From: a virus
Length of the DNA stretch: 54,199 nucleotides
IMG/VR virus record: IMGVR_UViG_3300009034_000050
Coordinates: 1-54,199 of that record
Reading direction: 5' to 3' (one strand)
The translations under genes were made by a program, and so were the position numbers. The notes beneath the pieces were generated by a model. The model did no database searches. It was not told where the DNA came from and was given only the letters and a program-made list of their open reading frames with translations. This document shows, piece by piece, positions 1-54,199 of the stretch; the stretch's first letter is position 1; each line of letters opens with the position of its first letter.

Positions 1-2050
1 GAGGGTTGGCCAACCAGATTAGACGTGTGTTTGCCACAGTAACTTCTCGTATGATTTTAGTAATTTCGGCTATACCTTCAGAACGAATCCTACTCATCCG
101 AGCTATGTCCTTTGGCTCCAGACTAGAAGTTTCATCGATGATAACTAGTCTTCTATTGTTCAGAGGAATTAGTCCCCAGGTTATTCTCCAGTTGTTGCCT
201 ATCTGCTGTAACCCTCCTACCAGTCCTGCAAAGGAACAATTATCTCCTGAGGCAATCTCTCCGAGTCCGTAGTATTTGCTAAGGCCTTCTGTAACATAGC
301 CCTTGCCACAACGAGTATCCCCTAAAATTAGAATGTCTAACATACCTCGTGAGACATACTCTTTGTTAAACCAAAATGCTTGTACGGAATGGAAAGCAAG
401 GTCTACTGCTATATGTAAATCGGGCCTCTCTAGAATTTTAGTTATATTTCGAGACTGCCACTCTCCTATAGAACCCAAGTGAGCTAGGTATTTGTAATGT
501 TTGGGTCTAAAACGTAGCAGCTTCTTGGCAGTGTCTTTGGGTAACTCAAAAGTTTCAATTTCATCTTGTACAGGGCTTGCTGAGTCGAATAAATAAATCG
601 TGTGCTGGTCTTTGGGATCAGGAACAAGGGTGCCTTTGAAACGGTATCCTCTATTAGGTCTTAGTCCATGTCCCATAAAGTAGGCAGGTCTTACTACATA
701 TTCCTTAGATTTGGAGTCGAGAGTAGGTATCAGTAGTAATCTCTCTACGTTGAATGTCTCAAGAATTTCAACTTTGGCTCTACATGTCTTAGGAGAGGGT
801 ACTCTTGCTATGCCTAATAGTTTTCTGCGTATACTACTTTTGGGTACTCCTACCATAGTTAGTACATCATATTTAGTCAGATCAATTGTATAATCTTTGA
901 AGCCTAGTTCTTCTTTGGCAATAGGACACTTCTCACAATCTCCCTCACAGATTGTGCGGAACTTACGAGGTAGTAAGTAGGGGGAATAGTCTTTGCCAGT
1001 AATGAGAGCCTCCACTTGGATTCTTTGCTGATACCACTTGGCTTGGCTTGCTTGGTCTAGAGACACTTGTATAGCCTCTTCCGATGAAATTGTCTCTAAA
1101 GGATTGTCCACTAACGTTTTGGCTTCCTTTACTAAGGTTTCCCAACTCTGTTTCCTCCTCATTCGATTGTTCTTCTGCATATAGTCAGTGACATCCTTAC
1201 CGTACTTCTTAGGAACCTCAACTCTATGGAGAGTCTTTACAATATCTAGCAACCGTTTAATAACCTTCCGAGCGCCTATCTTCCCAGCCTCATCATTGTC
1301 ATAAGCTATAGTTACCTCTTTACTTTTGAAAAGGTAGTTGTAACGAGAAGGCCAAGTTTCTGCTCCTGTGGTAGAAGTAACAGCGGGTATACCTATGGAA
1401 AGTAGAGCTAAGGTGTCCCACTCCCCCTCAGTGATAAAGAGAGAGTGTATATCTTCGTCCATAGGGACGGACATTGGAAATAGCATGGTGGGACTGCCAT
1501 AGCTGCGCTCTTCCTGCTTGTCAGTATAGTTGGTCATCTTAGGCATATTTCCCTTGGGATTAGGATTACACAGTTTAACATTTGTACATAATCCAAACTC
1601 GTTGTAGATGGGGATAGTAATTCTGTTGCCGTTCCACCCAAGTTCATATTGTCGAACTATCTCCTTTGACAGTAGCCTCTTTTGTAAATAACCTAGAGCT
1701 GTAGGAGTTTTATATAGTTTCCTCATCCAGCGCCTAATTCTTCTAGTGGGAACAATGGGATGTATAAACTTGGCAAAGATATCCTGTGCTGCTTCCATAT
1801 TGTTAGTTTCGTAATAAGCTGCATGGAAGGAAACAATGGAATTACCTCCGGTTCTGTCTGAGGCACAAAAAGAGTACCAGGCTCCCGTATTCCTGTTGAT
1901 AGACAGACTAGGAACTTTTTCATCAGTAAAAGGAGACAAGACTTTAGTTTCATCACTATCCGTAGTCCATGATATACCAGGGAAAATGGACTTATAGTAC
2001 TCTTCAGGGTCAACATTCTTCCTAATGTAACGAATCAAAGAAGCAGTCAT
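1..2050 (-). CDS. Primase/MCM-like helicase, N-terminal part, cut by the left edge
   Basis: This reading frame is open from the ATG at 2050 to the window edge (683 codons, no stop). The N-terminus resembles a DnaG-type CHC2 zinc finger but has lost most ligands: the usual CPFH reads SPFT near residue 30 and only one Cys remains near residue 62. A Toprim core follows, with EGEWD at 208-212 and DNDEAG at 251-256, so it should prime DNA synthesis. A Cys cluster (CEGDCEKC) near residue 370 precedes an AAA+ domain with Walker A GDTRCGKG at 577-584, Walker B VIIDE near 637 and a sensor-1 LANP at the edge. These last motifs look MCM-like rather than DnaB-like. The matching C-terminus appears to lie at 53533-54199. 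The SSB-like gene is immediately upstream. Confidence 0.85.
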   Translation of the reverse strand, partial: MTASLIRYIRKNVDPEEYYKSIFPGISWTTDSDETKVLSPFTDEKVPSLSINRNTGAWYSFCASDRTGGNSIVSFHAAYYETNNMEAAQDIFAKFIHPIVPTRRIRRWMRKLYKTPTALGYLQKRLLSKEIVRQYELGWNGNRITIPIYNEFGLCTNVKLCNPNPKGNMPKMTNYTDKQEERSYGSPTMLFPMSVPMDEDIHSLFITEGEWDTLALLSIGIPAVTSTTGAETWPSRYNYLFKSKEVTIAYDNDEAGKIGARKVIKRLLDIVKTLHRVEVPKKYGKDVTDYMQKNNRMRRKQSWETLVKEAKTLVDNPLETISSEEAIQVSLDQASQAKWYQQRIQVEALITGKDYSPYLLPRKFRTICEGDCEKCPIAKEELGFKDYTIDLTKYDVLTMVGVPKSSIRRKLLGIARVPSPKTCRAKVEILETFNVERLLLIPTLDSKSKEYVVRPAYFMGHGLRPNRGYRFKGTLVPDPKDQHTIYLFDSASPVQDEIETFELPKDTAKKLLRFRPKHYKYLAHLGSIGEWQSRNITKILERPDLHIAVDLAFHSVQAFWFNKEYVSRGMLDILILGDTRCGKGYVTEGLSKYYGLGEIASGDNCSFAGLVGGLQQIGNNWRITWGLIPLNNRRLVIIDETSSLEPKDIARMSRIRSEGIAEITKIIREVTVANTRLIWLANP

Positions 2051-2064
2051 TTCTGTTTGTCATC

Positions 2065-3069
2065 TTAAGCGTTTGCTGCTACTTTAATAGCCTTAATCAG
2101 AGCAACAGGGTTCTTGAATTTGCCAGTTAGTCCACAGTAGTCTCCAATTTCACAGAGAAGGTCGGCCTTGATGTCAAAGTCATCAACCTTGAAATCGTGC
2201 TCTTTTGCGAGTTTCAAGGCAGCCCTTCTGTCAGAGGGGGTCAACTTCTTAATAGACAACTCACAGGGAGGGAGTTCAGCAGCGGCAGGGGTTTCCTTCT
2301 CTCCTTTAACCTCTTCCAGGTCTTCAAAGGGGATTTCCAACAGGTCTCCATCATCGAACTTGACAAGGGCTGTTTCTTCTTTCAGTTTACTGATGGCTCC
2401 TTCATAGTGTTCTCCCTCAATCTTTACTTTAACCTGGTCCCCTTTACTCCACTCCTCCTCTTCCGGTTTGCCTGGTTCTGGTTCAGAGTCTAAATCAGCT
2501 GGTACCGCTCCCATGGTTGGGGTAAGCTCTTCATCCTCAAAGTCGTCGTCAACCTCATCAGAGTCCAGAGCCTTAACAAACCTTTTGTTCTGAACTTCCT
2601 GGAGCTCTCCCTGAATTTTTCTCTTGCGGGTAGACAATCTTACTACACAATAAGTAGGTCCCCCCACTATTTCCCGCAGGGTGGATACAAGCTCTTTCTT
2701 GGATTTGGGCTCATCATAACCCAAACGGCCCAAGGAGCCTTTGAAGTAAGCAATCCCATCCTCAGTGTCCATACCCTGATGTATAAAGATGTGTCTACCT
2801 TTATGATCCCCCTCAACGACTATGAGTTCCCAGCTGCACTGTAGACGACCACTAGACTGAGCATTGTTGATTACAGCTGCCAGCACCCTAGTCTGATAAG
2901 TACCGTCGGGCAGTTCCTCAAAGCTACGAGGCTCTATGTCATCCCAGGTATCATCAAAAACCTCATCCAACTGTTCGTCAATCGACTTTTCGGTAAAGCC
3001 TCCCTCAGGGGCTTCTTCTTCGGACTTTTTTCTTCTTGACTTTTTTGACTTTTTTGACTTTTTTGACAT
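2065..3069 (-). CDS. DUF669-like single-strand DNA-binding protein with Tudor-like domain
   Basis: A 334-residue acidic protein. I chose the ATG at 3069 because AAAGGAG lies about 8 nt upstream. A longer frame would extend to 3108. After a lysine-rich start (SKKSKKSKKS), residues about 40-160 fit the DUF669 family of phage SSB-like proteins (LPDGTYQTRV, then CSWELIVVEGDHKGR). A Tudor/SH3-like segment follows near residues 208-255 (WSKGDQVKV through FDDGDLLEI). A very similar segment occurs in the protein at 44307-45386. It lies between the Sak4-like ATPase and the primase-helicase, which fits ssDNA handling in recombination and replication. Its start overlaps the ATPase gene by 65 nt. The family assignment is from pattern recognition only. 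Confidence 0.75.
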   Translation of the reverse strand: MSKKSKKSKKSRRKKSEEEAPEGGFTEKSIDEQLDEVFDDTWDDIEPRSFEELPDGTYQTRVLAAVINNAQSSGRLQCSWELIVVEGDHKGRHIFIHQGMDTEDGIAYFKGSLGRLGYDEPKSKKELVSTLREIVGGPTYCVVRLSTRKRKIQGELQEVQNKRFVKALDSDEVDDDFEDEELTPTMGAVPADLDSEPEPGKPEEEEWSKGDQVKVKIEGEHYEGAISKLKEETALVKFDDGDLLEIPFEDLEEVKGEKETPAAAELPPCELSIKKLTPSDRRAALKLAKEHDFKVDDFDIKADLLCEIGDYCGLTGKFKNPVALIKAIKVAANA

Positions 3070-3823
3070 GGTCACTAACTCCTTTCTGTTTTTCAAATGT
3101 TTCTGCAAACAACTTACCGTTCAAAAGTTCCCAACCCTCTTCAGGCTTGGTACGAATAGTTCTATCCTTCGCATAAATAGACTCCAAAGGGGAAGTCCTT
3201 ATAGTTCTTATCTGCCTACGCTTGTCCCCCCTCCTAATGAGTCTGAAGCCACAATACCCTACAAGATCACATTTGGGAATTATCTTTTTCCAGGCAGACT
3301 TACCTAGGTCGGGCATTAGTCGTTCCTTCTCCACCACAGTGCGCAAAGTCTTAATAGTTTCATGGGATATAAGTGCTAAGCCTGTGTTAAGACTTAGCAG
3401 TCGCTGTAAAATGGACCAGATACCTTTCTTATAAAGTCTCCAGCCTTTTGCATAACCTACATCACCCAGGGAGTCGATGCCCAGCTCTTCACAGCAGTGG
3501 TCCTCTATCATGGCACAAACATCGTCAATGTGGTCAACACAAATTATGTCATATTTGTTTGAGGCCCCTTGAGACTCCAGAGCTTTAAGCACCTTATCAA
3601 GTTCTAAGAAGTTGTTTACTGCTAACCTAAGAGCAGGAAAATATCTAGTGCCTCTGTCTGTAGAGATGAAAAGAACACGGTCTGCTAAATCATCTATGAA
3701 CCTTGTCTTCCCTATACCTGGAGGACCATATACCATTAGAATGAAGTCATAAATACTCCTGGCCGCTATCGTTTTTTCAGTAGGTAGTATAATCCCGACT
3801 TTCCTTTGCACTTTCTTTTTCAT
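3005..3823 (-). CDS. Sak4-like RecA-fold ATPase
   Basis: A 272-residue P-loop protein with Walker A GPPGIGKT (residues 33-40) and Walker B IICVDH near residue 95, matching the AAA_24/Sak4 group of phage ATPases. These promote single-strand annealing or strand exchange together with a partner SSB. The partner here is the DUF669-like protein encoded directly downstream, a recurring phage pairing. The C-terminus is a basic tail with KKV repeats. The DNA coding for that tail is re-read in another frame as the SKK repeats at the start of the SSB-like protein. The core has the usual family length, and the nuclease and helicase genes upstream complete a recombination module. Confidence 0.8.
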   Translation of the reverse strand: MKKKVQRKVGIILPTEKTIAARSIYDFILMVYGPPGIGKTRFIDDLADRVLFISTDRGTRYFPALRLAVNNFLELDKVLKALESQGASNKYDIICVDHIDDVCAMIEDHCCEELGIDSLGDVGYAKGWRLYKKGIWSILQRLLSLNTGLALISHETIKTLRTVVEKERLMPDLGKSAWKKIIPKCDLVGYCGFRLIRRGDKRRQIRTIRTSPLESIYAKDRTIRTKPEEGWELLNGKLFAETFEKQKGVSDHVKKVKKVKKVKKKKVRRRSP

Positions 3824-3831
3824 GGCTATTC

Positions 3832-4377
3832 CTATACCAAATCTCTAAGCGTTCTTCTTAATTCCTTGGGGGTCTCTAGGGGACTTATTGCATACAAGTT
3901 GATAACTGCCTTGGCAAGTACAACTAAAGACTTGCAGATAAGTTGTATTGAAACTTCCTTAGCGCTGGGTTTTTTTAACTCTATTTTAGCTATGTCAAGC
4001 AGGTTTTTTAGACAGACAGCACTCAACTTTTTGCCTATGACTTTCTCTAGTTCTTCAGTTATGGTCTCCTGAGAAAGTCTCTCAGTGATTACTCTCTTTC
4101 TATTTTCCTTGAGCCACATTATCACAGTCGCTCCGTCCCTGTAGACGAGTGGTGCTCTAGTGACCGTTTTTATATCTCTAGTTAGGGATAGGATCTTCGA
4201 CTGAAGTCTCTTATCATCTAACCGGGCCCAGTCTTTGCCATACTTAGGGCTAGGTACACTGCCCTCCTTTGGACAGATACCACCCTTGCCTTCTCTAAGA
4301 TGAAACTTAATTCCTGACTTAGTCAAAATCTTGCCGCAGTGCAGACATATAGCATTTCTTTCGCTTTCATCAGACAT
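3832..4377 (-). CDS. Hypothetical protein with N-terminal zinc-finger-like motif
   Basis: 181 residues, function not recognised. The first 35 residues contain CLHCG followed by a His and a further Cys (FHLREGKGG then CPKEG), consistent with one zinc site of CCHC type. The rest is predicted mainly helical and basic, with several leucine-rich stretches in the last 80 residues. It sits 8 nt upstream of the Sak4-like ATPase and just downstream of the PD-(D/E)XK nuclease, so co-translation with the recombination module is likely. A DNA-binding accessory role is possible but only inferred from position and charge. Confidence 0.7.
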   Translation of the reverse strand: MSDESERNAICLHCGKILTKSGIKFHLREGKGGICPKEGSVPSPKYGKDWARLDDKRLQSKILSLTRDIKTVTRAPLVYRDGATVIMWLKENRKRVITERLSQETITEELEKVIGKKLSAVCLKNLLDIAKIELKKPSAKEVSIQLICKSLVVLAKAVINLYAISPLETPKELRRTLRDLV

Positions 4378-4391
4378 TTTCTATTTCCTTT

Positions 4392-5363
4392 CTATTTATT
4401 ATATTGAGTGTACAGTTTACCCGTTCCCCGGTCAAGACCTTGTATACAGAGGGGTTGAAAAGGGCAAGTCCTGAAAAATTCATCACACATGTGGTCTGAA
4501 AGAGGCCAGTCTCTGGGGTCTAAAGGGTCCTGGGCGGCCTCGACTAATCTAACATACTGATTGTGTTTGTTATGCAAATCATATTCAAAGGCCTCTATAT
4601 CTCCCTTGGAGTAGCGCAGAGTCTCCCGATGAAAATAAAACTCGACTCGGTCGAGGTAATCCTCTTTTATACGCTCACAGAACTCTTCTGTAGACTCTTG
4701 GGACTTCCTTCGTAACTTGCACTTACGAATAATATCATAAACTACTTTTTTTGGACATCGTTGAAGACCCTTAGTGGCTCCAAGAGTATTACCTTTCAAC
4801 TGGCTGTCAAGAGGGAGTTTATCTAGGTAAGACCCCGCGATACGAGCAAGCGCTTTGTGGTCAACAAGCAGCTGTTTATCTTTTTGTGTGGGCATTAGGT
4901 CTATTCTACCCTTAAAGTCAAAGGTAGGAAAACGTACTTGGAACCAGACTTCAATATCATCTTTGGTAAAAGCCCACTTTGTCCTATCTTCCTCATGTAT
5001 ATGAGCGTAGGCAACCAACATACCTACTACGGTACTCAAAAGAACCTGTAGCTCATCGTACTCATCTTGGTCATAGAATTGAGCCACTCCCTCAATACGC
5101 ACCTTGGCTTCACTGACAACACGATTAGCGATTTTCTTCATACTGCTTCGCTTTGCTCGGTACCACCCGTTCAGCCCCTCATGAACAACATTACTAATGA
5201 CCAAGGGAGCCGCTTCCCGTTTTGGAGACAGTCTCATAAAAGTTTTCCAGTAGAATCTACGCTTGCACTTGTCAAAGAGCTTCAATCGTGAGTAAGACCA
5301 AGCTATACGCTTTGGAACTAGAGGGGGTGCCTCAAAAGGGTTTTTAATAATTAAGTCCTTCAT
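4392..5363 (-). CDS. PD-(D/E)XK exonuclease, Cas4/RecB-like with iron-sulfur cysteines
   Basis: 323 residues. Nuclease motifs are visible in order: a conserved His in VVHEG (residue about 62), GRIDLMP and LLVDHKAL (the D...DxK core, about residues 150-172), and a Gln (LDSQLKGN) after the core. One Cys near the start (FDKCKRRF) and a C-terminal cluster (CDEFFRTCPFQPLC) match the split four-Cys arrangement that holds a 4Fe-4S cluster in Cas4 and AddB. Such enzymes resect DNA ends for recombination. The start has AAGGAGTAAGG upstream. It lies between the SNF2-like helicase and the Sak4-like ATPase, as expected for a phage recombination set. Confidence 0.85.
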   Translation of the reverse strand: MKDLIIKNPFEAPPLVPKRIAWSYSRLKLFDKCKRRFYWKTFMRLSPKREAAPLVISNVVHEGLNGWYRAKRSSMKKIANRVVSEAKVRIEGVAQFYDQDEYDELQVLLSTVVGMLVAYAHIHEEDRTKWAFTKDDIEVWFQVRFPTFDFKGRIDLMPTQKDKQLLVDHKALARIAGSYLDKLPLDSQLKGNTLGATKGLQRCPKKVVYDIIRKCKLRRKSQESTEEFCERIKEDYLDRVEFYFHRETLRYSKGDIEAFEYDLHNKHNQYVRLVEAAQDPLDPRDWPLSDHMCDEFFRTCPFQPLCIQGLDRGTGKLYTQYNK

Positions 5364-5427
5364 TTTACCTTACTCCTTTCTAAAAAGTAGTCATTAGATT
5401 AACTATTATAAAGACAGTTTACTCATC

Positions 5428-6798
5428 TTAAAGACTTTTATTAAAGAGAGTAGAGATTGGCTGGCCCTCTTGGATTCTTGATAAGATATAATCTGCCAAA
5501 GAGATTTGTTGAGAGAGAGATTTGAGGATATGCTCGTCAACAGACCGCTCAGATACTAGATCCCAATAAGTAATAGTTTTATGTCTTTCTGACCCCTTTC
5601 GACGGACACGCCTTTCGGACTGCTGTCGAGACACTACCTTCAAGGAATTAGAGTAATACACTGCTGTATCACTAACTGTAAGCTCATTCATACCCACTCC
5701 GGAGTCTACTTGTCCTATAAAAAGCTTGACACTGGCCTCCCCCTGAAATCTCTTGCGAGCTCTATCTTTCTCTTTGCGTTTGCTGCCAGCAAATGTTACA
5801 GCTCCTAGTCCTAGGTTACATGCAAGCTCTTTTATTTTGTAAATCTCTGCTGTGTGTGAGCTCCATATTACTACTTTAGGTTTGGCAGCTAGGTAATCCT
5901 TATCAGTGAGCAATCTACTTAACAACCTAAGCTTAGGGGACTTTAGCCAAATAGCCTGGTGATTTTGGTCATAGATAAAGCCTGAAGCAATCTGCCTGAG
6001 TTTTGCGAGTTGTGTTATTACTTCATTTAGTTCTACAATCCTTCGACTGGGTAGCTGAATTTCCCAGTCTTCCAAGACCCCCTTATAATACCTACGCTGC
6101 TGTCCTGACATGGGGGCCGCCTTGACCAAGCGTCTAACAGGAGGCAAGGTAAGTACATCATCTTCTTTGACGTAGAAAGCTATGGACTTGAGTTTATCTA
6201 TAATACGCTCTTTGGAGTCATGCCGCAGATACCAGCCAGGACCAGATTGCACATAATACTTACTCCTAAATCGCCAATAGTTCGACCCGAAAAGCCTACC
6301 ATCATCCAACAATAGGCACTGAGTAAACACATTCCCTGGGTCATTTGTTATGGGTGTTCCTGTCATAGCTATTCGGTAGGGGATGTGCCTTGTGACTCGT
6401 ATGGTTGACTTAGTTCGTTTCGCTCGCCACCTCTTTATGAAGTGACTTTCATCCGCTATAAAACATGCAAAGGGTTGCGTTCTTACGTAAGTGGCTATAC
6501 GTTTGTTACGCATCAAGTCGTAGGTAACTATAGTCCAGAGAGGATATACGGGTAATATTTGACTACCTGACTCTATGAAGTGAACATTATCTAAGTCTAC
6601 TCCTTCCAGAGTCAATTCCTGCTTCCAAGTTAGAAAATCATCTCGTCTACAGATGACCAAAACAGGTAGATGTTTTTTGGCGTAGGTAATGGCCACTAAA
6701 GTTTTACCTGTACCACAAGCCATAAAGAGTCCAGCTCTGCCTTGAAGAGCCTGAAGGAAGTCAAGGGCCTGCCGTTGATGATTCATTAGTGCTCGCAT
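5428..6798 (-). CDS. SNF2-like superfamily 2 DNA helicase/translocase
   Basis: 456 residues. Superfamily 2 motifs are in order: motif I ACGTGKT (about residue 28), motif II DESH (about 135), motif III MTGTPI (about 165), and motif VI SRQQSERRVRRKGS near residue 408. Compact SNF2-like phage helicases of this size translocate on duplex DNA and are commonly encoded beside Cas4-like nucleases and Sak4-like ATPases. The start codon follows a GGAGG sequence at the end of the upstream gene (TAA at 6801-6803), so translation is probably coupled. The role in replication restart or recombination is inferred from context. Confidence 0.9.
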   Translation of the reverse strand: MRALMNHQRQALDFLQALQGRAGLFMACGTGKTLVAITYAKKHLPVLVICRRDDFLTWKQELTLEGVDLDNVHFIESGSQILPVYPLWTIVTYDLMRNKRIATYVRTQPFACFIADESHFIKRWRAKRTKSTIRVTRHIPYRIAMTGTPITNDPGNVFTQCLLLDDGRLFGSNYWRFRSKYYVQSGPGWYLRHDSKERIIDKLKSIAFYVKEDDVLTLPPVRRLVKAAPMSGQQRRYYKGVLEDWEIQLPSRRIVELNEVITQLAKLRQIASGFIYDQNHQAIWLKSPKLRLLSRLLTDKDYLAAKPKVVIWSSHTAEIYKIKELACNLGLGAVTFAGSKRKEKDRARKRFQGEASVKLFIGQVDSGVGMNELTVSDTAVYYSNSLKVVSRQQSERRVRRKGSERHKTITYWDLVSERSVDEHILKSLSQQISLADYILSRIQEGQPISTLFNKSL

Positions 6799-6800
6799 TT

Positions 6801-7139
6801 TTAGCCTCCCTTGGGAGCTTTCTCCTGTAATTTAGTCCAGCTAATTGCAGAATACACATTTGCATATTTCCACTTGCCCTCAAGTAAGCGAATGCGGTTC
6901 CAACCATGCTTTTTGTATGTCAGAGGTATCGTTATATCGTGAAATTCCGAACCTTCTTTTTTCGTAATTGTCGGTAGGGCACATAGCAAGGTTTCAGGGG
7001 GATGGGTCTTATTCTTATATACAAATGATTTAGCATTAACGGTTCCCGCATAATCAAATAATGCTTTTGGAATTTGTCTTAACTGCATCCGCAGTTCAAA
7101 ATTCCCAATTTCTTCAGCATCTTTTTCTTCTTTCTGCAT
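6801..7139 (-). CDS. Hypothetical protein between ThyX and helicase
   Basis: 112 residues with no family I recognise. The N-terminus is charged (QKEEKDAEE). The middle contains PETLLCALP and the C-terminal half is rich in Lys and Trp (KKHGWNRIRLLEGKWKYANV). There are no membrane segments and no Cys pairs. It starts 5 nt after the ThyX stop and ends immediately before the helicase start, so it belongs to the same transcription unit. Confidence 0.6.
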   Translation of the reverse strand: MQKEEKDAEEIGNFELRMQLRQIPKALFDYAGTVNAKSFVYKNKTHPPETLLCALPTITKKEGSEFHDITIPLTYKKHGWNRIRLLEGKWKYANVYSAISWTKLQEKAPKGG

Positions 7140-7143
7140 CTTC

Positions 7144-7887
7144 TTACCTTATGTCATCGAAAATTATTGGTACACGGCTTTTAATATCAGCAAGAATCTT
7201 GTAGGCCACTTCTCTCATTTGTGGATGAGCAGCATTGGTGGTTCTTAATTTCAAAAAATGGGCCCACTCTCGGAGATTGGTTGTCATTACAATTTCCGTC
7301 TTCAAGCAGTTGGGTAAACACCCCCTTGCTTTCTGAGGAGACCATCCCCACTTAATCCATTGCTGATACTCAATCTCATTGTCCAACCGTCTGAATAGCC
7401 AGTACCTCTCTTCCTGACACCCAGGACCAGAAGGCAACTGTCCCATTCTGGCTTTATCATAGTGCCCTTCTTCAAGATGTAGCCAGGGGGGAATTACAAA
7501 TGTTACTCCTCCCTTATAGTTGCAATATCTCGTTGACTCTTGACTATAGCTTACAAGCCTGTGTCGAACAATTTCGTGGGTTACTCCTCGGTCACAAATG
7601 ATTCGATAGGAAGCGTAAGCATGCTCAATTACAGAGAGATGTCCACTCTCTAGTATTTTCTCTACGAACAACTCAGATGAGGGCACCTGACCGCTCCCTT
7701 GGCACCTGGAACAAGGGACTGAAGCGTTGACTATGTTCTTTACATGTCCTCCTCCTTCACACGGGGGACACGCAGTAGTTCCTATTTTATCCTCGCTTTT
7801 ATAACACGTCCGGCCGGCTTCTTCAATTCGCATCAACGCGTTATCTGTTACTGTAAGACACTCAATCTGGGGTTTTATCAATTCCAT
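7144..7887 (-). CDS. thyX: Flavin-dependent thymidylate synthase ThyX
   Basis: 247 residues. The ThyX signature RHRxxSxxxxSxRY is present as RHRLVSYSQESTRY at residues 108-121. ThyX methylates dUMP to dTMP using methylene-tetrahydrofolate, FAD and NADPH. Between the N-terminal helix and the core there is an insertion of about 30 residues (40-70) with two CxxC pairs (CPPCEGGGH and CSRCQGSGQ), like one DnaJ-type zinc module and not part of ordinary ThyX. The 3' neighbours belong to replication and recombination. A ThyA-fold enzyme elsewhere in the window (49642-50427) is probably not a duplicate of this activity but a hydroxymethylase. Confidence 0.92.
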   Translation of the reverse strand: MELIKPQIECLTVTDNALMRIEEAGRTCYKSEDKIGTTACPPCEGGGHVKNIVNASVPCSRCQGSGQVPSSELFVEKILESGHLSVIEHAYASYRIICDRGVTHEIVRHRLVSYSQESTRYCNYKGGVTFVIPPWLHLEEGHYDKARMGQLPSGPGCQEERYWLFRRLDNEIEYQQWIKWGWSPQKARGCLPNCLKTEIVMTTNLREWAHFLKLRTTNAAHPQMREVAYKILADIKSRVPIIFDDIR

Positions 7888-7919
7888 CTTTTATTCCTTT
7901 CTTCTTCAGACTCAAAAAA

Positions 7920-8132
7920 CTACGCACTTCTTCCTGCTTTGATTCTCGTCAATTCATTCCACTGGCTCGGTGGTAATATCTTGCATCGCTTGCAGAAAAC
8001 ATATCTGTTTTGACCTGGATAACATACCCATTTATGGCCGAATAATCTGCATAAAATCTTACGCAACTTTTTCGACAATATTTTCGACACCGTATCATAA
8101 CCACGCTTTGTGCTTGGAATTAGCTTATTCAT
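7920..8132 (-). CDS. Small zinc-ribbon protein, DUF1660-like
   Basis: 70 residues, basic. The pattern CRLFGHKW followed about 15 residues later by FCKRC resembles the small phage family DUF1660 (RLFGHKW then C-x-RC), thought to bind zinc. Function unknown. It lies 32 nt upstream of thyX in the same orientation. The ATG at 8132 follows a purine-rich stretch (GGAAGGCAGCAGAAG). The C-terminus is ordinary hydrophilic sequence. Confidence 0.65.
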   Translation of the reverse strand: MNKLIPSTKRGYDTVSKILSKKLRKILCRLFGHKWVCYPGQNRYVFCKRCKILPPSQWNELTRIKAGRSA

Positions 8133-8222
8133 CTTCTGCTGCCTTCCCGAATTGAACCCGTAATAAAGAATTTCCTTATCATCTTTGCTATCTTGTTACA
8201 TTATTTTGCTTAGGTATTTTAG

Positions 8223-8368
8223 TCAAACCGTATAATTGAGGGGTATCCCAAGTATGGCCCCTCTCGACTTTTTGCCTTCAGAAATGAATCGTCCACTAAA
8301 GATAATATTTTCCTTGCCCGCCCAAATCCACCCACTTACAAAGTATAGTGCCCATAGTTAGAAGGCAT
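8223..8368 (-). pseudogene. Small gene apparently broken by a one-base frameshift
   Basis: An unusually strong ribosome-binding site (AAAGGAGGTGA) precedes an ATG at 8368, but that frame stops after ten codons. Shifting back by one base after the fifth codon opens a continuous 48-residue product (MPSNYWALYFV... ending NYTV) with regular alternating hydrophobic strands, ending at the TGA at 8223-8225. This suggests either a recent frameshift, a sequence error or recoding. The stop of the upstream small gene (8358-8513) overlaps this start. Product function is not recognised. Confidence 0.4.
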
Positions 8369-8513
8369 TTGCATCACCTCCTTTCTCTTTCGCTAATTCC
8401 TGTGCTTTAGGGCAGCGATTACAATTTCTATTGCTGTTGCTGTGTCTGCAAAGTACCGGTTGCCAAGTTTCCGGCAAGTCCAGCACGGCCAGAAGGTCTT
8501 TGATTTCAGTCAT
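8358..8513 (-). CDS. Small Cys-containing protein
   Basis: 51 residues starting at the ATG 8513, with GGAAGG upstream. It carries LCRH, then CNRC about eight residues later, a possible C/H zinc site. The start overlaps the stop of the preceding gene by 8 nt (ATGACTGA), and its 3' end contains the strong ribosome-binding site of the next frame. Function unknown. The overlaps and the binding site support a real gene despite its size. Confidence 0.5.
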   Translation of the reverse strand: MTEIKDLLAVLDLPETWQPVLCRHSNSNRNCNRCPKAQELAKEKGGDANAF

Positions 8514-8685
8514 TATATTCCTTCCTAAGGTTTTGAACCATTAAAGCCGTCTTTGTATAACATTCCATACAAAGAGTTTTGTCGGTTTTGTCATACATAT
8601 CAAAAATATAATGTCTATCCTTTGGAATTTCCTTTTTAACTTTCAAGAATGTTTCATTTATTTCAGAAATGTTTCCTTCGCACAT
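8506..8685 (-). CDS. Small protein with two Cys motifs
   Basis: 59 residues from ATG 8685 to a stop at 8506. The C-terminal part contains LCMECY. If the frame is read slightly upstream of the ATG it encodes KCSMCEGN, giving a two-CxxC zinc ribbon, so the true start may be a non-ATG codon a few residues upstream. It overlaps the end of the upstream gene by 23 nt and the start of the downstream gene by 8 nt. Function not recognised. Confidence 0.45.
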   Translation of the reverse strand: MCEGNISEINETFLKVKKEIPKDRHYIFDMYDKTDKTLCMECYTKTALMVQNLRKEYND

Positions 8686-9079
8686 TGAACACTTGAATTT
8701 TATCGTCTTTACAGTAGTGAAAAATAACAGGTCTTTGTAATTGCTTTTCCAACTCTTTCATTTCAGCGGCTTGGCGGTCGATGATATCTTGGAGTTCATC
8801 TGCATTTTGTTTGCCATTGCAAAAACCTTTACTTCTACCATTCATATACGCCTTGTGCTTTTCCCTTTTCGCTAACTCTGTCAGCTTTGACTGCCTGCAA
8901 TCTGAACATATAATTGTCTGAACTTTTTCCTTAGTCTCTGTCGGCTCTGGCTGCTGGCGGATAAGGGCGAGGGCTTTACAGTGTAAGTCTATCATTGCGA
9001 TAACTTTCTCTCTTGAAGGAGACTTGCCCCACCCAATTTTATTTGCCTCTTCCGACAATCCAATCACTTCTTTGTTCAT
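8663..9079 (-). CDS. Coiled-coil protein with a CxxC motif
   Basis: 138 residues. The ATG at 9079 is preferred because AAAGGCAAAG lies just upstream, as for its neighbours. It contains ICSDCRQ in the middle and a helical segment DIIDRQAAEMKELEKQL. A nearly identical helix (IIDRQTEEIKELKER) occurs in the MazG-like protein at 10557-11315, and both also share an RQQP segment upstream of it. The two proteins therefore seem to share an N-terminal architecture by duplication. Function unknown. Confidence 0.55.
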   Translation of the reverse strand: MNKEVIGLSEEANKIGWGKSPSREKVIAMIDLHCKALALIRQQPEPTETKEKVQTIICSDCRQSKLTELAKREKHKAYMNGRSKGFCNGKQNADELQDIIDRQAAEMKELEKQLQRPVIFHYCKDDKIQVFNVRRKHF

Positions 9080-9302
9080 CTTCTTTGCCTTTCGTGTCCC
9101 AACATTTATCACATACAGTAAAAGTTATGTTGCCAACGGGTTTGCCGCAACTAATACATTTATTACGCATACAGGCGCAATTTATTTTAGTCTCTGAACA
9201 ATTTGGGCAAGGTTTCATATCATTCACCTTTACCTTTCTCTGGCGTAATGGTCTTATTGGCCAGCATTTACCACGCGCAGCATCGCTTAAACCATCACTC
9301 AT
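9039..9302 (-). CDS. Small multi-cysteine zinc protein
   Basis: 87 residues from ATG 9302. An internal ATG at 9218 would give a 59-residue protein starting MKPCPNC. Both ATGs are preceded by a copy of the repeated leader described for this region, so which start is used is uncertain. Cysteine pairs CPNC, CAC, CISC and CDKC suggest two zinc sites. The 3' end overlaps the next gene by 41 nt. Function not recognised. Confidence 0.5.
   Translation of the reverse strand: MSDGLSDAARGKCWPIRPLRQRKVKVNDMKPCPNCSETKINCACMRNKCISCGKPVGNITFTVCDKCWDTKGKEDEQRSDWIVGRGK
9216..9241 (-). repeat. Repeated ribosome-binding leader, copy 1
   Basis: Copy of the leader with core GAAAGGYAAAGGTGAATRA immediately upstream of an ATG (9218). 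This copy lies inside the longer form of the gene at 9039-9302. Confidence 0.6.
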
Positions 9303-9325
9303 CTTATTCACCTTTGCCTTTCAGT
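9300..9325 (-). repeat. Repeated ribosome-binding leader, copy 2
   Basis: Same leader directly before the ATG at 9302. It has AAAGGTGA as the likely anti-16S pairing element. Confidence 0.65.
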
Positions 9326-9330
9326 GGTGA

Positions 9331-9783
9331 TTAAATTTCACCAATTTTTACAACTTTAACCCTACAATGATATTGTTCCCTTAATTGTTTAGCGTATTTC
9401 AAAGCTGCCTTTCTGGTTAAATATAAATGGGGTGGGCCGCAATAATCCAACCACCAAATATAAGGTTTAGGATTATATTTGTGTTGTATCTTAATTCCCC
9501 ACCAGGGTTGTGCAGCAATATCTTCTCTACAATTTTGGGCAAATTCAATCAGCCCACCTCTCCAATGAATCATTCTTGTATTTGCCGATGCAGGTTGGTT
9601 GAGAGACGGAAAGGAGCTTTTGTATATAGGTTTATTTCTAAACTGCTCAGTTTGCACTATCCTCATAATACGGCACAATAAACATTCGCACCCAACCCAG
9701 TCTCCGCAACCTTTTTCAACTAATCGTTTTAATAGTCTATTCAATGTTATGCGGAACTTTTTAATTCTTTTTGTATAAGCCAT
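9331..9783 (-). CDS. Hypothetical protein with Cys cluster
   Basis: 150 residues starting at ATG 9783, directly after a copy of the repeated leader. The basic N-terminal helix (TKRIKKFRITLNRLLKRL) is followed by GCGDWVGCECLLC, a tight Cys cluster that could hold zinc. The C-terminal half is rich in Trp, Tyr and His (PYIWWLDYCGPPHLYLTRKAA). Not a family I know. The full reading frame and leader copy argue that it is expressed. Confidence 0.55.
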   Translation of the reverse strand: MAYTKRIKKFRITLNRLLKRLVEKGCGDWVGCECLLCRIMRIVQTEQFRNKPIYKSSFPSLNQPASANTRMIHWRGGLIEFAQNCREDIAAQPWWGIKIQHKYNPKPYIWWLDYCGPPHLYLTRKAALKYAKQLREQYHCRVKVVKIGEI

Positions 9784-9806
9784 TCTTATTCACCTTTGCC
9801 TTTCAG
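9781..9806 (-). repeat. Repeated ribosome-binding leader, copy 3
   Basis: Leader copy before ATG 9783. It matches the copy at 11313-11338 over the leader and several bases upstream (CCTGAAAGGCAAAGG). Confidence 0.7.
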
Positions 9807-10009
9807 GGCTTGTTTTTTCTTCTTGCCTTATCTATAATCTCTATCAATTTAATCAAGTAGTTTGAAGATATTGTTGATAAGAGTTTAGTCAATGGTATTG
9901 CGATTTCCGGCATTTGCTCTAATTGCTTTAGAGCATCATCGTAATCTTTTCTATCATCATCCGCATTTTGATACGCTGCATTAAGAACATCTTTTATAAT
10001 AAGCTTCAT
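9803..10009 (-). CDS. Small helical hypothetical protein
   Basis: 68 residues from ATG 10009 (a second ATG at 10015 adds two residues). The composition is acidic then basic, predicted all-helical (NADDDRKDYDDALKQLEQM and a Leu/Ile-rich second helix). No Cys and no membrane segment. A leader copy immediately precedes it, and its stop lies in the start of the next leader copy. Function unknown. Confidence 0.5.
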   Translation of the reverse strand: MKLIIKDVLNAAYQNADDDRKDYDDALKQLEQMPEIAIPLTKLLSTISSNYLIKLIEIIDKARRKNKP

Positions 10010-10124
10010 TCTCATTCACCTTTGCCTTTCCTGCCTCTTCCGGAATGTCCCACATCCATAGCTCACCATCAATCCATAGGAAGTGGTAACCCTTCTGCTC
10101 TAAAATCTCAACGTCCACTTTCAT
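9981..10124 (-). CDS. Very small hypothetical protein
   Basis: 47 residues. ATG 10124 is favoured because GAGAGGGG sits 3 nt upstream. Sequence MKVDVEILEQKGYHFLWIDG suggests a small beta-rich domain. Its 3' end runs through the repeated leader of the next gene and overlaps it by about 30 nt. Its start overlaps the AdoMet-decarboxylase homologue by 17 nt. Function unknown. Confidence 0.45.
   Translation of the reverse strand: MKVDVEILEQKGYHFLWIDGELWMWDIPEEAGKAKVNENEAYYKRCS
10007..10032 (-). repeat. Repeated ribosome-binding leader, copy 4
   Basis: Leader copy before the ATGs at 10009 and 10015, with the variant GGTGAATGAGA at its 3' end. Confidence 0.6.
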
Positions 10125-10527
10125 TTCCCCTCTCCATAAAACGCCTTTTGCAACCTTTTGCATCAAACCAAACCTTTGTTATTTCGGTTGCTGTATTGGG
10201 GTCAAACGGCTTACAACTAAAGATGTTCACAAATACTCTTCGTAAATCACCCAGGCAATGTATCGTAATATTACTGGTAATTATGAATTGAACCGCAGAG
10301 GTACCCTTAGTATGCGGTTCATTGGCCGCTTGTATGCTTTTATCCCAAAAGAATATTAACTTCCATAACCAAGTCCACCTATCGTTCCAAAATACCAGCT
10401 TACATCTCTGCATATCAATTGCTTCACAAACAGCTCTGAAGTACTTGCGCAAACTTCTGCGTTTGAATGTTTTGGGATCACATTTCTGTAAATCCAAAAT
10501 AAGCTCATATCCGTATGCCTTTGTCAT
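10108..10527 (-). CDS. S-adenosylmethionine decarboxylase (SpeD) homologue
   Basis: 139 residues, the size of bacterial class 1 AdoMet decarboxylases. Residues S85, H90 and C105 align with the pyruvoyl-forming Ser, the processing His and the catalytic Cys of the family, with the expected spacings (Ser-x4-His, then 15 residues to Cys). The surrounding text (FIITSNITIH and VNIFSCKPFDP) fits the family pattern, but the usual ESH processing site reads TSN. If active it would make decarboxylated AdoMet for spermidine, or another pyruvoyl-dependent decarboxylation. It lies among small unknown genes, with no other polyamine gene seen. Confidence 0.7.
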   Translation of the reverse strand: MTKAYGYELILDLQKCDPKTFKRRSLRKYFRAVCEAIDMQRCKLVFWNDRWTWLWKLIFFWDKSIQAANEPHTKGTSAVQFIITSNITIHCLGDLRRVFVNIFSCKPFDPNTATEITKVWFDAKGCKRRFMERGNESGR

Positions 10528-10556
10528 TTTTTTGCTCCAGTTTTTCTTCTAGGGTA

Positions 10557-11315
10557 TTATATCTTCCTGCCATGTTTATACGGTCTATTTTTGTTAAACT
10601 TCATTTTAGCAAGCATAGCCTTAGCCACCTTCCAATTTCGAGCGTATGCCATATCCATAATTCTTATAATACAATCTGCAAATTCTATCTCTGCACCATT
10701 GAACTCAGGACAGTGCTTATCTGATGGGTTACCGTCCCTCAACGCTTCCCACGCCTCTGACAACTCGCTGTGCATAAATGTTATCATTTCGCCATCGTTT
10801 CGGTCTTTACCTGCTTCCCAATGTCCTTTTTCGCAAGCCCATTTATATATCTTCTCCGCAAGTAAATTGAACTGATAAACAAAACTTGCTCGCTCTTTTA
10901 GCTCTTTGATTTCTTCTGTTTGGCGGTCAATGATTTTTTGTTTTTCTGCTAATAAATATCCATATTGTTTAATAAACTCTGCTTGCCTGATAGTTAAAAT
11001 ACTCCCTATACCTTCAATCCAATCGCCTTGTTCAACTTTTGAAAACTCTCTCGGCTCTGGCAACGGGCAATCTGGACAACGACCGGATGCTTGGTGAATT
11101 ACTGCTCCATATTCATTATGCACAACTTTTGTCCCGCTTCCCCCGCAGGTTTTGCAGACCGGCTGCTGGCGGAGACGGTCAAAAAGTTCCTGCAACCCCT
11201 TAATGTCATCTTTTATTTTACAAATATTATCAAGTCCAATCTCAGCAAGCCGCGCTTTCGTCTTCAAACCATTAAATATAACTCTAGCTAAACCGACCTC
11301 GTCACCATTAAGCAT
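10557..11315 (-). CDS. MazG-like nucleotide pyrophosphohydrolase with zinc module
   Basis: 252 residues from ATG 11315 (leader copy just upstream). The C-terminal 85 residues carry the all-alpha NTP-pyrophosphatase pattern HSELSEAWEALRDG, then EIEFADCIIRIMD, giving the ExxE and ExxD metal ligands. It would hydrolyse a nucleoside triphosphate to the monophosphate. The N-terminal half has CKTCGGSG and CPDC about 25 residues apart, like a DnaJ zinc module, plus the coiled coil KIIDRQTEEIKELKER shared with 8663-9079. Substrate unknown. Confidence 0.75.
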   Translation of the reverse strand: MLNGDEVGLARVIFNGLKTKARLAEIGLDNICKIKDDIKGLQELFDRLRQQPVCKTCGGSGTKVVHNEYGAVIHQASGRCPDCPLPEPREFSKVEQGDWIEGIGSILTIRQAEFIKQYGYLLAEKQKIIDRQTEEIKELKERASFVYQFNLLAEKIYKWACEKGHWEAGKDRNDGEMITFMHSELSEAWEALRDGNPSDKHCPEFNGAEIEFADCIIRIMDMAYARNWKVAKAMLAKMKFNKNRPYKHGRKI

Positions 11316-11338
11316 CTTATTCACCTTTGCCTTTCAGG
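11313..11338 (-). repeat. Repeated ribosome-binding leader, copy 5
   Basis: Leader copy before ATG 11315. The upstream gene reads through it, so its C-terminus is encoded by the leader itself (ends KGKGE). Confidence 0.7.
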
Positions 11339-11526
11339 GCTAAGTAATATTTGCAATCACTTCCAATGGCTTTCTTGGTTTGTTCAACTGCCCATTCTAA
11401 ATTATTGTCTGTTATTGAAAATGTTATTTTGCCACTTTTGATAATGCGGAGCAATTCAGCCATACTGTTGCAGTACATACAGACATATTTATGGGCACAA
11501 CTCTGACAACTTTTTTGCTTTGCCAT
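11317..11526 (-). CDS. Small Cys-rich hypothetical protein
   Basis: 69 residues from ATG 11526. SCQSCAHKYVCMYC gives four closely spaced Cys near the N-terminus, likely one zinc site. The C-terminal half is helical and ends with DCKYYLALKGKGE, the last residues being encoded by the repeated leader of the next gene. Its ATG overlaps the stop of the upstream mini-gene by one base. Function unknown. Confidence 0.55.
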   Translation of the reverse strand: MAKQKSCQSCAHKYVCMYCNSMAELLRIIKSGKITFSITDNNLEWAVEQTKKAIGSDCKYYLALKGKGE

Positions 11527-11597
11527 TATTCCCTCTCTTTTAGGGGCTTTCTTGCTTTGCCTTTATGTTTCCCAAAAGGTGTTGTTTTTTTACCCAT
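11526..11597 (-). CDS. Putative 23-residue basic peptide
   Basis: ATG 11597 to a TAA overlapping the next ATG (TAATG). Product is very basic (MGKKTTPFGKHKGKARK...). GGGAAAG lies about 8 nt upstream. Support comes only from the binding site and the stop/start overlap typical of this region. It may instead be a leader peptide for the next gene. Confidence 0.35.
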   Translation of the reverse strand: MGKKTTPFGKHKGKARKPLKERE

Positions 11598-11624
11598 CGT
11601 TTTGTCTTTCCCTATAAGGTAAAC

Positions 11625-11846
11625 TCAATCCACTTTCAATAGTCTAATTTGTAGTCGACCAACTAGAACGTCTACAACAGCTCTACTGTAGCCACGATGG
11701 AACCCGTTACGAAATAAGTCCTCTGGAGTTTCTGGGTCTGCAAGTATCGCTTGCTTACACTGGGCGTCAACGAAACTAGACAGCTTATCTTCTAGAAGAC
11801 TTTGAACAGCTTTATCGATAATCATACTTACATGTTCATCAGACAT
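11625..11846 (-). CDS. Small helical hypothetical protein
   Basis: 73 residues, all-helical, starting at an ATG that overlaps the stop of the MT-A70 methyltransferase (TAATG). Sequence features: an acidic amphipathic start (DEHVSMIIDKAVQSLLEDK), NGFHRGYSRAVVDVLVGRLQ in the second half. No known domain. Translational coupling to the methyltransferase suggests a related role, for example an accessory or specificity subunit, but this is inference. Confidence 0.55.
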   Translation of the reverse strand: MSDEHVSMIIDKAVQSLLEDKLSSFVDAQCKQAILADPETPEDLFRNGFHRGYSRAVVDVLVGRLQIRLLKVD

Positions 11847-12379
11847 TATGAAAACTCCACATCGCTTTCAACTTCGTTACCCCAAACATCCCAGCCAGGG
11901 CTCTTCTTTCTAGCGAAGAGCTCTAGTTTATTAGCTTTAGGAAACATAAGCTCTATACGCTCTCTTGCCTCTTTAGGCTTGGTAGAGTGACCTCTCGTTT
12001 TTGCCGTAAGCAACTGCGGCACGCTCCTGCACCGCAATAATTTATGAGGTCTGCCTTTCGTTGCGAGTAGACAAAGCTCGACACATTTTACTGTCCACCC
12101 TCCCACCATAAGACTTAAACAACCATGAAGAGATTGTTTTACCCAGACGAAAACTACCGTTTTGTACTCAAAACCCCAACACCTCATTACTTGCATGGCT
12201 GCTTGCAAGTATTTATCTGTAGTCCACAAGAGAAGGACGGCGTTCTTTTGAGTCAGAGTGTCTATGGGTAGTCTTGAAATTTGTTTTATGGTCATTGTAG
12301 GATAGGGCACAACTTTGTGCCTAGAGCCGCTTCTGTGTGGCCAAGGGGGGTCGGCGTATATAATATTATACTTCTTCAT
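11846..12379 (-). CDS. MT-A70 family adenine-N6 DNA methyltransferase
   Basis: 177 residues from ATG 12379 (GGAAGAGAGAG upstream). The catalytic DPPW motif is in IIYADPPWPHRSG near residue 9, followed by the MT-A70 pattern with LLLWTTDKYLQAAMQVMRCWGF. GRPHKLLRC and the closing helix with ERIELMFP precede the characteristic C-terminus LELFARKKSPGWDVWGNE. Phage members methylate adenine in DNA and can protect it from host restriction. The stop overlaps the next start, and the next gene (11625-11846) may be functionally linked. Length is near the family minimum. Confidence 0.9.
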   Translation of the reverse strand: MKKYNIIYADPPWPHRSGSRHKVVPYPTMTIKQISRLPIDTLTQKNAVLLLWTTDKYLQAAMQVMRCWGFEYKTVVFVWVKQSLHGCLSLMVGGWTVKCVELCLLATKGRPHKLLRCRSVPQLLTAKTRGHSTKPKEARERIELMFPKANKLELFARKKSPGWDVWGNEVESDVEFS

Positions 12380-12579
12380 ACTCTCTCTTCCATGATGATC
12401 TTCTGCCAAGGAGAGTACTGGTTCTCTAAGCGCCGCTGCAATCTCAAAGCTTCCAACTCCTCATAGACAGTAGCTTGGCTAAACTCGACCCATATAGGCT
12501 TATTACGGACCTCTTTGGAGAAGCCTCTAAAGTAAAGACCCGTATTAAGGTTTTTTAGGTGGTACTTTTCTTCTTTCAT
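12376..12579 (-). CDS. Small hypothetical protein
   Basis: 67 residues from ATG 12579. Contains YHLKNLNTGLYFRG, then a helical region YEELEALRLQRRLENQ. Its last codons overlap the start of the methyltransferase gene by 4 nt. No recognised domain. The 5' end overlaps a small membrane-protein gene (12545-12718) in another frame. Confidence 0.5.
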   Translation of the reverse strand: MKEEKYHLKNLNTGLYFRGFSKEVRNKPIWVEFSQATVYEELEALRLQRRLENQYSPWQKIIMEERV

Positions 12580-12718
12580 CTTTCTTCTTCTTAGAGGTCA
12601 GTAAAAATGCCCAAATACGACATAAAAAGATAGTAATTACAAAGAGCCAAAAACAGACCCACCACAAGGATTGATCTACTTCATAAACAAGCTCTCTCAT
12701 TAGGTTAGGGTCACTCAT
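12545..12718 (-). CDS. Small single-span membrane protein
   Basis: 57 residues. Residues about 19-40 form one membrane helix (WWVCFWLFVITIFLCRIWAF), followed by a strongly basic tail (SKKKKDERRK), so the N-terminus is predicted outside and the tail in the cytoplasm. Its ATG overlaps the stop of the upstream HTH gene in ATGAGTGA. It also overlaps the next gene by 35 nt. It could take part in lysis or superinfection exclusion, but nothing in the sequence decides. Confidence 0.5.
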   Translation of the reverse strand: MSDPNLMRELVYEVDQSLWWVCFWLFVITIFLCRIWAFLLTSKKKKDERRKVPPKKP

Positions 12719-13190
12719 GATATTCCTCTAGATTATGTCCAAAAACACCGTACCAATAGTCATCTACCTGACTTATACTAAGCCCCAAGCGGAGAGGCAG
12801 CTCTCTGGGGGAGTCCACCAAGTGTTTGTCCTTAATCAAAGCGTTGATTATCTTAATGTGGTAAATTTTCTTAGGGGGAGGCCAGTCCTCAGAGAGGCTG
12901 TATTTATCAGGGTACAGGACTAGTTTTTGCAGATGATAACGTATTGTAGTAATAGAAAGCTTGAAACGTGTAACCAAGTTCTTCGTAGTTACTTTGCCCC
13001 TGTAACGCTTGGCTATCTTTAAGGGGTTTACCTTATCCTTGAGGAGGTAGGGAGCAAACCCATAGAGGCTCAGATTATAGCGCACTGCGGCAGTGGTCAT
13101 GTGTAAAGTAGTAGCCAGCTCTGGTAAGGACTTGGCCTTCCTATAAGCCCTTGTGAACTCCTTTTCGCTGTATTTCTTCTTACGTCCCAT
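12711..13190 (-). CDS. Helix-turn-helix DNA-binding protein
   Basis: 159 residues, basic. Two repeats of a similar HTH-like pattern are visible: SLPELATTLHMTTAAVRYNLSLYG (about residues 27-50) and KNLVTRFKLSITTIRYHLQKL (about 70-92). A third, weaker one near LPLRLGLSISQVDDYW follows. This resembles small phage regulators or homing-endonuclease DNA-reading arms. No nuclease motif is visible, so a transcription regulator of the early unit is the best guess. Confidence 0.6.
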   Translation of the reverse strand: MGRKKKYSEKEFTRAYRKAKSLPELATTLHMTTAAVRYNLSLYGFAPYLLKDKVNPLKIAKRYRGKVTTKNLVTRFKLSITTIRYHLQKLVLYPDKYSLSEDWPPPKKIYHIKIINALIKDKHLVDSPRELPLRLGLSISQVDDYWYGVFGHNLEEYHE

Positions 13191-13308
13191 GGCGTTCTCT
13201 TAATACCTTTCGGTGATGAGCTCCTTGCTCATGGTTCTTACCTCTTATACGATGTTTGCAGATAGGACAACGCTCACGCCTGCGTTTTTTCTTCACTCTT
13301 TTTGCCAT
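13180..13308 (-). CDS. Small basic zinc-knuckle-like protein
   Basis: 42 residues from ATG 13308 with GAAGGAG 9 nt upstream. The start is extremely basic (AKRVKKKRRRERC), then CPICKHR and a HHRKVLRERHG tail. One CxxC plus His residues could form a zinc site. Overlaps both neighbours by short stretches, as is usual here. Function unknown. Confidence 0.4.
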   Translation of the reverse strand: MAKRVKKKRRRERCPICKHRIRGKNHEQGAHHRKVLRERHGT

Positions 13309-13699
13309 TCTTATCAGCTCCTTCGCTGAGGGTGGTTTTGGCTGTTGCCGCATCTATGGCCTTAATTGCTCTATCACAAGCATCAAAGTCGTTAGTACAT
13401 AAGCCCTCATAAGCCAAACCACATACTTTTTCCAATTCCTCGATGTGGGCAGCGGCTTGCTTGGGAATAACTGCTAAATCAGGCCGACCTATTGCTATTA
13501 GGTTGCTGTTCAAAGTATGAAGCTCTTTAACCAACTCTCCCCCCTCTGCCTGCTTTTCTTGCTGGGCGTTGGGGGCTTCTTTAATAAACCCTATTGTACC
13601 TTCCAAACCTATTAAACCAGCTTTGCATAAGTGGCAATTATCGCATTCTAAAATACTTTCTAACCTAATTACAATATTATTCAGCATCTCAGGGTTCAT
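13274..13699 (-). CDS. Hypothetical helical protein
   Basis: 141 residues; the ATG at 13699 (GGAG upstream) is preferred to an upstream in-frame start. It has CDNCHLC near residue 20, a helical middle (ELVKELHTLNSNLIAIGRP) and an Ala-rich C-terminus. General layout (Cys motif, then QQ- or EK-rich linker, then helix) resembles the small proteins at 8663 and 10557. Function unknown. Confidence 0.5.
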   Translation of the reverse strand: MNPEMLNNIVIRLESILECDNCHLCKAGLIGLEGTIGFIKEAPNAQQEKQAEGGELVKELHTLNSNLIAIGRPDLAVIPKQAAAHIEELEKVCGLAYEGLCTNDFDACDRAIKAIDAATAKTTLSEGADKNGKKSEEKTQA

Positions 13700-13727
13700 T
13701 TTTCTGTCTCCTTTTTGCCTTCCTTCC

Positions 13728-13991
13728 TCACCACTCAACAAACCTTTCCTTATTTGGGAACGTGACGTGTCCCCAGAAGCCTGCCATCACGATAGCCAGA
13801 GCCGTATTCAATTCAGGCATCATATACTTCCAGAAGCATATACCAGCCAAGCCTATACTGAAAATGATTATGTCAAGCCAGGTTGGAAACAGTTTCTGAT
13901 ACCTCTGTGAGAGGGTGGGCTTTTTCTTAATAGCCAAGACTGCAGTCCAAACACCTAAACCGACCACCCCTATCAATACTATATAATTCAT
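13728..13991 (-). CDS. Small membrane protein with three hydrophobic segments
   Basis: 87 residues. Hydrophobic stretches: IVLIGVVGLGVWTAVLAI (residues 4-21), WLDIIIFSIGLAGICFW (about 38-54) and ELNTALAIVMAGFWG (about 60-74). The size and topology are holin-like, but no family is recognised. The ATG overlaps the stop of the upstream gene (ATGA). Confidence 0.5.
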   Translation of the reverse strand: MNYIVLIGVVGLGVWTAVLAIKKKPTLSQRYQKLFPTWLDIIIFSIGLAGICFWKYMMPELNTALAIVMAGFWGHVTFPNKERFVEW

Positions 13992-14152
13992 TTTATTCTC
14001 CTTCCATCTCGTGTAATTTTACCTTCTTGTTTCAATTGCTCATACCTACGCTTAAACTCTTCAGGCTTTACCATACCACTGTAGAGGTCCCACCGAAGTT
14101 TTTCTTCCTCACGGCTTATTCGTCGAGGACGTCTCTGGCATCCTTTTGACAC
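13988..14152 (-). CDS. Small helical protein, GTG start
   Basis: 54 residues if begun at GTG 14152, or 28 from an internal ATG. The C-terminal part (REEEKLRWDLYSGMVKPEEF then RRYEQLKQEGKI) is a compact helical motif that looks protein-like. The stop overlaps the next ATG. Start choice is uncertain because the GTG lacks a clear binding site. Function unknown. Confidence 0.4.
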   Translation of the reverse strand: MSKGCQRRPRRISREEEKLRWDLYSGMVKPEEFKRRYEQLKQEGKITRDGRRIK

Positions 14153-14409
14153 TGCTCATAACCCCTTTTATATCCCGCTTCGTAAGCCTTACGACACCCA
14201 GTAGGGCCATCCCAATAAGTATCATAAAGTAACTCGAGTGTTTCCACCCGCTCCCTATCCTGCTCCGCCTGCTTTTTTACCCTCTGTTTTATTCTAGGTC
14301 TTGATGAGTGACAGCCATCAACAAAAAGCGACGGGAAAATATTAACAATAACCAATATAAAAAATATACATACCCAACCAAAAGCCTTCATCACTGTTAT
14401 TGATTTCAT
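14116..14409 (-). CDS. Membrane-anchored or exported small protein
   Basis: 97 residues with GGGAGAAG before ATG 14409. An N-terminal hydrophobic segment (WVCIFFILVIVNIFPSLF) is followed by VDGC, a poor lipobox, and then by a charged helical domain (RIKQRVKKQAEQDRERVETLELLYD). The shape, one membrane anchor then a coiled coil, would suit a spanin or a small periplasmic protein. No homology is recognised. Confidence 0.5.
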   Translation of the reverse strand: MKSITVMKAFGWVCIFFILVIVNIFPSLFVDGCHSSRPRIKQRVKKQAEQDRERVETLELLYDTYWDGPTGCRKAYEAGYKRGYEQCQKDARDVLDE

Positions 14410-14496
14410 ATCTTCTCCCTCTCACGTTTCCCAGGATATAGGACTATGTTCTGGGTATATACCTTTCCTTGGCGGCGGCTATTAGTGTTCGGTCTT

Positions 14497-14661
14497 TCAT
14501 ATTAGATATAACCAAAAACAGAGAAGAGACAATATAAGACAGAATAAAGTAGCTATGAAGGGCAGAATTAAAGGAAAGCCTTCATTAGCAGATAACACGA
14601 GAAACATAAAACAAATAAGTGCCATTGCGGCACACCAAATTCCGGCAAATAGATTTAACAT
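14497..14661 (-). CDS. Small two-span membrane protein
   Basis: 54 residues with a good binding site (GAAAGGAG) before ATG 14661. Two hydrophobic segments (ALICFMFLVLSA and LPFIATLFCLILSLLCFWLY) are separated by a short loop NEGFP. Such a protein could be a holin, but lysis is not demonstrated. It follows a strong inverted repeat (14687-14738) in its leader. Confidence 0.5.
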   Translation of the reverse strand: MLNLFAGIWCAAMALICFMFLVLSANEGFPLILPFIATLFCLILSLLCFWLYLI

Positions 14662-14686
14662 TTTTTTCTCCTTTCACAAGGCGGCG

Positions 14687-14738
14687 GCTAAGCCCAATCC
14701 GTGGGCTGTCGCTTTTCAACTAATATATTGGGCTTAGC
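14687..14738 (-). repeat. 11-bp perfect inverted repeat in a gene leader
   Basis: Arms 14687-14697 (GCTAAGCCCAA) and 14728-14738 (TTGGGCTTAGC) are exactly complementary, separated by 30 nt. A second internal pairing (AGCCCA with TGGGCT) competes with the first arm. It precedes the membrane-protein gene at 14497-14661. No T-run follows on either strand. Confidence 0.6.
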
Positions 14739-14758
14739 AAGCATCATAAACTTTTCGT

Positions 14759-14947
14759 TCAGTCTTCCGTGACACGTTCGCCGCCGCCGTCACTATCTTT
14801 AGGTTTTTCTTCTGAGTGTAAAACAACTAAATTGCTTATGTCTAAACCTTCATCGCAGTAGCCGCACCTAACAAAATCTATAAAACCACAACTTGGACAT
14901 TTGATTGCTACCGAATTAGATTTATCTTCAATCTTATTTTTGCTCAT
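14759..14947 (-). CDS. Small zinc-ribbon protein
   Basis: 62 residues from ATG 14947 (GAAGGT upstream). CPSCGF and RCGYC are 9 residues apart, a zinc-ribbon-like arrangement, followed by an acidic tail ending SDGGGERVTED. The leader contains one arm of a GC-rich inverted repeat. Function unknown. Confidence 0.5.
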   Translation of the reverse strand: MSKNKIEDKSNSVAIKCPSCGFIDFVRCGYCDEGLDISNLVVLHSEEKPKDSDGGGERVTED

Positions 14948-14970
14948 TTCTACCTTCTTTTCACAAAACC

Positions 14971-15035
14971 GGGCGGGGCTATAGTGCAAAATACCTCTGG
15001 TTAGTCTGTAGTTTTTGAGGAGGGAGGCCCCGCCC
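14971..15035 (-). repeat. GC-rich 9-bp inverted repeat between small genes
   Basis: Arms GGGCGGGGC (14971-14979) and GCCCCGCCC (15027-15035) are complementary across 47 nt that hold no gene. The GC-rich arms stand out from the AT-rich surroundings, and one arm is directly in the leader of the gene at 14759-14947. A similar arm type precedes several genes between 14.6 and 17 kb. Confidence 0.55.
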
Positions 15036-15045
15036 AGAATGCTTA

Positions 15046-15465
15046 CTATGAAGTTTTCAAATCCGATTCAGGGTCTTGCTGTTCATTCCAAGGATTCACA
15101 GATGGATTTTGCATGGCCCCATTATTTTTAATGTCAGCCCAAGACATAGGAGTTGCGCCTAATACACGCAAGTTAAACTCGATTTCCCCTGTTGGCAATT
15201 CAGGATGATTAGTCTCACGTAAAATCGTTTGCACTTTATCTGCTATTTCTCTTTTTTGCCTGACTGAAAACATAATTTTCCTTTCAATTCTGGCGGCCCC
15301 AGCCCCCACACCCAAAGACAGGGTCGCCGTAGGAAAAACATTATGCCAAGCTGGACTGCTGGGTAAGGTTGCCCCTGTAAGGCGCTGCTTTTTGCTTTTA
15401 CGCTTTTTTTTGCCATTGTCTTTTCCCTTACCTGTAAATAGTTTGTTTTTTGCTTCGGTTATCAT
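15046..15465 (-). CDS. Hypothetical protein, possibly translated from an internal start
   Basis: 139 residues from ATG 15465, which overlaps the previous stop. The first 60 residues are basic and low in complexity (NGKKKRKSKKQR). An internal ATG at 15273 with AAAGG upstream gives a 75-residue protein (MFSVRQKREIADKV...), with recognisable regular structure ending PSVNPWNEQQDPES. The internal start may be the real one, leaving another small frame (57 residues, ATGGCAAAA at about 15413) upstream. Function unknown. Confidence 0.5.
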   Translation of the reverse strand: MITEAKNKLFTGKGKDNGKKKRKSKKQRLTGATLPSSPAWHNVFPTATLSLGVGAGAARIERKIMFSVRQKREIADKVQTILRETNHPELPTGEIEFNLRVLGATPMSWADIKNNGAMQNPSVNPWNEQQDPESDLKTS

Positions 15466-15632
15466 TATTCTGATAACTCCTTACTAACGTCGGCCATCCT
15501 GTGACCTCTCAGGGCTATTTCAAAACAATTACAATCAAACTGCCATTCGCCTTGCTTGGCATCAGGGGATTTTTTTGCCCCACAGTATTCACATTGTTTT
15601 TCTGCTATCGGGCATTTTTCTGCGTGTGCCAA
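15465..15632 (-). CDS. Small zinc protein, TTG start
   Basis: 55 residues if begun at TTG 15632, where AAAAGGAG lies 5 nt upstream. No ATG fits. Residues include KCPIAEKQCEYCG and FDCNCFEIALRGHRM, giving two Cys pairs plus His. Its stop overlaps the next ATG (TAATG). Function unknown. Confidence 0.5.
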   Translation of the reverse strand: MAHAEKCPIAEKQCEYCGAKKSPDAKQGEWQFDCNCFEIALRGHRMADVSKELSE

Positions 15633-15648
15633 TTTATGTCTCCTTTTT

Positions 15649-15945
15649 CTATATCCTGGGCTCACCAACTGGTCTCTCTATTGAACTGCCTTCTCTTATA
15701 AATACATTAGAGGGCGGCGATGATGGTGGAGGCGGTTCTTTTTTACCCGATACATTTATTTTTATGGCATCTTGTAAATGTCGTGGCAAATCAAACTCAA
15801 GCAATTTATCGCTGCCGAGACATTCGTAATAAACCATCGCTAAACCGTCATAGGGAATATCTATCACTATCCTTCTGCAATTACTTGGAATTATACCAGC
15901 TTCAACTAATGCCTCTTGTAATGATATTCCTGTTATTACAGCCAT
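15649..15945 (-). CDS. Hypothetical protein with Pro-rich tail
   Basis: 98 residues from ATG 15945 with GGGAAG upstream. The N-terminal 65 residues look like a small alpha/beta domain (CRRIVIDIPYDGLAMVYYEC and LLEFDLPRHLQDAI). A Pro-rich segment KKEPPPPSSPPSN precedes the C-terminus. No known family. The ATG overlaps the stop of a tiny membrane peptide upstream. Confidence 0.55.
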   Translation of the reverse strand: MAVITGISLQEALVEAGIIPSNCRRIVIDIPYDGLAMVYYECLGSDKLLEFDLPRHLQDAIKINVSGKKEPPPPSSPPSNVFIREGSSIERPVGEPRI

Positions 15946-16022
15946 TATATCTTCCCTTTTTTTGAATCATTTCTCGTCATCCAATACGCCAATATTAAGG
16001 ACGCTACCAGCAAAATTATCAA
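15945..16022 (-). CDS. Tiny membrane peptide
   Basis: 25 residues from TTG 16022 (or 29 from an ATT just upstream), mostly one hydrophobic helix (IILLVASLILAYW) then a polar tail. The stop overlaps the next ATG (TAATG). Supported only by the helix and the overlap, so it may not be expressed. Confidence 0.25.
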   Translation of the reverse strand: MIILLVASLILAYWMTRNDSKKGKI

Positions 16023-16081
16023 TATTCTTTCAATCTATATTCCTTGTCCTCTGGTACAGGATTATCAAAGTGGCATGTGAT

Positions 16082-16180
16082 TCACTCCTCGCCTAAGACA
16101 AAGTTATCTTCAGCGCTTCGTGCCACGCCGCCAGCAGCCCAGCCTTTCTTAAGGGCATCGTATTGATAGCCCTTATCACT
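16082..16180 (-). other. Possible gene remnant without a start codon
   Basis: A 32-codon open stretch between two stops reads SDKGYQYDALKKGWAAGGVA and on to VLGEE, looking like ordinary protein, but contains no ATG, GTG or TTG. An overlapping frame with a GTG start gives a different 28-residue peptide. I treat it as a remnant or mis-framed small gene. Confidence 0.25.
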
Positions 16181-16200
16181 TCAAATCGGTGGGGCCTTTA
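16180..16200 (-). repeat. Short direct repeat flanking the prepilin gene, copy A
   Basis: 21 bp identical at 18 of 21 positions to 16957-16977. The shared core on the plus strand is GGTGGGGCCT. This copy touches the stop codon of the prepilin-like gene. Confidence 0.6.
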
Positions 16201-16947
16201 CTAAAATTTCATCACTTTTTGATATATTGCCACGCACGGGTATCTGCCACCACCATCCGGTGATGGAACTACCCAAACCGAAAAACCACCCTGCCAAGGC
16301 ATATCCAACTCAATTATATTAGGTGCATCGGCAAAACGCTCTCGAACTCGATATATCTGCCCTGTCCGGTTCTCTACTATTGTACAACCACCATTGATTC
16401 TGTTCTCCTTATCAGATTCTACCTGTAGTGTATAGGAACCAGTCCGCCCATTAACCCCAACTCGCCCCGAGACGGGTATAAGTCCACTACCAATTCTTCT
16501 GTTAATAAAAACCGTTACCTGTACTGGTGGATTGGGATTGAACACGGGGTCACGCACTTCCGTAAGCCTGCAAAGAGCTGACCAGAAATATTGTTTGTAA
16601 AACTTGTTAGAATCAGTGGAAGGGTATGCAAACTCACTTTGATTGATATGCAAAGTCTCATTAAAATCAATACAGGCATTAGATGATAATACTGATAACC
16701 AATTTGAATCAGTGCTACCATAAAGTCTTATCTTTGCAAAAGCCTCATCAGCTACCACCGCTGCCACAGTTTGCTCGGTAGCAAGTGCCGAAAAATAGAT
16801 GCCTAAAGGAAACATACTGGCTACAAAGAGCATCCCAAGTCCGAGTATAGCGATAGCTAATAAAACCTCAGTAAGTGTGAAACCAATGTGACAAACAAAC
16901 CCACTATTACAATTCTGACATATTTTAATTGACATATTCTTTTTCAT
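16201..16947 (-). CDS. Prepilin-like protein with type IV pilin N-terminus
   Basis: 248 residues. The prepilin cleavage/methylation motif is GFTLTEVLLAIAILG, with cleavage expected after the Gly and the conserved Glu at position 5 of the mature protein, then a long hydrophobic helix (LGMLFVASMFPLGIYF). The remainder looks like a pseudopilin globular domain, with ATEQTVAAVVADEAFAKI following the helix. Such proteins are processed by PilD at the inner membrane and belong to type II secretion or type IV pili. Presence in a phage is unusual. The gene is flanked by near-identical short repeats, suggesting capture. My impression is a planctomycete-type pseudopilin. Confidence 0.8.
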   Translation of the reverse strand: MKKNMSIKICQNCNSGFVCHIGFTLTEVLLAIAILGLGMLFVASMFPLGIYFSALATEQTVAAVVADEAFAKIRLYGSTDSNWLSVLSSNACIDFNETLHINQSEFAYPSTDSNKFYKQYFWSALCRLTEVRDPVFNPNPPVQVTVFINRRIGSGLIPVSGRVGVNGRTGSYTLQVESDKENRINGGCTIVENRTGQIYRVRERFADAPNIIELDMPWQGGFSVWVVPSPDGGGRYPCVAIYQKVMKF

Positions 16948-17198
16948 TTTTCATCTTTCAAAATGGTGGGGCCTCTAAACCATCTCCGTACTGTAGTCAC
17001 CTGGCCACACCCACCCAGGCAGCTATTTCCGTACCCTGGTTTTTCGGCCCCGTAATCATATATTACTCTCTTAATAATAGAAGCCAGGGGCCTTGCGGTA
17101 GCCCCCAGCTTCGAGGAGGTTGATGAAAGCTTGCTTATCTCACCTTTCCTAAAAAGGGCAAGTTCGATGTATCCCTTGCCCTTTCGGAGGAGGGTCAT
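16944..17198 (-). CDS. Doubtful 84-residue frame in the leader region
   Basis: An open frame from ATG 17198 that contains the attenuator-like hairpin (17153-17184) and ends in the prepilin leader. The composition is basic with one GNSCLGGCGQ segment and no recognisable domain. It starts only a few nt after the predicted promoter start point. More likely untranslated leader than a gene, but translation as a leader peptide cannot be excluded. Confidence 0.25.
   Translation of the reverse strand: MTLLRKGKGYIELALFRKGEISKLSSTSSKLGATARPLASIIKRVIYDYGAEKPGYGNSCLGGCGQVTTVRRWFRGPTILKDEK
16957..16977 (-). repeat. Short direct repeat flanking the prepilin gene, copy B
   Basis: 21 bp, 18 identical to 16180-16200. 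It lies about 10 bases upstream of the prepilin start, so the gene is bracketed by the two copies. Confidence 0.6.
17153..17184 (-). terminator. Leader attenuator/terminator hairpin
   Basis: Stem AAAGGGCAAG (plus 17153-17162) with CTTGCCCTTT (17175-17184), 10 bp perfect, loop 12. On the minus strand it is followed by five T. It begins about 20-25 nt after the predicted start point of the leftward promoter, so it could stop transcription before the early unit. Confidence 0.6.
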
Positions 17199-17213
17199 AA
17201 AAAGCTATTCGAC

Positions 17214-17242
17214 ATTATATCAAAGAGGCTTTTTTTTGTCAG
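17214..17242 (-). promoter_or_regulatory. Leftward sigma70-like promoter
   Basis: CTGACA at 17237-17242 and TATAAT at 17214-17219 read on the minus strand, spacer 17 bp. It is placed at the head of the left minus-strand unit. Confidence 0.65.
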
Positions 17243-17494
17243 GTTTTGTTTTTTTTATTTGTAAGTTAGTTAGGTATCTGCGGCAAGGGGGGTAATGAGT
17301 CTTTGGCTAGCGTCCGCCGTACGTTGTTTTAAGAAGAGTGCTGAACACTATATTTATATATACTATCTAACTTATAATAAAAAAAATAAATAAAATAAAA
17401 TAAAGCGTAAGTCTTTACTAGTAATAGACTTAGAGTCAAAAGTCATAGTGCTATGAAACAATGACAACAATGACTTTTGGTAGTCAGGGATATT
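17243..17494. promoter_or_regulatory. AT-rich divergent control region with repeats
   Basis: No gene is visible. It contains poly-T/A tracts, TAAGTTAG (17262-17269) with its inverse CTAACTTA near 17370, an imperfect palindrome AAGTCT...AGACTT (17409-17431), and an inverted pair CAAAAGTCAT (17437-17446) and ATGACTTTTG (17470-17479). This is the only divergent gap in the window, so operators and possibly an origin are expected here. Confidence 0.5.
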
Positions 17495-17698
17495 ATGAAA
17501 TTGGCCTTGCGGGTAATAAAATGTCTCGATGACGTGAGAAAAATTAAAAAATTAAAAAACGGCAATCGTGACATTTTATTACAAAATGAGCCTCAAAATC
17601 TGCCACTAAGACTCACCTTTTTGGCTCTCTTGGCGTCAAAGACATGCCGTTTCTGGCTCAAAAACGAACTTTTGCCATTGAAAAATATCGCTTTTTGA
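17495..17698 (+). CDS. Small basic hypothetical protein
   Basis: 67 residues from ATG 17495, with AGGGA 5-9 nt upstream. Sequence is basic and Leu-rich (MKLALRVIKCLDDVRKIKKL and LTFLALLASKTCRFWLK). It lies in the divergent control region and ends exactly at the -10 box of the rightward promoter, so it may be a first-expressed regulator or a chance frame. No domain is recognised. Confidence 0.35.
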   Translation: MKLALRVIKCLDDVRKIKKLKNGNRDILLQNEPQNLPLRLTFLALLASKTCRFWLKNELLPLKNIAF

Positions 17699-17704
17699 TA
17701 TAAT
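17678..17704 (+). promoter_or_regulatory. Candidate rightward promoter
   Basis: TTGAAA (17678-17683) and TATAAT (17699-17704) with a short 15-bp spacer, about 30 nt upstream of the resolvase start. The -10 is perfect, the spacing is suboptimal. Confidence 0.45.
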
Positions 17705-17733
17705 AAAGGGCTATGAAAGGACGTTTTTAGGGT

Positions 17734-18231
17734 ATGAGAATACTTGCAATAGATCCCGGTCTTAAGAAAACAGGATGGTGTGTTTTTGACACTGAAGAAG
17801 GCTATGTATGTAGCTCAGTTATCAGCGTTAAAAACAGGTCTTCAGACTGGGTTCAGAAGCTTGACTTTGTAGTCATCCGAGTACTTAACTTAATTAGTAG
17901 CTATCACATAGGTACTGTAATTGTAGAGCAGCCTCAGCTGTTTCTCAGTTCGTGGAAAGGGCAGGCGGCATCCAACTCCGGTGCGGTGCTGAAGCTGACG
18001 GCTCTGGTGTTTTCTATACGTGCTGCAGCAGGGCTCTATAAAAGGAGGCCAGAATGTGTTTTAGTAACTGTTCGGAAGTGGAAGGGCAGCACACCCAAAA
18101 GGATCACTCAGAGGAGAATTAAGAGACAGTGGGGGGTAAGCCCAAAAGATGACAACGAAGCTGATGCAGTCGGCTTAGGCTCTTATTACTTGAGAGAAGT
18201 GCTGAGAGTCGAGAAGTTTTCTGCTCTGTAG
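17734..18231 (+). CDS. RuvC-like Holliday junction resolvase
   Basis: 165 residues. RNase-H-fold acidic residues are visible: D7 in LAIDPGLKKTGW, E in VIVEQPQ near residue 70, and the C-terminal DDNEADAVGLGSYY with two Asp. This matches RuvC-type phage resolvases, which cut branched DNA made in replication and recombination so that packaging can proceed. It is the first gene of the rightward unit, before the terminase genes, a common position in phages. Confidence 0.85.
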   Translation: MRILAIDPGLKKTGWCVFDTEEGYVCSSVISVKNRSSDWVQKLDFVVIRVLNLISSYHIGTVIVEQPQLFLSSWKGQAASNSGAVLKLTALVFSIRAAAGLYKRRPECVLVTVRKWKGSTPKRITQRRIKRQWGVSPKDDNEADAVGLGSYYLREVLRVEKFSAL

Positions 18232-18362
18232 ACATACTTTAGTCATATCTAAGTAGGGGAGGGGCATTAAGAGGCTATAAAGGGTCCTTTACTGCTGTGT
18301 AGAGCGTGTGTATTGAGATATAATGAATGTGTTGAAACAGTAAATTAGTGTTTGGAGCTGTA

Positions 18363-18758
18363 ATGCCGGCGAAGTCAGGACAACCTGGTCAGTTCAAGAA
18401 GGGCCATGACCCAAGGAGGTGTGGGGGTAGGCCTAAGGGAACTCCTAATCGCTTCTCAATCTCAGACCTTGCTGCTGCTATAAAGAAAGTTGAGAGGAAG
18501 AAACACAGGAGTTTTATGGAGGTGTGGATAGAGTCTGGCTGGGGAAACCCTGTAGCTATGGATAACATAATGCACTATATGCTGCCTAAGCTTAGGTCCA
18601 TAGAGGGAGTAGTGGCCACCACTGAGTTCGGTATGTCTGATGAGCTGGCTGAGGCTATTCGAAATAAGCTAGGAAAGAGATATGGCGTTAGAAAGGGAGA
18701 GCGAAAACGCTCTAAACGACATTCTGACAAAAACAAGCGAGATAAACAAGCTGGTTGA
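18363..18758 (+). CDS. DUF5681-like protein, candidate small terminase subunit
   Basis: 131 residues from ATG 18363 (TGGAG upstream). The start carries GQPGQFKKGHDPRRCGGRPK and GTPN, the DUF5681 signature of basic, DNA-associated phage proteins. A helical centre follows, and then a Lys/Arg-rich C-terminus. Its place ahead of the large terminase and size fit a small terminase subunit that recognises the packaging site, but no fold evidence is visible. Confidence 0.55.
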   Translation: MPAKSGQPGQFKKGHDPRRCGGRPKGTPNRFSISDLAAAIKKVERKKHRSFMEVWIESGWGNPVAMDNIMHYMLPKLRSIEGVVATTEFGMSDELAEAIRNKLGKRYGVRKGERKRSKRHSDKNKRDKQAG

Positions 18759-18888
18759 GCAACTTAAGAAAACTATGAAGCGGCCTGATGAGTTTGCAGC
18801 CCTGTGTGAAATAGAGGCCGGTATCGACCAGGCACAGCTAGGTGTTCACACTTTTCGGAAGGCTTGTGAAGGAAGGATGGATGGGTAA
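18682..18888 (+). CDS. Small coiled-coil protein
   Basis: 68 residues, starting inside the end of the previous gene (77 nt overlap) with AGGAAAGAG before the ATG. Predicted continuous helix (MALERESENALNDILTKTSE and on). The overlap with the previous gene and the following ATG overlap suggest coupled translation. Function unknown. Confidence 0.5.
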   Translation: MALERESENALNDILTKTSEINKLVEQLKKTMKRPDEFAALCEIEAGIDQAQLGVHTFRKACEGRMDG

Positions 18889-19129
18889 GGATTGTGTATC
18901 TACCATTGTAAGGGAAAGTCCTATGGAAAAGGAAACCACAGTAGGTGATGTTACCGTTAAGACAAAAACTGAAAACAGGTTTGGTTTGAGTAAGAAGACC
19001 AATGTGGCAATTGCCGGAGCTGCCAGTATCACAGTGGCCAAGGATTCTTGGTATGCCATAGTTGCAATCCTTGTTGTTGTGCTGGTAGCAATAACATATC
19101 AGTTTGTACTGGATAAGCGTAGTGATTGA
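18881..19129 (+). CDS. Small protein with C-terminal membrane helix
   Basis: 82 residues from ATG 18881, which overlaps the previous stop (ATGGGTAA). A shorter 68-residue form from ATG 18923 has AAGGGAAAG upstream. A single helix WYAIVAILVVVLVAITYQFV near the end is followed by a short charged tail. It might be a holin-like or virion membrane protein. Not recognised. Confidence 0.5.
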   Translation: MGKDCVSTIVRESPMEKETTVGDVTVKTKTENRFGLSKKTNVAIAGAASITVAKDSWYAIVAILVVVLVAITYQFVLDKRSD

Positions 19130-19868
19130 TTTGACAGGTGATATAGCTGTTCAATATCATATGAATGAATCGTCCTGGGTGCCGGATACAGCCTGTATTA
19201 TAGACTCATCTGGCCACGCTAGGCACGCTACACCCAAAAATGATGCTGATACTCAAAACATCCACGTCAAGCTGGGTGCTTATGCTGGGGAGTTTGACAG
19301 TGGTGCTGATGATAAGATTATTACACCTTATACCCCGCCGGTCGGTGACTTCTCTATGGAATTTTGGGGGAGAATTGAGAACAGTATTGAGTCAGTATAC
19401 CACTCCTTTTTTACAACTGTTGAAACTACAACAAACAGAGATGGTATCTTATTCCATCACCACATAACTGCTGGTTTGCGTGCGGTAGTTTATAAGGCCA
19501 ACAGTGGTATCCTTGTTGCTCAGGAGGATAGTGTGACTTGTGTTGAGGACACTTGGTATCACCTCATCGTTGTTTATAATCACGGTGGTGGCTCCAATTC
19601 AACGTTGAAGGTTTATAAAAATACAGTAGAGGTTGCAGATGATAGTGATGTGTTGGCTTTGGCAGCACACGATGGTGTTTTGGAGATAGGTATAGCATAT
19701 AAAGCCCTCGCTCCTGCATGGTGGGGTCAAGTGGATGAGTTTAGAGTTTATGAAAAGGTATTGTCTTCTGCTGAGCGCACTTGGCTGTATAATGGGGGCC
19801 TTGGTAGGGAGAACTTGTCTGGTATACCTATCGCACAGAGGTATTATCGAAATTTGAGGGTCGCATAA
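19122..19868 (+). CDS. LamG/concanavalin-like domain protein
   Basis: 248 residues if started at GTG 19122, overlapping the previous stop. The sequence fits a LamG-like jelly roll: DSSGHARHAT, FDSGADDKI, GDFSMEFWGRI, DTWYHLIVVYNH, STLKVYKN, and the closing WGQVDEFRVYEKVLSSAE followed by WLYNGG. Such domains bind carbohydrate or protein on virion surfaces. It lies before the beta-helix protein, suggesting an adhesion module encoded early in the late unit. Start is uncertain. Confidence 0.75.
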   Translation: MIDLTGDIAVQYHMNESSWVPDTACIIDSSGHARHATPKNDADTQNIHVKLGAYAGEFDSGADDKIITPYTPPVGDFSMEFWGRIENSIESVYHSFFTTVETTTNRDGILFHHHITAGLRAVVYKANSGILVAQEDSVTCVEDTWYHLIVVYNHGGGSNSTLKVYKNTVEVADDSDVLALAAHDGVLEIGIAYKALAPAWWGQVDEFRVYEKVLSSAERTWLYNGGLGRENLSGIPIAQRYYRNLRVA

Positions 19869-22010
19869 GTGTTATTTTTGAGACAATCTACGGCAGTTAC
19901 TCTTAAGATAGGACCTTTCCTTGATGATACGGATGGTAAGACGCCAGAGACTGGGTTGACTATGATTGCAGCAGACGTGAGGGTTTCCTCTAATGGTGCT
20001 GGCTTTCACGCCAAAAGTTCTGCCGCTGCACCCGTACACGATGAGGGTGGTTTTTATTCGTGCGTGCTGGATATTACGGACACCGGAAACTTGGGTAGGC
20101 TGCAATTGTTTGTAGAAGAGTCTGGGGCACTGCCTGTTTGGCACGAGTTTACAATCCTAACAGCCAGTGAGTATGAGGAGCGTTTTGATACTAATGCCAA
20201 GAAGCATACCTGGCACGTGGCGAAATCTGGTAATAATTCAAACAAGGGTCATTCCCTTGGTGATGCAAAGTTGACGATTCAAGGTGTTTTGGATGACGCT
20301 GCCCTTAATGATGGTGATAAAATTATTATCCATCCTGGCACTTACGCCGAGGCCGTTGACCTGGATACTGAAGGTAAGAGCCTAATCCTTGAGGGCAAAC
20401 ATAAGGACAAGTGTATTATCCAGCCGGCCAGTGGTAGTGCAATGAAAGCTGAGACCGGATGCGAATTTTACAACCTTTCAATGATAAGTAGTGTTGATGC
20501 CGACGCTATAGGACTTTCGGCTGCAAGCAAGGATGGAATACGCGTAGGCAATTGCTATATTGAATCGAAAGCAGCTTCTGGTGCCGCAGACGGCATTGTT
20601 TTGGGTGGTTGGAATTGTATTATAAGAAATAGCCACATAAAAGCTACTTACGATGCCGTGAATACAGGTACATCCGGCTCAACTTTTTTCGATAACTGTA
20701 CGCTTGAGACAGATGGTTCGATAACCGCTTTTGCAGCAAGGGCCATTGTTTGTAGTATGATGGGCAAGCTCTTGTTTGAAAACTGCGTACTTAAAGTTAT
20801 TCGAACTGCTTCAAGTGCTGAACGTGCTGCTTGTATTGAAAGTTCGGGTCAGGTAATTATGCGAAGCTGTACGCTTTGGGCTGAAACAAAAACTGATGCC
20901 ACTGGTGATGCCTATGGTGCTTATGCTATAACAGGAGCAGGTTATGATGGTAAAATATCTCTTCAGAATTGTGTTATCAAGACTATTAGTAATGGTGGTA
21001 ATGATTATGACCTTGTCACTGCTGGTAGTGGTGAGATAATTGTAAATAGTAGTCACTTTGATCCAAGCAAAGTAAGTGGTAGTGTTCACCAAATGAATCA
21101 AGGTTGGGCAGCAGCAGTAAATGCAGAAGCCGATACGGCTCTTAATACGGCAATACCAGGCTCGCCAACTGCCGACTCAATCAACGAAAGAGTTAAGGCC
21201 ATAGATATTCTCGCTGAGGCAACCGGGGACGGTGATTTAGCGGCAATTAAAACAGAAACGGACAAAATTGTTGTTAGCACTGCTGGCGCGGCCAGTTTGT
21301 GGGCACACGGTAGTTTAGCCGATACTCTGGCCAATAAGGACGCAAATAGAACATTCAATTCGGCGACTGATTCAAACGAGGCCCTTCGCGACCGGCTTGA
21401 TGCGGTGAAAGACTACGTGGACGAATTGGAGACTCGATTAACGGCGGCGAGGGCAGGGTACCTTGATGAACTTGCGGCTGCAAACATACCTGCGGATGTG
21501 GACACGTTAAAAGGGTATTGTGATAAGATTGATGATGCAACAGATGGTTTAACTGCTATCAAAGCGGAAGTTGAAGGTTTAGCGGGAGCAGTGATGCGTG
21601 GGACTGATAGTGCTGCAACTGAAGCAAAGCAAGATGTGATTGATGCTAACGTTGACGCTATTCTTTTGGATACAGGAACTGACGGTGTGAAGTTAACAGA
21701 TGATGCTATCACGTCAGGAAAATACGATGAGTCAACAGCTCATCCCATAACTACGGCAATGCAAAAAGCAGGGTCAACACTGGTTGCAGGAACTGTTGTA
21801 ACCGATGTGGGTAATAGTCCAACACAGTTTAAGACAGATTTAACGGAGGCAACCAATGACCACTACAACGGCAGAATTGTCATTTTTACTTCCGGAGACT
21901 TGCAGAATCAAGCAACAGACATAACAGACTATGACGGCACGGATAAGATTATTACTGTAACTGCGATGACCGAGACGCCTGCGGAAGGCAATACTTTTGT
22001 TATTGTGTAA
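19869..22010 (+). CDS. Parallel beta-helix surface protein, candidate tail spike/fibre
   Basis: 713 residues, GTG start with GAGGG upstream. Residues about 120-400 are a right-handed parallel beta-helix of the pectate-lyase type, opening with HVAKSGNNSNKGHSLGDAK and IIIHPGTYAEAVDL, then repeated C/N-rich turns (NCYIES, NCTLE, NCVLK, NCVIK). The C-terminal half is Ala/Asp-rich and helical (DSNEALRDRLDAVKDYVDEL), ending in a small beta domain (NGRIVIFTSGDLQNQA). A receptor-binding or depolymerase role is inferred. Catalytic residues are not evident. Confidence 0.7.
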   Translation: MLFLRQSTAVTLKIGPFLDDTDGKTPETGLTMIAADVRVSSNGAGFHAKSSAAAPVHDEGGFYSCVLDITDTGNLGRLQLFVEESGALPVWHEFTILTASEYEERFDTNAKKHTWHVAKSGNNSNKGHSLGDAKLTIQGVLDDAALNDGDKIIIHPGTYAEAVDLDTEGKSLILEGKHKDKCIIQPASGSAMKAETGCEFYNLSMISSVDADAIGLSAASKDGIRVGNCYIESKAASGAADGIVLGGWNCIIRNSHIKATYDAVNTGTSGSTFFDNCTLETDGSITAFAARAIVCSMMGKLLFENCVLKVIRTASSAERAACIESSGQVIMRSCTLWAETKTDATGDAYGAYAITGAGYDGKISLQNCVIKTISNGGNDYDLVTAGSGEIIVNSSHFDPSKVSGSVHQMNQGWAAAVNAEADTALNTAIPGSPTADSINERVKAIDILAEATGDGDLAAIKTETDKIVVSTAGAASLWAHGSLADTLANKDANRTFNSATDSNEALRDRLDAVKDYVDELETRLTAARAGYLDELAAANIPADVDTLKGYCDKIDDATDGLTAIKAEVEGLAGAVMRGTDSAATEAKQDVIDANVDAILLDTGTDGVKLTDDAITSGKYDESTAHPITTAMQKAGSTLVAGTVVTDVGNSPTQFKTDLTEATNDHYNGRIVIFTSGDLQNQATDITDYDGTDKIITVTAMTETPAEGNTFVIV

Positions 22011-22014
22011 TGAT

Positions 22015-22293
22015 ATGGCACAGCAAACTCAAATAACCGCGTTGTTGGCTTTTCCGGGGCAGGTACGGTCTTTTTCGGCCAAGGAGGAAGCTCCTACTGT
22101 TGACCAGCTGTGTTTTATCATAGCCAATCAGGTACTGCTAAGCAGTAGTATGTTATTAAAGGTGTTGCTTGCCAGTAATGTTGAAAACCAGACGCTGCTC
22201 AACAACGATGTATCATCGAAGGTTCTTTTGGACAGTGAGATCGAAAATAAAAACCTACTGGAAGGTGATGTAGAAAGGAGCGTCTGTGATTAG
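22015..22293 (+). CDS. Small protein with tandem 20-residue repeat
   Basis: 92 residues from ATG 22015, 4 nt after the previous stop. Two tandem units, VLLASNVENQTLLNNDVSSK and VLLDSEIENKNLLEGDVERS, give a regular alternating pattern like a small beta-prism or beta-helix. It follows the beta-helix protein and may extend or trimerise it. Function not known. Confidence 0.5.
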   Translation: MAQQTQITALLAFPGQVRSFSAKEEAPTVDQLCFIIANQVLLSSSMLLKVLLASNVENQTLLNNDVSSKVLLDSEIENKNLLEGDVERSVCD

Positions 22294-22316
22294 GGCGTCA
22301 TAAGGAGATGGTTGTA

Positions 22317-22589
22317 ATGGAAAAGCAAATAATAATAATTCAAAGAAGTAGTGCCCAGTTTGTTGGCAAGATAGAAGAGAAGGACATAAGAGGTCTTATG
22401 CAGAGGATTAGAGAGGCTGTCAAATCAAATGAGTTTATAAACCTAAGTAACTTTATGATGGGAAAAGGCGAAGTGGAGATGCGTTTGAGGGCTTCTGCTA
22501 TTGATGCTGTTTTGACCCAAGACATCAGCAATATTGCCACACCACCGCTAGGTATAGTTAATCCCTTTTCTAGGGGGAAACCGAACTGA
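22317..22589 (+). CDS. Small hypothetical protein
   Basis: 90 residues from ATG 22317 with AAGGAGATGG upstream. N-terminal beta pattern (KQIIIIQRSSAQFVGKIEEK) followed by helical segments. No domain recognised. Part of the gene group between the adhesion genes and the large terminase. Confidence 0.5.
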   Translation: MEKQIIIIQRSSAQFVGKIEEKDIRGLMQRIREAVKSNEFINLSNFMMGKGEVEMRLRASAIDAVLTQDISNIATPPLGIVNPFSRGKPN

Positions 22590-22629
22590 TGAGACTGTTT
22601 GGTAAAGTGGAAAGGAGTATCTGTGACTG

Positions 22630-23412
22630 ATGGCAGCAGCAAAGGAACTTTATATTGGCTCTGACAATTTGGTGTCATTGGAAGGACTGAAGAACCAGGA
22701 AACAGGTGCTTATGTAAATGATGCCACGGTTACTGTTTCCGTCTTTGAGCAGGTTGCCCTTCACCCTGACTGTTCAGAGCTCACCTTTACCAGTGGTGGT
22801 ACTGCTGAACTCGTAGTGGGAGATGTGGTTATAGGTGCTACGGGTGGTGCTACTGCTGAAGTGAAGTCTATTACACTGTCGGGAGGCACCTGGGCAGGAG
22901 GGGATGCTGCTGGACGGATGGAGATTATAAAGCAGCGCGGAATTTTTGAGGCAGAAAATCTAAATCAAAGGGATGGACAGGCTAATATTGCAACCATCGC
23001 TGCAGACTCTACCGGTGCCGAGTCAGCTAATGCAGGGAGTAAGACTAAGATACGGATGCGAGACCATGGCCTCAGGTCTATTGACTATGTTTATATACAA
23101 GGCAGTCAGGGTTACGATGGTGAATATGCAATTGATGCTGTAGAAGATGGGAAAATCACTATTCCGGCAGCCTACGTCGCCGAGAAGTTTACAGGTGATG
23201 AGCTTATCTATGTAGGCGTTGTCAGTGGGGTTAATATCTCCCTGAGTTATGTGGCTGCTTCTAATGGAAACTACCAGGGCATTCTGCCAGACACGATGAA
23301 AGCCTTAGCAGAGGCTGCGTGGTATTGGATTAAGGTTGTGGCGACTAAGGACACAACTAATTTGGTGGCTATGAAAAAGTATCAAGCAATCTTTTGTCAG
23401 AGTAATAAGTGA
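22630..23412 (+). CDS. Hypothetical virion-associated protein
   Basis: 260 residues, beta-rich. Contains SGGTAELVVGDVVIGATGG and a domain near residues 130-200 (MRDHGLRSIDYVYIQGSQGY with YDGEY and later FTGDELIYVG), a pattern seen in structural proteins of other phages. The 3' end overlaps the terminase start (TGATG). It may be a head decoration or adhesion component, but position before terL is unusual for head genes. Not assigned. Confidence 0.5.
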   Translation: MAAAKELYIGSDNLVSLEGLKNQETGAYVNDATVTVSVFEQVALHPDCSELTFTSGGTAELVVGDVVIGATGGATAEVKSITLSGGTWAGGDAAGRMEIIKQRGIFEAENLNQRDGQANIATIAADSTGAESANAGSKTKIRMRDHGLRSIDYVYIQGSQGYDGEYAIDAVEDGKITIPAAYVAEKFTGDELIYVGVVSGVNISLSYVAASNGNYQGILPDTMKALAEAAWYWIKVVATKDTTNLVAMKKYQAIFCQSNK

Positions 23413-24707
23413 TGTTGACGACTATGGAAATAAAGTGTGTGGGTGAGACAATTGCTTTGTATGAACCTCTTGCTGAGCCTCAGCGGGGCTTTCACAGGTC
23501 TCAGGCAGATATTCGGTGGCTATTTGGTGGTAATCAATCTAGCAAGACATATACCAATATGATGGATTTAGCTATGCTTGCCCTTAATATCCACCCCTTT
23601 TGTTCTACACCATGTGGAGTTCATTGGGCTTGCATCGAAAGTTGGGAGCAAGTGAGGGACATCCTTTGGGAAGAATATTTGAAGGAGTTTATTCCACGAC
23701 ATCAAGTCATATCTGTTTGGTATGGGCAAGATAAGGTTCCTCGAAAGGTATTCTTGAAGAACGGCCACTTGATAGAGTTCAAAGCATTCAATCAGGGTAG
23801 GGAGCTTTTCCAGGGTCGTGCAATAGATTCTTGCCACTGTGATGAGCAGTGTCACCACGACTTTCAGGGCATTTTTAATGAAATACAGGCAAGACTCCTA
23901 AAGGGGAAGGGCTTTCTTGCCTGGACTATGACCCCGATTATTCCGCAGCTGTTCTTGGAAGAAAGAATTGAGGATTTGCCGAAGACCGACGAGGTTTTCC
24001 ACGCAGACCTAAATAGTAACCGCATCAGCCAAGGTGGGTACATTTCGGACGAGCGAATTGACAGTATGATTGCTGAATGGCCCGAAGAAGTCCAGGCTAC
24101 TCGTATCAAGGGGCAGTTTGCAAGTTTTTATGGTGCAGTTTATAAGACGTTCAATAGGAGTATTCATACTATAAAGCCTTTTGAGATTCCAAAGGACTGG
24201 CCAAGATATAGGGGTTTCGATTTTGGGTTTACCAACCCATTTGTGTGTTTGTGGTTTACAAAGGATAAAGATGACAATTGGTACATCTACAGAGAATACT
24301 ACAGAGCAAAAACTAGTATTGGGGAGCATATTATTGCGGTGAGAAGGCTTAGCAAGGGTGAGTCTTATGTTGATTCATTTGCAGACCCAGAGAATGCAGG
24401 GGATAGGGCAGAGCTTCGCAAGGCGGGGATTATTAACAGACCTGCGAGAAAAGATATAGCCAAAGGGATCGAAGTGGTGCAAGGCAAACTTAAAGTGAAG
24501 CCGAATGGTAAGCCGAGCTTGTTTATTTTTGATACTTGTAGGAATACCTGCAAGGAGATAGCTATTTACCGGTATCCAGAGGGTACAAACCTTAAGAACC
24601 CAAAGGACATTCCTCTCCAAAAGGATGACCACACGGTTGATGTAGTTCGATACGTGCTCTATTCAACGGAGAAGCCCGCAAAGAAGGGAAGTATATATGT
24701 TGCCTAA
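23412..24707 (+). CDS. terL: Terminase large subunit
   Basis: 431 residues. ATPase motor: Walker A FGGNQSSKT near residue 40 and Walker B IDSCHCDEQ near residue 140. Nuclease domain: FDFGFTNPFVCLWF near residue 270, ADPENAGDRAEL near 325 and a final DDHTVDVVRYVLYS. It pumps DNA into the prohead and cuts concatemers. Its stop-start overlap with the previous gene gives tight coupling. The portal gene follows 15 nt later. Confidence 0.92.
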   Translation: MLTTMEIKCVGETIALYEPLAEPQRGFHRSQADIRWLFGGNQSSKTYTNMMDLAMLALNIHPFCSTPCGVHWACIESWEQVRDILWEEYLKEFIPRHQVISVWYGQDKVPRKVFLKNGHLIEFKAFNQGRELFQGRAIDSCHCDEQCHHDFQGIFNEIQARLLKGKGFLAWTMTPIIPQLFLEERIEDLPKTDEVFHADLNSNRISQGGYISDERIDSMIAEWPEEVQATRIKGQFASFYGAVYKTFNRSIHTIKPFEIPKDWPRYRGFDFGFTNPFVCLWFTKDKDDNWYIYREYYRAKTSIGEHIIAVRRLSKGESYVDSFADPENAGDRAELRKAGIINRPARKDIAKGIEVVQGKLKVKPNGKPSLFIFDTCRNTCKEIAIYRYPEGTNLKNPKDIPLQKDDHTVDVVRYVLYSTEKPAKKGSIYVA

Positions 24708-24722
24708 GGAAGTGAAACGAAT

Positions 24723-26060
24723 ATGACGGAAGAATCTAAAGCTAAGAAAAAAGGTAGAGTATTTGTTCAGACAAGCACAGGGAGGGTACTCCCTTTTCCA
24801 GAGCTGCGTAAAGCGGAGATACAGAAATCATCTCAGCAGGTTCAGCAGACTCAGCGGAAGCTCTTTGCAGATGATGTTATTACGCCACCTTACCCACCGG
24901 AGAGCTTCTTGGTGTTGTATGAATCTAATCCCGTTTTCTGGCGGTGTGTAAACCAATTGGCAATTGACGTGGCTGGTCTTGGTTGGTCATTACAATTGTG
25001 TGAGAATGCAAAGGAGGACAAGGCGGAGGCAGAAAGAATAAATGAGTTTTTGGAAAAGCCCAATTCCGGAGGGGAATACCTTAGAACCATCCTGAAGCAA
25101 CTTTTGATAGATTGGGGTACTATCGGATGGTTTGGGATAGAGGCAGTTCGGGATAACAAAGGAGGAGTTGCAGAAATATACCATATTCCCGCTCATACAT
25201 TTCGTATACATAAGTCAAAAGAAAAGTTCTGTCAAATCAGGAATAATAAAAAGGTGTGGTTCAAGAAGTTCGGGCTTGAGAAGGATATTTCTCCGAAGGA
25301 TGGTAAGGAAGGCAAGTTTAGTATTAAAACCCGTGCGAACGAATTGATATACTATAAGAACCACTATCCGAAGTCGGATCACTATGGTGCCCCAAATATT
25401 TTGCCAGCGGTGGGCGATGTCATAGGACTTATTGGTTTGCGGGATTATAACCTTGCCTTTTTTGAGAATTATGGAATACCTTCTGCTATTATCATTTTAG
25501 AAGGGGAGTGGGAAGCAGGGTCTGATAAGAAGATTTCAGAATTTCTTGAGAAGGAAATTAAGGGCAGTGAAAATGCTCACCGGACATTAGTTGTAAAACA
25601 GCAGGAGAATTGTGAATTCAAGTACACTCCCCTGGAGACTAAGGTAAAGGAGGGTAGTTTTAGATTGTATGAGCAGGTTCGCAGGGACCACATTCTAATC
25701 GCCTATTCTATGCCGCCGGAAAGGGTGGGGGTTAGGATGGTGGGTAAACTTGGTGGCAACGTCGCGGAGGAAGCTACTAAAATTTATGTACAGAGTGTTG
25801 TTGAACCCTTGCAGCTTGACCTGGAGTCTATTATAAACCAGCAACTGCTGCAGTCGGAAACATATAAGTTCAAATTTGAAGACATTGATTTGCGTAACTA
25901 TGCTGATGAGATTAAAAGAATGAACGAACAAATAGAGCACGGCACCCTAACCCCTAATGAGGCGCGCAATGAGCTTGGTTACAAATCCTATCCGGGTGGA
26001 GACAAGTTCTTTATGATGAGTAGTTTGATAGAAATAGGTGAAGCAGAGGAAGAAGAGTAA
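24723..26060 (+). CDS. Portal protein
   Basis: 445 residues, in the usual place after the terminase. Family-like features: PPYPPESFLVLYESNPVFWRC near residue 55, the GTIGWFGIEAVRD segment and IYHIPAHTFRI, then ELIYYKNHYPKSDHYGAPNI near residue 215. A C-terminal helical region follows with YSMPPERVGVRM and LTPNEARNELGY, the typical end of SPP1/PBSX-type portals. It forms the dodecameric ring through which DNA enters and leaves the head. The acidic end (EAEEEE) is unremarkable. Confidence 0.9.
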   Translation: MTEESKAKKKGRVFVQTSTGRVLPFPELRKAEIQKSSQQVQQTQRKLFADDVITPPYPPESFLVLYESNPVFWRCVNQLAIDVAGLGWSLQLCENAKEDKAEAERINEFLEKPNSGGEYLRTILKQLLIDWGTIGWFGIEAVRDNKGGVAEIYHIPAHTFRIHKSKEKFCQIRNNKKVWFKKFGLEKDISPKDGKEGKFSIKTRANELIYYKNHYPKSDHYGAPNILPAVGDVIGLIGLRDYNLAFFENYGIPSAIIILEGEWEAGSDKKISEFLEKEIKGSENAHRTLVVKQQENCEFKYTPLETKVKEGSFRLYEQVRRDHILIAYSMPPERVGVRMVGKLGGNVAEEATKIYVQSVVEPLQLDLESIINQQLLQSETYKFKFEDIDLRNYADEIKRMNEQIEHGTLTPNEARNELGYKSYPGGDKFFMMSSLIEIGEAEEEE

Positions 26061-26065
26061 GGTAG

Positions 26066-28351
26066 ATGCCAACAACTGCTAGAATAAAATCTAATCCAGT
26101 ACATGCCAAGCTGGATTGGCAGCTAAGGCTTAACGAGAAGGTCCTCTTGATGGCCCTCCGGAACTGGTTTGCTTCTACCACTAAGCAGATTCAGCTAGAC
26201 CTCAGAACAAAATTCCAGAAGGACATCACCTCAGACTTGACCAGCTGGGAAACCATCAGTGAGGAAGGGAAGGTGATGGTGAGACCGGCTACTTTAGATA
26301 TTGTAGATTCTGGAGGCAAAGCGGCTGATAAGGTTCTGAGGGCGAAGGTTCCCTTTGATAAGCTTAATCCTGAGGCCGTTAAAGCGGCTGACAAAATCTG
26401 TGCGGAGATGGTCCGAGAAGTTACAGGGGAGACTAAGAAGGCCCTTCGTTCTTACATCAGTGCAGGTATCAGAGAAGGCAAGTCGATGGACAGAATTGCC
26501 CGTGAGCTACGGCCTCTTGTGAGTTTAACTAAACACCAAACGGACTCTGTGGTTAACTATCGTAACTTGCTGCGTGAAAAGTCTCCGAGACTCCCCGAAA
26601 AGAGCGTCAACAAAAAAGTTGAGAGGTATGCTGCCAAGACGCAGCGCCGGCGTGTACAAACCATAGCCCGAACTGAAGCGGCTCGTGCACAGAACACCGG
26701 TTATGCCTTGTCAATGGGAGACATGGGAGTCGAGCAGTTAGAGTTTTCTGTAGCCTCTGGGTGTTGTAAGCTTTGTGAGTCGATGAACGAGCGGAAGTAT
26801 CCTCCGGAGAAGGCAGGAGCTGTTATTCCTGTACATCCCAACTGCCGCTGCTGCATGTTACCTGTGGTAGATGACGTCCCCACTTGTCGGGGGGAGAAAG
26901 GGGAGGTTGCAAAAAAGGCTTGTATACGTCCTAGCAATCTGCATGATGAGCAGGTAAAGGACTTGCTGAACAGGTTGGAGAGAGTCAAGGACCCCGCTGA
27001 AGGGAGGAAAGTACGCAGAGCTTTAAGGAGACTGGGGCATAAAGGAGGATTAAGAGCTGAGCCCACTGTCCCTACTGCTCCTAGGGTCAAACCTACAAGA
27101 CTTAAACCTTCTAAGCTGCCTCACGCTGTCACTGTAGATGAGGAGTACTGGCATGTTACTACCCAGGCAGCAGCTAAGAACATAAAGAAAGAAGGTTTTA
27201 AGATAATAGAGGCCGAGGTTGGAGGTAAGATTTACGGCAATGGTATTTATTTGGGAAGCTACGAGGATAAGAAGGCGCTGCAGTTCTATCAAAGTTTCAT
27301 TAGAGCCTCCAAACGAAAGGTGATGAAGGTCCCAGTCCGGGTTAATGGGCTATTGGAAGTGATGGTAAAACCCGCTCAGGAGTTTGGCAAGACTTGTGCA
27401 CAGGCGGCAAGGCACGCAGGACTTAACAAGCAGTACCAGCAAGCGAAGTCTCGGATCCTAGCCAAGAACAGGGAAATAAATCGCCGCTTGCAGAAGCAGC
27501 CTTTGATGAGTCGCAGGCTAGAGCAGGAGTGGCTGCGTCAACAAGGACTTCTGGAATACCCCGAAGGGGCTGCCCTACAAGAGGTACTAACTAAGAGGGG
27601 CTATAACGGTGTCAAGATAATTGCTAAAGGGAGGTTTACTACTGAGGTTGGAGGTAGTCAAGTAGTTGTTTATGACACTAAGATACTTAACGCGGGTATG
27701 AAGGGGTTAAAACGCAAGCCTCCCGTTGCCGTTGCTGAACCAGCCGCCCGGCCTAAAATGCTCTCTCATAAACTAAATGAGCCTAACTGGAAACAACAAG
27801 CAAAGTGGGAGGCCTCTCTGTCTAAAGAGGAACTAAAGGCTGTTAAGGCGTGGGGTAGGGGGATGGATGAGTTTTGGGAATTAAAATATGGACTAGTGGG
27901 AAAGAAACCTCCGCTGGAGGCAGATATAATACGTGAGTTGTCCTCAGAAGCTCGTAAAAAGCTAGTAGCGACCTTTAAGGGTGTGGTGGACAAGTCCCCC
28001 CTCTATAAGGGAGAAGTTTGGCGCGCTATGGGCCTGTCATCAAAGAAGACTTTGAACAAAAAGTTCGTCAGAAACAGGACAGTAACCTTTAATCATACAC
28101 AAAGTTCGTCGAGAGTTAAAAGAGTCACTTCGGATTTTATGGACTGGGCTGACATGGAAGGGGAAGTACCTGTTTTGCTAAAGGTTCAGACTAAGACTGG
28201 AACCTACATTGGTAAACACTCCTACCAAAAACAAGAGGAAGTGCTGTTACACCACGGCACAAAGTATAAAGTTAAAAGTGTAAAGGTTGCACAGGACCCT
28301 GAATTTTTCTTCGGGAATAAATATCATGAAGTTGCTTTAGTCGAGTTGTAG
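26066..28351 (+). CDS. MuF head protein fused to two ADP-ribosyltransferase-like domains
   Basis: 761 residues. Residues 190-275 carry the MuF core (RTEAARAQNTGY, then GCCKLCESMNERKYPP and HPNCRC). Residues 297-329 hold a module ending LRRLGHKGG that recurs in two early-strand proteins. Residues about 357-542 look like an ADP-ribosyltransferase: YWHVTT (H363), YGNGIYLG (Y395), closing GYNGVKII and GGSQVVVYD. Residues about 567-761 look like a second, exoenzyme-type domain with R653 (EVWRAMG), NHTQSSSR at 676-683 and Q723-E724-E725 before VLLHHGTKYKV. MuF proteins are internal head proteins, so the ART domains could be injected with the DNA and modify host proteins. Enzyme activity is unproven. 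Confidence 0.8.
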   Translation: MPTTARIKSNPVHAKLDWQLRLNEKVLLMALRNWFASTTKQIQLDLRTKFQKDITSDLTSWETISEEGKVMVRPATLDIVDSGGKAADKVLRAKVPFDKLNPEAVKAADKICAEMVREVTGETKKALRSYISAGIREGKSMDRIARELRPLVSLTKHQTDSVVNYRNLLREKSPRLPEKSVNKKVERYAAKTQRRRVQTIARTEAARAQNTGYALSMGDMGVEQLEFSVASGCCKLCESMNERKYPPEKAGAVIPVHPNCRCCMLPVVDDVPTCRGEKGEVAKKACIRPSNLHDEQVKDLLNRLERVKDPAEGRKVRRALRRLGHKGGLRAEPTVPTAPRVKPTRLKPSKLPHAVTVDEEYWHVTTQAAAKNIKKEGFKIIEAEVGGKIYGNGIYLGSYEDKKALQFYQSFIRASKRKVMKVPVRVNGLLEVMVKPAQEFGKTCAQAARHAGLNKQYQQAKSRILAKNREINRRLQKQPLMSRRLEQEWLRQQGLLEYPEGAALQEVLTKRGYNGVKIIAKGRFTTEVGGSQVVVYDTKILNAGMKGLKRKPPVAVAEPAARPKMLSHKLNEPNWKQQAKWEASLSKEELKAVKAWGRGMDEFWELKYGLVGKKPPLEADIIRELSSEARKKLVATFKGVVDKSPLYKGEVWRAMGLSSKKTLNKKFVRNRTVTFNHTQSSSRVKRVTSDFMDWADMEGEVPVLLKVQTKTGTYIGKHSYQKQEEVLLHHGTKYKVKSVKVAQDPEFFFGNKYHEVALVEL

Positions 28352-28353
28352 AG

Positions 28354-28461
28354 GTGAAAAGAAGAAAGAAAATTCCGAGACGTTTACGTCGGTGGCTAGG
28401 AGGAGTAGAAGATGTTAAGTTGGTTATTGCAAAACTTAGTAAGAAGGTAGCGCCTAAATAA
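28354..28461 (+). CDS. Tiny basic protein
   Basis: 35 residues, GTG start 2 nt after the previous stop. Strongly basic (KRRKKIPRRLRRWLGG) then an amphipathic helix (VEDVKLVIAKLSKKV). Too short to classify. It could be a packaged DNA-binding peptide or noise. Confidence 0.35.
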   Translation: MKRRKKIPRRLRRWLGGVEDVKLVIAKLSKKVAPK

Positions 28462-28497
28462 AAGAGCGAACGACATTAAAAGTGTAAGGGTATAGGC

Positions 28498-29895
28498 ATG
28501 AGGATAGAAGAAACGGATAAGGTTAAACTTGCCAAAGCGTACGACAAAGAGTTGCTTATCCTCAAGTTGAGGTTCACACAGGTCTGGGATAAGAGCTTTA
28601 GGGATAATAACGCTGCTGCAGTAGGGAGCCTGAGTCGGAATGCCTTTCTTAAGAAATACAGGCTGCTTTTAGGTGAGATGAATTCTCGTAAGTTGGAGCA
28701 CAGTACTAGTGCTATTGACAGGGCGGCCTTCAAGAAGGCAATGGCAGTAAACAAATTCGGCATCGATGTAACCGATTTTGAAGATGTGGTTGTTATGTCA
28801 AACTGTATTGTGGTTGATGCAGATTCCATAAATCTTGAAGAGGTTGAGTCTCTTGTAGAGAAACGACGTTCAGACCTCTCCGAAACGTTTGAACAGGAAG
28901 AGGAGAGGGAGAAGGCCTTTATACCTCTCTACGACCTTGTGCTGCGTGCAAGACAGGAAACGGTAAAGGTTGAGATACAGAAGCCCTATCCAAACGAGCA
29001 TTCAGCACGCTTACAAAGTCCAGACATGGCTCACATAAGAGTCAGGAGAACAAAGGGTGGCAAAGTGCAAGGTGTTACAGTGCCGGCAAGTATTAGTATT
29101 GTTTGGTATGTAGCATTAAAGAATGGCAAGGAAGTACCCATTCCACAGGCATTACGGTTCCCAACAAAAGATTGGACAGTGACTAAGGCGAAGAAGTGGT
29201 TGAGTGATAATGACATAACGTCTACGAAGTTTGAGCCGGCTACCAAGGTAGGTAAAGCCATCTGGAGTACAAAGTACATTAACAAGTTGCCGGATTCTGC
29301 GTTTCTGTACATTGAGTCTGGTGGTGAGAAAGATGACGAGGGCAAAACTAAGCCGAGAGGTCTGCGACACTTTCCTTACAAAGGAAGCGATGGTAAAATT
29401 GATTTGCCCCATCTGAGAAATGCAATAGCAAGAATACCTCAAAGCAAACTGTCTGGAAGTCTTAAGAATACACTTCAGGCAAAGGCAAGGAAGATTCTTG
29501 AAGAGATAAAGAAAGGAATAGTGTTTGAGAAATTTATTTCGGTGTATCCTGTCGATAAGGCGGACAAGGATGAGCACATAGTGTGTGGTGTTGTGTACGA
29601 GCCTGATGTAGTTGACGCTCAAGGTGATAAGGCCAACGAGGCTGAGATCCGTAAAGCTGCTCATCAGTTTATGGAGAAAGTTCAGACATTCAGGGTCAAT
29701 CACGAAGGTAAAAAGGTTAGGGTAAAAGTCCTTGAAAGCTATTTGGCTCCTATGGATTTTACAGTTGTAAATAAGTCTATTAAAAAGGGAAGTTGGGTGC
29801 TTACAGTTCGAGTGCTTGACAAGAAGATTTGGGAGACTGTAAAGTCTGGAGACCTTACAGGGTTTAGTATGGCTGGTTATGCCAAGGCCAGTTAA
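28498..29895 (+). CDS. XkdF-like capsid maturation protease
   Basis: 465 residues. The C-terminal third matches the XkdF group of prohead serine proteases: HIVCGVVYEPDVVDAQGDK, KAAHQFM, FRVNHEGKKV (candidate His) and the final GDLTGFSMAGYA (candidate Ser). Upstream are a long helical region, a segment with PYPNEHSARLQSP, and LPHLRNAIARIPQSK near residue 310, both of which recur in similar phage proteins. It would cleave scaffold and capsid precursors inside the prohead. The part of XkdF that normally follows seems to be in the next gene. Confidence 0.75.
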   Translation: MRIEETDKVKLAKAYDKELLILKLRFTQVWDKSFRDNNAAAVGSLSRNAFLKKYRLLLGEMNSRKLEHSTSAIDRAAFKKAMAVNKFGIDVTDFEDVVVMSNCIVVDADSINLEEVESLVEKRRSDLSETFEQEEEREKAFIPLYDLVLRARQETVKVEIQKPYPNEHSARLQSPDMAHIRVRRTKGGKVQGVTVPASISIVWYVALKNGKEVPIPQALRFPTKDWTVTKAKKWLSDNDITSTKFEPATKVGKAIWSTKYINKLPDSAFLYIESGGEKDDEGKTKPRGLRHFPYKGSDGKIDLPHLRNAIARIPQSKLSGSLKNTLQAKARKILEEIKKGIVFEKFISVYPVDKADKDEHIVCGVVYEPDVVDAQGDKANEAEIRKAAHQFMEKVQTFRVNHEGKKVRVKVLESYLAPMDFTVVNKSIKKGSWVLTVRVLDKKIWETVKSGDLTGFSMAGYAKAS

Positions 29896-29906
29896 GGAGA
29901 CGAGTT

Positions 29907-30842
29907 ATGGCAAAAGATGTACGTGAATTAGCTGACATTGAGCTTGCAGAAGTTTCCCTTGTAGGCAAGGCAGCAAACAAGAAGAAGTTTTTGTTTTTCA
30001 AGCAGGAAGGGAAATCGGCAACTGGGAAGAAGCTAAAAAAGAAAATCAATATTGTAATAGATAGCGACGGAACAATTGGTGGAACAAAGATAGCGGTGAA
30101 CAAGGATACACTCAAGAATTTGAGGGACTTCAGCTTCTCCTTTTGGGGAGGGAATGAGGATACATCAAGGGCAGTGTCCTGTTCTTATGCCAAGTTTGTT
30201 GAGACCGAAGATGGCTTTAGCCGTTCCGAAACTTTCTATCTTAGCAAAGGAGATTCCGATATGGAGCCTAAGGTAAAAGAGCAGTTGCAGAAGTATTTTG
30301 GAGAGGATGAAAAGGTTGATTTCGAAAAGGCGGAGGAGAGCGATGTTGTTGTCGAATCGCTTGAGACCGTCAACGAGTATCAGGAGGATTTTCCTGATGA
30401 CCTGAAGAAGGCTGTTGGTATTATTGCCAAGCAGGCCGGTATGTATGCTCCTCCAGTGGAGCCAGACAAGAGCGAGAGTATTAGTAAAGCTGGGGCAAAG
30501 TTCTCGAAGGAGACACTGACTAAGTTGCAGACCCTCATAGCAGCCGCGAAAGCCTTAGAGGAAGTCCTTCCCAAAGAGAAAGAGGAGACCGAAAAGGCTG
30601 ACGATGGTGGAAATGTTGAGTTGAGGAAGACCATTGATGGACTTACTAAGAAGCTCGAGGGACTTGAGAAGCAGGAGGACGACGAAGCCAAGAGTGAGCT
30701 TAAGAAGACTGTTAAGACACTTACGGAAAGGCTTGAAACTGTGGAGAAAGGAACTGGCGTAAGAAAGAGTGAAGACGGCCAGGACGATGAGGATGACAAC
30801 AAGGGTGAAAAGAAGTGGCCAAGTTTTTCAAAGCCAAGCTAA
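29907..30842 (+). CDS. Scaffold-like protein carrying the XkdF C-terminal motif
   Basis: 311 residues. The start contains LADIELAEVSLVGKAANKKK, which corresponds to the segment after the protease core in XkdF-type proteins. The rest is acidic and helical with coiled-coil patterns (GLTKKLEGLEKQED and KKTVKTLTERLETVEKG), as expected of a scaffold. It lies between the protease and the major capsid gene, the usual scaffold position, 12 nt after the protease stop. Acidic C-terminus (DGQDDEDDNKGEKK). Confidence 0.65.
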   Translation: MAKDVRELADIELAEVSLVGKAANKKKFLFFKQEGKSATGKKLKKKINIVIDSDGTIGGTKIAVNKDTLKNLRDFSFSFWGGNEDTSRAVSCSYAKFVETEDGFSRSETFYLSKGDSDMEPKVKEQLQKYFGEDEKVDFEKAEESDVVVESLETVNEYQEDFPDDLKKAVGIIAKQAGMYAPPVEPDKSESISKAGAKFSKETLTKLQTLIAAAKALEEVLPKEKEETEKADDGGNVELRKTIDGLTKKLEGLEKQEDDEAKSELKKTVKTLTERLETVEKGTGVRKSEDGQDDEDDNKGEKKWPSFSKPS

Positions 30843-30931
30843 GGTAAAAACCCTTAGGCTTAGGGAATAAAAGATACTTAAACTGAAGATGGTTTTGATT
30901 AACCTTCTACCTAAGTTAAGGAGATAGTCCT

Positions 30932-32020
30932 ATGAAGACGAATAAGCGTCTGCTGAGTAGAAAGCAGCAGATTGAGAAGATGATCAGCCTTCCTACAATC
31001 ACCTTGGCTGCTGAGGAGGCTGACAGGTTCCTTGACTACATTGTCGATGAGTCTGTTATGAAGAACAAGGCACGGTTCATCAAGATGAACAAGGCAGTTC
31101 AGAATATTCGTGCCTTGGGTTTGGGTACTGGTGACTTTTTGCATCCGGGCGATACGTTTAGCTCTTCGGAGTATAAAAAGACTTTGAGCCACAACAAAAT
31201 TGAGCTAATCAGCAAAAAGGTTCGTGGCTGCATTGCCATCTTTGATGACGACCTTGAGGACAACATTGAGGCCGATGCCTTTGCAGACCATTTGATGAAA
31301 ATGGTTGCCAAGAAGATTTCAAATGAGCTTGATATTGCCTACTGGATTGGTGACACTGGTTCTGGTAATGCCTTTGGTGATACAGACATCAGGAGCCTGT
31401 GGGACGGCTGGCGTTTTAGAATTGTCAATGGTGACACTGACGGGGATACTTATTACAATGACGTTTCCGGCGGTTCCACGGTACTGGACGCAACAGCTGA
31501 CTTCACAATTGCTGGTCGAATTGGTATGGTTGCAAACACTGCACCTTACCTTTGGGAGTTCAAGTATGACAAGCTTCTGTCTACCCTGCCTTCCAAGTAC
31601 AAAACTGCTGGGTTGGCTAACCTTTCATTCTACAACAGTGACAAGGTAACCCAGAATTACATTGAGGCTTTGGCGGCACGGTCAACCATATTGGGTGACG
31701 CAGCAATACTTGGTACGGCTGAACCCAAGTACGGTTTGGTGCCAATTACGTCCTGCCCCAATATGCCAACCGTAATGGCTGGTGACACTCAGGCAACAGA
31801 GGCGTGCACTGGTGGAGCTTATGCTGACTCTATTATCACTCCAAATGGCAACCTTGTCATTGGTATGCAAAGAGATATCAGAATTGAGTCACAAAGAGAA
31901 GCGGCAGATGAAGCTACCTACTGGTTCTACTCAATGAGATGTGTTCCTGCTATTGAGAATGTCAACGCCGTTGTGATGGCAAGGAAGTTGACCGTTACCG
32001 GGACGATGATTGAGGCATAA
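30932..32020 (+). CDS. Major capsid protein
   Basis: 362 residues, AAGGAGATAG before the ATG. Typical head-protein layout: helical N-terminus (RFLDYIVDESVMKNKARFIK), LGLGTGDFLHPGDTF, an E-loop-like stretch SKKVRGCIAIFDDDLEDNIE, the spine helix FADHLMKMVAKKISNELDIAYW, and late beta structure. This fits the HK97-fold capsid family by position and size, between scaffold and decoration genes. No obvious processing site is visible. Assembled under the control of the portal and scaffold genes just upstream. Confidence 0.85.
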   Translation: MKTNKRLLSRKQQIEKMISLPTITLAAEEADRFLDYIVDESVMKNKARFIKMNKAVQNIRALGLGTGDFLHPGDTFSSSEYKKTLSHNKIELISKKVRGCIAIFDDDLEDNIEADAFADHLMKMVAKKISNELDIAYWIGDTGSGNAFGDTDIRSLWDGWRFRIVNGDTDGDTYYNDVSGGSTVLDATADFTIAGRIGMVANTAPYLWEFKYDKLLSTLPSKYKTAGLANLSFYNSDKVTQNYIEALAARSTILGDAAILGTAEPKYGLVPITSCPNMPTVMAGDTQATEACTGGAYADSIITPNGNLVIGMQRDIRIESQREAADEATYWFYSMRCVPAIENVNAVVMARKLTVTGTMIEA

Positions 32021-32039
32021 AAGTTTGAAAGGTTGAATT

Positions 32040-32330
32040 ATGGCAAAGCAAAGATACAGAATTACTAACTACGGAGCCACCCGTAGGTTTCCTTACAAGG
32101 GACAGTACTACGAAATTCCAAGGGGTGGTTCAATTGAAACGGAAGATGAGCAGCTTGCAAAGGAGTTTAATGAGTTTCAGTTTGTGGATGCTGTAGCCAT
32201 AGAACAACCTATTGGGAGGACTTTTAAGAGGAAAGCATCTAAGAAGAAAGTATCTAAGAAGAAGTCTTCAAAACAAAAAAAGAAAGTGACAGCAGAGAAA
32301 AGCAAAAAGACTAAACGACGCAAAAGGTAA
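32040..32330 (+). CDS. Small protein with Lys-rich tail, head-associated
   Basis: 96 residues. A short beta domain (RYRITNYGATRRFPYKGQYY then EIPRGGSIETEDEQLAKEF) is followed by a basic low-complexity tail of KKVSKKKSSK repeats. It sits between the major capsid and the next structural gene, 19 nt after the capsid stop. It may bind DNA inside the head or decorate the capsid. Similar basic repeats start the SSB-like protein, but with no evidence of common origin. Confidence 0.6.
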   Translation: MAKQRYRITNYGATRRFPYKGQYYEIPRGGSIETEDEQLAKEFNEFQFVDAVAIEQPIGRTFKRKASKKKVSKKKSSKQKKKVTAEKSKKTKRRKR

Positions 32331-32345
32331 AAAGGAGATTTTATT

Positions 32346-33236
32346 ATGAAACGAAACTTAGCTGATATAGACGTTGATATGTTTACTCCTATTGGACGTC
32401 TACTGCAGCAGGGTATGGCTCACGGTCTTACCAATGACCTGATTTTTGGTGGGTTGGTAACTGGCCAAACAGCGTTACAAGGACTTTGTGTGGCTCAGAC
32501 GACTAAGAACTGTGAGTTTGGAACCCGCAGAGTCACTTGGGACGGTAGAGTGTTCCGATATTCTCTGGCTGGTGCAAGGTGTGACACTTACATTGGAAAC
32601 ATTTTCTTCAATTCCATCGGCACTGGTGCGGGTGATGTGGGAATTGACTGGTCAGCACTTGCTGCTACTTCAGCAATCGGTGCTACTTCTGTTACGATGA
32701 CCAACCAAGGTGGTCATACAATAGCTGCAAATGCTTTGGTAGGTGGGCTTATCATCCTGAACCCAAGCAGTGGAACGAACAATGCGGTTATACAGCAGAG
32801 AAGGATAACAGCCAACACAGCAGCAACATTGAATGGCACTTGTGTTATTTCCTTTGCTGAGCCACTTGTCAGGGCTTTGACTGTGAATGTAGCTTACGGT
32901 TACTGTATGCCATCAATGTACTCTGATATTAGGGCTGCTCAGGTTATTGGTAATGCCGGCAGAATGAGTTTCATTGGTTATGCTGCTGGTGAGTGTGATG
33001 TTGCTGGCAAGTACCATTGGGAGCAAACTTGGGGGAAGATATCAGCGTCCTTGTACGGAAGTGCTGTTGGCAAGACTCAGTATATGCGGGAGGTTGTCTT
33101 CCGGTATGATGGCAACCTCATCCATCGTGGTGCTACTGGTGCTACTGGGTTGGAAGGACAAACGGCAGGTTACATCTTGGATAACAACACTGCTGACAAC
33201 GGTGCCACCCTGATTATGCTGAAGCTCGACCGTTAA
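32346..33236 (+). CDS. Probable capsid decoration protein
   Basis: 296 residues, RBS AAGGAG. The N-terminus (MKRNLADIDVDMFTPIGRLL) precedes a beta-rich domain (ALAATSAIGATSVTMTNQGG and NPSSGTNNAVIQQRRITANT). Such Ala/Thr/Gly-rich beta folds directly after the capsid gene are common in decoration or cement proteins. C-terminal MSFIGYAAGECDVAGKYHW and EVVFRYDGNLIHRG are not diagnostic. Function by position only. Confidence 0.6.
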   Translation: MKRNLADIDVDMFTPIGRLLQQGMAHGLTNDLIFGGLVTGQTALQGLCVAQTTKNCEFGTRRVTWDGRVFRYSLAGARCDTYIGNIFFNSIGTGAGDVGIDWSALAATSAIGATSVTMTNQGGHTIAANALVGGLIILNPSSGTNNAVIQQRRITANTAATLNGTCVISFAEPLVRALTVNVAYGYCMPSMYSDIRAAQVIGNAGRMSFIGYAAGECDVAGKYHWEQTWGKISASLYGSAVGKTQYMREVVFRYDGNLIHRGATGATGLEGQTAGYILDNNTADNGATLIMLKLDR

Positions 33237-33249
33237 AATCAAAAAGGCT

Positions 33250-33304
33250 TTTGGGAGTTGTGCCAGAAAACAACTCCCAAAGTTTGAAACTTTGAATGGG
33301 AGTT
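33250..33304 (+). terminator. Competing hairpins after the decoration gene
   Basis: A 12-bp stem (33250-33261 with 33270-33281) has an 8-nt loop GCCAGAAA. A second, mutually exclusive pairing uses AACTCCCA (33272-33279) with a third copy TGGGAGTT (33297-33304). No long T-run follows, so a strict terminator is uncertain. The arrangement resembles an attenuator or processing site. Confidence 0.5.
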
Positions 33305-33325
33305 ATTTTGAAAAGGGGTTGTACA

Positions 33326-33445
33326 ATGGCAAAGAAAAAGAAGGAAGAAAAAGAAGATTTGATGTTCCCTGATAAGCAAAAGGCGTATGAGGCAAGGCAG
33401 GAGAAGTTGGAAGAAGGAAAGCAAGAAAGAACTGATAAGAAGTAA
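33326..33445 (+). CDS. 39-residue highly charged protein
   Basis: ATG 33326 with AAAAGGGG about 7 nt upstream. Almost entirely Lys/Glu (MAKKKKEEKEDLMFPDKQKA...), predicted single helix. Four codons after the stop the next gene begins. It may be a small head-associated protein. Confidence 0.5.
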   Translation: MAKKKKEEKEDLMFPDKQKAYEARQEKLEEGKQERTDKK

Positions 33446-33448
33446 CAA

Positions 33449-33670
33449 ATGAAACAAGACCCAAGGACAATGGACATAGTAAATCCTGAACTTCGTGGTA
33501 TGCCTGAGGAAGACTACAAGGAAGAACTTAACATCCGTTCTCACAGAGCAGGGTATACCACAAGGAATGGAGGGCCAAAACCATTAAGGATTATGGCAAC
33601 TGTATCTTTTGGGAAGAGAAAACTGAATGTATGGCCACGCGATAAGGATGGGAACTTGATAGGAGACTGA
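33449..33670 (+). CDS. Small hypothetical protein
   Basis: 73 residues starting 3 nt after the previous stop. Contains ELRGMPEEDYKEELN and a beta-like second half (RIMATVSFGKRKLNVWPRDK). Structural-module neighbour but not assigned. Confidence 0.55.
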   Translation: MKQDPRTMDIVNPELRGMPEEDYKEELNIRSHRAGYTTRNGGPKPLRIMATVSFGKRKLNVWPRDKDGNLIGD

Positions 33671-33674
33671 AGAA

Positions 33675-34034
33675 GTGACTCTTATAGAGCGAATGGAGCA
33701 AATTTTAGTTTTTATTGATACTGCTCTTGTTGAAGGCAGACTGACCAGTGTTCATCCACCTCCAGGAGATTTGATGTTACAGGCATTTGTTAATATGCTT
33801 ATAGCAACTCAGGCTTTAATTGGGGCTGGCCATTATAGTGGAGTCTCTGAACAACTCGTAAATATCCTCGGAAGATGCGACGGACAGGCTACACCGCCAG
33901 ATTTTGTTGAAGGTGAAGCATTGTCAGAGTTAGGAGAACTAATACAAGCACTTATAATTGCTGTTGATACTGAGGAGTCCCCCAACGGTGAAGGTAGTAA
34001 GTGGGCTGCATTAAGGATGGCACGTAGAGTATGA
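33675..34034 (+). CDS. Hypothetical protein, GTG start
   Basis: 119 residues; GTG 33675 has AGGAG 9 nt upstream. Predicted all-helical with a conserved-looking RMEQILVFIDTALVEG and LGELIQALIIAVDTEESP. Lies between the head genes and a holin-like gene. Function unknown. Confidence 0.5.
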   Translation: MTLIERMEQILVFIDTALVEGRLTSVHPPPGDLMLQAFVNMLIATQALIGAGHYSGVSEQLVNILGRCDGQATPPDFVEGEALSELGELIQALIIAVDTEESPNGEGSKWAALRMARRV

Positions 34035-34059
34035 CAAGGAATAATTAGGGAATTATAAA

Positions 34060-34281
34060 ATGCCTAAATCAACTGAAGAACGAGTTGGGATCGTTGAAAC
34101 AGAAGTTGATACACTTAAGAAGAGTGATGACGACCAATGGACAGCAATAAATGAGTTGCGTAGATTTATGCATAAGCTCGTGCCAATTTGGGTAACTATT
34201 GTTTTGATGGCTATGAGTTTCTTGACCGGTGGTGCTTTAACTTTTGCAAGTTTAATAATGAGAATGAACAATAAAGGTTAA
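34060..34281 (+). CDS. Holin-like protein, XhlA type
   Basis: 73 residues. An N-terminal coiled coil (EERVGIVETEVDTLKKSDDD) and helix (QWTAINELRRFM) lead into one membrane helix (VPIWVTIVLMAMSFLTGGAL then TFASLIM). This is the shape of the XhlA/hemolysin family, which in some phages cooperates with a second holin. It sits inside the head-tail region, not in a lysis cassette. Whether it permeabilises the membrane here is unknown. Confidence 0.6.
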   Translation: MPKSTEERVGIVETEVDTLKKSDDDQWTAINELRRFMHKLVPIWVTIVLMAMSFLTGGALTFASLIMRMNNKG

Positions 34282-34295
34282 TGGGAGACAAATAA

Positions 34296-34931
34296 ATGGC
34301 TTTGGTGACAGGGCACTATTGTACCAGTGATGATATTGATAACTGGCCAGATGGTGCAACAGACAATGAGAAGAGAACAGTTATAAACCGTGTAGAAGAA
34401 CGCATTGAGAAGTTGACCGAAGACTTTTTCTATGCAAAGGCATTTGAAGTTTTTGTTAATGGCAATGGCAAAGACAAACTATTCCTTGGATTGGTCCCTG
34501 ATATTGTCAGTGTAACAGAGATAAAAATTTCTGGAATAATTTTATCTTCCAGTTGGTGGACTTACGATAAGAATTCTGTGTACCTTGACCCGGAGGCTGT
34601 GACAGCAAGTGAGGAGGATTTGGTAGAACTTCACCTGCGGTTAAAGCATAAAGAAGTCTTGTTTCCAAAAGGTATGGGTAATATTAAGGTCACAGGCACT
34701 TATGGTCGAGCAGTCTTTGGTTGCCCAGAGGATATAAAGCACGTGGCCATAATTATGTGTCAGGCTGAGAATGATTCAACAAGATACGAGGTTTCTCAAG
34801 ATTTCAAAAGTGAACGGCTTGGCGATTATTCTTACACTCGAATGGAGGGGGTATTTGTAGTAGGGATTGCCGAAGTGGATAAATTATTGAAACCTTACAT
34901 ACGTAAGAAGCCAATGCTGGGAGTGATATAA
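34296..34931 (+). CDS. Head-tail connector protein, gp6/gp15-like
   Basis: 211 residues. Opening HYCTSDDIDNWPDGATDNEK and the helical pair RTVINRVEERIEKLTEDFFY match the start of head-tail adaptor proteins. Residues about 60-120 form a beta region (DIVSVTEIKISGIIL). It would form the ring below the portal. Next to the head-closure gene in the standard order. Confidence 0.7.
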   Translation: MALVTGHYCTSDDIDNWPDGATDNEKRTVINRVEERIEKLTEDFFYAKAFEVFVNGNGKDKLFLGLVPDIVSVTEIKISGIILSSSWWTYDKNSVYLDPEAVTASEEDLVELHLRLKHKEVLFPKGMGNIKVTGTYGRAVFGCPEDIKHVAIIMCQAENDSTRYEVSQDFKSERLGDYSYTRMEGVFVVGIAEVDKLLKPYIRKKPMLGVI

Positions 34932-34932
34932 G

Positions 34933-35247
34933 TTGCGGCATCTTTTTAATAGTAAAGTAAACATAGTTGAAGTGGTTGAGACCCCTGACGGATTGCTTGG
35001 CAGAACTGAATCTACAGTTGTAGTTCATGAGGATTTGCCTTGCCGAATCAACTGGAGCAGGGGTAGGGAGCAGATTTTCTTTAATAAGGAGACATATTTT
35101 AGAGATGCCAAGGTGTATTGCAGCGTTGTTGATATTACAGTCAAGCATCGGTTGGTATTTGGAGGTACAACTTATGAGATTGTTTCTGTCCGAAATGTTG
35201 ATAGCATGAATAGGTATTTGATTTTAGATATAAAACGGGTTGAGTAA
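34933..35247 (+). CDS. Head closure protein, SPP1 gp16-like
   Basis: 104 residues, TTG start preceded by GGGAGTGA. Typical beta pattern: FNSKVNIVEVVETPDGLLGR, LPCRINWSRGREQIFFNKE, VDITVKHRLVFGGTTYEIVS and the end YLILDIKRVE. This family seals the portal channel after packaging. Located directly after the connector gene, with a 1-nt overlap of the following start. Confidence 0.7.
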   Translation: MRHLFNSKVNIVEVVETPDGLLGRTESTVVVHEDLPCRINWSRGREQIFFNKETYFRDAKVYCSVVDITVKHRLVFGGTTYEIVSVRNVDSMNRYLILDIKRVE

Positions 35248-35651
35248 TGATTGAACTTTGGGAAGCAATAAGTACTTTTTATAAATCTGCTGCTGCTGCA
35301 GATTTTAGGGCAGCTTTGACAGGGGGTCTTCACGATGCTGAAGCATCACGGGGTGTAATCTTCCCTTACGGGACTTTTCAGCTGGTTTCTGCAGTACCCG
35401 ACCATTTTGCTTCTAACAAAAACTATGTGGAAAATTGTCTTATCCAGTTTAATCTCTTTTCAAACAAACGGACAAAGAGGGAATTGTTGAACATTTGTGA
35501 TAAGTTGATTGCCTGCTTTGACTTTTTGGCACTGATAATTACTAATTATACTACAAGGAGTTGTGTCCGAGAGGGTGTTATAACATTACCACGAGTTGAG
35601 AAGGTTTGGCAAATAAATATTACTTATCGACTTCTTTTGGAGCCTGATTAA
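35247..35651 (+). CDS. Tail terminator/completion-like protein
   Basis: 134 residues. EAISTFYKSAAAADFRAALT, FPYGTFQLVSAVPDHF and CLIQFNLFSNKRTKRELLN give an alpha/beta shape like tail terminators that cap the tail tube. Position between head closure and HK97 gp10-like proteins supports this. The assignment is by order rather than a clear motif. Confidence 0.6.
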   Translation: MIELWEAISTFYKSAAAADFRAALTGGLHDAEASRGVIFPYGTFQLVSAVPDHFASNKNYVENCLIQFNLFSNKRTKRELLNICDKLIACFDFLALIITNYTTRSCVREGVITLPRVEKVWQINITYRLLLEPD

Positions 35652-35652
35652 G

Positions 35653-36027
35653 ATGGCAATAAAGACAGTATGGCACGGAGATGAGATTCTTAAAGACATC
35701 CATAAGCAAAGTAAGGAGCTTATTCGATGCGTTGCTGTTACTATTTCCAGGAAAGCGAAGATAAATGCTTCTGGTAGACCTGGCCCAGAAGTCATAACTG
35801 GTAACCTGCGTCGTAGTATACGTGCTATTGTGACAAAAGACAAAAGCCAGGTTCGAGCAGGTGGCCCCGCTGGATGTGTGCCTGGGCTTGGTTCGCCAGT
35901 CGAATATGCAGGATATGTTGAACTGGGAACGAGTAAAGCACCGGCTTATCCGTACTTGCGTCCAGCAGTTGAGCAATTTTCAAAAAGTGATTTGGACAAA
36001 TGTTTATTAAAAGTTAAGGAGAAATGA
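35653..36027 (+). CDS. HK97 gp10-like tail/neck protein
   Basis: 124 residues. The family signature is visible: a TGNLRRSI segment (about residue 50), then PVEYAGYVELGTSKAPAYPY, LRPAVEQ. These proteins are required for head-tail joining or tail completion. The gene starts 1 nt after the previous stop. Confidence 0.85.
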   Translation: MAIKTVWHGDEILKDIHKQSKELIRCVAVTISRKAKINASGRPGPEVITGNLRRSIRAIVTKDKSQVRAGGPAGCVPGLGSPVEYAGYVELGTSKAPAYPYLRPAVEQFSKSDLDKCLLKVKEK

Positions 36028-36028
36028 A

Positions 36029-36400
36029 ATGACCGTACATAGCGCCGTTGGATTGGTAACAACTGGGGACTTGTCAACTTATGAAGTTCGTACTATTTCA
36101 AAAGGCAGGACAGCAGACAATAAAGCCTATGTTTCGAGTTTGACGGCTGGTAAGACTAAAAGGAAAGCAGGAAATCTGGATGCAACTTGGGCAATTTCCT
36201 TGTATTCAAAGACAAATATCACGGAAGTTCCTGCAGCTTTGCAAGCTGGGCAGACAATTGGCATTCAACTTCAAAATGATTCACAATCGTACAATATGAT
36301 TATTGACTCTTCGGACCTTGAAGTTGATATTGAAGGTGGAGAGCTTGTAGGTATTTCTTTGGCCTGCTCTGCTGTTGATGATACTTCATATCCAGCGTAA
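36029..36400 (+). CDS. Putative tail tube protein
   Basis: 123 residues, beta-rich (DATWAISLYSKTNITEVP and AGQTIGIQLQNDSQSYNMII then LEVDIEGGELVGISLACS). Compact beta proteins at this position are often tail tube subunits that polymerise around the tape measure. Shorter than many. Candidate only; the next gene (36463-36981) is the alternative. Confidence 0.55.
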   Translation: MTVHSAVGLVTTGDLSTYEVRTISKGRTADNKAYVSSLTAGKTKRKAGNLDATWAISLYSKTNITEVPAALQAGQTIGIQLQNDSQSYNMIIDSSDLEVDIEGGELVGISLACSAVDDTSYPA

Positions 36401-36462
36401 AATTTTGGTGACTAAATTGTGTTTAGTATGAAACTTTTTATCTTAGAAAAGGAGAAAATCAG

Positions 36463-36981
36463 ATGGACAATGTAAGTGCACGTTTTAACTTGGCCATGAC
36501 TCTGTCAGGCGATAACAGTGATGTTGCAACATCTGAACTTGGAATAGCAACTGACCAGCTCAGTCTTGCTCGTGGTGCTGCTTTGGCTAACGGGGCAGGG
36601 GCAAATCAAGCGAATGTGGAATATCATGACATTGTAGCTGTGCCAACGGGTGCCGGTGGGATTACTTTGGCAATTAACGACACCTCCCTGAAAGATGCTT
36701 TTGGTGTTGGGTTGGAAATTGACAAACTCAAAGCTATATATGTCAAGAACAACACTGGAGGTATTGTAACTCTTGGTGCTGCTGCTGCCAATCAACTTGC
36801 TATATTTGGGACTCCTGCTACTCATACTTTGATACTGAGACCAGGCGGAGAGTTTTTATGGACAGCCCCAGATGCAGATGGGCTAGCCGTAGACGGGACC
36901 AAGGATGAGCTTAAGATAAAACATGACCAAGCAGGAACTCAGAACGTTGACTTGATAATTGCCGGTGTTCGAGTTGCGTAG
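36463..36981 (+). CDS. Beta-rich tail or fibre protein
   Basis: 172 residues with AAAGGAG upstream. Sequence is rich in Gly/Ala/Asn (LARGAALANGAGANQANVEY, LKAIYVKNNTGGIVTLGAAA), with late LILRPGGEFLWTAPDADG. This pattern occurs in virion proteins of phages whose role is unknown. It could be a second tail-tube-like subunit or an Ig-like decoration. Confidence 0.5.
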   Translation: MDNVSARFNLAMTLSGDNSDVATSELGIATDQLSLARGAALANGAGANQANVEYHDIVAVPTGAGGITLAINDTSLKDAFGVGLEIDKLKAIYVKNNTGGIVTLGAAAANQLAIFGTPATHTLILRPGGEFLWTAPDADGLAVDGTKDELKIKHDQAGTQNVDLIIAGVRVA

Positions 36982-37111
36982 ACACATTTCGAAGGCTCCT
37001 GTCTTTAGGAACTAGTGCCTTGATAGGTATTACATTGAGAAAATCCCTTAGAATCAGTCTCAGATGAGTAGGATTAGAGGGCAGGGGGTTATGGTGACTG
37101 AGTAGAGTGTT

Positions 37112-37606
37112 ATGAATCAGATTATGGGCAATTCCGTTCCTGTGTGGATAGGGAAGAAGATTTACTTAGTATCCTATATCTCAGTAGGAGAGTGGCAAAC
37201 GTTTGTCAAAATTTTACAGTGTGATGCTATAGAAGCGTTGAAATTTTTGGTGTATCACTCTTTGCATCGTGCAGATTCTACCATCAAAAAGAAGACTGTT
37301 AATCATCTGCTCAAAAAGTACGCTGCATCGGTGATTTCTTTGACAGATATTATCTGTAATATAAGCTTCCCGAAAGTGCATCCCGGGAGGGGGGAAGAGG
37401 TAGACGAAAAGGAAGCTGAACGAGATATGAAAGCAGTGTACCGAATCTTAAGTAGAATGCATGGCTGGTCTCCGCAGCGGATTAGTAATATGTCTCCTGC
37501 TCAATTGTACCTCTATATGATGGGTGGAAGTACAGGAACAGGTATTGTGAAAATGAATAGTTTAGAATACCAAAGTTTTTTGGCTTCGAGAGGAATTAAA
37601 AACTAA
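37112..37606 (+). CDS. Tail assembly chaperone-like protein
   Basis: 164 residues, just before the tape measure, whose ATG overlaps this stop (TAATG). C-terminal LSRMHGWSPQRISNMSPAQL is typical of proteins encoded here in siphoviruses. No second overlapping frame in a shifted register is visible, so a programmed frameshift is not supported. The preceding 130 nt (36982-37111) hold only a weak hairpin. Confidence 0.6.
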   Translation: MNQIMGNSVPVWIGKKIYLVSYISVGEWQTFVKILQCDAIEALKFLVYHSLHRADSTIKKKTVNHLLKKYAASVISLTDIICNISFPKVHPGRGEEVDEKEAERDMKAVYRILSRMHGWSPQRISNMSPAQLYLYMMGGSTGTGIVKMNSLEYQSFLASRGIKN

Positions 37607-39624
37607 TGGCGAAGAAGCTTTCAGAAATTTATGTGGATTTTACAGGACGGCTTGGCAAACTCAAAGCTGCAATGTCAAGGGCCCACGGTATAGTCAAGAA
37701 AGGTATGACCTCGCTTGCTAAATGGGCGAAGCGTGGTGCTATAGCTTTGGGTGTTGGTCTTGCTGCTGGGGTAGCTCTCAGTATAAAGGCTGGTGCTGCC
37801 TTCGAATCGCAGATGGCTAAAGTTGCAACCATGCTTGATGAGCAGACTATGTCCTACATACCAAAGTTTGGAAGAGCTGTAAAAGATTTAGCCATAAAGT
37901 TTGGAGAGGCAACCGTCTCGATTACTGGGGGTTTGTATTCAATTTTATCAGCGAGCATAGCCGCAGGTAAGGCAATAAGATTTTTGAGGACAGCAATGAT
38001 GGCTGCGAAGGGAGGGTTTACTGATACTGCCACTGCCGCTTATGTCTTGACTGGTGTTATGAATGCATACGGCTATGCAGCAGATAAAGTCCGTAAGGTC
38101 TCTGACATACTTTTCACCATTCAGAAGAAAGGGCAAACCAGCTTTGCTCAGTTTGCACCTGTCCTTGGTCGAGTTACAAGTATAGCAGCAGCTATGGGAG
38201 TAAAGTTGGAAGAGGTAGCTGCTGCATTGGCTACCCTTACTAGGAGTGGTATTAGTACGGCCGAGTCAATTACATATTTACGGGGGCTTATAGTCTCGTT
38301 GTCAGGGAGAAGTAAAGAATCAATTAAGTTGGCAAAACAATATGGGATTGAGCTTTCGGCCGCTGCCCTAAAAGCAAAAGGCTTAACAGGAATGCTTAAA
38401 GACCTTTCGGGACTTTCTGCTGATGTCTTGAAAGATATTATTAAGGAGACAGAAGCTCGTACTGCATTGAGTGTCCTAATTGAGAACCAAACAGGGTACT
38501 TGGAAGATTTAGATAACGTAATGCATTCCGAGGGTGAAACGGCGAGAGCACAGGCTAAGGTGACTGCTACCCTTAGTGAGAAGTTCAAATCTCTATGGCA
38601 ATCGATTAAGATGTTAGCTGTAGATATGGGTGAGCGGTTTATGCCTATGATGAAGTCAGCAGTAGATTCGTTGATTGAGGTATTCAGTGGGATGAGGGAC
38701 GAGCTTGCTGCAATATGGTATGCTGTTGATGAGGATTGGAGGGAGTTCTTGGACATTTTATCTGAAGTTGCCCTCATCAAACTTGAGCAGTTGGCTAAAG
38801 ATTTGGGGACATTAGGCACAAAGGCAGCGGAAGCTTTTATGAACAAATTTGGGGAGAGGATGGCTAGTTGGTTTGTAGGCAAAAAACGCGGTAAAATTTT
38901 TGCCGAATATGCCAAGCAATGGCCTGGGTGGGCAGGCGCTATTAAGGGCGAAGTTAAAGAGCCTGTAGTTGATGTAAAGGCAGAGATGACTGCCCATAAG
39001 AAAGTGGCTGATGAAAAAATAAGAGCACTTCTTAGGGCTCACAGTATTGAAAGGGGTATGGATGAGTATGCAGCAAAGATAGCAAAGGAGCGTGCGGAGA
39101 GAGAGGCAGAAGGGGCAAGAGACAAAGCAAAGGCAGACGAAGAAGATGCGAAGAGGGTAGCAGCATTGGAGAAGGGAACAGCAAAATTAGCGGAGAAACT
39201 TGCCGCTGAAAGAGAGCAAGCTATTAAAGATGCAGGAATAGAAAGGCTTAAAAATCTTCGAGATATGTACTCTTCAATGAAGGGTTATGAAAAAGAACTT
39301 GCAAGAGTTCAAAAGGCACTATGGAGGGAGCAAGCAAAAGAGTATGCAAAAACGGGAATGATGACGGAAGCGGCAGCCTATGCCGGTCTTGCTGCAAAGG
39401 GGGCAGAGCAACCCTTACGGGAGGCAGCGGGTAGAGCAAAGACAGGATTTGTTGGTTTTCAGCAGGCGTGGAGTCAAATAGCAGGCCAAGTAACATCCAA
39501 AAGGGTGGAGCAAGACCAACTTAGGCAGCTACAGGAGACTGTCTCTCAGTTGAGAGAAGTCAATCGAAATCTTAATGATGTACGATATGAAATACACACA
39601 AGAGAAGGAGGTTTTGCAGACTGA
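37606..39624 (+). CDS. Tail tape measure protein
   Basis: 672 residues. Opening basic helices, then a hydrophobic GAIALGVGLAAGVALSIKAG, then the TP901-type core: FESQMAKVATMLDEQT, TGGLYSILSASIAAGKA, VLTGVMNAYGYAADK, GQTSFAQFAPVLGRVTSIAA and LEEVAAALATLTRSG. A long helical Ala/Glu-rich part follows (residues about 480-600). It sets tail length. By the usual ratio of about 1.5 angstrom per residue a tail near 100 nm is expected, which is moderate. Confidence 0.9.
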   Translation: MAKKLSEIYVDFTGRLGKLKAAMSRAHGIVKKGMTSLAKWAKRGAIALGVGLAAGVALSIKAGAAFESQMAKVATMLDEQTMSYIPKFGRAVKDLAIKFGEATVSITGGLYSILSASIAAGKAIRFLRTAMMAAKGGFTDTATAAYVLTGVMNAYGYAADKVRKVSDILFTIQKKGQTSFAQFAPVLGRVTSIAAAMGVKLEEVAAALATLTRSGISTAESITYLRGLIVSLSGRSKESIKLAKQYGIELSAAALKAKGLTGMLKDLSGLSADVLKDIIKETEARTALSVLIENQTGYLEDLDNVMHSEGETARAQAKVTATLSEKFKSLWQSIKMLAVDMGERFMPMMKSAVDSLIEVFSGMRDELAAIWYAVDEDWREFLDILSEVALIKLEQLAKDLGTLGTKAAEAFMNKFGERMASWFVGKKRGKIFAEYAKQWPGWAGAIKGEVKEPVVDVKAEMTAHKKVADEKIRALLRAHSIERGMDEYAAKIAKERAEREAEGARDKAKADEEDAKRVAALEKGTAKLAEKLAAEREQAIKDAGIERLKNLRDMYSSMKGYEKELARVQKALWREQAKEYAKTGMMTEAAAYAGLAAKGAEQPLREAAGRAKTGFVGFQQAWSQIAGQVTSKRVEQDQLRQLQETVSQLREVNRNLNDVRYEIHTREGGFAD

Positions 39625-40496
39625 TGGCACTTCAAATTATACCTTGTAGTTTTTCAATACCTTTTCACGAGTTGGATGGCTCTCCTGAAGAGGTAATAAC
39701 TAACGTGACAACTGGTTTGCAAGTTAGGGGTAGATTTATATGTGATTGGTTTTATAGAATACAACTGGCAAAAGAATTTATTGGTTGGACTGAAGCATTT
39801 GGAATAAATATTGTTGTTCATGAACCCCACCGTTACTCTGGCATATCTGATTGGCTGATTGCTTCTGACGTTTCAATCTCTCCTATGGGTAAAATGAATT
39901 CTCCAGACGGCTCTACCTTCGCGACCTATGATAAAGCCATTATTGAAGTTATTTATAGAGTACCTCGCCTGGTTGAAACTGAAGTGTATGGTGGCCAAAT
40001 CTCTATTACAGAAACCATTCGAAGTGCGTCAGAGTTTCTTACGTATCGATCAGAAGGACTTTATTGGGGAACGGGGGGAGATAAGGTGGCGTTGGACGGT
40101 ATAGAGGCTCCTGCTATGGTTCACACAATGCTTGAATGGAGTTATAATATTAGTGGAGCAAGAAGCCTGCCTACAGCTTTATGGGGATTGGCAGGAATGA
40201 TTAACGATGCTACCGTAACTTCATTATCTTTGGGTTGGCAGTTTCCAAAAGGAACGCTGTTTTATGGTAATCCAGTCTTGTCACAGGAATTAAGATTGGA
40301 TGAGGTTGTTTATAGTCTTGCTCTTACTTTTATCTACAAGAACAATGGGACTTTTTTAAGTCCTAAAGGGTGGAATTACTTTCCAAGAACTCTGCCCCAA
40401 TCTCCTTCTGTTGATGTGTCGTGGGAAAGAGTCACTGATGGGACTAATGAAAAAAATTATTACACAGAAGCCCCTTTTGGAGATATTATAGTCTAA
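39624..40496 (+). CDS. Distal tail-like protein
   Basis: 290 residues, starting in an overlap with the tape measure stop. Order after the tape measure suggests a Dit-type baseplate hub. Sequence features: FHELDGSPEEVITNVTTGLQ, EPHRYSGISDWLIAS, ATYDKAIIEVIYRVPRLVE and ELRLDEVVYSLALTFIYKN. No specific family is recognised, so this is a positional call. Confidence 0.5.
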   Translation: MALQIIPCSFSIPFHELDGSPEEVITNVTTGLQVRGRFICDWFYRIQLAKEFIGWTEAFGINIVVHEPHRYSGISDWLIASDVSISPMGKMNSPDGSTFATYDKAIIEVIYRVPRLVETEVYGGQISITETIRSASEFLTYRSEGLYWGTGGDKVALDGIEAPAMVHTMLEWSYNISGARSLPTALWGLAGMINDATVTSLSLGWQFPKGTLFYGNPVLSQELRLDEVVYSLALTFIYKNNGTFLSPKGWNYFPRTLPQSPSVDVSWERVTDGTNEKNYYTEAPFGDIIV

Positions 40497-41218
40497 TGTT
40501 TGGTTCACACTATGGAAAAGCTCGGAGGGGAGGAAGGCCAAGTGCTCGTGCTTTTAACCGCTTAGCTGAAATGGCCTCAGCTTTCGAGAATTCTCAACTT
40601 GTAGACTCTCTTGTAACTAATCAGGGTATAGCCAACAGGCGACGACTTGTCGTAACAACGGGAAGTATGATTATAAAGGTGATGGAAGTTCAGAGCGAGG
40701 CAGCAGGTGACGGTGTTTATAACTGCTATGAGCAGACACTTGATGCTACCGAATGGACTGATACGGCAGGCGACCCAAAATTTGATGATGCCAATACGGA
40801 TAATGTAGAAGTTCTGAACCTTGCAGAATTCGATCCCGAATCCGAATACATAGCACATCTTGCAGTAGGTGACCTTATAGCGGCCTGGCAGATGCGGGAT
40901 GATGAGTCTGGCATGCGCTGGGTGGGTGTGCCGTTCAGACAGGCCAACGCCGACAGAACCCGCATTGCATATTGTAAAACTGATGCTGGTGCGGGAACAA
41001 CGCTTGTCTGTTATTTAGATAAGGATGCTACCGGAACAGAAATAACGGTATATTTCAGCATTGCCCAGGGCGGAGCGAATCTTAACGAAGCAGCACCGAG
41101 GCTGAAAGATGGCGATAAGGTTTTCGTGCAGAAAATTTATGATGGAACAAACGATTATTGGTGGTGCATACAGACCTTCGACCAGGATGAAGAATGTGAT
41201 TGTTATACGGCCCCTTAA
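40496..41218 (+). CDS. Hypothetical tail-tip protein
   Basis: 240 residues with an ATG overlapping the previous stop. The N-terminus is basic (GKARRGGRPSARAFNRLAEM); the rest looks like beta structure (VYNCYEQTLDATEWTD and YFSIAQGGANLNEAAPRLK). C-terminus Cys-containing (DEECDCYTAP). Position suggests a tail or fibre component; not recognised. Confidence 0.5.
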   Translation: MFGSHYGKARRGGRPSARAFNRLAEMASAFENSQLVDSLVTNQGIANRRRLVVTTGSMIIKVMEVQSEAAGDGVYNCYEQTLDATEWTDTAGDPKFDDANTDNVEVLNLAEFDPESEYIAHLAVGDLIAAWQMRDDESGMRWVGVPFRQANADRTRIAYCKTDAGAGTTLVCYLDKDATGTEITVYFSIAQGGANLNEAAPRLKDGDKVFVQKIYDGTNDYWWCIQTFDQDEECDCYTAP

Positions 41219-41220
41219 TT

Positions 41221-41835
41221 ATGGCACTTGTAGGCAAATTACAAAGAAATCCGAGCACGTTAAAGCTAATCCGCAACACAGCTACGGGCAAACTGATACG
41301 AACTAATCCTAATACAATGCCTTCTGAATGTGCTCATTGTCCAGATGTGCAACCTGCATTTTTTAGATTAAGTATGTCTAATTTTGTTAATGCTGATTGT
41401 TGTCTTAACACATATACAGGCGAACATAGCTATAAACCAATAAATATTGCTCAGAGTTTGAATGGCAGAACGGTTAAGGTACCACATTTCACGAGTTGTA
41501 CATATAGAATCCTCCGAGAAGATTATTATGAATGGGATGGACTGCGTTGTTTTGACAATAGCGATTGTTCCGGTGACGGTATACGATGGCCATTAGACCA
41601 GTTCCAATATGAAGTGACTATACAAACCACCGATGTAAAAATTGAAATTTGGAGTTGGTGCGGTGGATATTCTCAAAAATGTTTTGATGGTAGAGTTAAT
41701 TATGAAGATTGTATGGAAATTTCTGGAATGGCTTCTAATCTAATTACGAGTTGTGATTATTATTCTATATGGGTTTGCCCTAAAGGTCTTGGCTGCCCTA
41801 CACCCAACAGTGGGCAAGTAATTATTTCATTATAA
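41221..41835 (+). CDS. Cys-rich hypothetical virion protein
   Basis: 204 residues from ATG 41221. More than ten cysteines spread through the protein (CAHC, DCCLN, SCTY, RCFDNSDCSG, WCGGYSQKC, EDC), suggesting disulphides or metal sites in an exposed protein. Basic N-terminus with RNPSTLKLIRNTATGKL. Function unknown, but a receptor-binding role at the tail tip is plausible by position. Confidence 0.5.
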   Translation: MALVGKLQRNPSTLKLIRNTATGKLIRTNPNTMPSECAHCPDVQPAFFRLSMSNFVNADCCLNTYTGEHSYKPINIAQSLNGRTVKVPHFTSCTYRILREDYYEWDGLRCFDNSDCSGDGIRWPLDQFQYEVTIQTTDVKIEIWSWCGGYSQKCFDGRVNYEDCMEISGMASNLITSCDYYSIWVCPKGLGCPTPNSGQVIISL

Positions 41836-41844
41836 AGCAACACA

Positions 41845-42132
41845 ATGGCCTGTTGTGGCAAAGCAAAAAAGGTTCTTCAAAAGGGCAAGAACATAGCAGT
41901 TGGCTATGTGAACTTGGCCAGAGGCAAAAAGTATGAGTTCACCGACAGCCGGATACGAGCTTGTCATAAATGCAATTGGTCTTATTGGATTGGCCGGCAG
42001 GTATTCTGTCGATTCCGTTTACGGCGATTTGGCGCTACGCTTTGGGCCGACCCTTTTGCTTACATACCTGGATTTGCTCGCATTGAAACAGAGAAATGCT
42101 TTTTAGGAAACTGGAAAGGAGAAGACCAATGA
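41845..42132 (+). CDS. Small Cys-containing protein
   Basis: 95 residues. ACHKCNWSYWIGRQVFCRFR gives three Cys in 16 residues, possibly zinc. Basic N-terminal half. Ends TEKCFLGNWKGEDQ. The stop overlaps the next ATG. Unknown. Confidence 0.5.
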   Translation: MACCGKAKKVLQKGKNIAVGYVNLARGKKYEFTDSRIRACHKCNWSYWIGRQVFCRFRLRRFGATLWADPFAYIPGFARIETEKCFLGNWKGEDQ

Positions 42133-42605
42133 GAAGAGTCATATTGTTACTTTTGGTTTTTCTTTTATCAGGTTGCTTTTCAATGCAAAAGATACCTCCA
42201 AAGCTGCCTACTGTTCCTGCAAGTAGTTCAGAACTTGTTGGGTTGCTCTCTGGAGTCAACTGGCTATTTGGTGTTTTGATTTTGTTGATTGTAGGTGGCA
42301 TTACTATGGCAATAATTTTCAAAGCGAAGGAAGGTATTGCCATTGCAGTCGCAAGCTTCATTGGGGCAGGCCTAATCGTTGCCTTCGCTTGCTGGGCGAA
42401 AGTAATTGGTTTGATAGTTATTGGGCTGGCTATCTTTCTGATTATCTGGGCAATGAAGAATCTTAAGGATGTTGGATTTTTTGCTGTTAAGTACGGTGAA
42501 GGTCTCAAGCTGAGATTGGGTGCTGACCAAATCGAATCTTATAACGCTACTATACAGCAACCGAAACGTGTTCAAAAAGCAATCGAACGGGTCAAGGGAG
42601 ATTGA
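42129..42605 (+). CDS. Lipoprotein-signal membrane protein, lysis candidate
   Basis: 158 residues from ATG 42129 (ATGA overlap). A lipoprotein-type signal (RRVILLLLVFLLSGCFS, lipobox LSGC) is followed by membrane helices (WLFGVLILLIVGGITMAIIF, GIAIAVASFIGAGLIVAFAC and IGLIVIGLAIFLIIWAM) and a soluble tail. It is the last gene before the convergent region, a typical place for lysis genes. It might act as a holin-spanin-like protein, but no enzyme partner is seen. Confidence 0.55.
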   Translation: MRRVILLLLVFLLSGCFSMQKIPPKLPTVPASSSELVGLLSGVNWLFGVLILLIVGGITMAIIFKAKEGIAIAVASFIGAGLIVAFACWAKVIGLIVIGLAIFLIIWAMKNLKDVGFFAVKYGEGLKLRLGADQIESYNATIQQPKRVQKAIERVKGD

Positions 42606-42634
42606 AGGTGTTTTTCATCAACCTCCTCCGGATG

Positions 42635-42662
42635 GGGCAGTAGTCAGGTCAGCTGGCTGCCC
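42635..42662 (+). terminator. Weak rightward terminator candidate
   Basis: GGGCAG (42635-42640) pairs with CTGCCC (42657-42662), followed by TGTCTTTCATTT. It lies 30 nt after the last plus-strand gene. Short stem, so only a candidate. Confidence 0.35.
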
Positions 42663-42785
42663 TGTCTTTCATTTGGGGGCCTTTAAGGGCTTCTCTAACT
42701 CAGCTGAGGAGGCCTCTGAGCAGCTCGTATAGCGTTTCTTTGCCTCTCACGCGTGGTTCCCTATGGGTGTTTATAGTTCGGGCAG
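42663..42785. other. Non-coding convergent gap, first part
   Basis: I see no gene here with a believable start and composition. A short frame continues from the end of the previous gene but has no support. The region separates the plus-strand and minus-strand units. Confidence 0.4.
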
Positions 42786-42887
42786 TGTAAGTCCTTGTAA
42801 TATAAGTACTTACGTAAAATAAGCTGAGGAAGCTTAACCTAATTTCCCCCAATCTCTTTGTAAGTCCTTAGTTTACAAGCATTTACA
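42786..42887. repeat. Cluster of GTAAGT-type repeats, region 1
   Basis: TGTAAGTCCTTGTAA (42786-42800), the perfect palindrome TAAGTACTTA (42803-42812), TGTAAGTCCTTA (42859-42870) and, inverted, TTTACAAGCATTTACA (42872-42887). The first and second form an inverted pair GTAAGT...ACTTAC. Similar elements occur near 46471-46606. Confidence 0.55.
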
Positions 42888-42890
42888 CAC

Positions 42891-42930
42891 AAAAAAAGGG
42901 GAGCCTGAAGCGTTTCAAGCCCAGACTCCC
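42891..42930 (-). terminator. Leftward terminator of the right minus-strand unit
   Basis: Stem GGGAGCCTG (42899-42907) with CAGACTCCC (42922-42930), paired better on the minus strand (one G-T wobble), followed there by a run of seven T. It lies 20-60 nt past the last minus-strand gene. Convincing rho-independent terminator. Confidence 0.7.
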
Positions 42931-42952
42931 TGAGACGGGGAGACGAAGAACA

Positions 42953-43159
42953 TTAATCGTTCCTTATATAGGCGTTCACTCCTACAATCAGAGGCTTACC
43001 CTGTACTTGAGCTTCAGTTGGTCTGTTGCCATGAGTGGTGGCCACTGTCAAGCTCTTCCCGGTTTTGGAAGGTTTAAGAGGTTTGAGGATGGGTACTGTA
43101 ATTATTAACAAACCCTTGTCCTCATCCACCTTCACTGTCGTTGGTTTTTCTTTTGCCAT
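42953..43159 (-). CDS. Small beta-rich protein
   Basis: 68 residues from ATG 43159 with AAAGGAGA upstream. Pattern KGLLIITVPILKPLKPSKTG and GKPLIVGVNAYIRND suggests a small beta domain. Last gene of the minus-strand unit before the terminator. Function unknown. Confidence 0.55.
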   Translation of the reverse strand: MAKEKPTTVKVDEDKGLLIITVPILKPLKPSKTGKSLTVATTHGNRPTEAQVQGKPLIVGVNAYIRND

Positions 43160-43181
43160 AACTTTGGTCTCCTTTCTTTTG

Positions 43182-43418
43182 CTAGGTTTTAATAGATGAA
43201 TTGAAGTCCCTTGCTTCAACCCAGCGCTGGTTTTTGATATCCCACCAACCTCGAAGTCTGCGGACACTGCGTATAATTACTTGGCGCCCAGTACGTAGGT
43301 TCGTAGCTAGCCAGCCATTACCGTATGGACTTGGTACATCAATACGAATGGGCACGACTCTTCGAGAGACTTTGGCCGCATAGGTCTCACCAATTTTTAC
43401 GTCCTTTTTTGTAATCAT
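43182..43418 (-). CDS. Small beta-barrel-like hypothetical protein
   Basis: 78 residues, starting 1 nt after the stop of the Spo11-like gene. IGETYAAKVSRRVVPIRID, NLRTGRQVIIRSVRRLRGWW and KNQRWVEARDF suggest a small basic beta barrel. Unknown; possibly nucleic-acid binding by charge. Confidence 0.55.
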   Translation of the reverse strand: MITKKDVKIGETYAAKVSRRVVPIRIDVPSPYGNGWLATNLRTGRQVIIRSVRRLRGWWDIKNQRWVEARDFNSSIKT

Positions 43419-43419
43419 T

Positions 43420-44310
43420 TTATATCCAACCCCCCTCTTTCAACTCTTCCCACTTGTCCGCAACCTTATTGAGGTTACTTCTATCTACTGCCTGCTGCTC
43501 GAGTATGTCCTGCCTCTTGTCTTCATCAGTAAGCCGCTCCACGTTTTCTTCAATTAAGTCAGCAATAACATTCGGAGGAAGTGCATCCAACTCCCAGGAC
43601 TCGTCGCCAAACTCACTAACGTATTCCGCGGCCCGAGTGTCAGACATCTTGGCGAAATTCGGAGGAGGTTTGTACTGCTCAATCTGGTCCATATTGAGAG
43701 CAATTCTACGGACCTCGACGTTCTCACATTGGAACATTTCAAGTCGCCTCTGTATGTCTCCTGTCATGTCAAGACCAGAGGGGTCGTGGTCTCCAAGGTG
43801 CAACAGGACGCAGGTCCTGTCCTCCAGTTGATATCTACGAGCAGCTCGCCACATTTCACTTAGACTAACATACCCCCGACAGGCGAAGAAGTCTACGTCC
43901 AACTTTCTACAAATTGAATCTATCACTCCTACCAAAGCATCCTTCTCTATCCACACTTCAATAAGAAAAGGTTGGTTCGCACGACTATCAAGCTTGTAGG
44001 AATCTGCCGCTGACATTAGTATATGTTCAGGGTCCTCCCAGTGTACGTTACCTCTAAGGAAGCGAGTTCTGTCTTCAATGGCTCTCCAGTCTATCAGGCC
44101 TGTCAGCCTGCCTTTCTCGAGAGCGTTGGCAACTAGCCTGTAGGACCTAAGCTCATTGGGTATTAGAGCTCTTGCCACGAACTGATAGTAGACCTGCCGA
44201 ACTGTTAGAGTAAAGTCTTGAGCCTGGTACTCAGCAATAATCTTGTTGGCTTGTGCAATGCGATCAAGGGTGACTAAACCTAAATTTTTAGTTAGATAAG
44301 CTTCTTTCAT
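43420..44310 (-). CDS. Topo VI-A/Spo11-like protein with Toprim domain
   Basis: 296 residues. The N-terminus TLTVRQVYYQFVARALIPN looks like the winged-helix segment of topoisomerase VI A/Spo11, with the tandem Tyr as candidate catalytic residue, then GLIDWRAIEDRTR. A Toprim core follows with EVWIEKDAL (Glu) and HLGDHDPSGLDM (DxD). It has the length of the stand-alone A-type proteins found on mobile elements ('Mini-A'); no B subunit (GHKL ATPase) is seen in the window. It may nick or break DNA, or have lost strand passage. Confidence 0.65.
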   Translation of the reverse strand: MKEAYLTKNLGLVTLDRIAQANKIIAEYQAQDFTLTVRQVYYQFVARALIPNELRSYRLVANALEKGRLTGLIDWRAIEDRTRFLRGNVHWEDPEHILMSAADSYKLDSRANQPFLIEVWIEKDALVGVIDSICRKLDVDFFACRGYVSLSEMWRAARRYQLEDRTCVLLHLGDHDPSGLDMTGDIQRRLEMFQCENVEVRRIALNMDQIEQYKPPPNFAKMSDTRAAEYVSEFGDESWELDALPPNVIADLIEENVERLTDEDKRQDILEQQAVDRSNLNKVADKWEELKEGGWI

Positions 44311-45386
44311 TTTGAACTCCTTGCCCCTCCCTTATGTCCCAGCCTTCTAAGTGTAGCTCTAATCTTACGTCGTTCTGCTTTATCTTTGGAGCTCTTAAGT
44401 TTTTGGACCAGCAAATCTACATTCTTCTGGTCAGCTACCACTTCAGCAGGCTTACCTCTGCCTTTAGTCCCTTTGCTGCGGTCATCGGCTACCCTGTCAA
44501 GAACTACTCCCTCAGCCAAAGAAGGTATTTTACCCTTAAGCCCAAGAGCCTGGCTGGTTAGGTCCATCTCAATCCTCATGCTTGGGTCCTTCTCAGGGTC
44601 ATCCCCAGTGAAAGTCATTACTCTATATCCCCCTGAGCGCAGGGCAGTGTCTCGATACTCCTTAAGCTTTAGGATGATTTTGTCTAATGTTTCAAGTCTG
44701 CCAATTCTAATAGTAGGCTTTGCAGCCTTCTGCCCAAGTTCCTCCACCGTATCAAAGGAACCTTCACATTTGTGATAGAACCACTTGTTTGCGGCAGCGC
44801 AGAGGTCTGCGTTGAGAGATTGTAAGTCGGTACGGGGGTCTTCTTCTGTATAGTGCAAGGTATCGACGCTGTAAGTCTTGTCTTTGTATTTTACATGCAG
44901 ATCAACTCCATAGGCAGAGCCCCCTCCTTCGATAGTCATCTTGCGCCACCACCCATAAAATTCTCCTCCTTCAGCTTTGAATCGGAAGTTGACAGTGTAT
45001 TTATCCCATTTGATGTTGAACTGGTGAAACCCTTTTGAAGTGAACTCTTCTGTGTCCCCCTCTTGTACACGTCTCAAATCTTTAAGTTTTATGTCGAGTA
45101 CGTCTCCATCGTCAAATAAAACCTTTGCTTTAGTTTTGGTCAACTCTGATATGGAGCCTGGATAAGGCTCTCCATCAAAGTCGGCCACTATGCGGTCATC
45201 CTCTTTCCATTGAACTTTCCTACGTTTTGACATACCTTGCCCCTTTCCTTTGATGTAGATGAAAGTACCTACACTTCCACAACTGGAGCACTGCAGATGA
45301 GAGAGGTCCAAATCTTCTCTCATCATACCTTCTGCAGAGCCACAGCTTCTACACACTATTTTATAAGAATATTGTTTCATTATCAT
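44307..45386 (-). CDS. Multidomain protein: zinc ribbon, Tudor-like domain and LGHKGG tail
   Basis: 359 residues. Start CRSCGSAEGMM and CSSCGSVG give one zinc ribbon. An internal ATG (about 45233) with its own purine-rich site could begin a shorter form. Tudor-like segment WKEDDRIVADFDGEPYPGSI through LFDDGDVLDI strongly resembles that of the SSB-like protein at 2065-3069. A middle domain (residues 110-290) is unknown. The last 35 residues end RRKIRATLRRLGHKGG, a module also in the MuF-ART protein and in 45658-46365. Probably nucleic-acid associated. Confidence 0.65.
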   Translation of the reverse strand: MIMKQYSYKIVCRSCGSAEGMMREDLDLSHLQCSSCGSVGTFIYIKGKGQGMSKRRKVQWKEDDRIVADFDGEPYPGSISELTKTKAKVLFDDGDVLDIKLKDLRRVQEGDTEEFTSKGFHQFNIKWDKYTVNFRFKAEGGEFYGWWRKMTIEGGGSAYGVDLHVKYKDKTYSVDTLHYTEEDPRTDLQSLNADLCAAANKWFYHKCEGSFDTVEELGQKAAKPTIRIGRLETLDKIILKLKEYRDTALRSGGYRVMTFTGDDPEKDPSMRIEMDLTSQALGLKGKIPSLAEGVVLDRVADDRSKGTKGRGKPAEVVADQKNVDLLVQKLKSSKDKAERRKIRATLRRLGHKGGARSSK

Positions 45387-45559
45387 TTGTCGGTCGGTGC
45401 TGTGTTGAACTCACTTCCGAAGGTTCCCACAAACCGCTCCACGAACATTTCGTAGTCTTTAGAGCAGAACTCTCCCCCCTCCTCGACAACTAAATTTGCG
45501 ATTTCGTAGGTGAGCATTCCCATGTCGGCTTCCGTGAAATAGTTTGGTACTGTAACCAT
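45383..45559 (-). CDS. Small acidic hypothetical protein
   Basis: 58 residues from ATG 45559 with AAGGAG upstream. Helical (YFTEADMGMLTYEIANLVVE then KDYEMFVERFVG). Stop overlaps the next ATG (ATGA). Function unknown. Confidence 0.55.
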   Translation of the reverse strand: MVTVPNYFTEADMGMLTYEIANLVVEEGGEFCSKDYEMFVERFVGTFGSEFNTAPTDK

Positions 45560-45630
45560 TTGCCTTGCTCCTTACTAGAGTTAGTAATTTTGGTTTACCT
45601 CATCAGTGAGAAGGTTACCATCCTTCCCAG

Positions 45631-45651
45631 ACCCGCCTGGTTGGGGCGGGT
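45631..45651. other. Hairpin after the 45658 gene
   Basis: ACCCGCC (45631-45637) pairs with GGCGGGT (45645-45651), loop TGGTTGG. It immediately follows the stop of the minus-strand gene but lacks a T-run there. A T-rich tail is on the plus-strand side. Terminator activity is uncertain; it may protect the mRNA end. Confidence 0.4.
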
Positions 45652-45657
45652 TTCGGT

Positions 45658-46365
45658 TTACGAAGCTGCCTTCTTTTTGGAGACCTTCTTAGCCTTTTTG
45701 ACAGCCTTCTTAGGTCGGCCTCCTCCTTTACCAAGACCTCCTCGATGCCCAAGGTTTCGAAGCTCCACTCGGAACTGCCTCTTCTCACCCTGGTCAGTAG
45801 CTTTCGCCAAGTCTTGTAGCAGCTTCTTAATCCTTGATTGTTTATTACCCTTAGCCATTTCTGTATCTCCTACGGTCCTTACTGATTTACGGCCTTTGAC
45901 AGGACCCTTGCCGAAGACCTTTTCATATAGTTCTAATTCTCTACGCCTTTCGTAGCATAGCAACTTTACTTGTTTTTGTAAGTAATCTAACCATTTAGGT
46001 AGTTTCTCAAGAGCTATGTCTAAGTTTTGTAGGTTGCTGACTACTAAGTTTGCCATCCTTTCAATGTCTTGGCTACCGTTGCCTAAGACCCTCTTGAAAT
46101 TGAGCATATTTTGGAAGGTTTGGCCTAACTTCCTTTGTATTTCCCTAGCCTCCTTGCGGAGAGGTCTATCCTTAATCTCATCAGGAAACAGACGACCGAC
46201 TCGATGGGGGTTAAGAGTGTATCTGCGTTTGCGTTTAGCCAGGAGTTTAGACTTGTGTTCAGCTCCAACTATACTTTGGGCCTCTTTATAGAGCTGGTCA
46301 GCCTGTTTTACCAACCTCCTTAAGTCAGCACTTATTTCTTTGACGATTTCATTTGCTGTTTTCAT
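45658..46365 (-). CDS. Basic helical protein with LGHxGG tail module
   Basis: 235 residues from ATG 46365 (AAGGAGCAAGGC upstream). All-helical and basic, with a conserved-looking RKRRYTLNPHRVGRLFPDEI and DYLQKQVKLLCYERRREL. Near the end are IKKLLQDLAKATDQGEKR and LRNLGHRGG, the module shared with the MuF-ART protein and the 44307-45386 protein. The final tail is KKAVKKAKKVSKKKAAS. First gene after the 46412-46440 promoter, suggesting strong early expression. Confidence 0.6.
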   Translation of the reverse strand: MKTANEIVKEISADLRRLVKQADQLYKEAQSIVGAEHKSKLLAKRKRRYTLNPHRVGRLFPDEIKDRPLRKEAREIQRKLGQTFQNMLNFKRVLGNGSQDIERMANLVVSNLQNLDIALEKLPKWLDYLQKQVKLLCYERRRELELYEKVFGKGPVKGRKSVRTVGDTEMAKGNKQSRIKKLLQDLAKATDQGEKRQFRVELRNLGHRGGLGKGGGRPKKAVKKAKKVSKKKAAS

Positions 46366-46411
46366 TTTGCCTTGCTCCTTAATTATTGGTATAATTTTAT
46401 TTTTCATCCAT

Positions 46412-46440
46412 AGTATACCATATCATAGGAGGTTTGTAAA
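46412..46440 (-). promoter_or_regulatory. Leftward promoter for the 42.9-46.4 kb genes
   Basis: On the minus strand TTTACA (46435-46440) and TATACT (46412-46417) are separated by 17 bp, both one base from sigma70 consensus. Expected start near 46405, 40 nt before the gene at 46365. Confidence 0.6.
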
Positions 46441-46620
46441 TAAAAAATTGCAATTCTTGAGTAATTTTTGATAAATGCTTGCAAACACTTAACTTACGAA
46501 GCAAAAAATCTTAGGGTTATTTTAAGCAACCCAGCTGGGGAAGGCTCGCAAGACAGGAGGCCTACAGAGGACCTTTCGTAAGTGCTTGTGAACACTACAC
46601 TTACACAAAATAAAAACCGG
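46441..46620. repeat. Cluster of GTAAGT-type repeats, region 2
   Basis: Contains GTAAGTG (46578-46584) and its inverse CACTTAC (46598-46604) around TTGTGAACAC, and in the other direction AAATGCTTGCAAACAC near 46473-46488 followed by CTTAACTTACG. These match the elements at 42786-42887. They lie just upstream of the promoter at 46412, so they may be its operators. No gene is visible in this gap. Confidence 0.55.
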
Positions 46621-46761
46621 GGGGCCTTCCTAAGTATAATTGTTTACAAAATAAGGACTTATGAGGCTTCCCAAGTTTCCACAAAAAAGAGCCCTTTTTA
46701 CCCCTATAAACGGCCTAAAAGGCCAAAAACAACCCTTTTTGACACCAAAAACAGCATTCAC

Positions 46762-46812
46762 AAAAAATGCCCAACCGTCGGGGGCAAGGCAATTTGCGGT
46801 AGGCGGCTGGGC
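46762..46812 (-). terminator. Terminator after the DNA polymerase gene
   Basis: GCCCAACCG (46769-46777) pairs with CGGCTGGGC (46804-46812), one G-T wobble on the minus strand. On the minus strand the second arm is followed by ATTTTTT. It begins 27 nt past the polymerase stop, so the right unit appears split in two transcripts. Confidence 0.6.
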
Positions 46813-46839
46813 CTTTGGATTCACCTGTATTATAACCTA

Positions 46840-48855
46840 TTAAGCACTCTTCTTTAGGTCAAAAATTTGCTGTAGTTTAATCTCTTTTTTGTGGGCCCAA
46901 CATCTAAGAGCCACGGCTAGGCCTACAGTGATAGGGACATAATAAGTCTTTAGGTCTTCCATAAACTTTATCAGTCTGGGCACTGCCTTTCTCTCCTCAC
47001 TGTGTGGTATTTCAAAGACGAGCTCGTCGTGGATAGTCATAAGTATTTTGGTTTTTAATCCTTCTTCTTGTAGCCACTCCCAGATTGTCACCATAGCTTT
47101 CTTTATTTGGTCGGCTGAAGTACCCTGGCACATATAATTAAGAGCTTTATAACTGAATTTATTGGGGATATAATAACGTCTGCCAAAGGGGTTAGTAATA
47201 TAGCCTCTCTGCCTAAGTTGATGAGAAAGTTTTTTGGCAGTTCGACGAACCGAAGGATATATACCATGATACTTAGTTATGAACCGTAAAGCTTCCGCTT
47301 CAGTCGTGGGAGACCCTCTTCTGGAGAGAGTTTCTGCCATAGTAGCAGATCCCGAGCCGTATATTACTGCAAAGTTGATAGAGCCTGCTCTTTCTCTTTC
47401 TTCCTTGCTAATCTCTTCAGGGGGCTTTTTATACATATCCGAGGCGGTCCACCTATGCAAATCGGATGAAAGTCTATCCGCCATCTTCCTATCGTGTGAA
47501 AAATGTACATAAAACCTCATCTCAACCTGCTCGTAGTCGGGGAGCCAGAACTTCCTCCCTTTTCGAGGTATGAAACATTCACGGGGACCTAATAGTCTGG
47601 GCATGTTCTGCAGGTTAGGCCGAGACGAGCTAAATCTGCCTGTTGCTGCCTCACTTGGGTTGAACTTACAGTGTAGAACACCTGTCTCCCTACCTGCAGG
47701 CGTGACATATACATCTACACAATCCTCTATTAGATGTCTATAATAAGTAGACACTAGTTTGCTTAACTCACGGTACTTAAGAATTAAAGGAGGCAACAAC
47801 TCACGTTTGTGTAGACGATGTTTTGCAACAGTTAGGTAAAGAGTGGAATAAAACTTGTCTATACTCCAGTGTTCCAGACTGGATTTATGTAACATATTAG
47901 CCAAAGGCTTTGAAACATATCTAATTAAAGCATACTCGTCAAATGACCAATTGCCCCCTCCTGATTTTCTTCCTCCTTTCTTCCTGCTCTTCTTCGGCTT
48001 GGTTTTGTATTTAAGTGGTATACCTAGCTTAATGAAGGCCGCTGGCAAATGTGACATAGAACTATTTGAGTTGAAGGTGTCAACGATTACTTCAACCCTT
48101 TTACCTTTCTTCTTTCGCAGGATAGTTAGGGGACACACCAATTTGTCCAGGTCCTTTTGTATCTTTTTTATGCCCCGTTCGGCTTCTTTACATAACTGTT
48201 TAGCCTTAGTTATATCAATCAAAACTCCAGTGTTTTCCATGTCGATGCAAACAGGTATGAGCCTCCTCTCTGTCTCATATAATTCTGGACATCTATCAGA
48301 GACTAGAGGCCACAATTTCTGAAATAACAACAGAGTGGTTTTAGCATCCCATGCAGCACGGCGTTTTACCAAGGGGATAGGGGCATCCTTAAAAGTGGGT
48401 TTACGTCCGTACTCCTTAGTGAAACTGCGTCCATTACTTTTAATCCAGTTCTCTATTTGGTCCTTGTCACTGGAGTCCTGATGTAGGTATTTTCTGCTCA
48501 AATACCTTAGATTATGTAGTATTTCCACTGAATCTAATACCTTAGACATGGTCATAGTACAATGTATCTTGGCTTTCAATTTGAGTACATTTATACCCTC
48601 AAAAGAAAGCATCTCCAAGTCATATTTAGCATTCTGAAAGACTATCTTCTTTCTGGGGTCATTCAATAATTTCTCCAACCAGGCAAGACTGCGTTTGTTT
48701 TTAGATATAAATCCCTCCTCACCACGGTCGCTATAGTAAGCCCAGCAGAACACACGATCTCCATGATGGGGGTCTAACCCGTCTGTCTCTGTATCTATCC
48801 CAATTACGTTACCTTTTAGATTGGGTAAGATAGTTGTATTGCGATTATACCGCAC
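46840..48855 (-). CDS. DNA polymerase I family (family A)
   Basis: 671 residues: a 3'-5' exonuclease domain (GIDTETDGL near residue 20) and a polymerase domain, without a 5' nuclease. Motif A is LPDYEQVEMR (about 438-447), motif B RERAGSINFAVIYG (487-500), motif C TIHDELVFEI near residue 612. The helix-O Lys expected between the Arg and the Phe (E. coli Lys758) is Gly491 here, while Phe762 is kept as F495. It replicates the phage genome with the MCM-like helicase. ATG overlaps the dCMP deaminase gene by 40 nt. Confidence 0.92.
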   Translation of the reverse strand: MRYNRNTTILPNLKGNVIGIDTETDGLDPHHGDRVFCWAYYSDRGEEGFISKNKRSLAWLEKLLNDPRKKIVFQNAKYDLEMLSFEGINVLKLKAKIHCTMTMSKVLDSVEILHNLRYLSRKYLHQDSSDKDQIENWIKSNGRSFTKEYGRKPTFKDAPIPLVKRRAAWDAKTTLLLFQKLWPLVSDRCPELYETERRLIPVCIDMENTGVLIDITKAKQLCKEAERGIKKIQKDLDKLVCPLTILRKKKGKRVEVIVDTFNSNSSMSHLPAAFIKLGIPLKYKTKPKKSRKKGGRKSGGGNWSFDEYALIRYVSKPLANMLHKSSLEHWSIDKFYSTLYLTVAKHRLHKRELLPPLILKYRELSKLVSTYYRHLIEDCVDVYVTPAGRETGVLHCKFNPSEAATGRFSSSRPNLQNMPRLLGPRECFIPRKGRKFWLPDYEQVEMRFYVHFSHDRKMADRLSSDLHRWTASDMYKKPPEEISKEERERAGSINFAVIYGSGSATMAETLSRRGSPTTEAEALRFITKYHGIYPSVRRTAKKLSHQLRQRGYITNPFGRRYYIPNKFSYKALNYMCQGTSADQIKKAMVTIWEWLQEEGLKTKILMTIHDELVFEIPHSEERKAVPRLIKFMEDLKTYYVPITVGLAVALRCWAHKKEIKLQQIFDLKKSA

Positions 48856-49241
48856 TGTTCTAGTCTTTCAAGGCCCTTAGGGTTTTTATAGTCTTCACAG
48901 TAGAAAACTCGAGAGATATTTGATTGAGCAATTAGGTTGGCACACATTTCACAGGGAGCCATAGTGACAAAGAGAGTCTTCTTAGGTATGGTCCCGTCTA
49001 CCATTGCAATTGCATTCATTTCAGCATGAAGGCAACCGCAATCTCCCGAAATTCCCCTACAAGCTAAGTTGTCCAGTTGTTTTGGGGGCCCGTTGTATCC
49101 TGTGCTAAGCACCAATCTTTGATTATTGGTGGTTATGACACAGCCTATTTTTCTGCCTTCTTGTCTACAAAGCGACCGGGCTGCCCATAGGTAAGCAGTT
49201 TTTATATAAATTGTCTCACGCGTGGGTCGTTCATCAAACAT
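48816..49241 (-). CDS. Deoxycytidylate (dCMP) deaminase
   Basis: 141 residues. Zinc-site motifs CLHAEMNAI (HAE) and MAPCEMCANLI (PCxxC) are intact. It deaminates dCMP to dUMP, feeding ThyX. The C-terminus overlaps the polymerase start. A homing endonuclease gene lies directly upstream (8 nt overlap). Confidence 0.9.
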   Translation of the reverse strand: MFDERPTRETIYIKTAYLWAARSLCRQEGRKIGCVITTNNQRLVLSTGYNGPPKQLDNLACRGISGDCGCLHAEMNAIAMVDGTIPKKTLFVTMAPCEMCANLIAQSNISRVFYCEDYKNPKGLERLEQCGIIAIQLSYPI

Positions 49242-49641
49242 GTTTAAGCTCCCTTAGTTTTTTCATAATCTCTGTCCTTTTAAGAAGATTTTCTTTCGAT
49301 AAGGGGTTGGAACTTGGCTTTCCTACTAGAGTTAGAAACTCTAAACCTAACTTTAATTGAGGCTTCTTTTCTTTAGAATAGGGTAATACAATTTTGATAA
49401 ATCTTTCTATCTTTTCTTTGCCCCCTAAGGTAATTCGGTGAGTCCTATTATTAGAGGATTTGTAAACGTGGCCAAAGCCTAACGTTTTTACAATCCAATC
49501 AAGTATACTGGAATTTTTTTGAACTAGCGTAATTCTAATAGTGGGATATGTTTTAGTTTCGGCCACTGTACTACTAATACATCCTTCACCATCAAAAAAC
49601 CCGGCAATGTAAGCAGCGTTTGTTCTAGACACTCTTCTCAT
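49234..49641 (-). CDS. LAGLIDADG homing endonuclease
   Basis: 135 residues, the size of a single-motif enzyme that works as a dimer. The motif is AAYIAGFFDGEGCISS near residue 9, with later basic strands typical of the family (THRITLGGKEKIERF). No intron or intein border is visible around it, so it is a free-standing mobile gene inserted between the deaminase and the hydroxymethylase-like gene. Confidence 0.8.
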   Translation of the reverse strand: MRRVSRTNAAYIAGFFDGEGCISSTVAETKTYPTIRITLVQKNSSILDWIVKTLGFGHVYKSSNNRTHRITLGGKEKIERFIKIVLPYSKEKKPQLKLGLEFLTLVGKPSSNPLSKENLLKRTEIMKKLRELKHV

Positions 49642-50427
49642 TTAGAATATCTCCCTTTCTTTCATGTCCTTGGCATAAGCATGTAGCGAACCACAGAACC
49701 AAGTAAAAGTTCCAACATCTAGTTCTAATTTGTCACTGAACCAGTCCTGCAATAACAACGCAAGACTGATATCTACAGGAAAATGTGTTAAGAAATCGCA
49801 AGAGCGCATAGCGTAAATGAAGTCAACCTTCTCTTCTCTAATCATAATTTGGTAATACATTGAGCAAGGTATGCGCCCTCCTCCCCCTCGATTATGTAGG
49901 TCAGCACTCCACCCTACAAAATTGGTGTCCTGACCAGTGTCTTTAAGTTGCCTGTCTATTTGAGGACAGATGTTGCTGTGGATGTTAATGATGGCTTGAC
50001 GGCTTTCTGGGTTAGTCTGTAACTCTCCTAGGATAGTCGGTAATTGTGGTGTTATACGCTCGCTGTAAGTATAAGCAAACTTACCACCATGTAAAAACTC
50101 CTCCCACAGATCTTTTCGGTATAGGTAAGCTTTGCCTGGATTGTGGGCACTGCCGCACACTCGCTCTCTAAACTCTGCTAAAATGTAAGTAAGCACGTCG
50201 TCAGCTTTGTTCTTAAAGAAATGTTCCATCACTTGTTTGACTACAGCCATATTCCAGGACCAATTTACTATTTTGAATGCGTAACCCCTAATCTCTTTGG
50301 TAAGGTAATCAGGATTGTCCTTTACAATTTTATCTTGCATAGACTGAGGCCATACTTCAATTCCCATTTCCCATAACTCACGTTCTGTCTCGTTAACTGC
50401 TTCATATAAATTTGTATAAATCCTCAT
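49642..50427 (-). CDS. Thymidylate-synthase-fold enzyme, probable dCMP hydroxymethylase
   Basis: 261 residues; ATG 50427 has AAAGGAG upstream and overlaps the previous stop. ThyA-family features: NNP-like region, catalytic Cys (C188) in GRIPCSMYYQ, MRSCDFLTHFPVDI at 207-220, and GSLHAYAKD at 246-254. The residue equivalent to Asn177 of E. coli ThyA is Asp219, the change that favours cytosine in dCMP hydroxymethylases such as T4 gp42. ThyX already covers dTMP synthesis. So the likely product is 5-hydroxymethyl-dCMP from dCMP and methylene-tetrahydrofolate. Whether it enters DNA is unknown. Confidence 0.75.
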   Translation of the reverse strand: MRIYTNLYEAVNETERELWEMGIEVWPQSMQDKIVKDNPDYLTKEIRGYAFKIVNWSWNMAVVKQVMEHFFKNKADDVLTYILAEFRERVCGSAHNPGKAYLYRKDLWEEFLHGGKFAYTYSERITPQLPTILGELQTNPESRQAIINIHSNICPQIDRQLKDTGQDTNFVGWSADLHNRGGGGRIPCSMYYQIMIREEKVDFIYAMRSCDFLTHFPVDISLALLLQDWFSDKLELDVGTFTWFCGSLHAYAKDMKEREIF

Positions 50428-51008
50428 GGTCTCTGCTCCTTTTCGACAAATTCCTTCGCCCATTTCAAATGTTTAACTAAATCTCGAGTGGCTCCCTTAC
50501 CTCTCCTAAGACAATACGCTGGGTGCCAAGTAGTCTTAATATAAGCGTTAGGCCAAGGACCATAGAAAAAATACTCACTACCTGTATTCACACTTGCTCC
50601 AAAACCCAAAGCGGCTGTGGCAACTCTACCCAATAGTAATATTACTTTTGGCTTGACAATGTCAACCTCTGCTTTAAGAAAGGGCCTACAAGCATCAAGT
50701 TCCTTAGGAGTTGGGGACCTGTTTTCAGGTGGCCGACAACGGCAAGCGTTAGTTATGTATACTAAGTTTTGCATGTCAAGGCCCCTACCTCTAAGCAGTT
50801 TGTCTAGGAACTTACCCGCCCTACCACAGAACACCTTGCCAGTTTTCTCCTCAGCAGAACCTGGCGCTTCGCCAATCAACATAATCGGGGCCATAACATT
50901 TCCCTTACCTAGTATACAAATGTTACTGCTAGTCCTATAGAGTTCACAATCTCTGCAGTTCAAATTTCTAAGCCTCTGTAGTCTAATTTCCTTACCTCTG
51001 CGATTCAT
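50424..51008 (-). CDS. Uracil-DNA glycosylase, family 4 type
   Basis: 194 residues. Features: CRDCELY near residue 18, GEAPGSAEEKTGKVFCGRAG (about 47-66), ACRCRPPENRSPTPKE (Fe-S Cys and Arg/Pro), and the late TTWHPAYCLRR. This is the 4Fe-4S uracil-DNA glycosylase family that removes uracil from DNA. It may guard the phage genome against misincorporated dUMP from the deaminase route, or serve other base-processing. Overlaps both neighbours. Confidence 0.9.
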   Translation of the reverse strand: MNRRGKEIRLQRLRNLNCRDCELYRTSSNICILGKGNVMAPIMLIGEAPGSAEEKTGKVFCGRAGKFLDKLLRGRGLDMQNLVYITNACRCRPPENRSPTPKELDACRPFLKAEVDIVKPKVILLLGRVATAALGFGASVNTGSEYFFYGPWPNAYIKTTWHPAYCLRRGKGATRDLVKHLKWAKEFVEKEQRP

Positions 51009-51276
51009 TTTCCAAGTATTCTATTATTATGTCCCCATGGCAAGGCAGGGGCTTACACCAGCAAGCCAAGATGTGACCTTTCAGAGCTTCCACTGCCCAT
51101 CTAAACTCTCTGTCAACCTTAATTCTATTATAAAAATAGGACCTGAACTTTTTAAGTGACTGTCTGCGAGTACAATTCCTTCCAATTCTGTAGGGGTTAC
51201 CAAAGATAGATAGACGATCAATTCGTATGAAGTTTTGATGTCTGTGTGTCCCAATGTTTACTATTTGTGTTTTCAT
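50992..51276 (-). CDS. DUF4326 domain protein
   Basis: 94 residues. VNIGTHRHQNFIRIDRLSIF, GNPYRIGRNCTRRQSLKKF and LACWCKPLPCHGDIIIEYL fit DUF4326, a small phage and bacterial domain with a Cys/His cluster (CWCKPLPCH). Function is unknown. It is tightly overlapped with the glycosylase gene and the ThyA-like paralogue, so a base-metabolism role is plausible but not shown. Confidence 0.8.
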   Translation of the reverse strand: MKTQIVNIGTHRHQNFIRIDRLSIFGNPYRIGRNCTRRQSLKKFRSYFYNRIKVDREFRWAVEALKGHILACWCKPLPCHGDIIIEYLENESQR

Positions 51277-52052
51277 AACTCAAGTTTGTCCAAAGTTAAA
51301 GATGTAGGCCACCTACCCTTTAACTCACCTCGTAGAATTAGCCATCTTTTAATGAAACGCCTGACAGGTCCATACTTAGCCTCATTCAACATATTCAATC
51401 CCGACTTCTTGTAGTGGTGTAAAAATCTTCTTTTATAGACTCCTGCAATGTGTTGCCACGGTACCGAAGCTTGACGAAGTTGGTGGGGGTGTTTAACTAG
51501 GGTATTAAGCTTACTCATGAGAGATTTATCTAGGAAGATTATCTGTAGTGTCCTTAGATAGCTAATTTGTAAGTCTACAATATACCACTTGAAACTAATG
51601 TCCTGTACATCTCCTATCTTCTGAGCTATTTTGTGGACCAAGGCCAAGTCAAAGTAGGACATATACCCTACAAAACAAGTTCTACTAAACAGAGTTAAGG
51701 TTCTATTACAATAACAAACACTTAGTAAGCAGTTGCCGTATTGGTGGTCTAGTTTTTTACCTACGAGAGACCTGAAGAGCAGGGCCACACTACATTGACT
51801 ATCAAGTTTCTGGGCCAACTTAACGAAATTAGTCAACTTAGTTCTGTCTACATATTGGTTTACTAACCTGACCCAACGATTTTTGGTGTGACCAGTTGTT
51901 AGTCCAAGGTCTACATCATACTCACAAGTCTTAGCTTGCAGCAGCACATTAAACTCATGATGGGCATTGGATTTGGTTAACCCTCTCTTACTTTCTAACA
52001 TGTGTGGAAGTGCACTCTCTGCTAGGTCTGTGAGTGTTTTATAGGTTTTCAT
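51273..52052 (-). CDS. Possible divergent thymidylate-synthase-fold paralogue
   Basis: 259 residues; ATG 52052 follows the stop of the dUTPase-like gene. Not an obvious family, but the segment YGNCLLSVCYCNRTLTLFSR through TCFVGYMSYFDLAL mirrors the ThyA core: a Cys (C108) aligned with the catalytic Cys and an Arg (R124) aligned with the ThyA RSxD Arg. An Asp (D135) 11 residues after that Arg matches the cytosine-type Asp of the gene at 49642-50427. Upstream QCSVALLFRS also resembles the ThyA beta strand. Spacing Cys to Arg is 4 residues shorter. Divergent paralogue or coincidence. Confidence 0.4.
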   Translation of the reverse strand: MKTYKTLTDLAESALPHMLESKRGLTKSNAHHEFNVLLQAKTCEYDVDLGLTTGHTKNRWVRLVNQYVDRTKLTNFVKLAQKLDSQCSVALLFRSLVGKKLDHQYGNCLLSVCYCNRTLTLFSRTCFVGYMSYFDLALVHKIAQKIGDVQDISFKWYIVDLQISYLRTLQIIFLDKSLMSKLNTLVKHPHQLRQASVPWQHIAGVYKRRFLHHYKKSGLNMLNEAKYGPVRRFIKRWLILRGELKGRWPTSLTLDKLEL

Positions 52053-52054
52053 GG

Positions 52055-52717
52055 CTAGTAATTCGTCTTCTGTCTCCACTTATTGATTATGTGTTTTTTG
52101 CAGTATAACACATATACCTGTTTTTGGCCACACCCTAAATCCTTCCATAGGTTTATAAAGGCTAACCACACAGCAAAGAGTTTAATCCTGAACTGGCCTA
52201 TATCGGTGGGCATCTGTGTCACTTTCCAGGGTTTATTCTTAAAGACGTTGGCTGCAGAACCCATTTTGAAGATGACTTGGGCCATGTGTTTTTCAACTGG
52301 CTGCGTGTCCCCTAGAGAGGTTTTGATAACCGGTAACTTATTGAACAAGATGTTAAGCTCCTGAAAATTTGCTATGATGGAAGCCTCAACTAGGAAATGC
52401 AAAGCGTCCGATAGTTCTTCAAAGAAGTGTCTTATGCTAGTTTCAGTATTCCAAAACTCAGTCCATTTTGATAGTTGAAAGAGAGGAGGTAAAGTCTCTA
52501 GTGCCTCACTTAACTCTTCAGTAGCTCTCCAGAACATGTCTTTAATTCGGGCCTGCACTTTGGAATCATCTAAATTGTAAGGGGGTTCAGGAACTTGAAA
52601 ACCATTATCTCTTTCAATTCCATCATACTTCACCATAAGTTCCTTCTGCATTTTGAATATGACCGCCAAGGGCTCTTCAGGGAGTTCTATTTTTTGTACT
52701 ATATCGTCTATGTTCAC
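52055..52717 (-). CDS. All-alpha dUTPase/MazG-like nucleotide pyrophosphohydrolase
   Basis: 220 residues, GTG start overlapping the previous stop (GTGA), AAAGGAG upstream. Metal-binding pattern TEELSEALE (about 69-77) and RHFFEELSDALHFLVEA (about 100-116), then the C-terminal YCKKHIINKWRQKTNY, which recalls dimeric dUTPases. It would hydrolyse dUTP or a related NTP to the monophosphate, lowering dUTP. Fits the pyrimidine cluster. Confidence 0.75.
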   Translation of the reverse strand: MNIDDIVQKIELPEEPLAVIFKMQKELMVKYDGIERDNGFQVPEPPYNLDDSKVQARIKDMFWRATEELSEALETLPPLFQLSKWTEFWNTETSIRHFFEELSDALHFLVEASIIANFQELNILFNKLPVIKTSLGDTQPVEKHMAQVIFKMGSAANVFKNKPWKVTQMPTDIGQFRIKLFAVWLAFINLWKDLGCGQKQVYVLYCKKHIINKWRQKTNY

Positions 52718-53079
52718 CCTAATTGCTCCTTTCTAAGTTTTATAATTTTAGTTATGGTTTTTGCAATTCCATCCACCAATGAACTAGCTTGATCGTCCCG
52801 TGGGTCGAAAATAGTTTGTAAGTACTTGTTTCCAAGTATCTCCCACCTAACGCCATACTGTAATGCAATGCTGATGGTAATAGCCAGAGCATCGATGAGA
52901 CCAGATAGTGTACTTCCCTCCTTGGCAATCGTTATAAAGCATTCACCGGGATCTGGGCTATCTTCGAAGAAGTTGACAGTAACATAGTATTTTAACTGGG
53001 CTACTCTTGCCTTTTTTGTTATGCCTTGCCTGATGTCGGGGAGTCTTCTTCTGTTTGCTGCATGGTTAGATATTGGCAT
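52714..53079 (-). CDS. TSCPD-like domain protein
   Basis: 121 residues. PGECFITIAKEGSTLSGLID, ALAITISIALQYGVRW and the closing SLVDGIAKTITKIIKL follow the TSCPD domain found at the C-terminus of class II ribonucleotide reductases. Stand-alone copies occur in phages. Function unknown, perhaps reductase-linked. It begins 61 nt inside the previous gene. Confidence 0.65.
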   Translation of the reverse strand: MPISNHAANRRRLPDIRQGITKKARVAQLKYYVTVNFFEDSPDPGECFITIAKEGSTLSGLIDALAITISIALQYGVRWEILGNKYLQTIFDPRDDQASSLVDGIAKTITKIIKLRKEQLG

Positions 53080-53540
53080 AATTTATACCCTAAAATAGTA
53101 TACCCTAATATGTCCCTTATTGTGTCAAAAATGGTCTCTTCCTCCGCTGTAACACCCTCTCTACTATTGACTAGATTTAGCAGTCGGCTCAGCTTAGAAG
53201 TTAGTCGTATGAGTATCCCTAACTCTTTCCAGACTAGTAAGGGTTCCATACCATACATTCGATGTTTACCTATTAGAAACTTGGCAAAGTGTAACTTGTC
53301 AAATCTATAGTTTAATAAAATGTCCAAAGTTAAGGAACCCACAGTCAAGAACCAAGAGTCCCAACTTATGTCTTTCTTTTCTAGGACTCTACATCGAGCA
53401 TCATCGAGCATGGTCTTTAGTTTGGTAGTCAGCTCTGTTAAACCCTCTTTTTTAGTGTCTATGGGGGTTATTCCTTCCATTTTTTCTATGATGCTAAGAA
53501 CGTCAGCGGGAGCCTCTAATAACCACTTACCCTTAGTCAT
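53019..53540 (-). CDS. Nmad1/DUF1599-like protein
   Basis: 173 residues from ATG 53540 (AAGGAG upstream), overlapping the MCM stop. Features of DUF1599 ('nucleotide modification associated domain 1'): KFLIGKHRMYGMEPLLVW near residue 87, then LGILIRLTSKLSRLLNL and EEETIFDTIRDILGYTILG. The family is linked to DNA base modification gene sets. The position beside a dUTPase-like gene and close to the hydroxymethylase-like gene supports a nucleotide-modification role, inferred not proven. Confidence 0.65.
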   Translation of the reverse strand: MTKGKWLLEAPADVLSIIEKMEGITPIDTKKEGLTELTTKLKTMLDDARCRVLEKKDISWDSWFLTVGSLTLDILLNYRFDKLHFAKFLIGKHRMYGMEPLLVWKELGILIRLTSKLSRLLNLVNSREGVTAEEETIFDTIRDILGYTILGYKLCQYLTMQQTEEDSPTSGKA

Positions 53541-54199
53541 TCTTTGTACTCCTTGCTAATGTTTTTCTTGTCTTTCGTAACCAATTAGTGAAGTCCGGGT
53601 TTTTAACGTACCAATTTCCCAATCGACTTAGACACCTAAGCTGTACTAATTCCCCTATTAAACTTTTGGCGGTACCTACATCTCCTATATAGTCAGCCAA
53701 GTTGTCTGGACTTATGTGATGTAACTCCAGCAGACCAGTTAGAGCAGAGGGTAGATTTTGACAATAGTCCTCAAGAGTCTTCCTAATAACTCCAGGCCTT
53801 TCAATTCTAGAAGCAGCTAGGGTCGTTCGACTGAACAAATTGTAGGCCATACTGGGTTTATTGTAAAACATCCTCAGTACCTGTGCCGCACATTCCACAT
53901 GTTCTGACCTTATAATTAGTTCTTCGTAGTTAGAGTCTGTACTAAAAGTCCTTGCTGCTATGGCAGCACTTACTTTCGCCAGTTTGAGACGGACGTTCTC
54001 CGCTTGTACTAATGGTATGACTGGAGAGTAGGCATAGCCGAACTCAATGGCATTTTCTATAATATCCTTAGTAGCTCTTTTGGTAAATCTAATTTGGTGC
54101 GGAGTTCTTGACCATGCCCACAAGATTAAGGCTCTGCATAGCTCTTTAGGATACTTATCACAGTCTGCCGTACTGTAAGTGGCGGGACTGTTTATAATC
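53533..54199 (-). CDS. MCM-like helicase, C-terminal part, cut by the right edge
   Basis: 221 residues visible, open to the window edge. Near residues 50-85 the sequence has AYSPVIPLVQAENVRLKLAK then SAAIAARTFSTDSNYEELII and RSEHVECAAQVLRMFYNKP, matching the lid/sensor-2 region of MCM helicases, followed by a winged-helix-like tail (ALTGLLELHHISPDNLADYI). The left edge of the window ends just after an MCM-like Walker B and sensor 1. So this is probably the C-terminus of the same gene in a permuted genome. A second, separate MCM-like gene is the alternative. Confidence 0.75.
   Translation of the reverse strand, partial: IINSPATYSTADCDKYPKELCRALILWAWSRTPHQIRFTKRATKDIIENAIEFGYAYSPVIPLVQAENVRLKLAKVSAAIAARTFSTDSNYEELIIRSEHVECAAQVLRMFYNKPSMAYNLFSRTTLAASRIERPGVIRKTLEDYCQNLPSALTGLLELHHISPDNLADYIGDVGTAKSLIGELVQLRCLSRLGNWYVKNPDFTNWLRKTRKTLARSTKND

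What the first reader, a model, noticed from the sequence alone, without database searches (positions are those of the whole stretch)
26066..28351. Head protein (MuF) fused to two different ADP-ribosyltransferase-like domains
Seen: MuF core (about 190-275), then one ART-like domain with YWHVTT and YGNGIYLG (357-542), then a second exoenzyme-like domain with R653, a Ser cluster at 680-682 and Q723-x-E725 (567-761). Known: MuF domains are used as delivery modules for toxins, and T4 packages an ART (Alt). Inferred: this phage carries two ART effectors inside its head. The QxE form of the last motif, rather than ExE, hints at a target other than Arg.
Basis: partly seen in the sequence, partly recalled or inferred. 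Interest (0 to 1): 0.85.

Follow-up and report, generated by a model that had tools for sequence, protein, structure and literature searches.

The report
Head protein carrying two NAD-using effectors
A virus of microbes carries a head protein whose tail end holds two different NAD-using enzyme domains, probably injected with the viral DNA; in related viruses this tail end is a replaceable cassette that swaps between different effectors while the rest of the protein stays the same.

Summary
Window 26066-28351 (+) is one intact 761-aa ORF in the portal - MuF - XkdF-protease - capsid block. After the MuF core come a 40-aa basic module and two ADP-ribosyltransferase (ART) domains of different clades. 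ART2 (566-761) is a secure R-S-E (VIP2/Vis-like) ART: AlphaFold pLDDT 89, pTM 0.84, Foldseek E 5e-11, and R653, S680 and E725 are conserved across 16 relatives. ART1 (357-542) is PARP-like: profile E 1e-5 with clean negative controls, H363 and Y395 present, Gln532 where PARPs have catalytic Glu; its own model is poor (pLDDT 54).

The larger finding lies in about 100 related IMG/VR loci. The MuF C-terminus is an exchangeable effector slot holding nothing, one ART, three ARTs (L034), four ARTs (L043), ART plus HExxH peptidase, peptidase alone, zeta-type kinase or GNAT. Two viruses 98.6% identical on both flanks carry unrelated ARTs (29% identity) in the slot.

MuF-ART fusions are published; two ART clades on one MuF protein, and three to four in tandem, I did not find described. 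Packaging, injection, activity and targets are inferred, not shown. The MuF-toxin family's "temperate phages only" trait is not met.

The parts
24723..26060 (+). portal protein (445 aa), directly upstream
   Evidence: Pfam Phage_portal E 9e-33; phrog_12 E 3e-47
26066..28351 (+). MuF-ART1-ART2 head protein (761 aa)
26066..26881 (+). MuF core (aa 1-272), including CCKLC 233-237 and HPNCRCC 257-263; conserved part in relatives
   Evidence: PHROG MuF families; 42-55% identity to 19 relatives
26945..27064 (+). 40-aa basic module (LLNRLE...RKVRRALRRLGHKGGL) at the core/cargo junction; recurs in other proteins of the same virus and of relatives
27134..27691 (+). ART1, PARP-like HY-type ART domain (aa 357-542); H363 at 27152, Y395 at 27248, Gln532 at 27659 in the place of catalytic Glu
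   Evidence: model weak
27395..27595 (+). helical insertion inside ART1 (about aa 444-510), absent from the PARPs aligned
   Evidence: alignment A3, helices in the low-confidence model
27761..28348 (+). ART2, R-S-E (VIP2/Vis/Alt-like) ART domain (aa 566-761); R653 at 28022, S680-682 at 28103-28111, Q723 at 28232, E725 at 28238
28354..28461 (+). 35-codon GTG ORF between MuF stop and protease gene; no relative found, doubtful gene
28498..29895 (+). XkdF-type head maturation protease (465 aa); its gene marks the downstream edge of the exchange region in relatives
   Evidence: Pfam Peptidase_S78_2 E 1e-31
30932..32020 (+). virion structural (major capsid-type) protein used to find relatives
   Evidence: phrog_1623 E 2e-48

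Best explanation
The gene encodes a MuF-type minor head protein whose C-terminus is an exchangeable effector cassette. In this virus the cassette is a PARP-like ART (ART1) followed by a VIP2/Alt-like ART (ART2). Shown by sequence and structure computation: MuF core, ART2 fold with a complete R-S-E triad, ART1 motifs and profile kinship, and replacement of the cassette between near-identical relatives. Inferred: the protein is built into the head near the portal in low copy number, the cargo enters the cell with the DNA, and the two enzymes use host NAD+ to modify host proteins at the start of infection (T4 Alt style), ART2 perhaps on Asn/Gln/Cys rather than Arg (QxE). If active, ART1 most likely transfers single ADP-ribose units, because the PARP Glu is Gln. 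Rapid cassette exchange suggests selection by differing hosts or host defences.
For: MuF core and gene order portal-MuF-protease-capsid. ART2: AlphaFold pLDDT 89.4/pTM 0.84, 145 PDB matches at E<=1e-3, the 50 listed all ARTs, family profile E 4e-17 to Vis and 4.5e-14 to the PAAR-repeat ART of entry 6dre, invariant R and S, E in at least 90% of 16 sequences. ART1: with negative controls 106, 107; Gln532 opens a predicted strand as the PARP Glu does. Cassette exchange: L033 and L107 98.57% identical over 2651 b upstream and 2928 b downstream, cargo 29% identical; cargo type shows no clustering on the MuF tree, 17 changes against 17.1 for shuffles. Multi-ART relatives with 3 and 4 ARTs. Precedents: MuF toxins (PMC5576092), virion-packaged phage ARTs (PMC9503650), a MuF-ART toxic in yeast through its ExE glutamates (PMC3000352), PARP1 E988Q is a mono-ART (PMC5552275).
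Against: No virion proteomics or enzyme assay exists. ART1's third residue is Gln and its model is poor. No homologue of ART1 was found in the related viruses. No immunity gene was recognised, so nothing independent marks the window cargo as toxic.
Confidence: 0.68

Rival explanations
1. The cassette counters host defence rather than taking over the host: the injected ARTs modify or switch off antiviral proteins, or consume/process NAD-derived signals, and cassettes are swapped to match defences.
For: Rapid exchange without phylogenetic signal fits an arms race; PMC9503650 argues that virion-packaged NAD/ADP-ribose enzymes counter host immunity.
Against: No target known; the ARTs resemble protein-modifying toxins, not signal-degrading enzymes. 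Overlaps with the main explanation in delivery.
Confidence: 0.15
2. It is a classical MuF polymorphic toxin: a weapon used by phage or lysogen against competing bacteria, with a protecting immunity protein.
For: MuF domain, variable C-terminus, packaging-gene position (PMC5576092); in relatives one HExxH cargo type is always followed by a conserved 86-aa ORF, a candidate immunity protein.
Against: Published MuF toxins are confined to temperate phages; no tyrosine or serine recombinase family hit in the window or in 10 of 13 large records searched, window included. No immunity gene after the window's ARTs, and no ADP-ribosylhydrolase or macro domain.
Confidence: 0.08
3. One or both ART domains are catalytically dead and serve in head structure or as binding modules.
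For: ART1 has Gln for the catalytic Glu.
Against: ART2 keeps the whole triad while most other positions vary; head assembly does not need the cassette, since many relatives lack it.
Confidence: 0.07
4. ART1 is not an ART; the HxT and GNGIYL motifs are chance matches in a linker domain.
For: AlphaFold pLDDT 54, no Foldseek hit at E<=1e-3; hhalign covers only the first 43 residues.
Against: Profile scores far above shuffles and controls; the listed Foldseek hits, though weak, are nearly all ART-superfamily proteins; motif order and spacing match phage PARPs through GYxG...QVVVYD.
Confidence: 0.1

Closest known systems
MuF polymorphic toxins (Jamet et al. 2017, PMC5576092)
   Same: N-terminal MuF, variable C-terminal toxin including ARTs and metallopeptidases, gene in the packaging module.
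   Different: Two ARTs of different clades here; lineage mostly without integrase; no clear immunity ORF for the ART cargo; cassette replacement seen between near-identical viruses.
Phage MuF-VIP2 fusions (Microbacterium phages Percival, Goodman, PMC7302621); Enterococcus EFV toxin (PMC3000352)
   Same: MuF plus C-terminal R-S-E ART; Goodman and Johann also have no temperate features.
   Different: One ART only as described; ExE in EFV, QxE in the window.
Mesyanzhinovviridae minor head proteins (e.g. Stenotrophomonas phage vB_Sm_QDWS359, 1197 aa)
   Same: MuF N-terminus and a C-terminal R-S-E ART homologous to ART2.
   Different: A long middle region with an HExxH stretch instead of the PARP-like ART; ExE.
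Microbacterium phage Schubert gp4 (MuF fused to an HY-type ART)
   Same: MuF followed by an ART with H and Y motifs similar to ART1.
   Different: No R-S-E ART; Glu at the third position.
T4 Alt
   Same: R-S-E ART packaged in the head and injected with DNA (PMC5512222).
   Different: Not a MuF protein; a single ART.
Polyvalent proteins (Iyer et al. 2017, PMC5512222); giant protein in L136 (3923 aa) and PfWMP3_26-like protein of Leptolyngbya phage Lbo-JY12
   Same: Several effector domains in one virion-type protein; L136 and the Leptolyngbya phage protein also combine HY-type and R-S-E-type ARTs (the HY domain of the Leptolyngbya protein by motif only).
   Different: Much larger and not MuF-based as far as read; the 2017 survey says R-S-E ARTs are absent from genuine polyvalent proteins.

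Membership tests
MuF polymorphic toxins | N-terminal MuF domain | tested here: met
   PHROG head/MuF families E 1e-19 to 1e-21 over the core; Pfam MuF alone is sub-threshold in the window (15.8 against 29.6 bits) but over threshold in most relatives scanned
MuF polymorphic toxins | variable C-terminal toxin domain | tested here: met
   toxicity itself untested
MuF polymorphic toxins | gene in the DNA-packaging module | tested here: met
   between portal and head protease
MuF polymorphic toxins | small downstream immunity ORF (under 150 aa) | tested here: inconclusive
   35-codon GTG ORF without relatives
MuF polymorphic toxins | found only in temperate phages | tested here: not met
   no PF00589 or PF00239 in the window contig, controls ring; the contig may be incomplete
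R-S-E clade ARTs (VIP2/Alt/Vis-like) - ART2 | ART fold | tested here: met
R-S-E clade ARTs (VIP2/Alt/Vis-like) - ART2 | Arg, S-[ST]-[ST], [EQ]xE motifs in order | tested here: met
   R653, S680-682, Q723xE725
R-S-E clade ARTs (VIP2/Alt/Vis-like) - ART2 | NAD-dependent ADP-ribosylation | not testable with these tools
   needs assay
HY-[EDQ] clade / PARP-like ARTs - ART1 | His and Tyr motifs (HxT, GxGIYL) | tested here: met
   H363, Y395; profile E 1.2e-5
HY-[EDQ] clade / PARP-like ARTs - ART1 | third residue Glu, Asp or Gln on a late strand | tested here: met
   Gln532 aligned with the PARP Glu; alignment in this half is weaker
HY-[EDQ] clade / PARP-like ARTs - ART1 | ART fold | tested here: inconclusive
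   pLDDT 54, pTM 0.44; best Foldseek hits ARTs at E 0.01-1; the alignment behind the model was made of PARPs, so partly circular
Polyvalent proteins | several distinct effector domains in one virion-delivered protein | tested here: inconclusive
   two effector domains plus MuF; delivery untested

The most novel reading that the evidence does not exclude
A largely integrase-free viral lineage uses the MuF head protein as a universal injected-effector slot. Whole cassettes of one to four enzymes, some with a dedicated downstream partner gene, are replaced by recombination, and a 40-residue module spread over several proteins of the same virus is a sorting or packaging tag that brings effectors into the head. 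The window virus pairs two ART clades so that one injected molecule hits two host targets.
Probability: 0.25. Interest if true: 0.8.

Novelty: new variant of a known kind. Interest (0 to 1): 0.58.

Why it matters
Injected phage enzymes are hard to find. Here a head-protein slot reveals them by position, and natural pairs of near-identical viruses with different cargo give ready-made comparisons for host range and counter-defence. Two ART clades on one head protein, and arrays of three to four ARTs, suggest that one virion delivers several NAD-dependent activities, widening the T4 Alt paradigm to uncultivated viruses that mostly show no sign of lysogeny.

Tried and rejected
Close relatives of the whole protein: none in viral contigs. 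ART1 relatives: none in phages at E<=1 and one partial PARP match at E 2, none in 39 related records, none confirmed with alignment A2; a degenerate DNA pattern then gave phage PARPs. An HMM of polyvalent-protein-type HY ARTs did not score ART1 clearly above shuffles (5.4 against 4.1 bits), so that label was dropped in favour of 'PARP-like'. Host: one weak MAG match only, so host unknown; the portal's best annotated matches are methanogen viruses at about 31% identity, too weak to name a host. Immunity by ADP-ribosylhydrolase or macro domain: none. QxE as a clean clade marker: rejected, since the four QxE domains need two changes on the tree and most inner branches are weak. A Pfam scan of the module-bearing proteins failed on a wrong coordinate and was not repeated.

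Full report
What is there. The window is G000, an IMG/VR virus record of 54,200 bases, about 43% G+C, with no tRNA and no exact terminal repeat. The finding's ORF is intact: 761 aa from ATG at 26066, six bases after the portal gene. Upstream lie a large terminase (23409-24707) and the portal (24723-26060); downstream an XkdF-type head protease (28498-29895) and the capsid-type structural protein (30932-32020). The replication part has a family A DNA polymerase, SNF2-like helicase, PD-(D/E)XK nuclease, ThyX, a thymidylate-synthase-like protein, UDG, a dUTPase, dCMP deaminase and an MT-A70 methylase.

Domains. The N-terminal 272 residues are a MuF head protein (20-sequence alignment A1). Residues 293-332 are a short basic module.

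ART2. Pfam alone is weak (E 3e-4), but relatives settle it. In 16 domains from related viruses the two invariant columns are R653 and S680, and E725 is conserved in at least 90%. The family profile hits the Vis ART at 4e-17, the PAAR-repeat ART of entry 6dre at 4.5e-14 and VIP2 at 6e-11. AlphaFold gives pLDDT 89.4 and pTM 0.84; Foldseek finds 145 PDB matches at E<=1e-3, the 50 shown all ARTs. The third motif is QxE here and in three of the four ARTs of L043; ExE in L034, L018, L055, L073, L107, L118 and the cultured relatives; LxE in L033 and L067. A published rule assigns QxE to Asn/Gln/Cys targets and ExE to Arg (PMC3000352).

ART1. A profile of phage PARPs collected with a DNA pattern hits P0001 with 23.8 bits, the best of 200 shuffles reaching 4.7. 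The pattern was designed on the window motifs, so the set is not independent of them, but hhalign against 24 of these PARPs gives probability 81% and E 1.2e-5, whereas the MuF core and ART2 give below 1%. The alignment puts H363 and Y395 on the PARP His and Tyr, and Gln532 on the PARP catalytic Glu (NNEYIVY against GSQVVVY). A helical insertion of about 65 residues interrupts the domain. The AlphaFold model is poor (pLDDT 54, pTM 0.44), rests on an alignment of PARPs, and its Foldseek hits are weak, but they are almost all ART-superfamily proteins (MbcT, KptA, ParT, PARP1, PARP2, PARP13). I put ART1 at about 0.85 for being an ART. If active it is more likely a mono-ART: the matching E988Q change turns PARP1 into one (PMC5552275).

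The slot. Using the capsid protein and the MuF alignment I collected about 100 loci and read their MuF genes. The C-terminus is missing in many (264-321 aa proteins). There is one R-S-E ART in L033, L107, L055, L015 and L018; three in L034/L065/L066; four in L043 (Pfam E 1e-19 and 1e-22; domain hits); ART plus HExxH peptidase in L067, L073 and L118; HExxH proteins in L010, L014, L038, L054, L094, L102 and L114; a zeta-toxin-type kinase in L019 (E 4.5e-18) and a weak GNAT match in L060 (E 0.005). In L028/L110 the ART is the next gene instead of a fusion. Intein-like inserts interrupt the MuF core at HPNC in several. The HExxH label rests on the motif read by eye; Pfam gave no peptidase family for L014.

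Exchange. L033 and L107 are 98.57% identical over 2651 b upstream and 2928 b downstream, but the region between the end of the MuF core and the protease gene is unrelated at DNA level and the encoded ARTs are 29% identical. L102 and L029 share a MuF of 89% identity, one with an HExxH cargo and one without. On a MuF tree of 36 rows the cargo types need 17 changes, as many as shuffled labels (17.1). ART2's closest relative is the fourth ART of L043 (51-53% identity, starred support), although L043's MuF is not the window MuF's closest. The slot is therefore a replaceable cassette. I have no near-identical partner of the window virus, so exchange is shown for relatives, not for the window itself.

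Partner genes. Each MuF whose cargo ends in the HG[IV]LTGAI HExxH domain (eight loci, five distinct) is followed at once by a conserved 86-aa ORF found nowhere else in these loci, a candidate immunity protein. The ART cargos have nothing comparable; after the window gene there is only a 35-codon ORF. No ADP-ribosylhydrolase or macro domain was found.

Lifestyle. No tyrosine integrase or serine recombinase in the window or in most large relatives (10 of 13 records searched, window included, have neither), with controls ringing. Published MuF toxins were reported only from temperate phages (PMC5576092), but MuF-VIP2 fusions are also known in Microbacterium phages described as having no temperate features (PMC7302621), so this is not unique.

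How it probably works. By precedent (SPP1 gp7, a MuF protein, sits with the portal in one or two copies per capsid, PMC5576092; T4 Alt is injected with DNA, PMC5512222), the protein would sit in the head and enter with the DNA. With so few copies, catalysis rather than stoichiometry must do the work, and two enzymes per molecule could widen the range of targets. All of this paragraph is inference.

What is known and what is new. Each ingredient is known: Alt/VIP2-type and N4-type ARTs on MuF (PMC9503650), several ARTs per polyvalent protein (PMC5512222), cultured MuF-R-S-E and MuF-HY fusions. I found no description of the two clades together on a MuF protein, of three to four ARTs in tandem on one, or of cassette exchange between near-identical viruses; the literature search was limited to open papers. 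The pairing of the two clades recurs in unrelated virion-type giants: L136 (same order, with further R-S-E domains) and a Leptolyngbya phage protein (reverse order, HY part by motif only).

Noticed in passing
window 26945-27064 (+), 44316-44420 (-), 45733-45834 (-); also L034, L054, L018, L048, L073, L214, L215, L228, L230: A basic module of about 40 residues (LLxxLxxxxDxAExRKIRxxLRKLGHxGG) occurs in several otherwise unrelated proteins of the same virus (three in the window, five copies in each of two relatives), at the C-terminus or between domains. Possibly a sorting, binding or packaging tag; function unknown.
   Followed up: partly
L014 7128-7388, L038 7172-7429, L094 3805-4062, L073 3679-3939, L067 7603-7779 (all +): Conserved 86-aa ORF directly after each MuF gene ending in the HG[IV]LTGAI HExxH cargo and nowhere else in the loci searched: candidate cognate immunity protein.
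   Followed up: partly
L013, L062, L105, L115, L051, L120, L121, inside the MuF gene: Intein-like insertions at the conserved HPNC motif of MuF, of at least two unlike types.
   Followed up: no
L019 7140-7391, L010 7075-7323, L054 7259-7486 (+): Small Cys-rich ORF (CxxC...CxAFPdgIP) after MuF genes with zeta-type or other HExxH cargo.
   Followed up: no
L136, 3923-codon ORF on the - strand: Giant protein with one PARP-like ART and about seven R-S-E ART-like stretches.
   Followed up: partly
window 49642-50463, 50424-51008, 52055-52717, 48816-49241 (-): Thymidylate-synthase-like protein, uracil-DNA glycosylase, dUTPase and dCMP deaminase in one cluster: possible modified-base metabolism.
   Followed up: no
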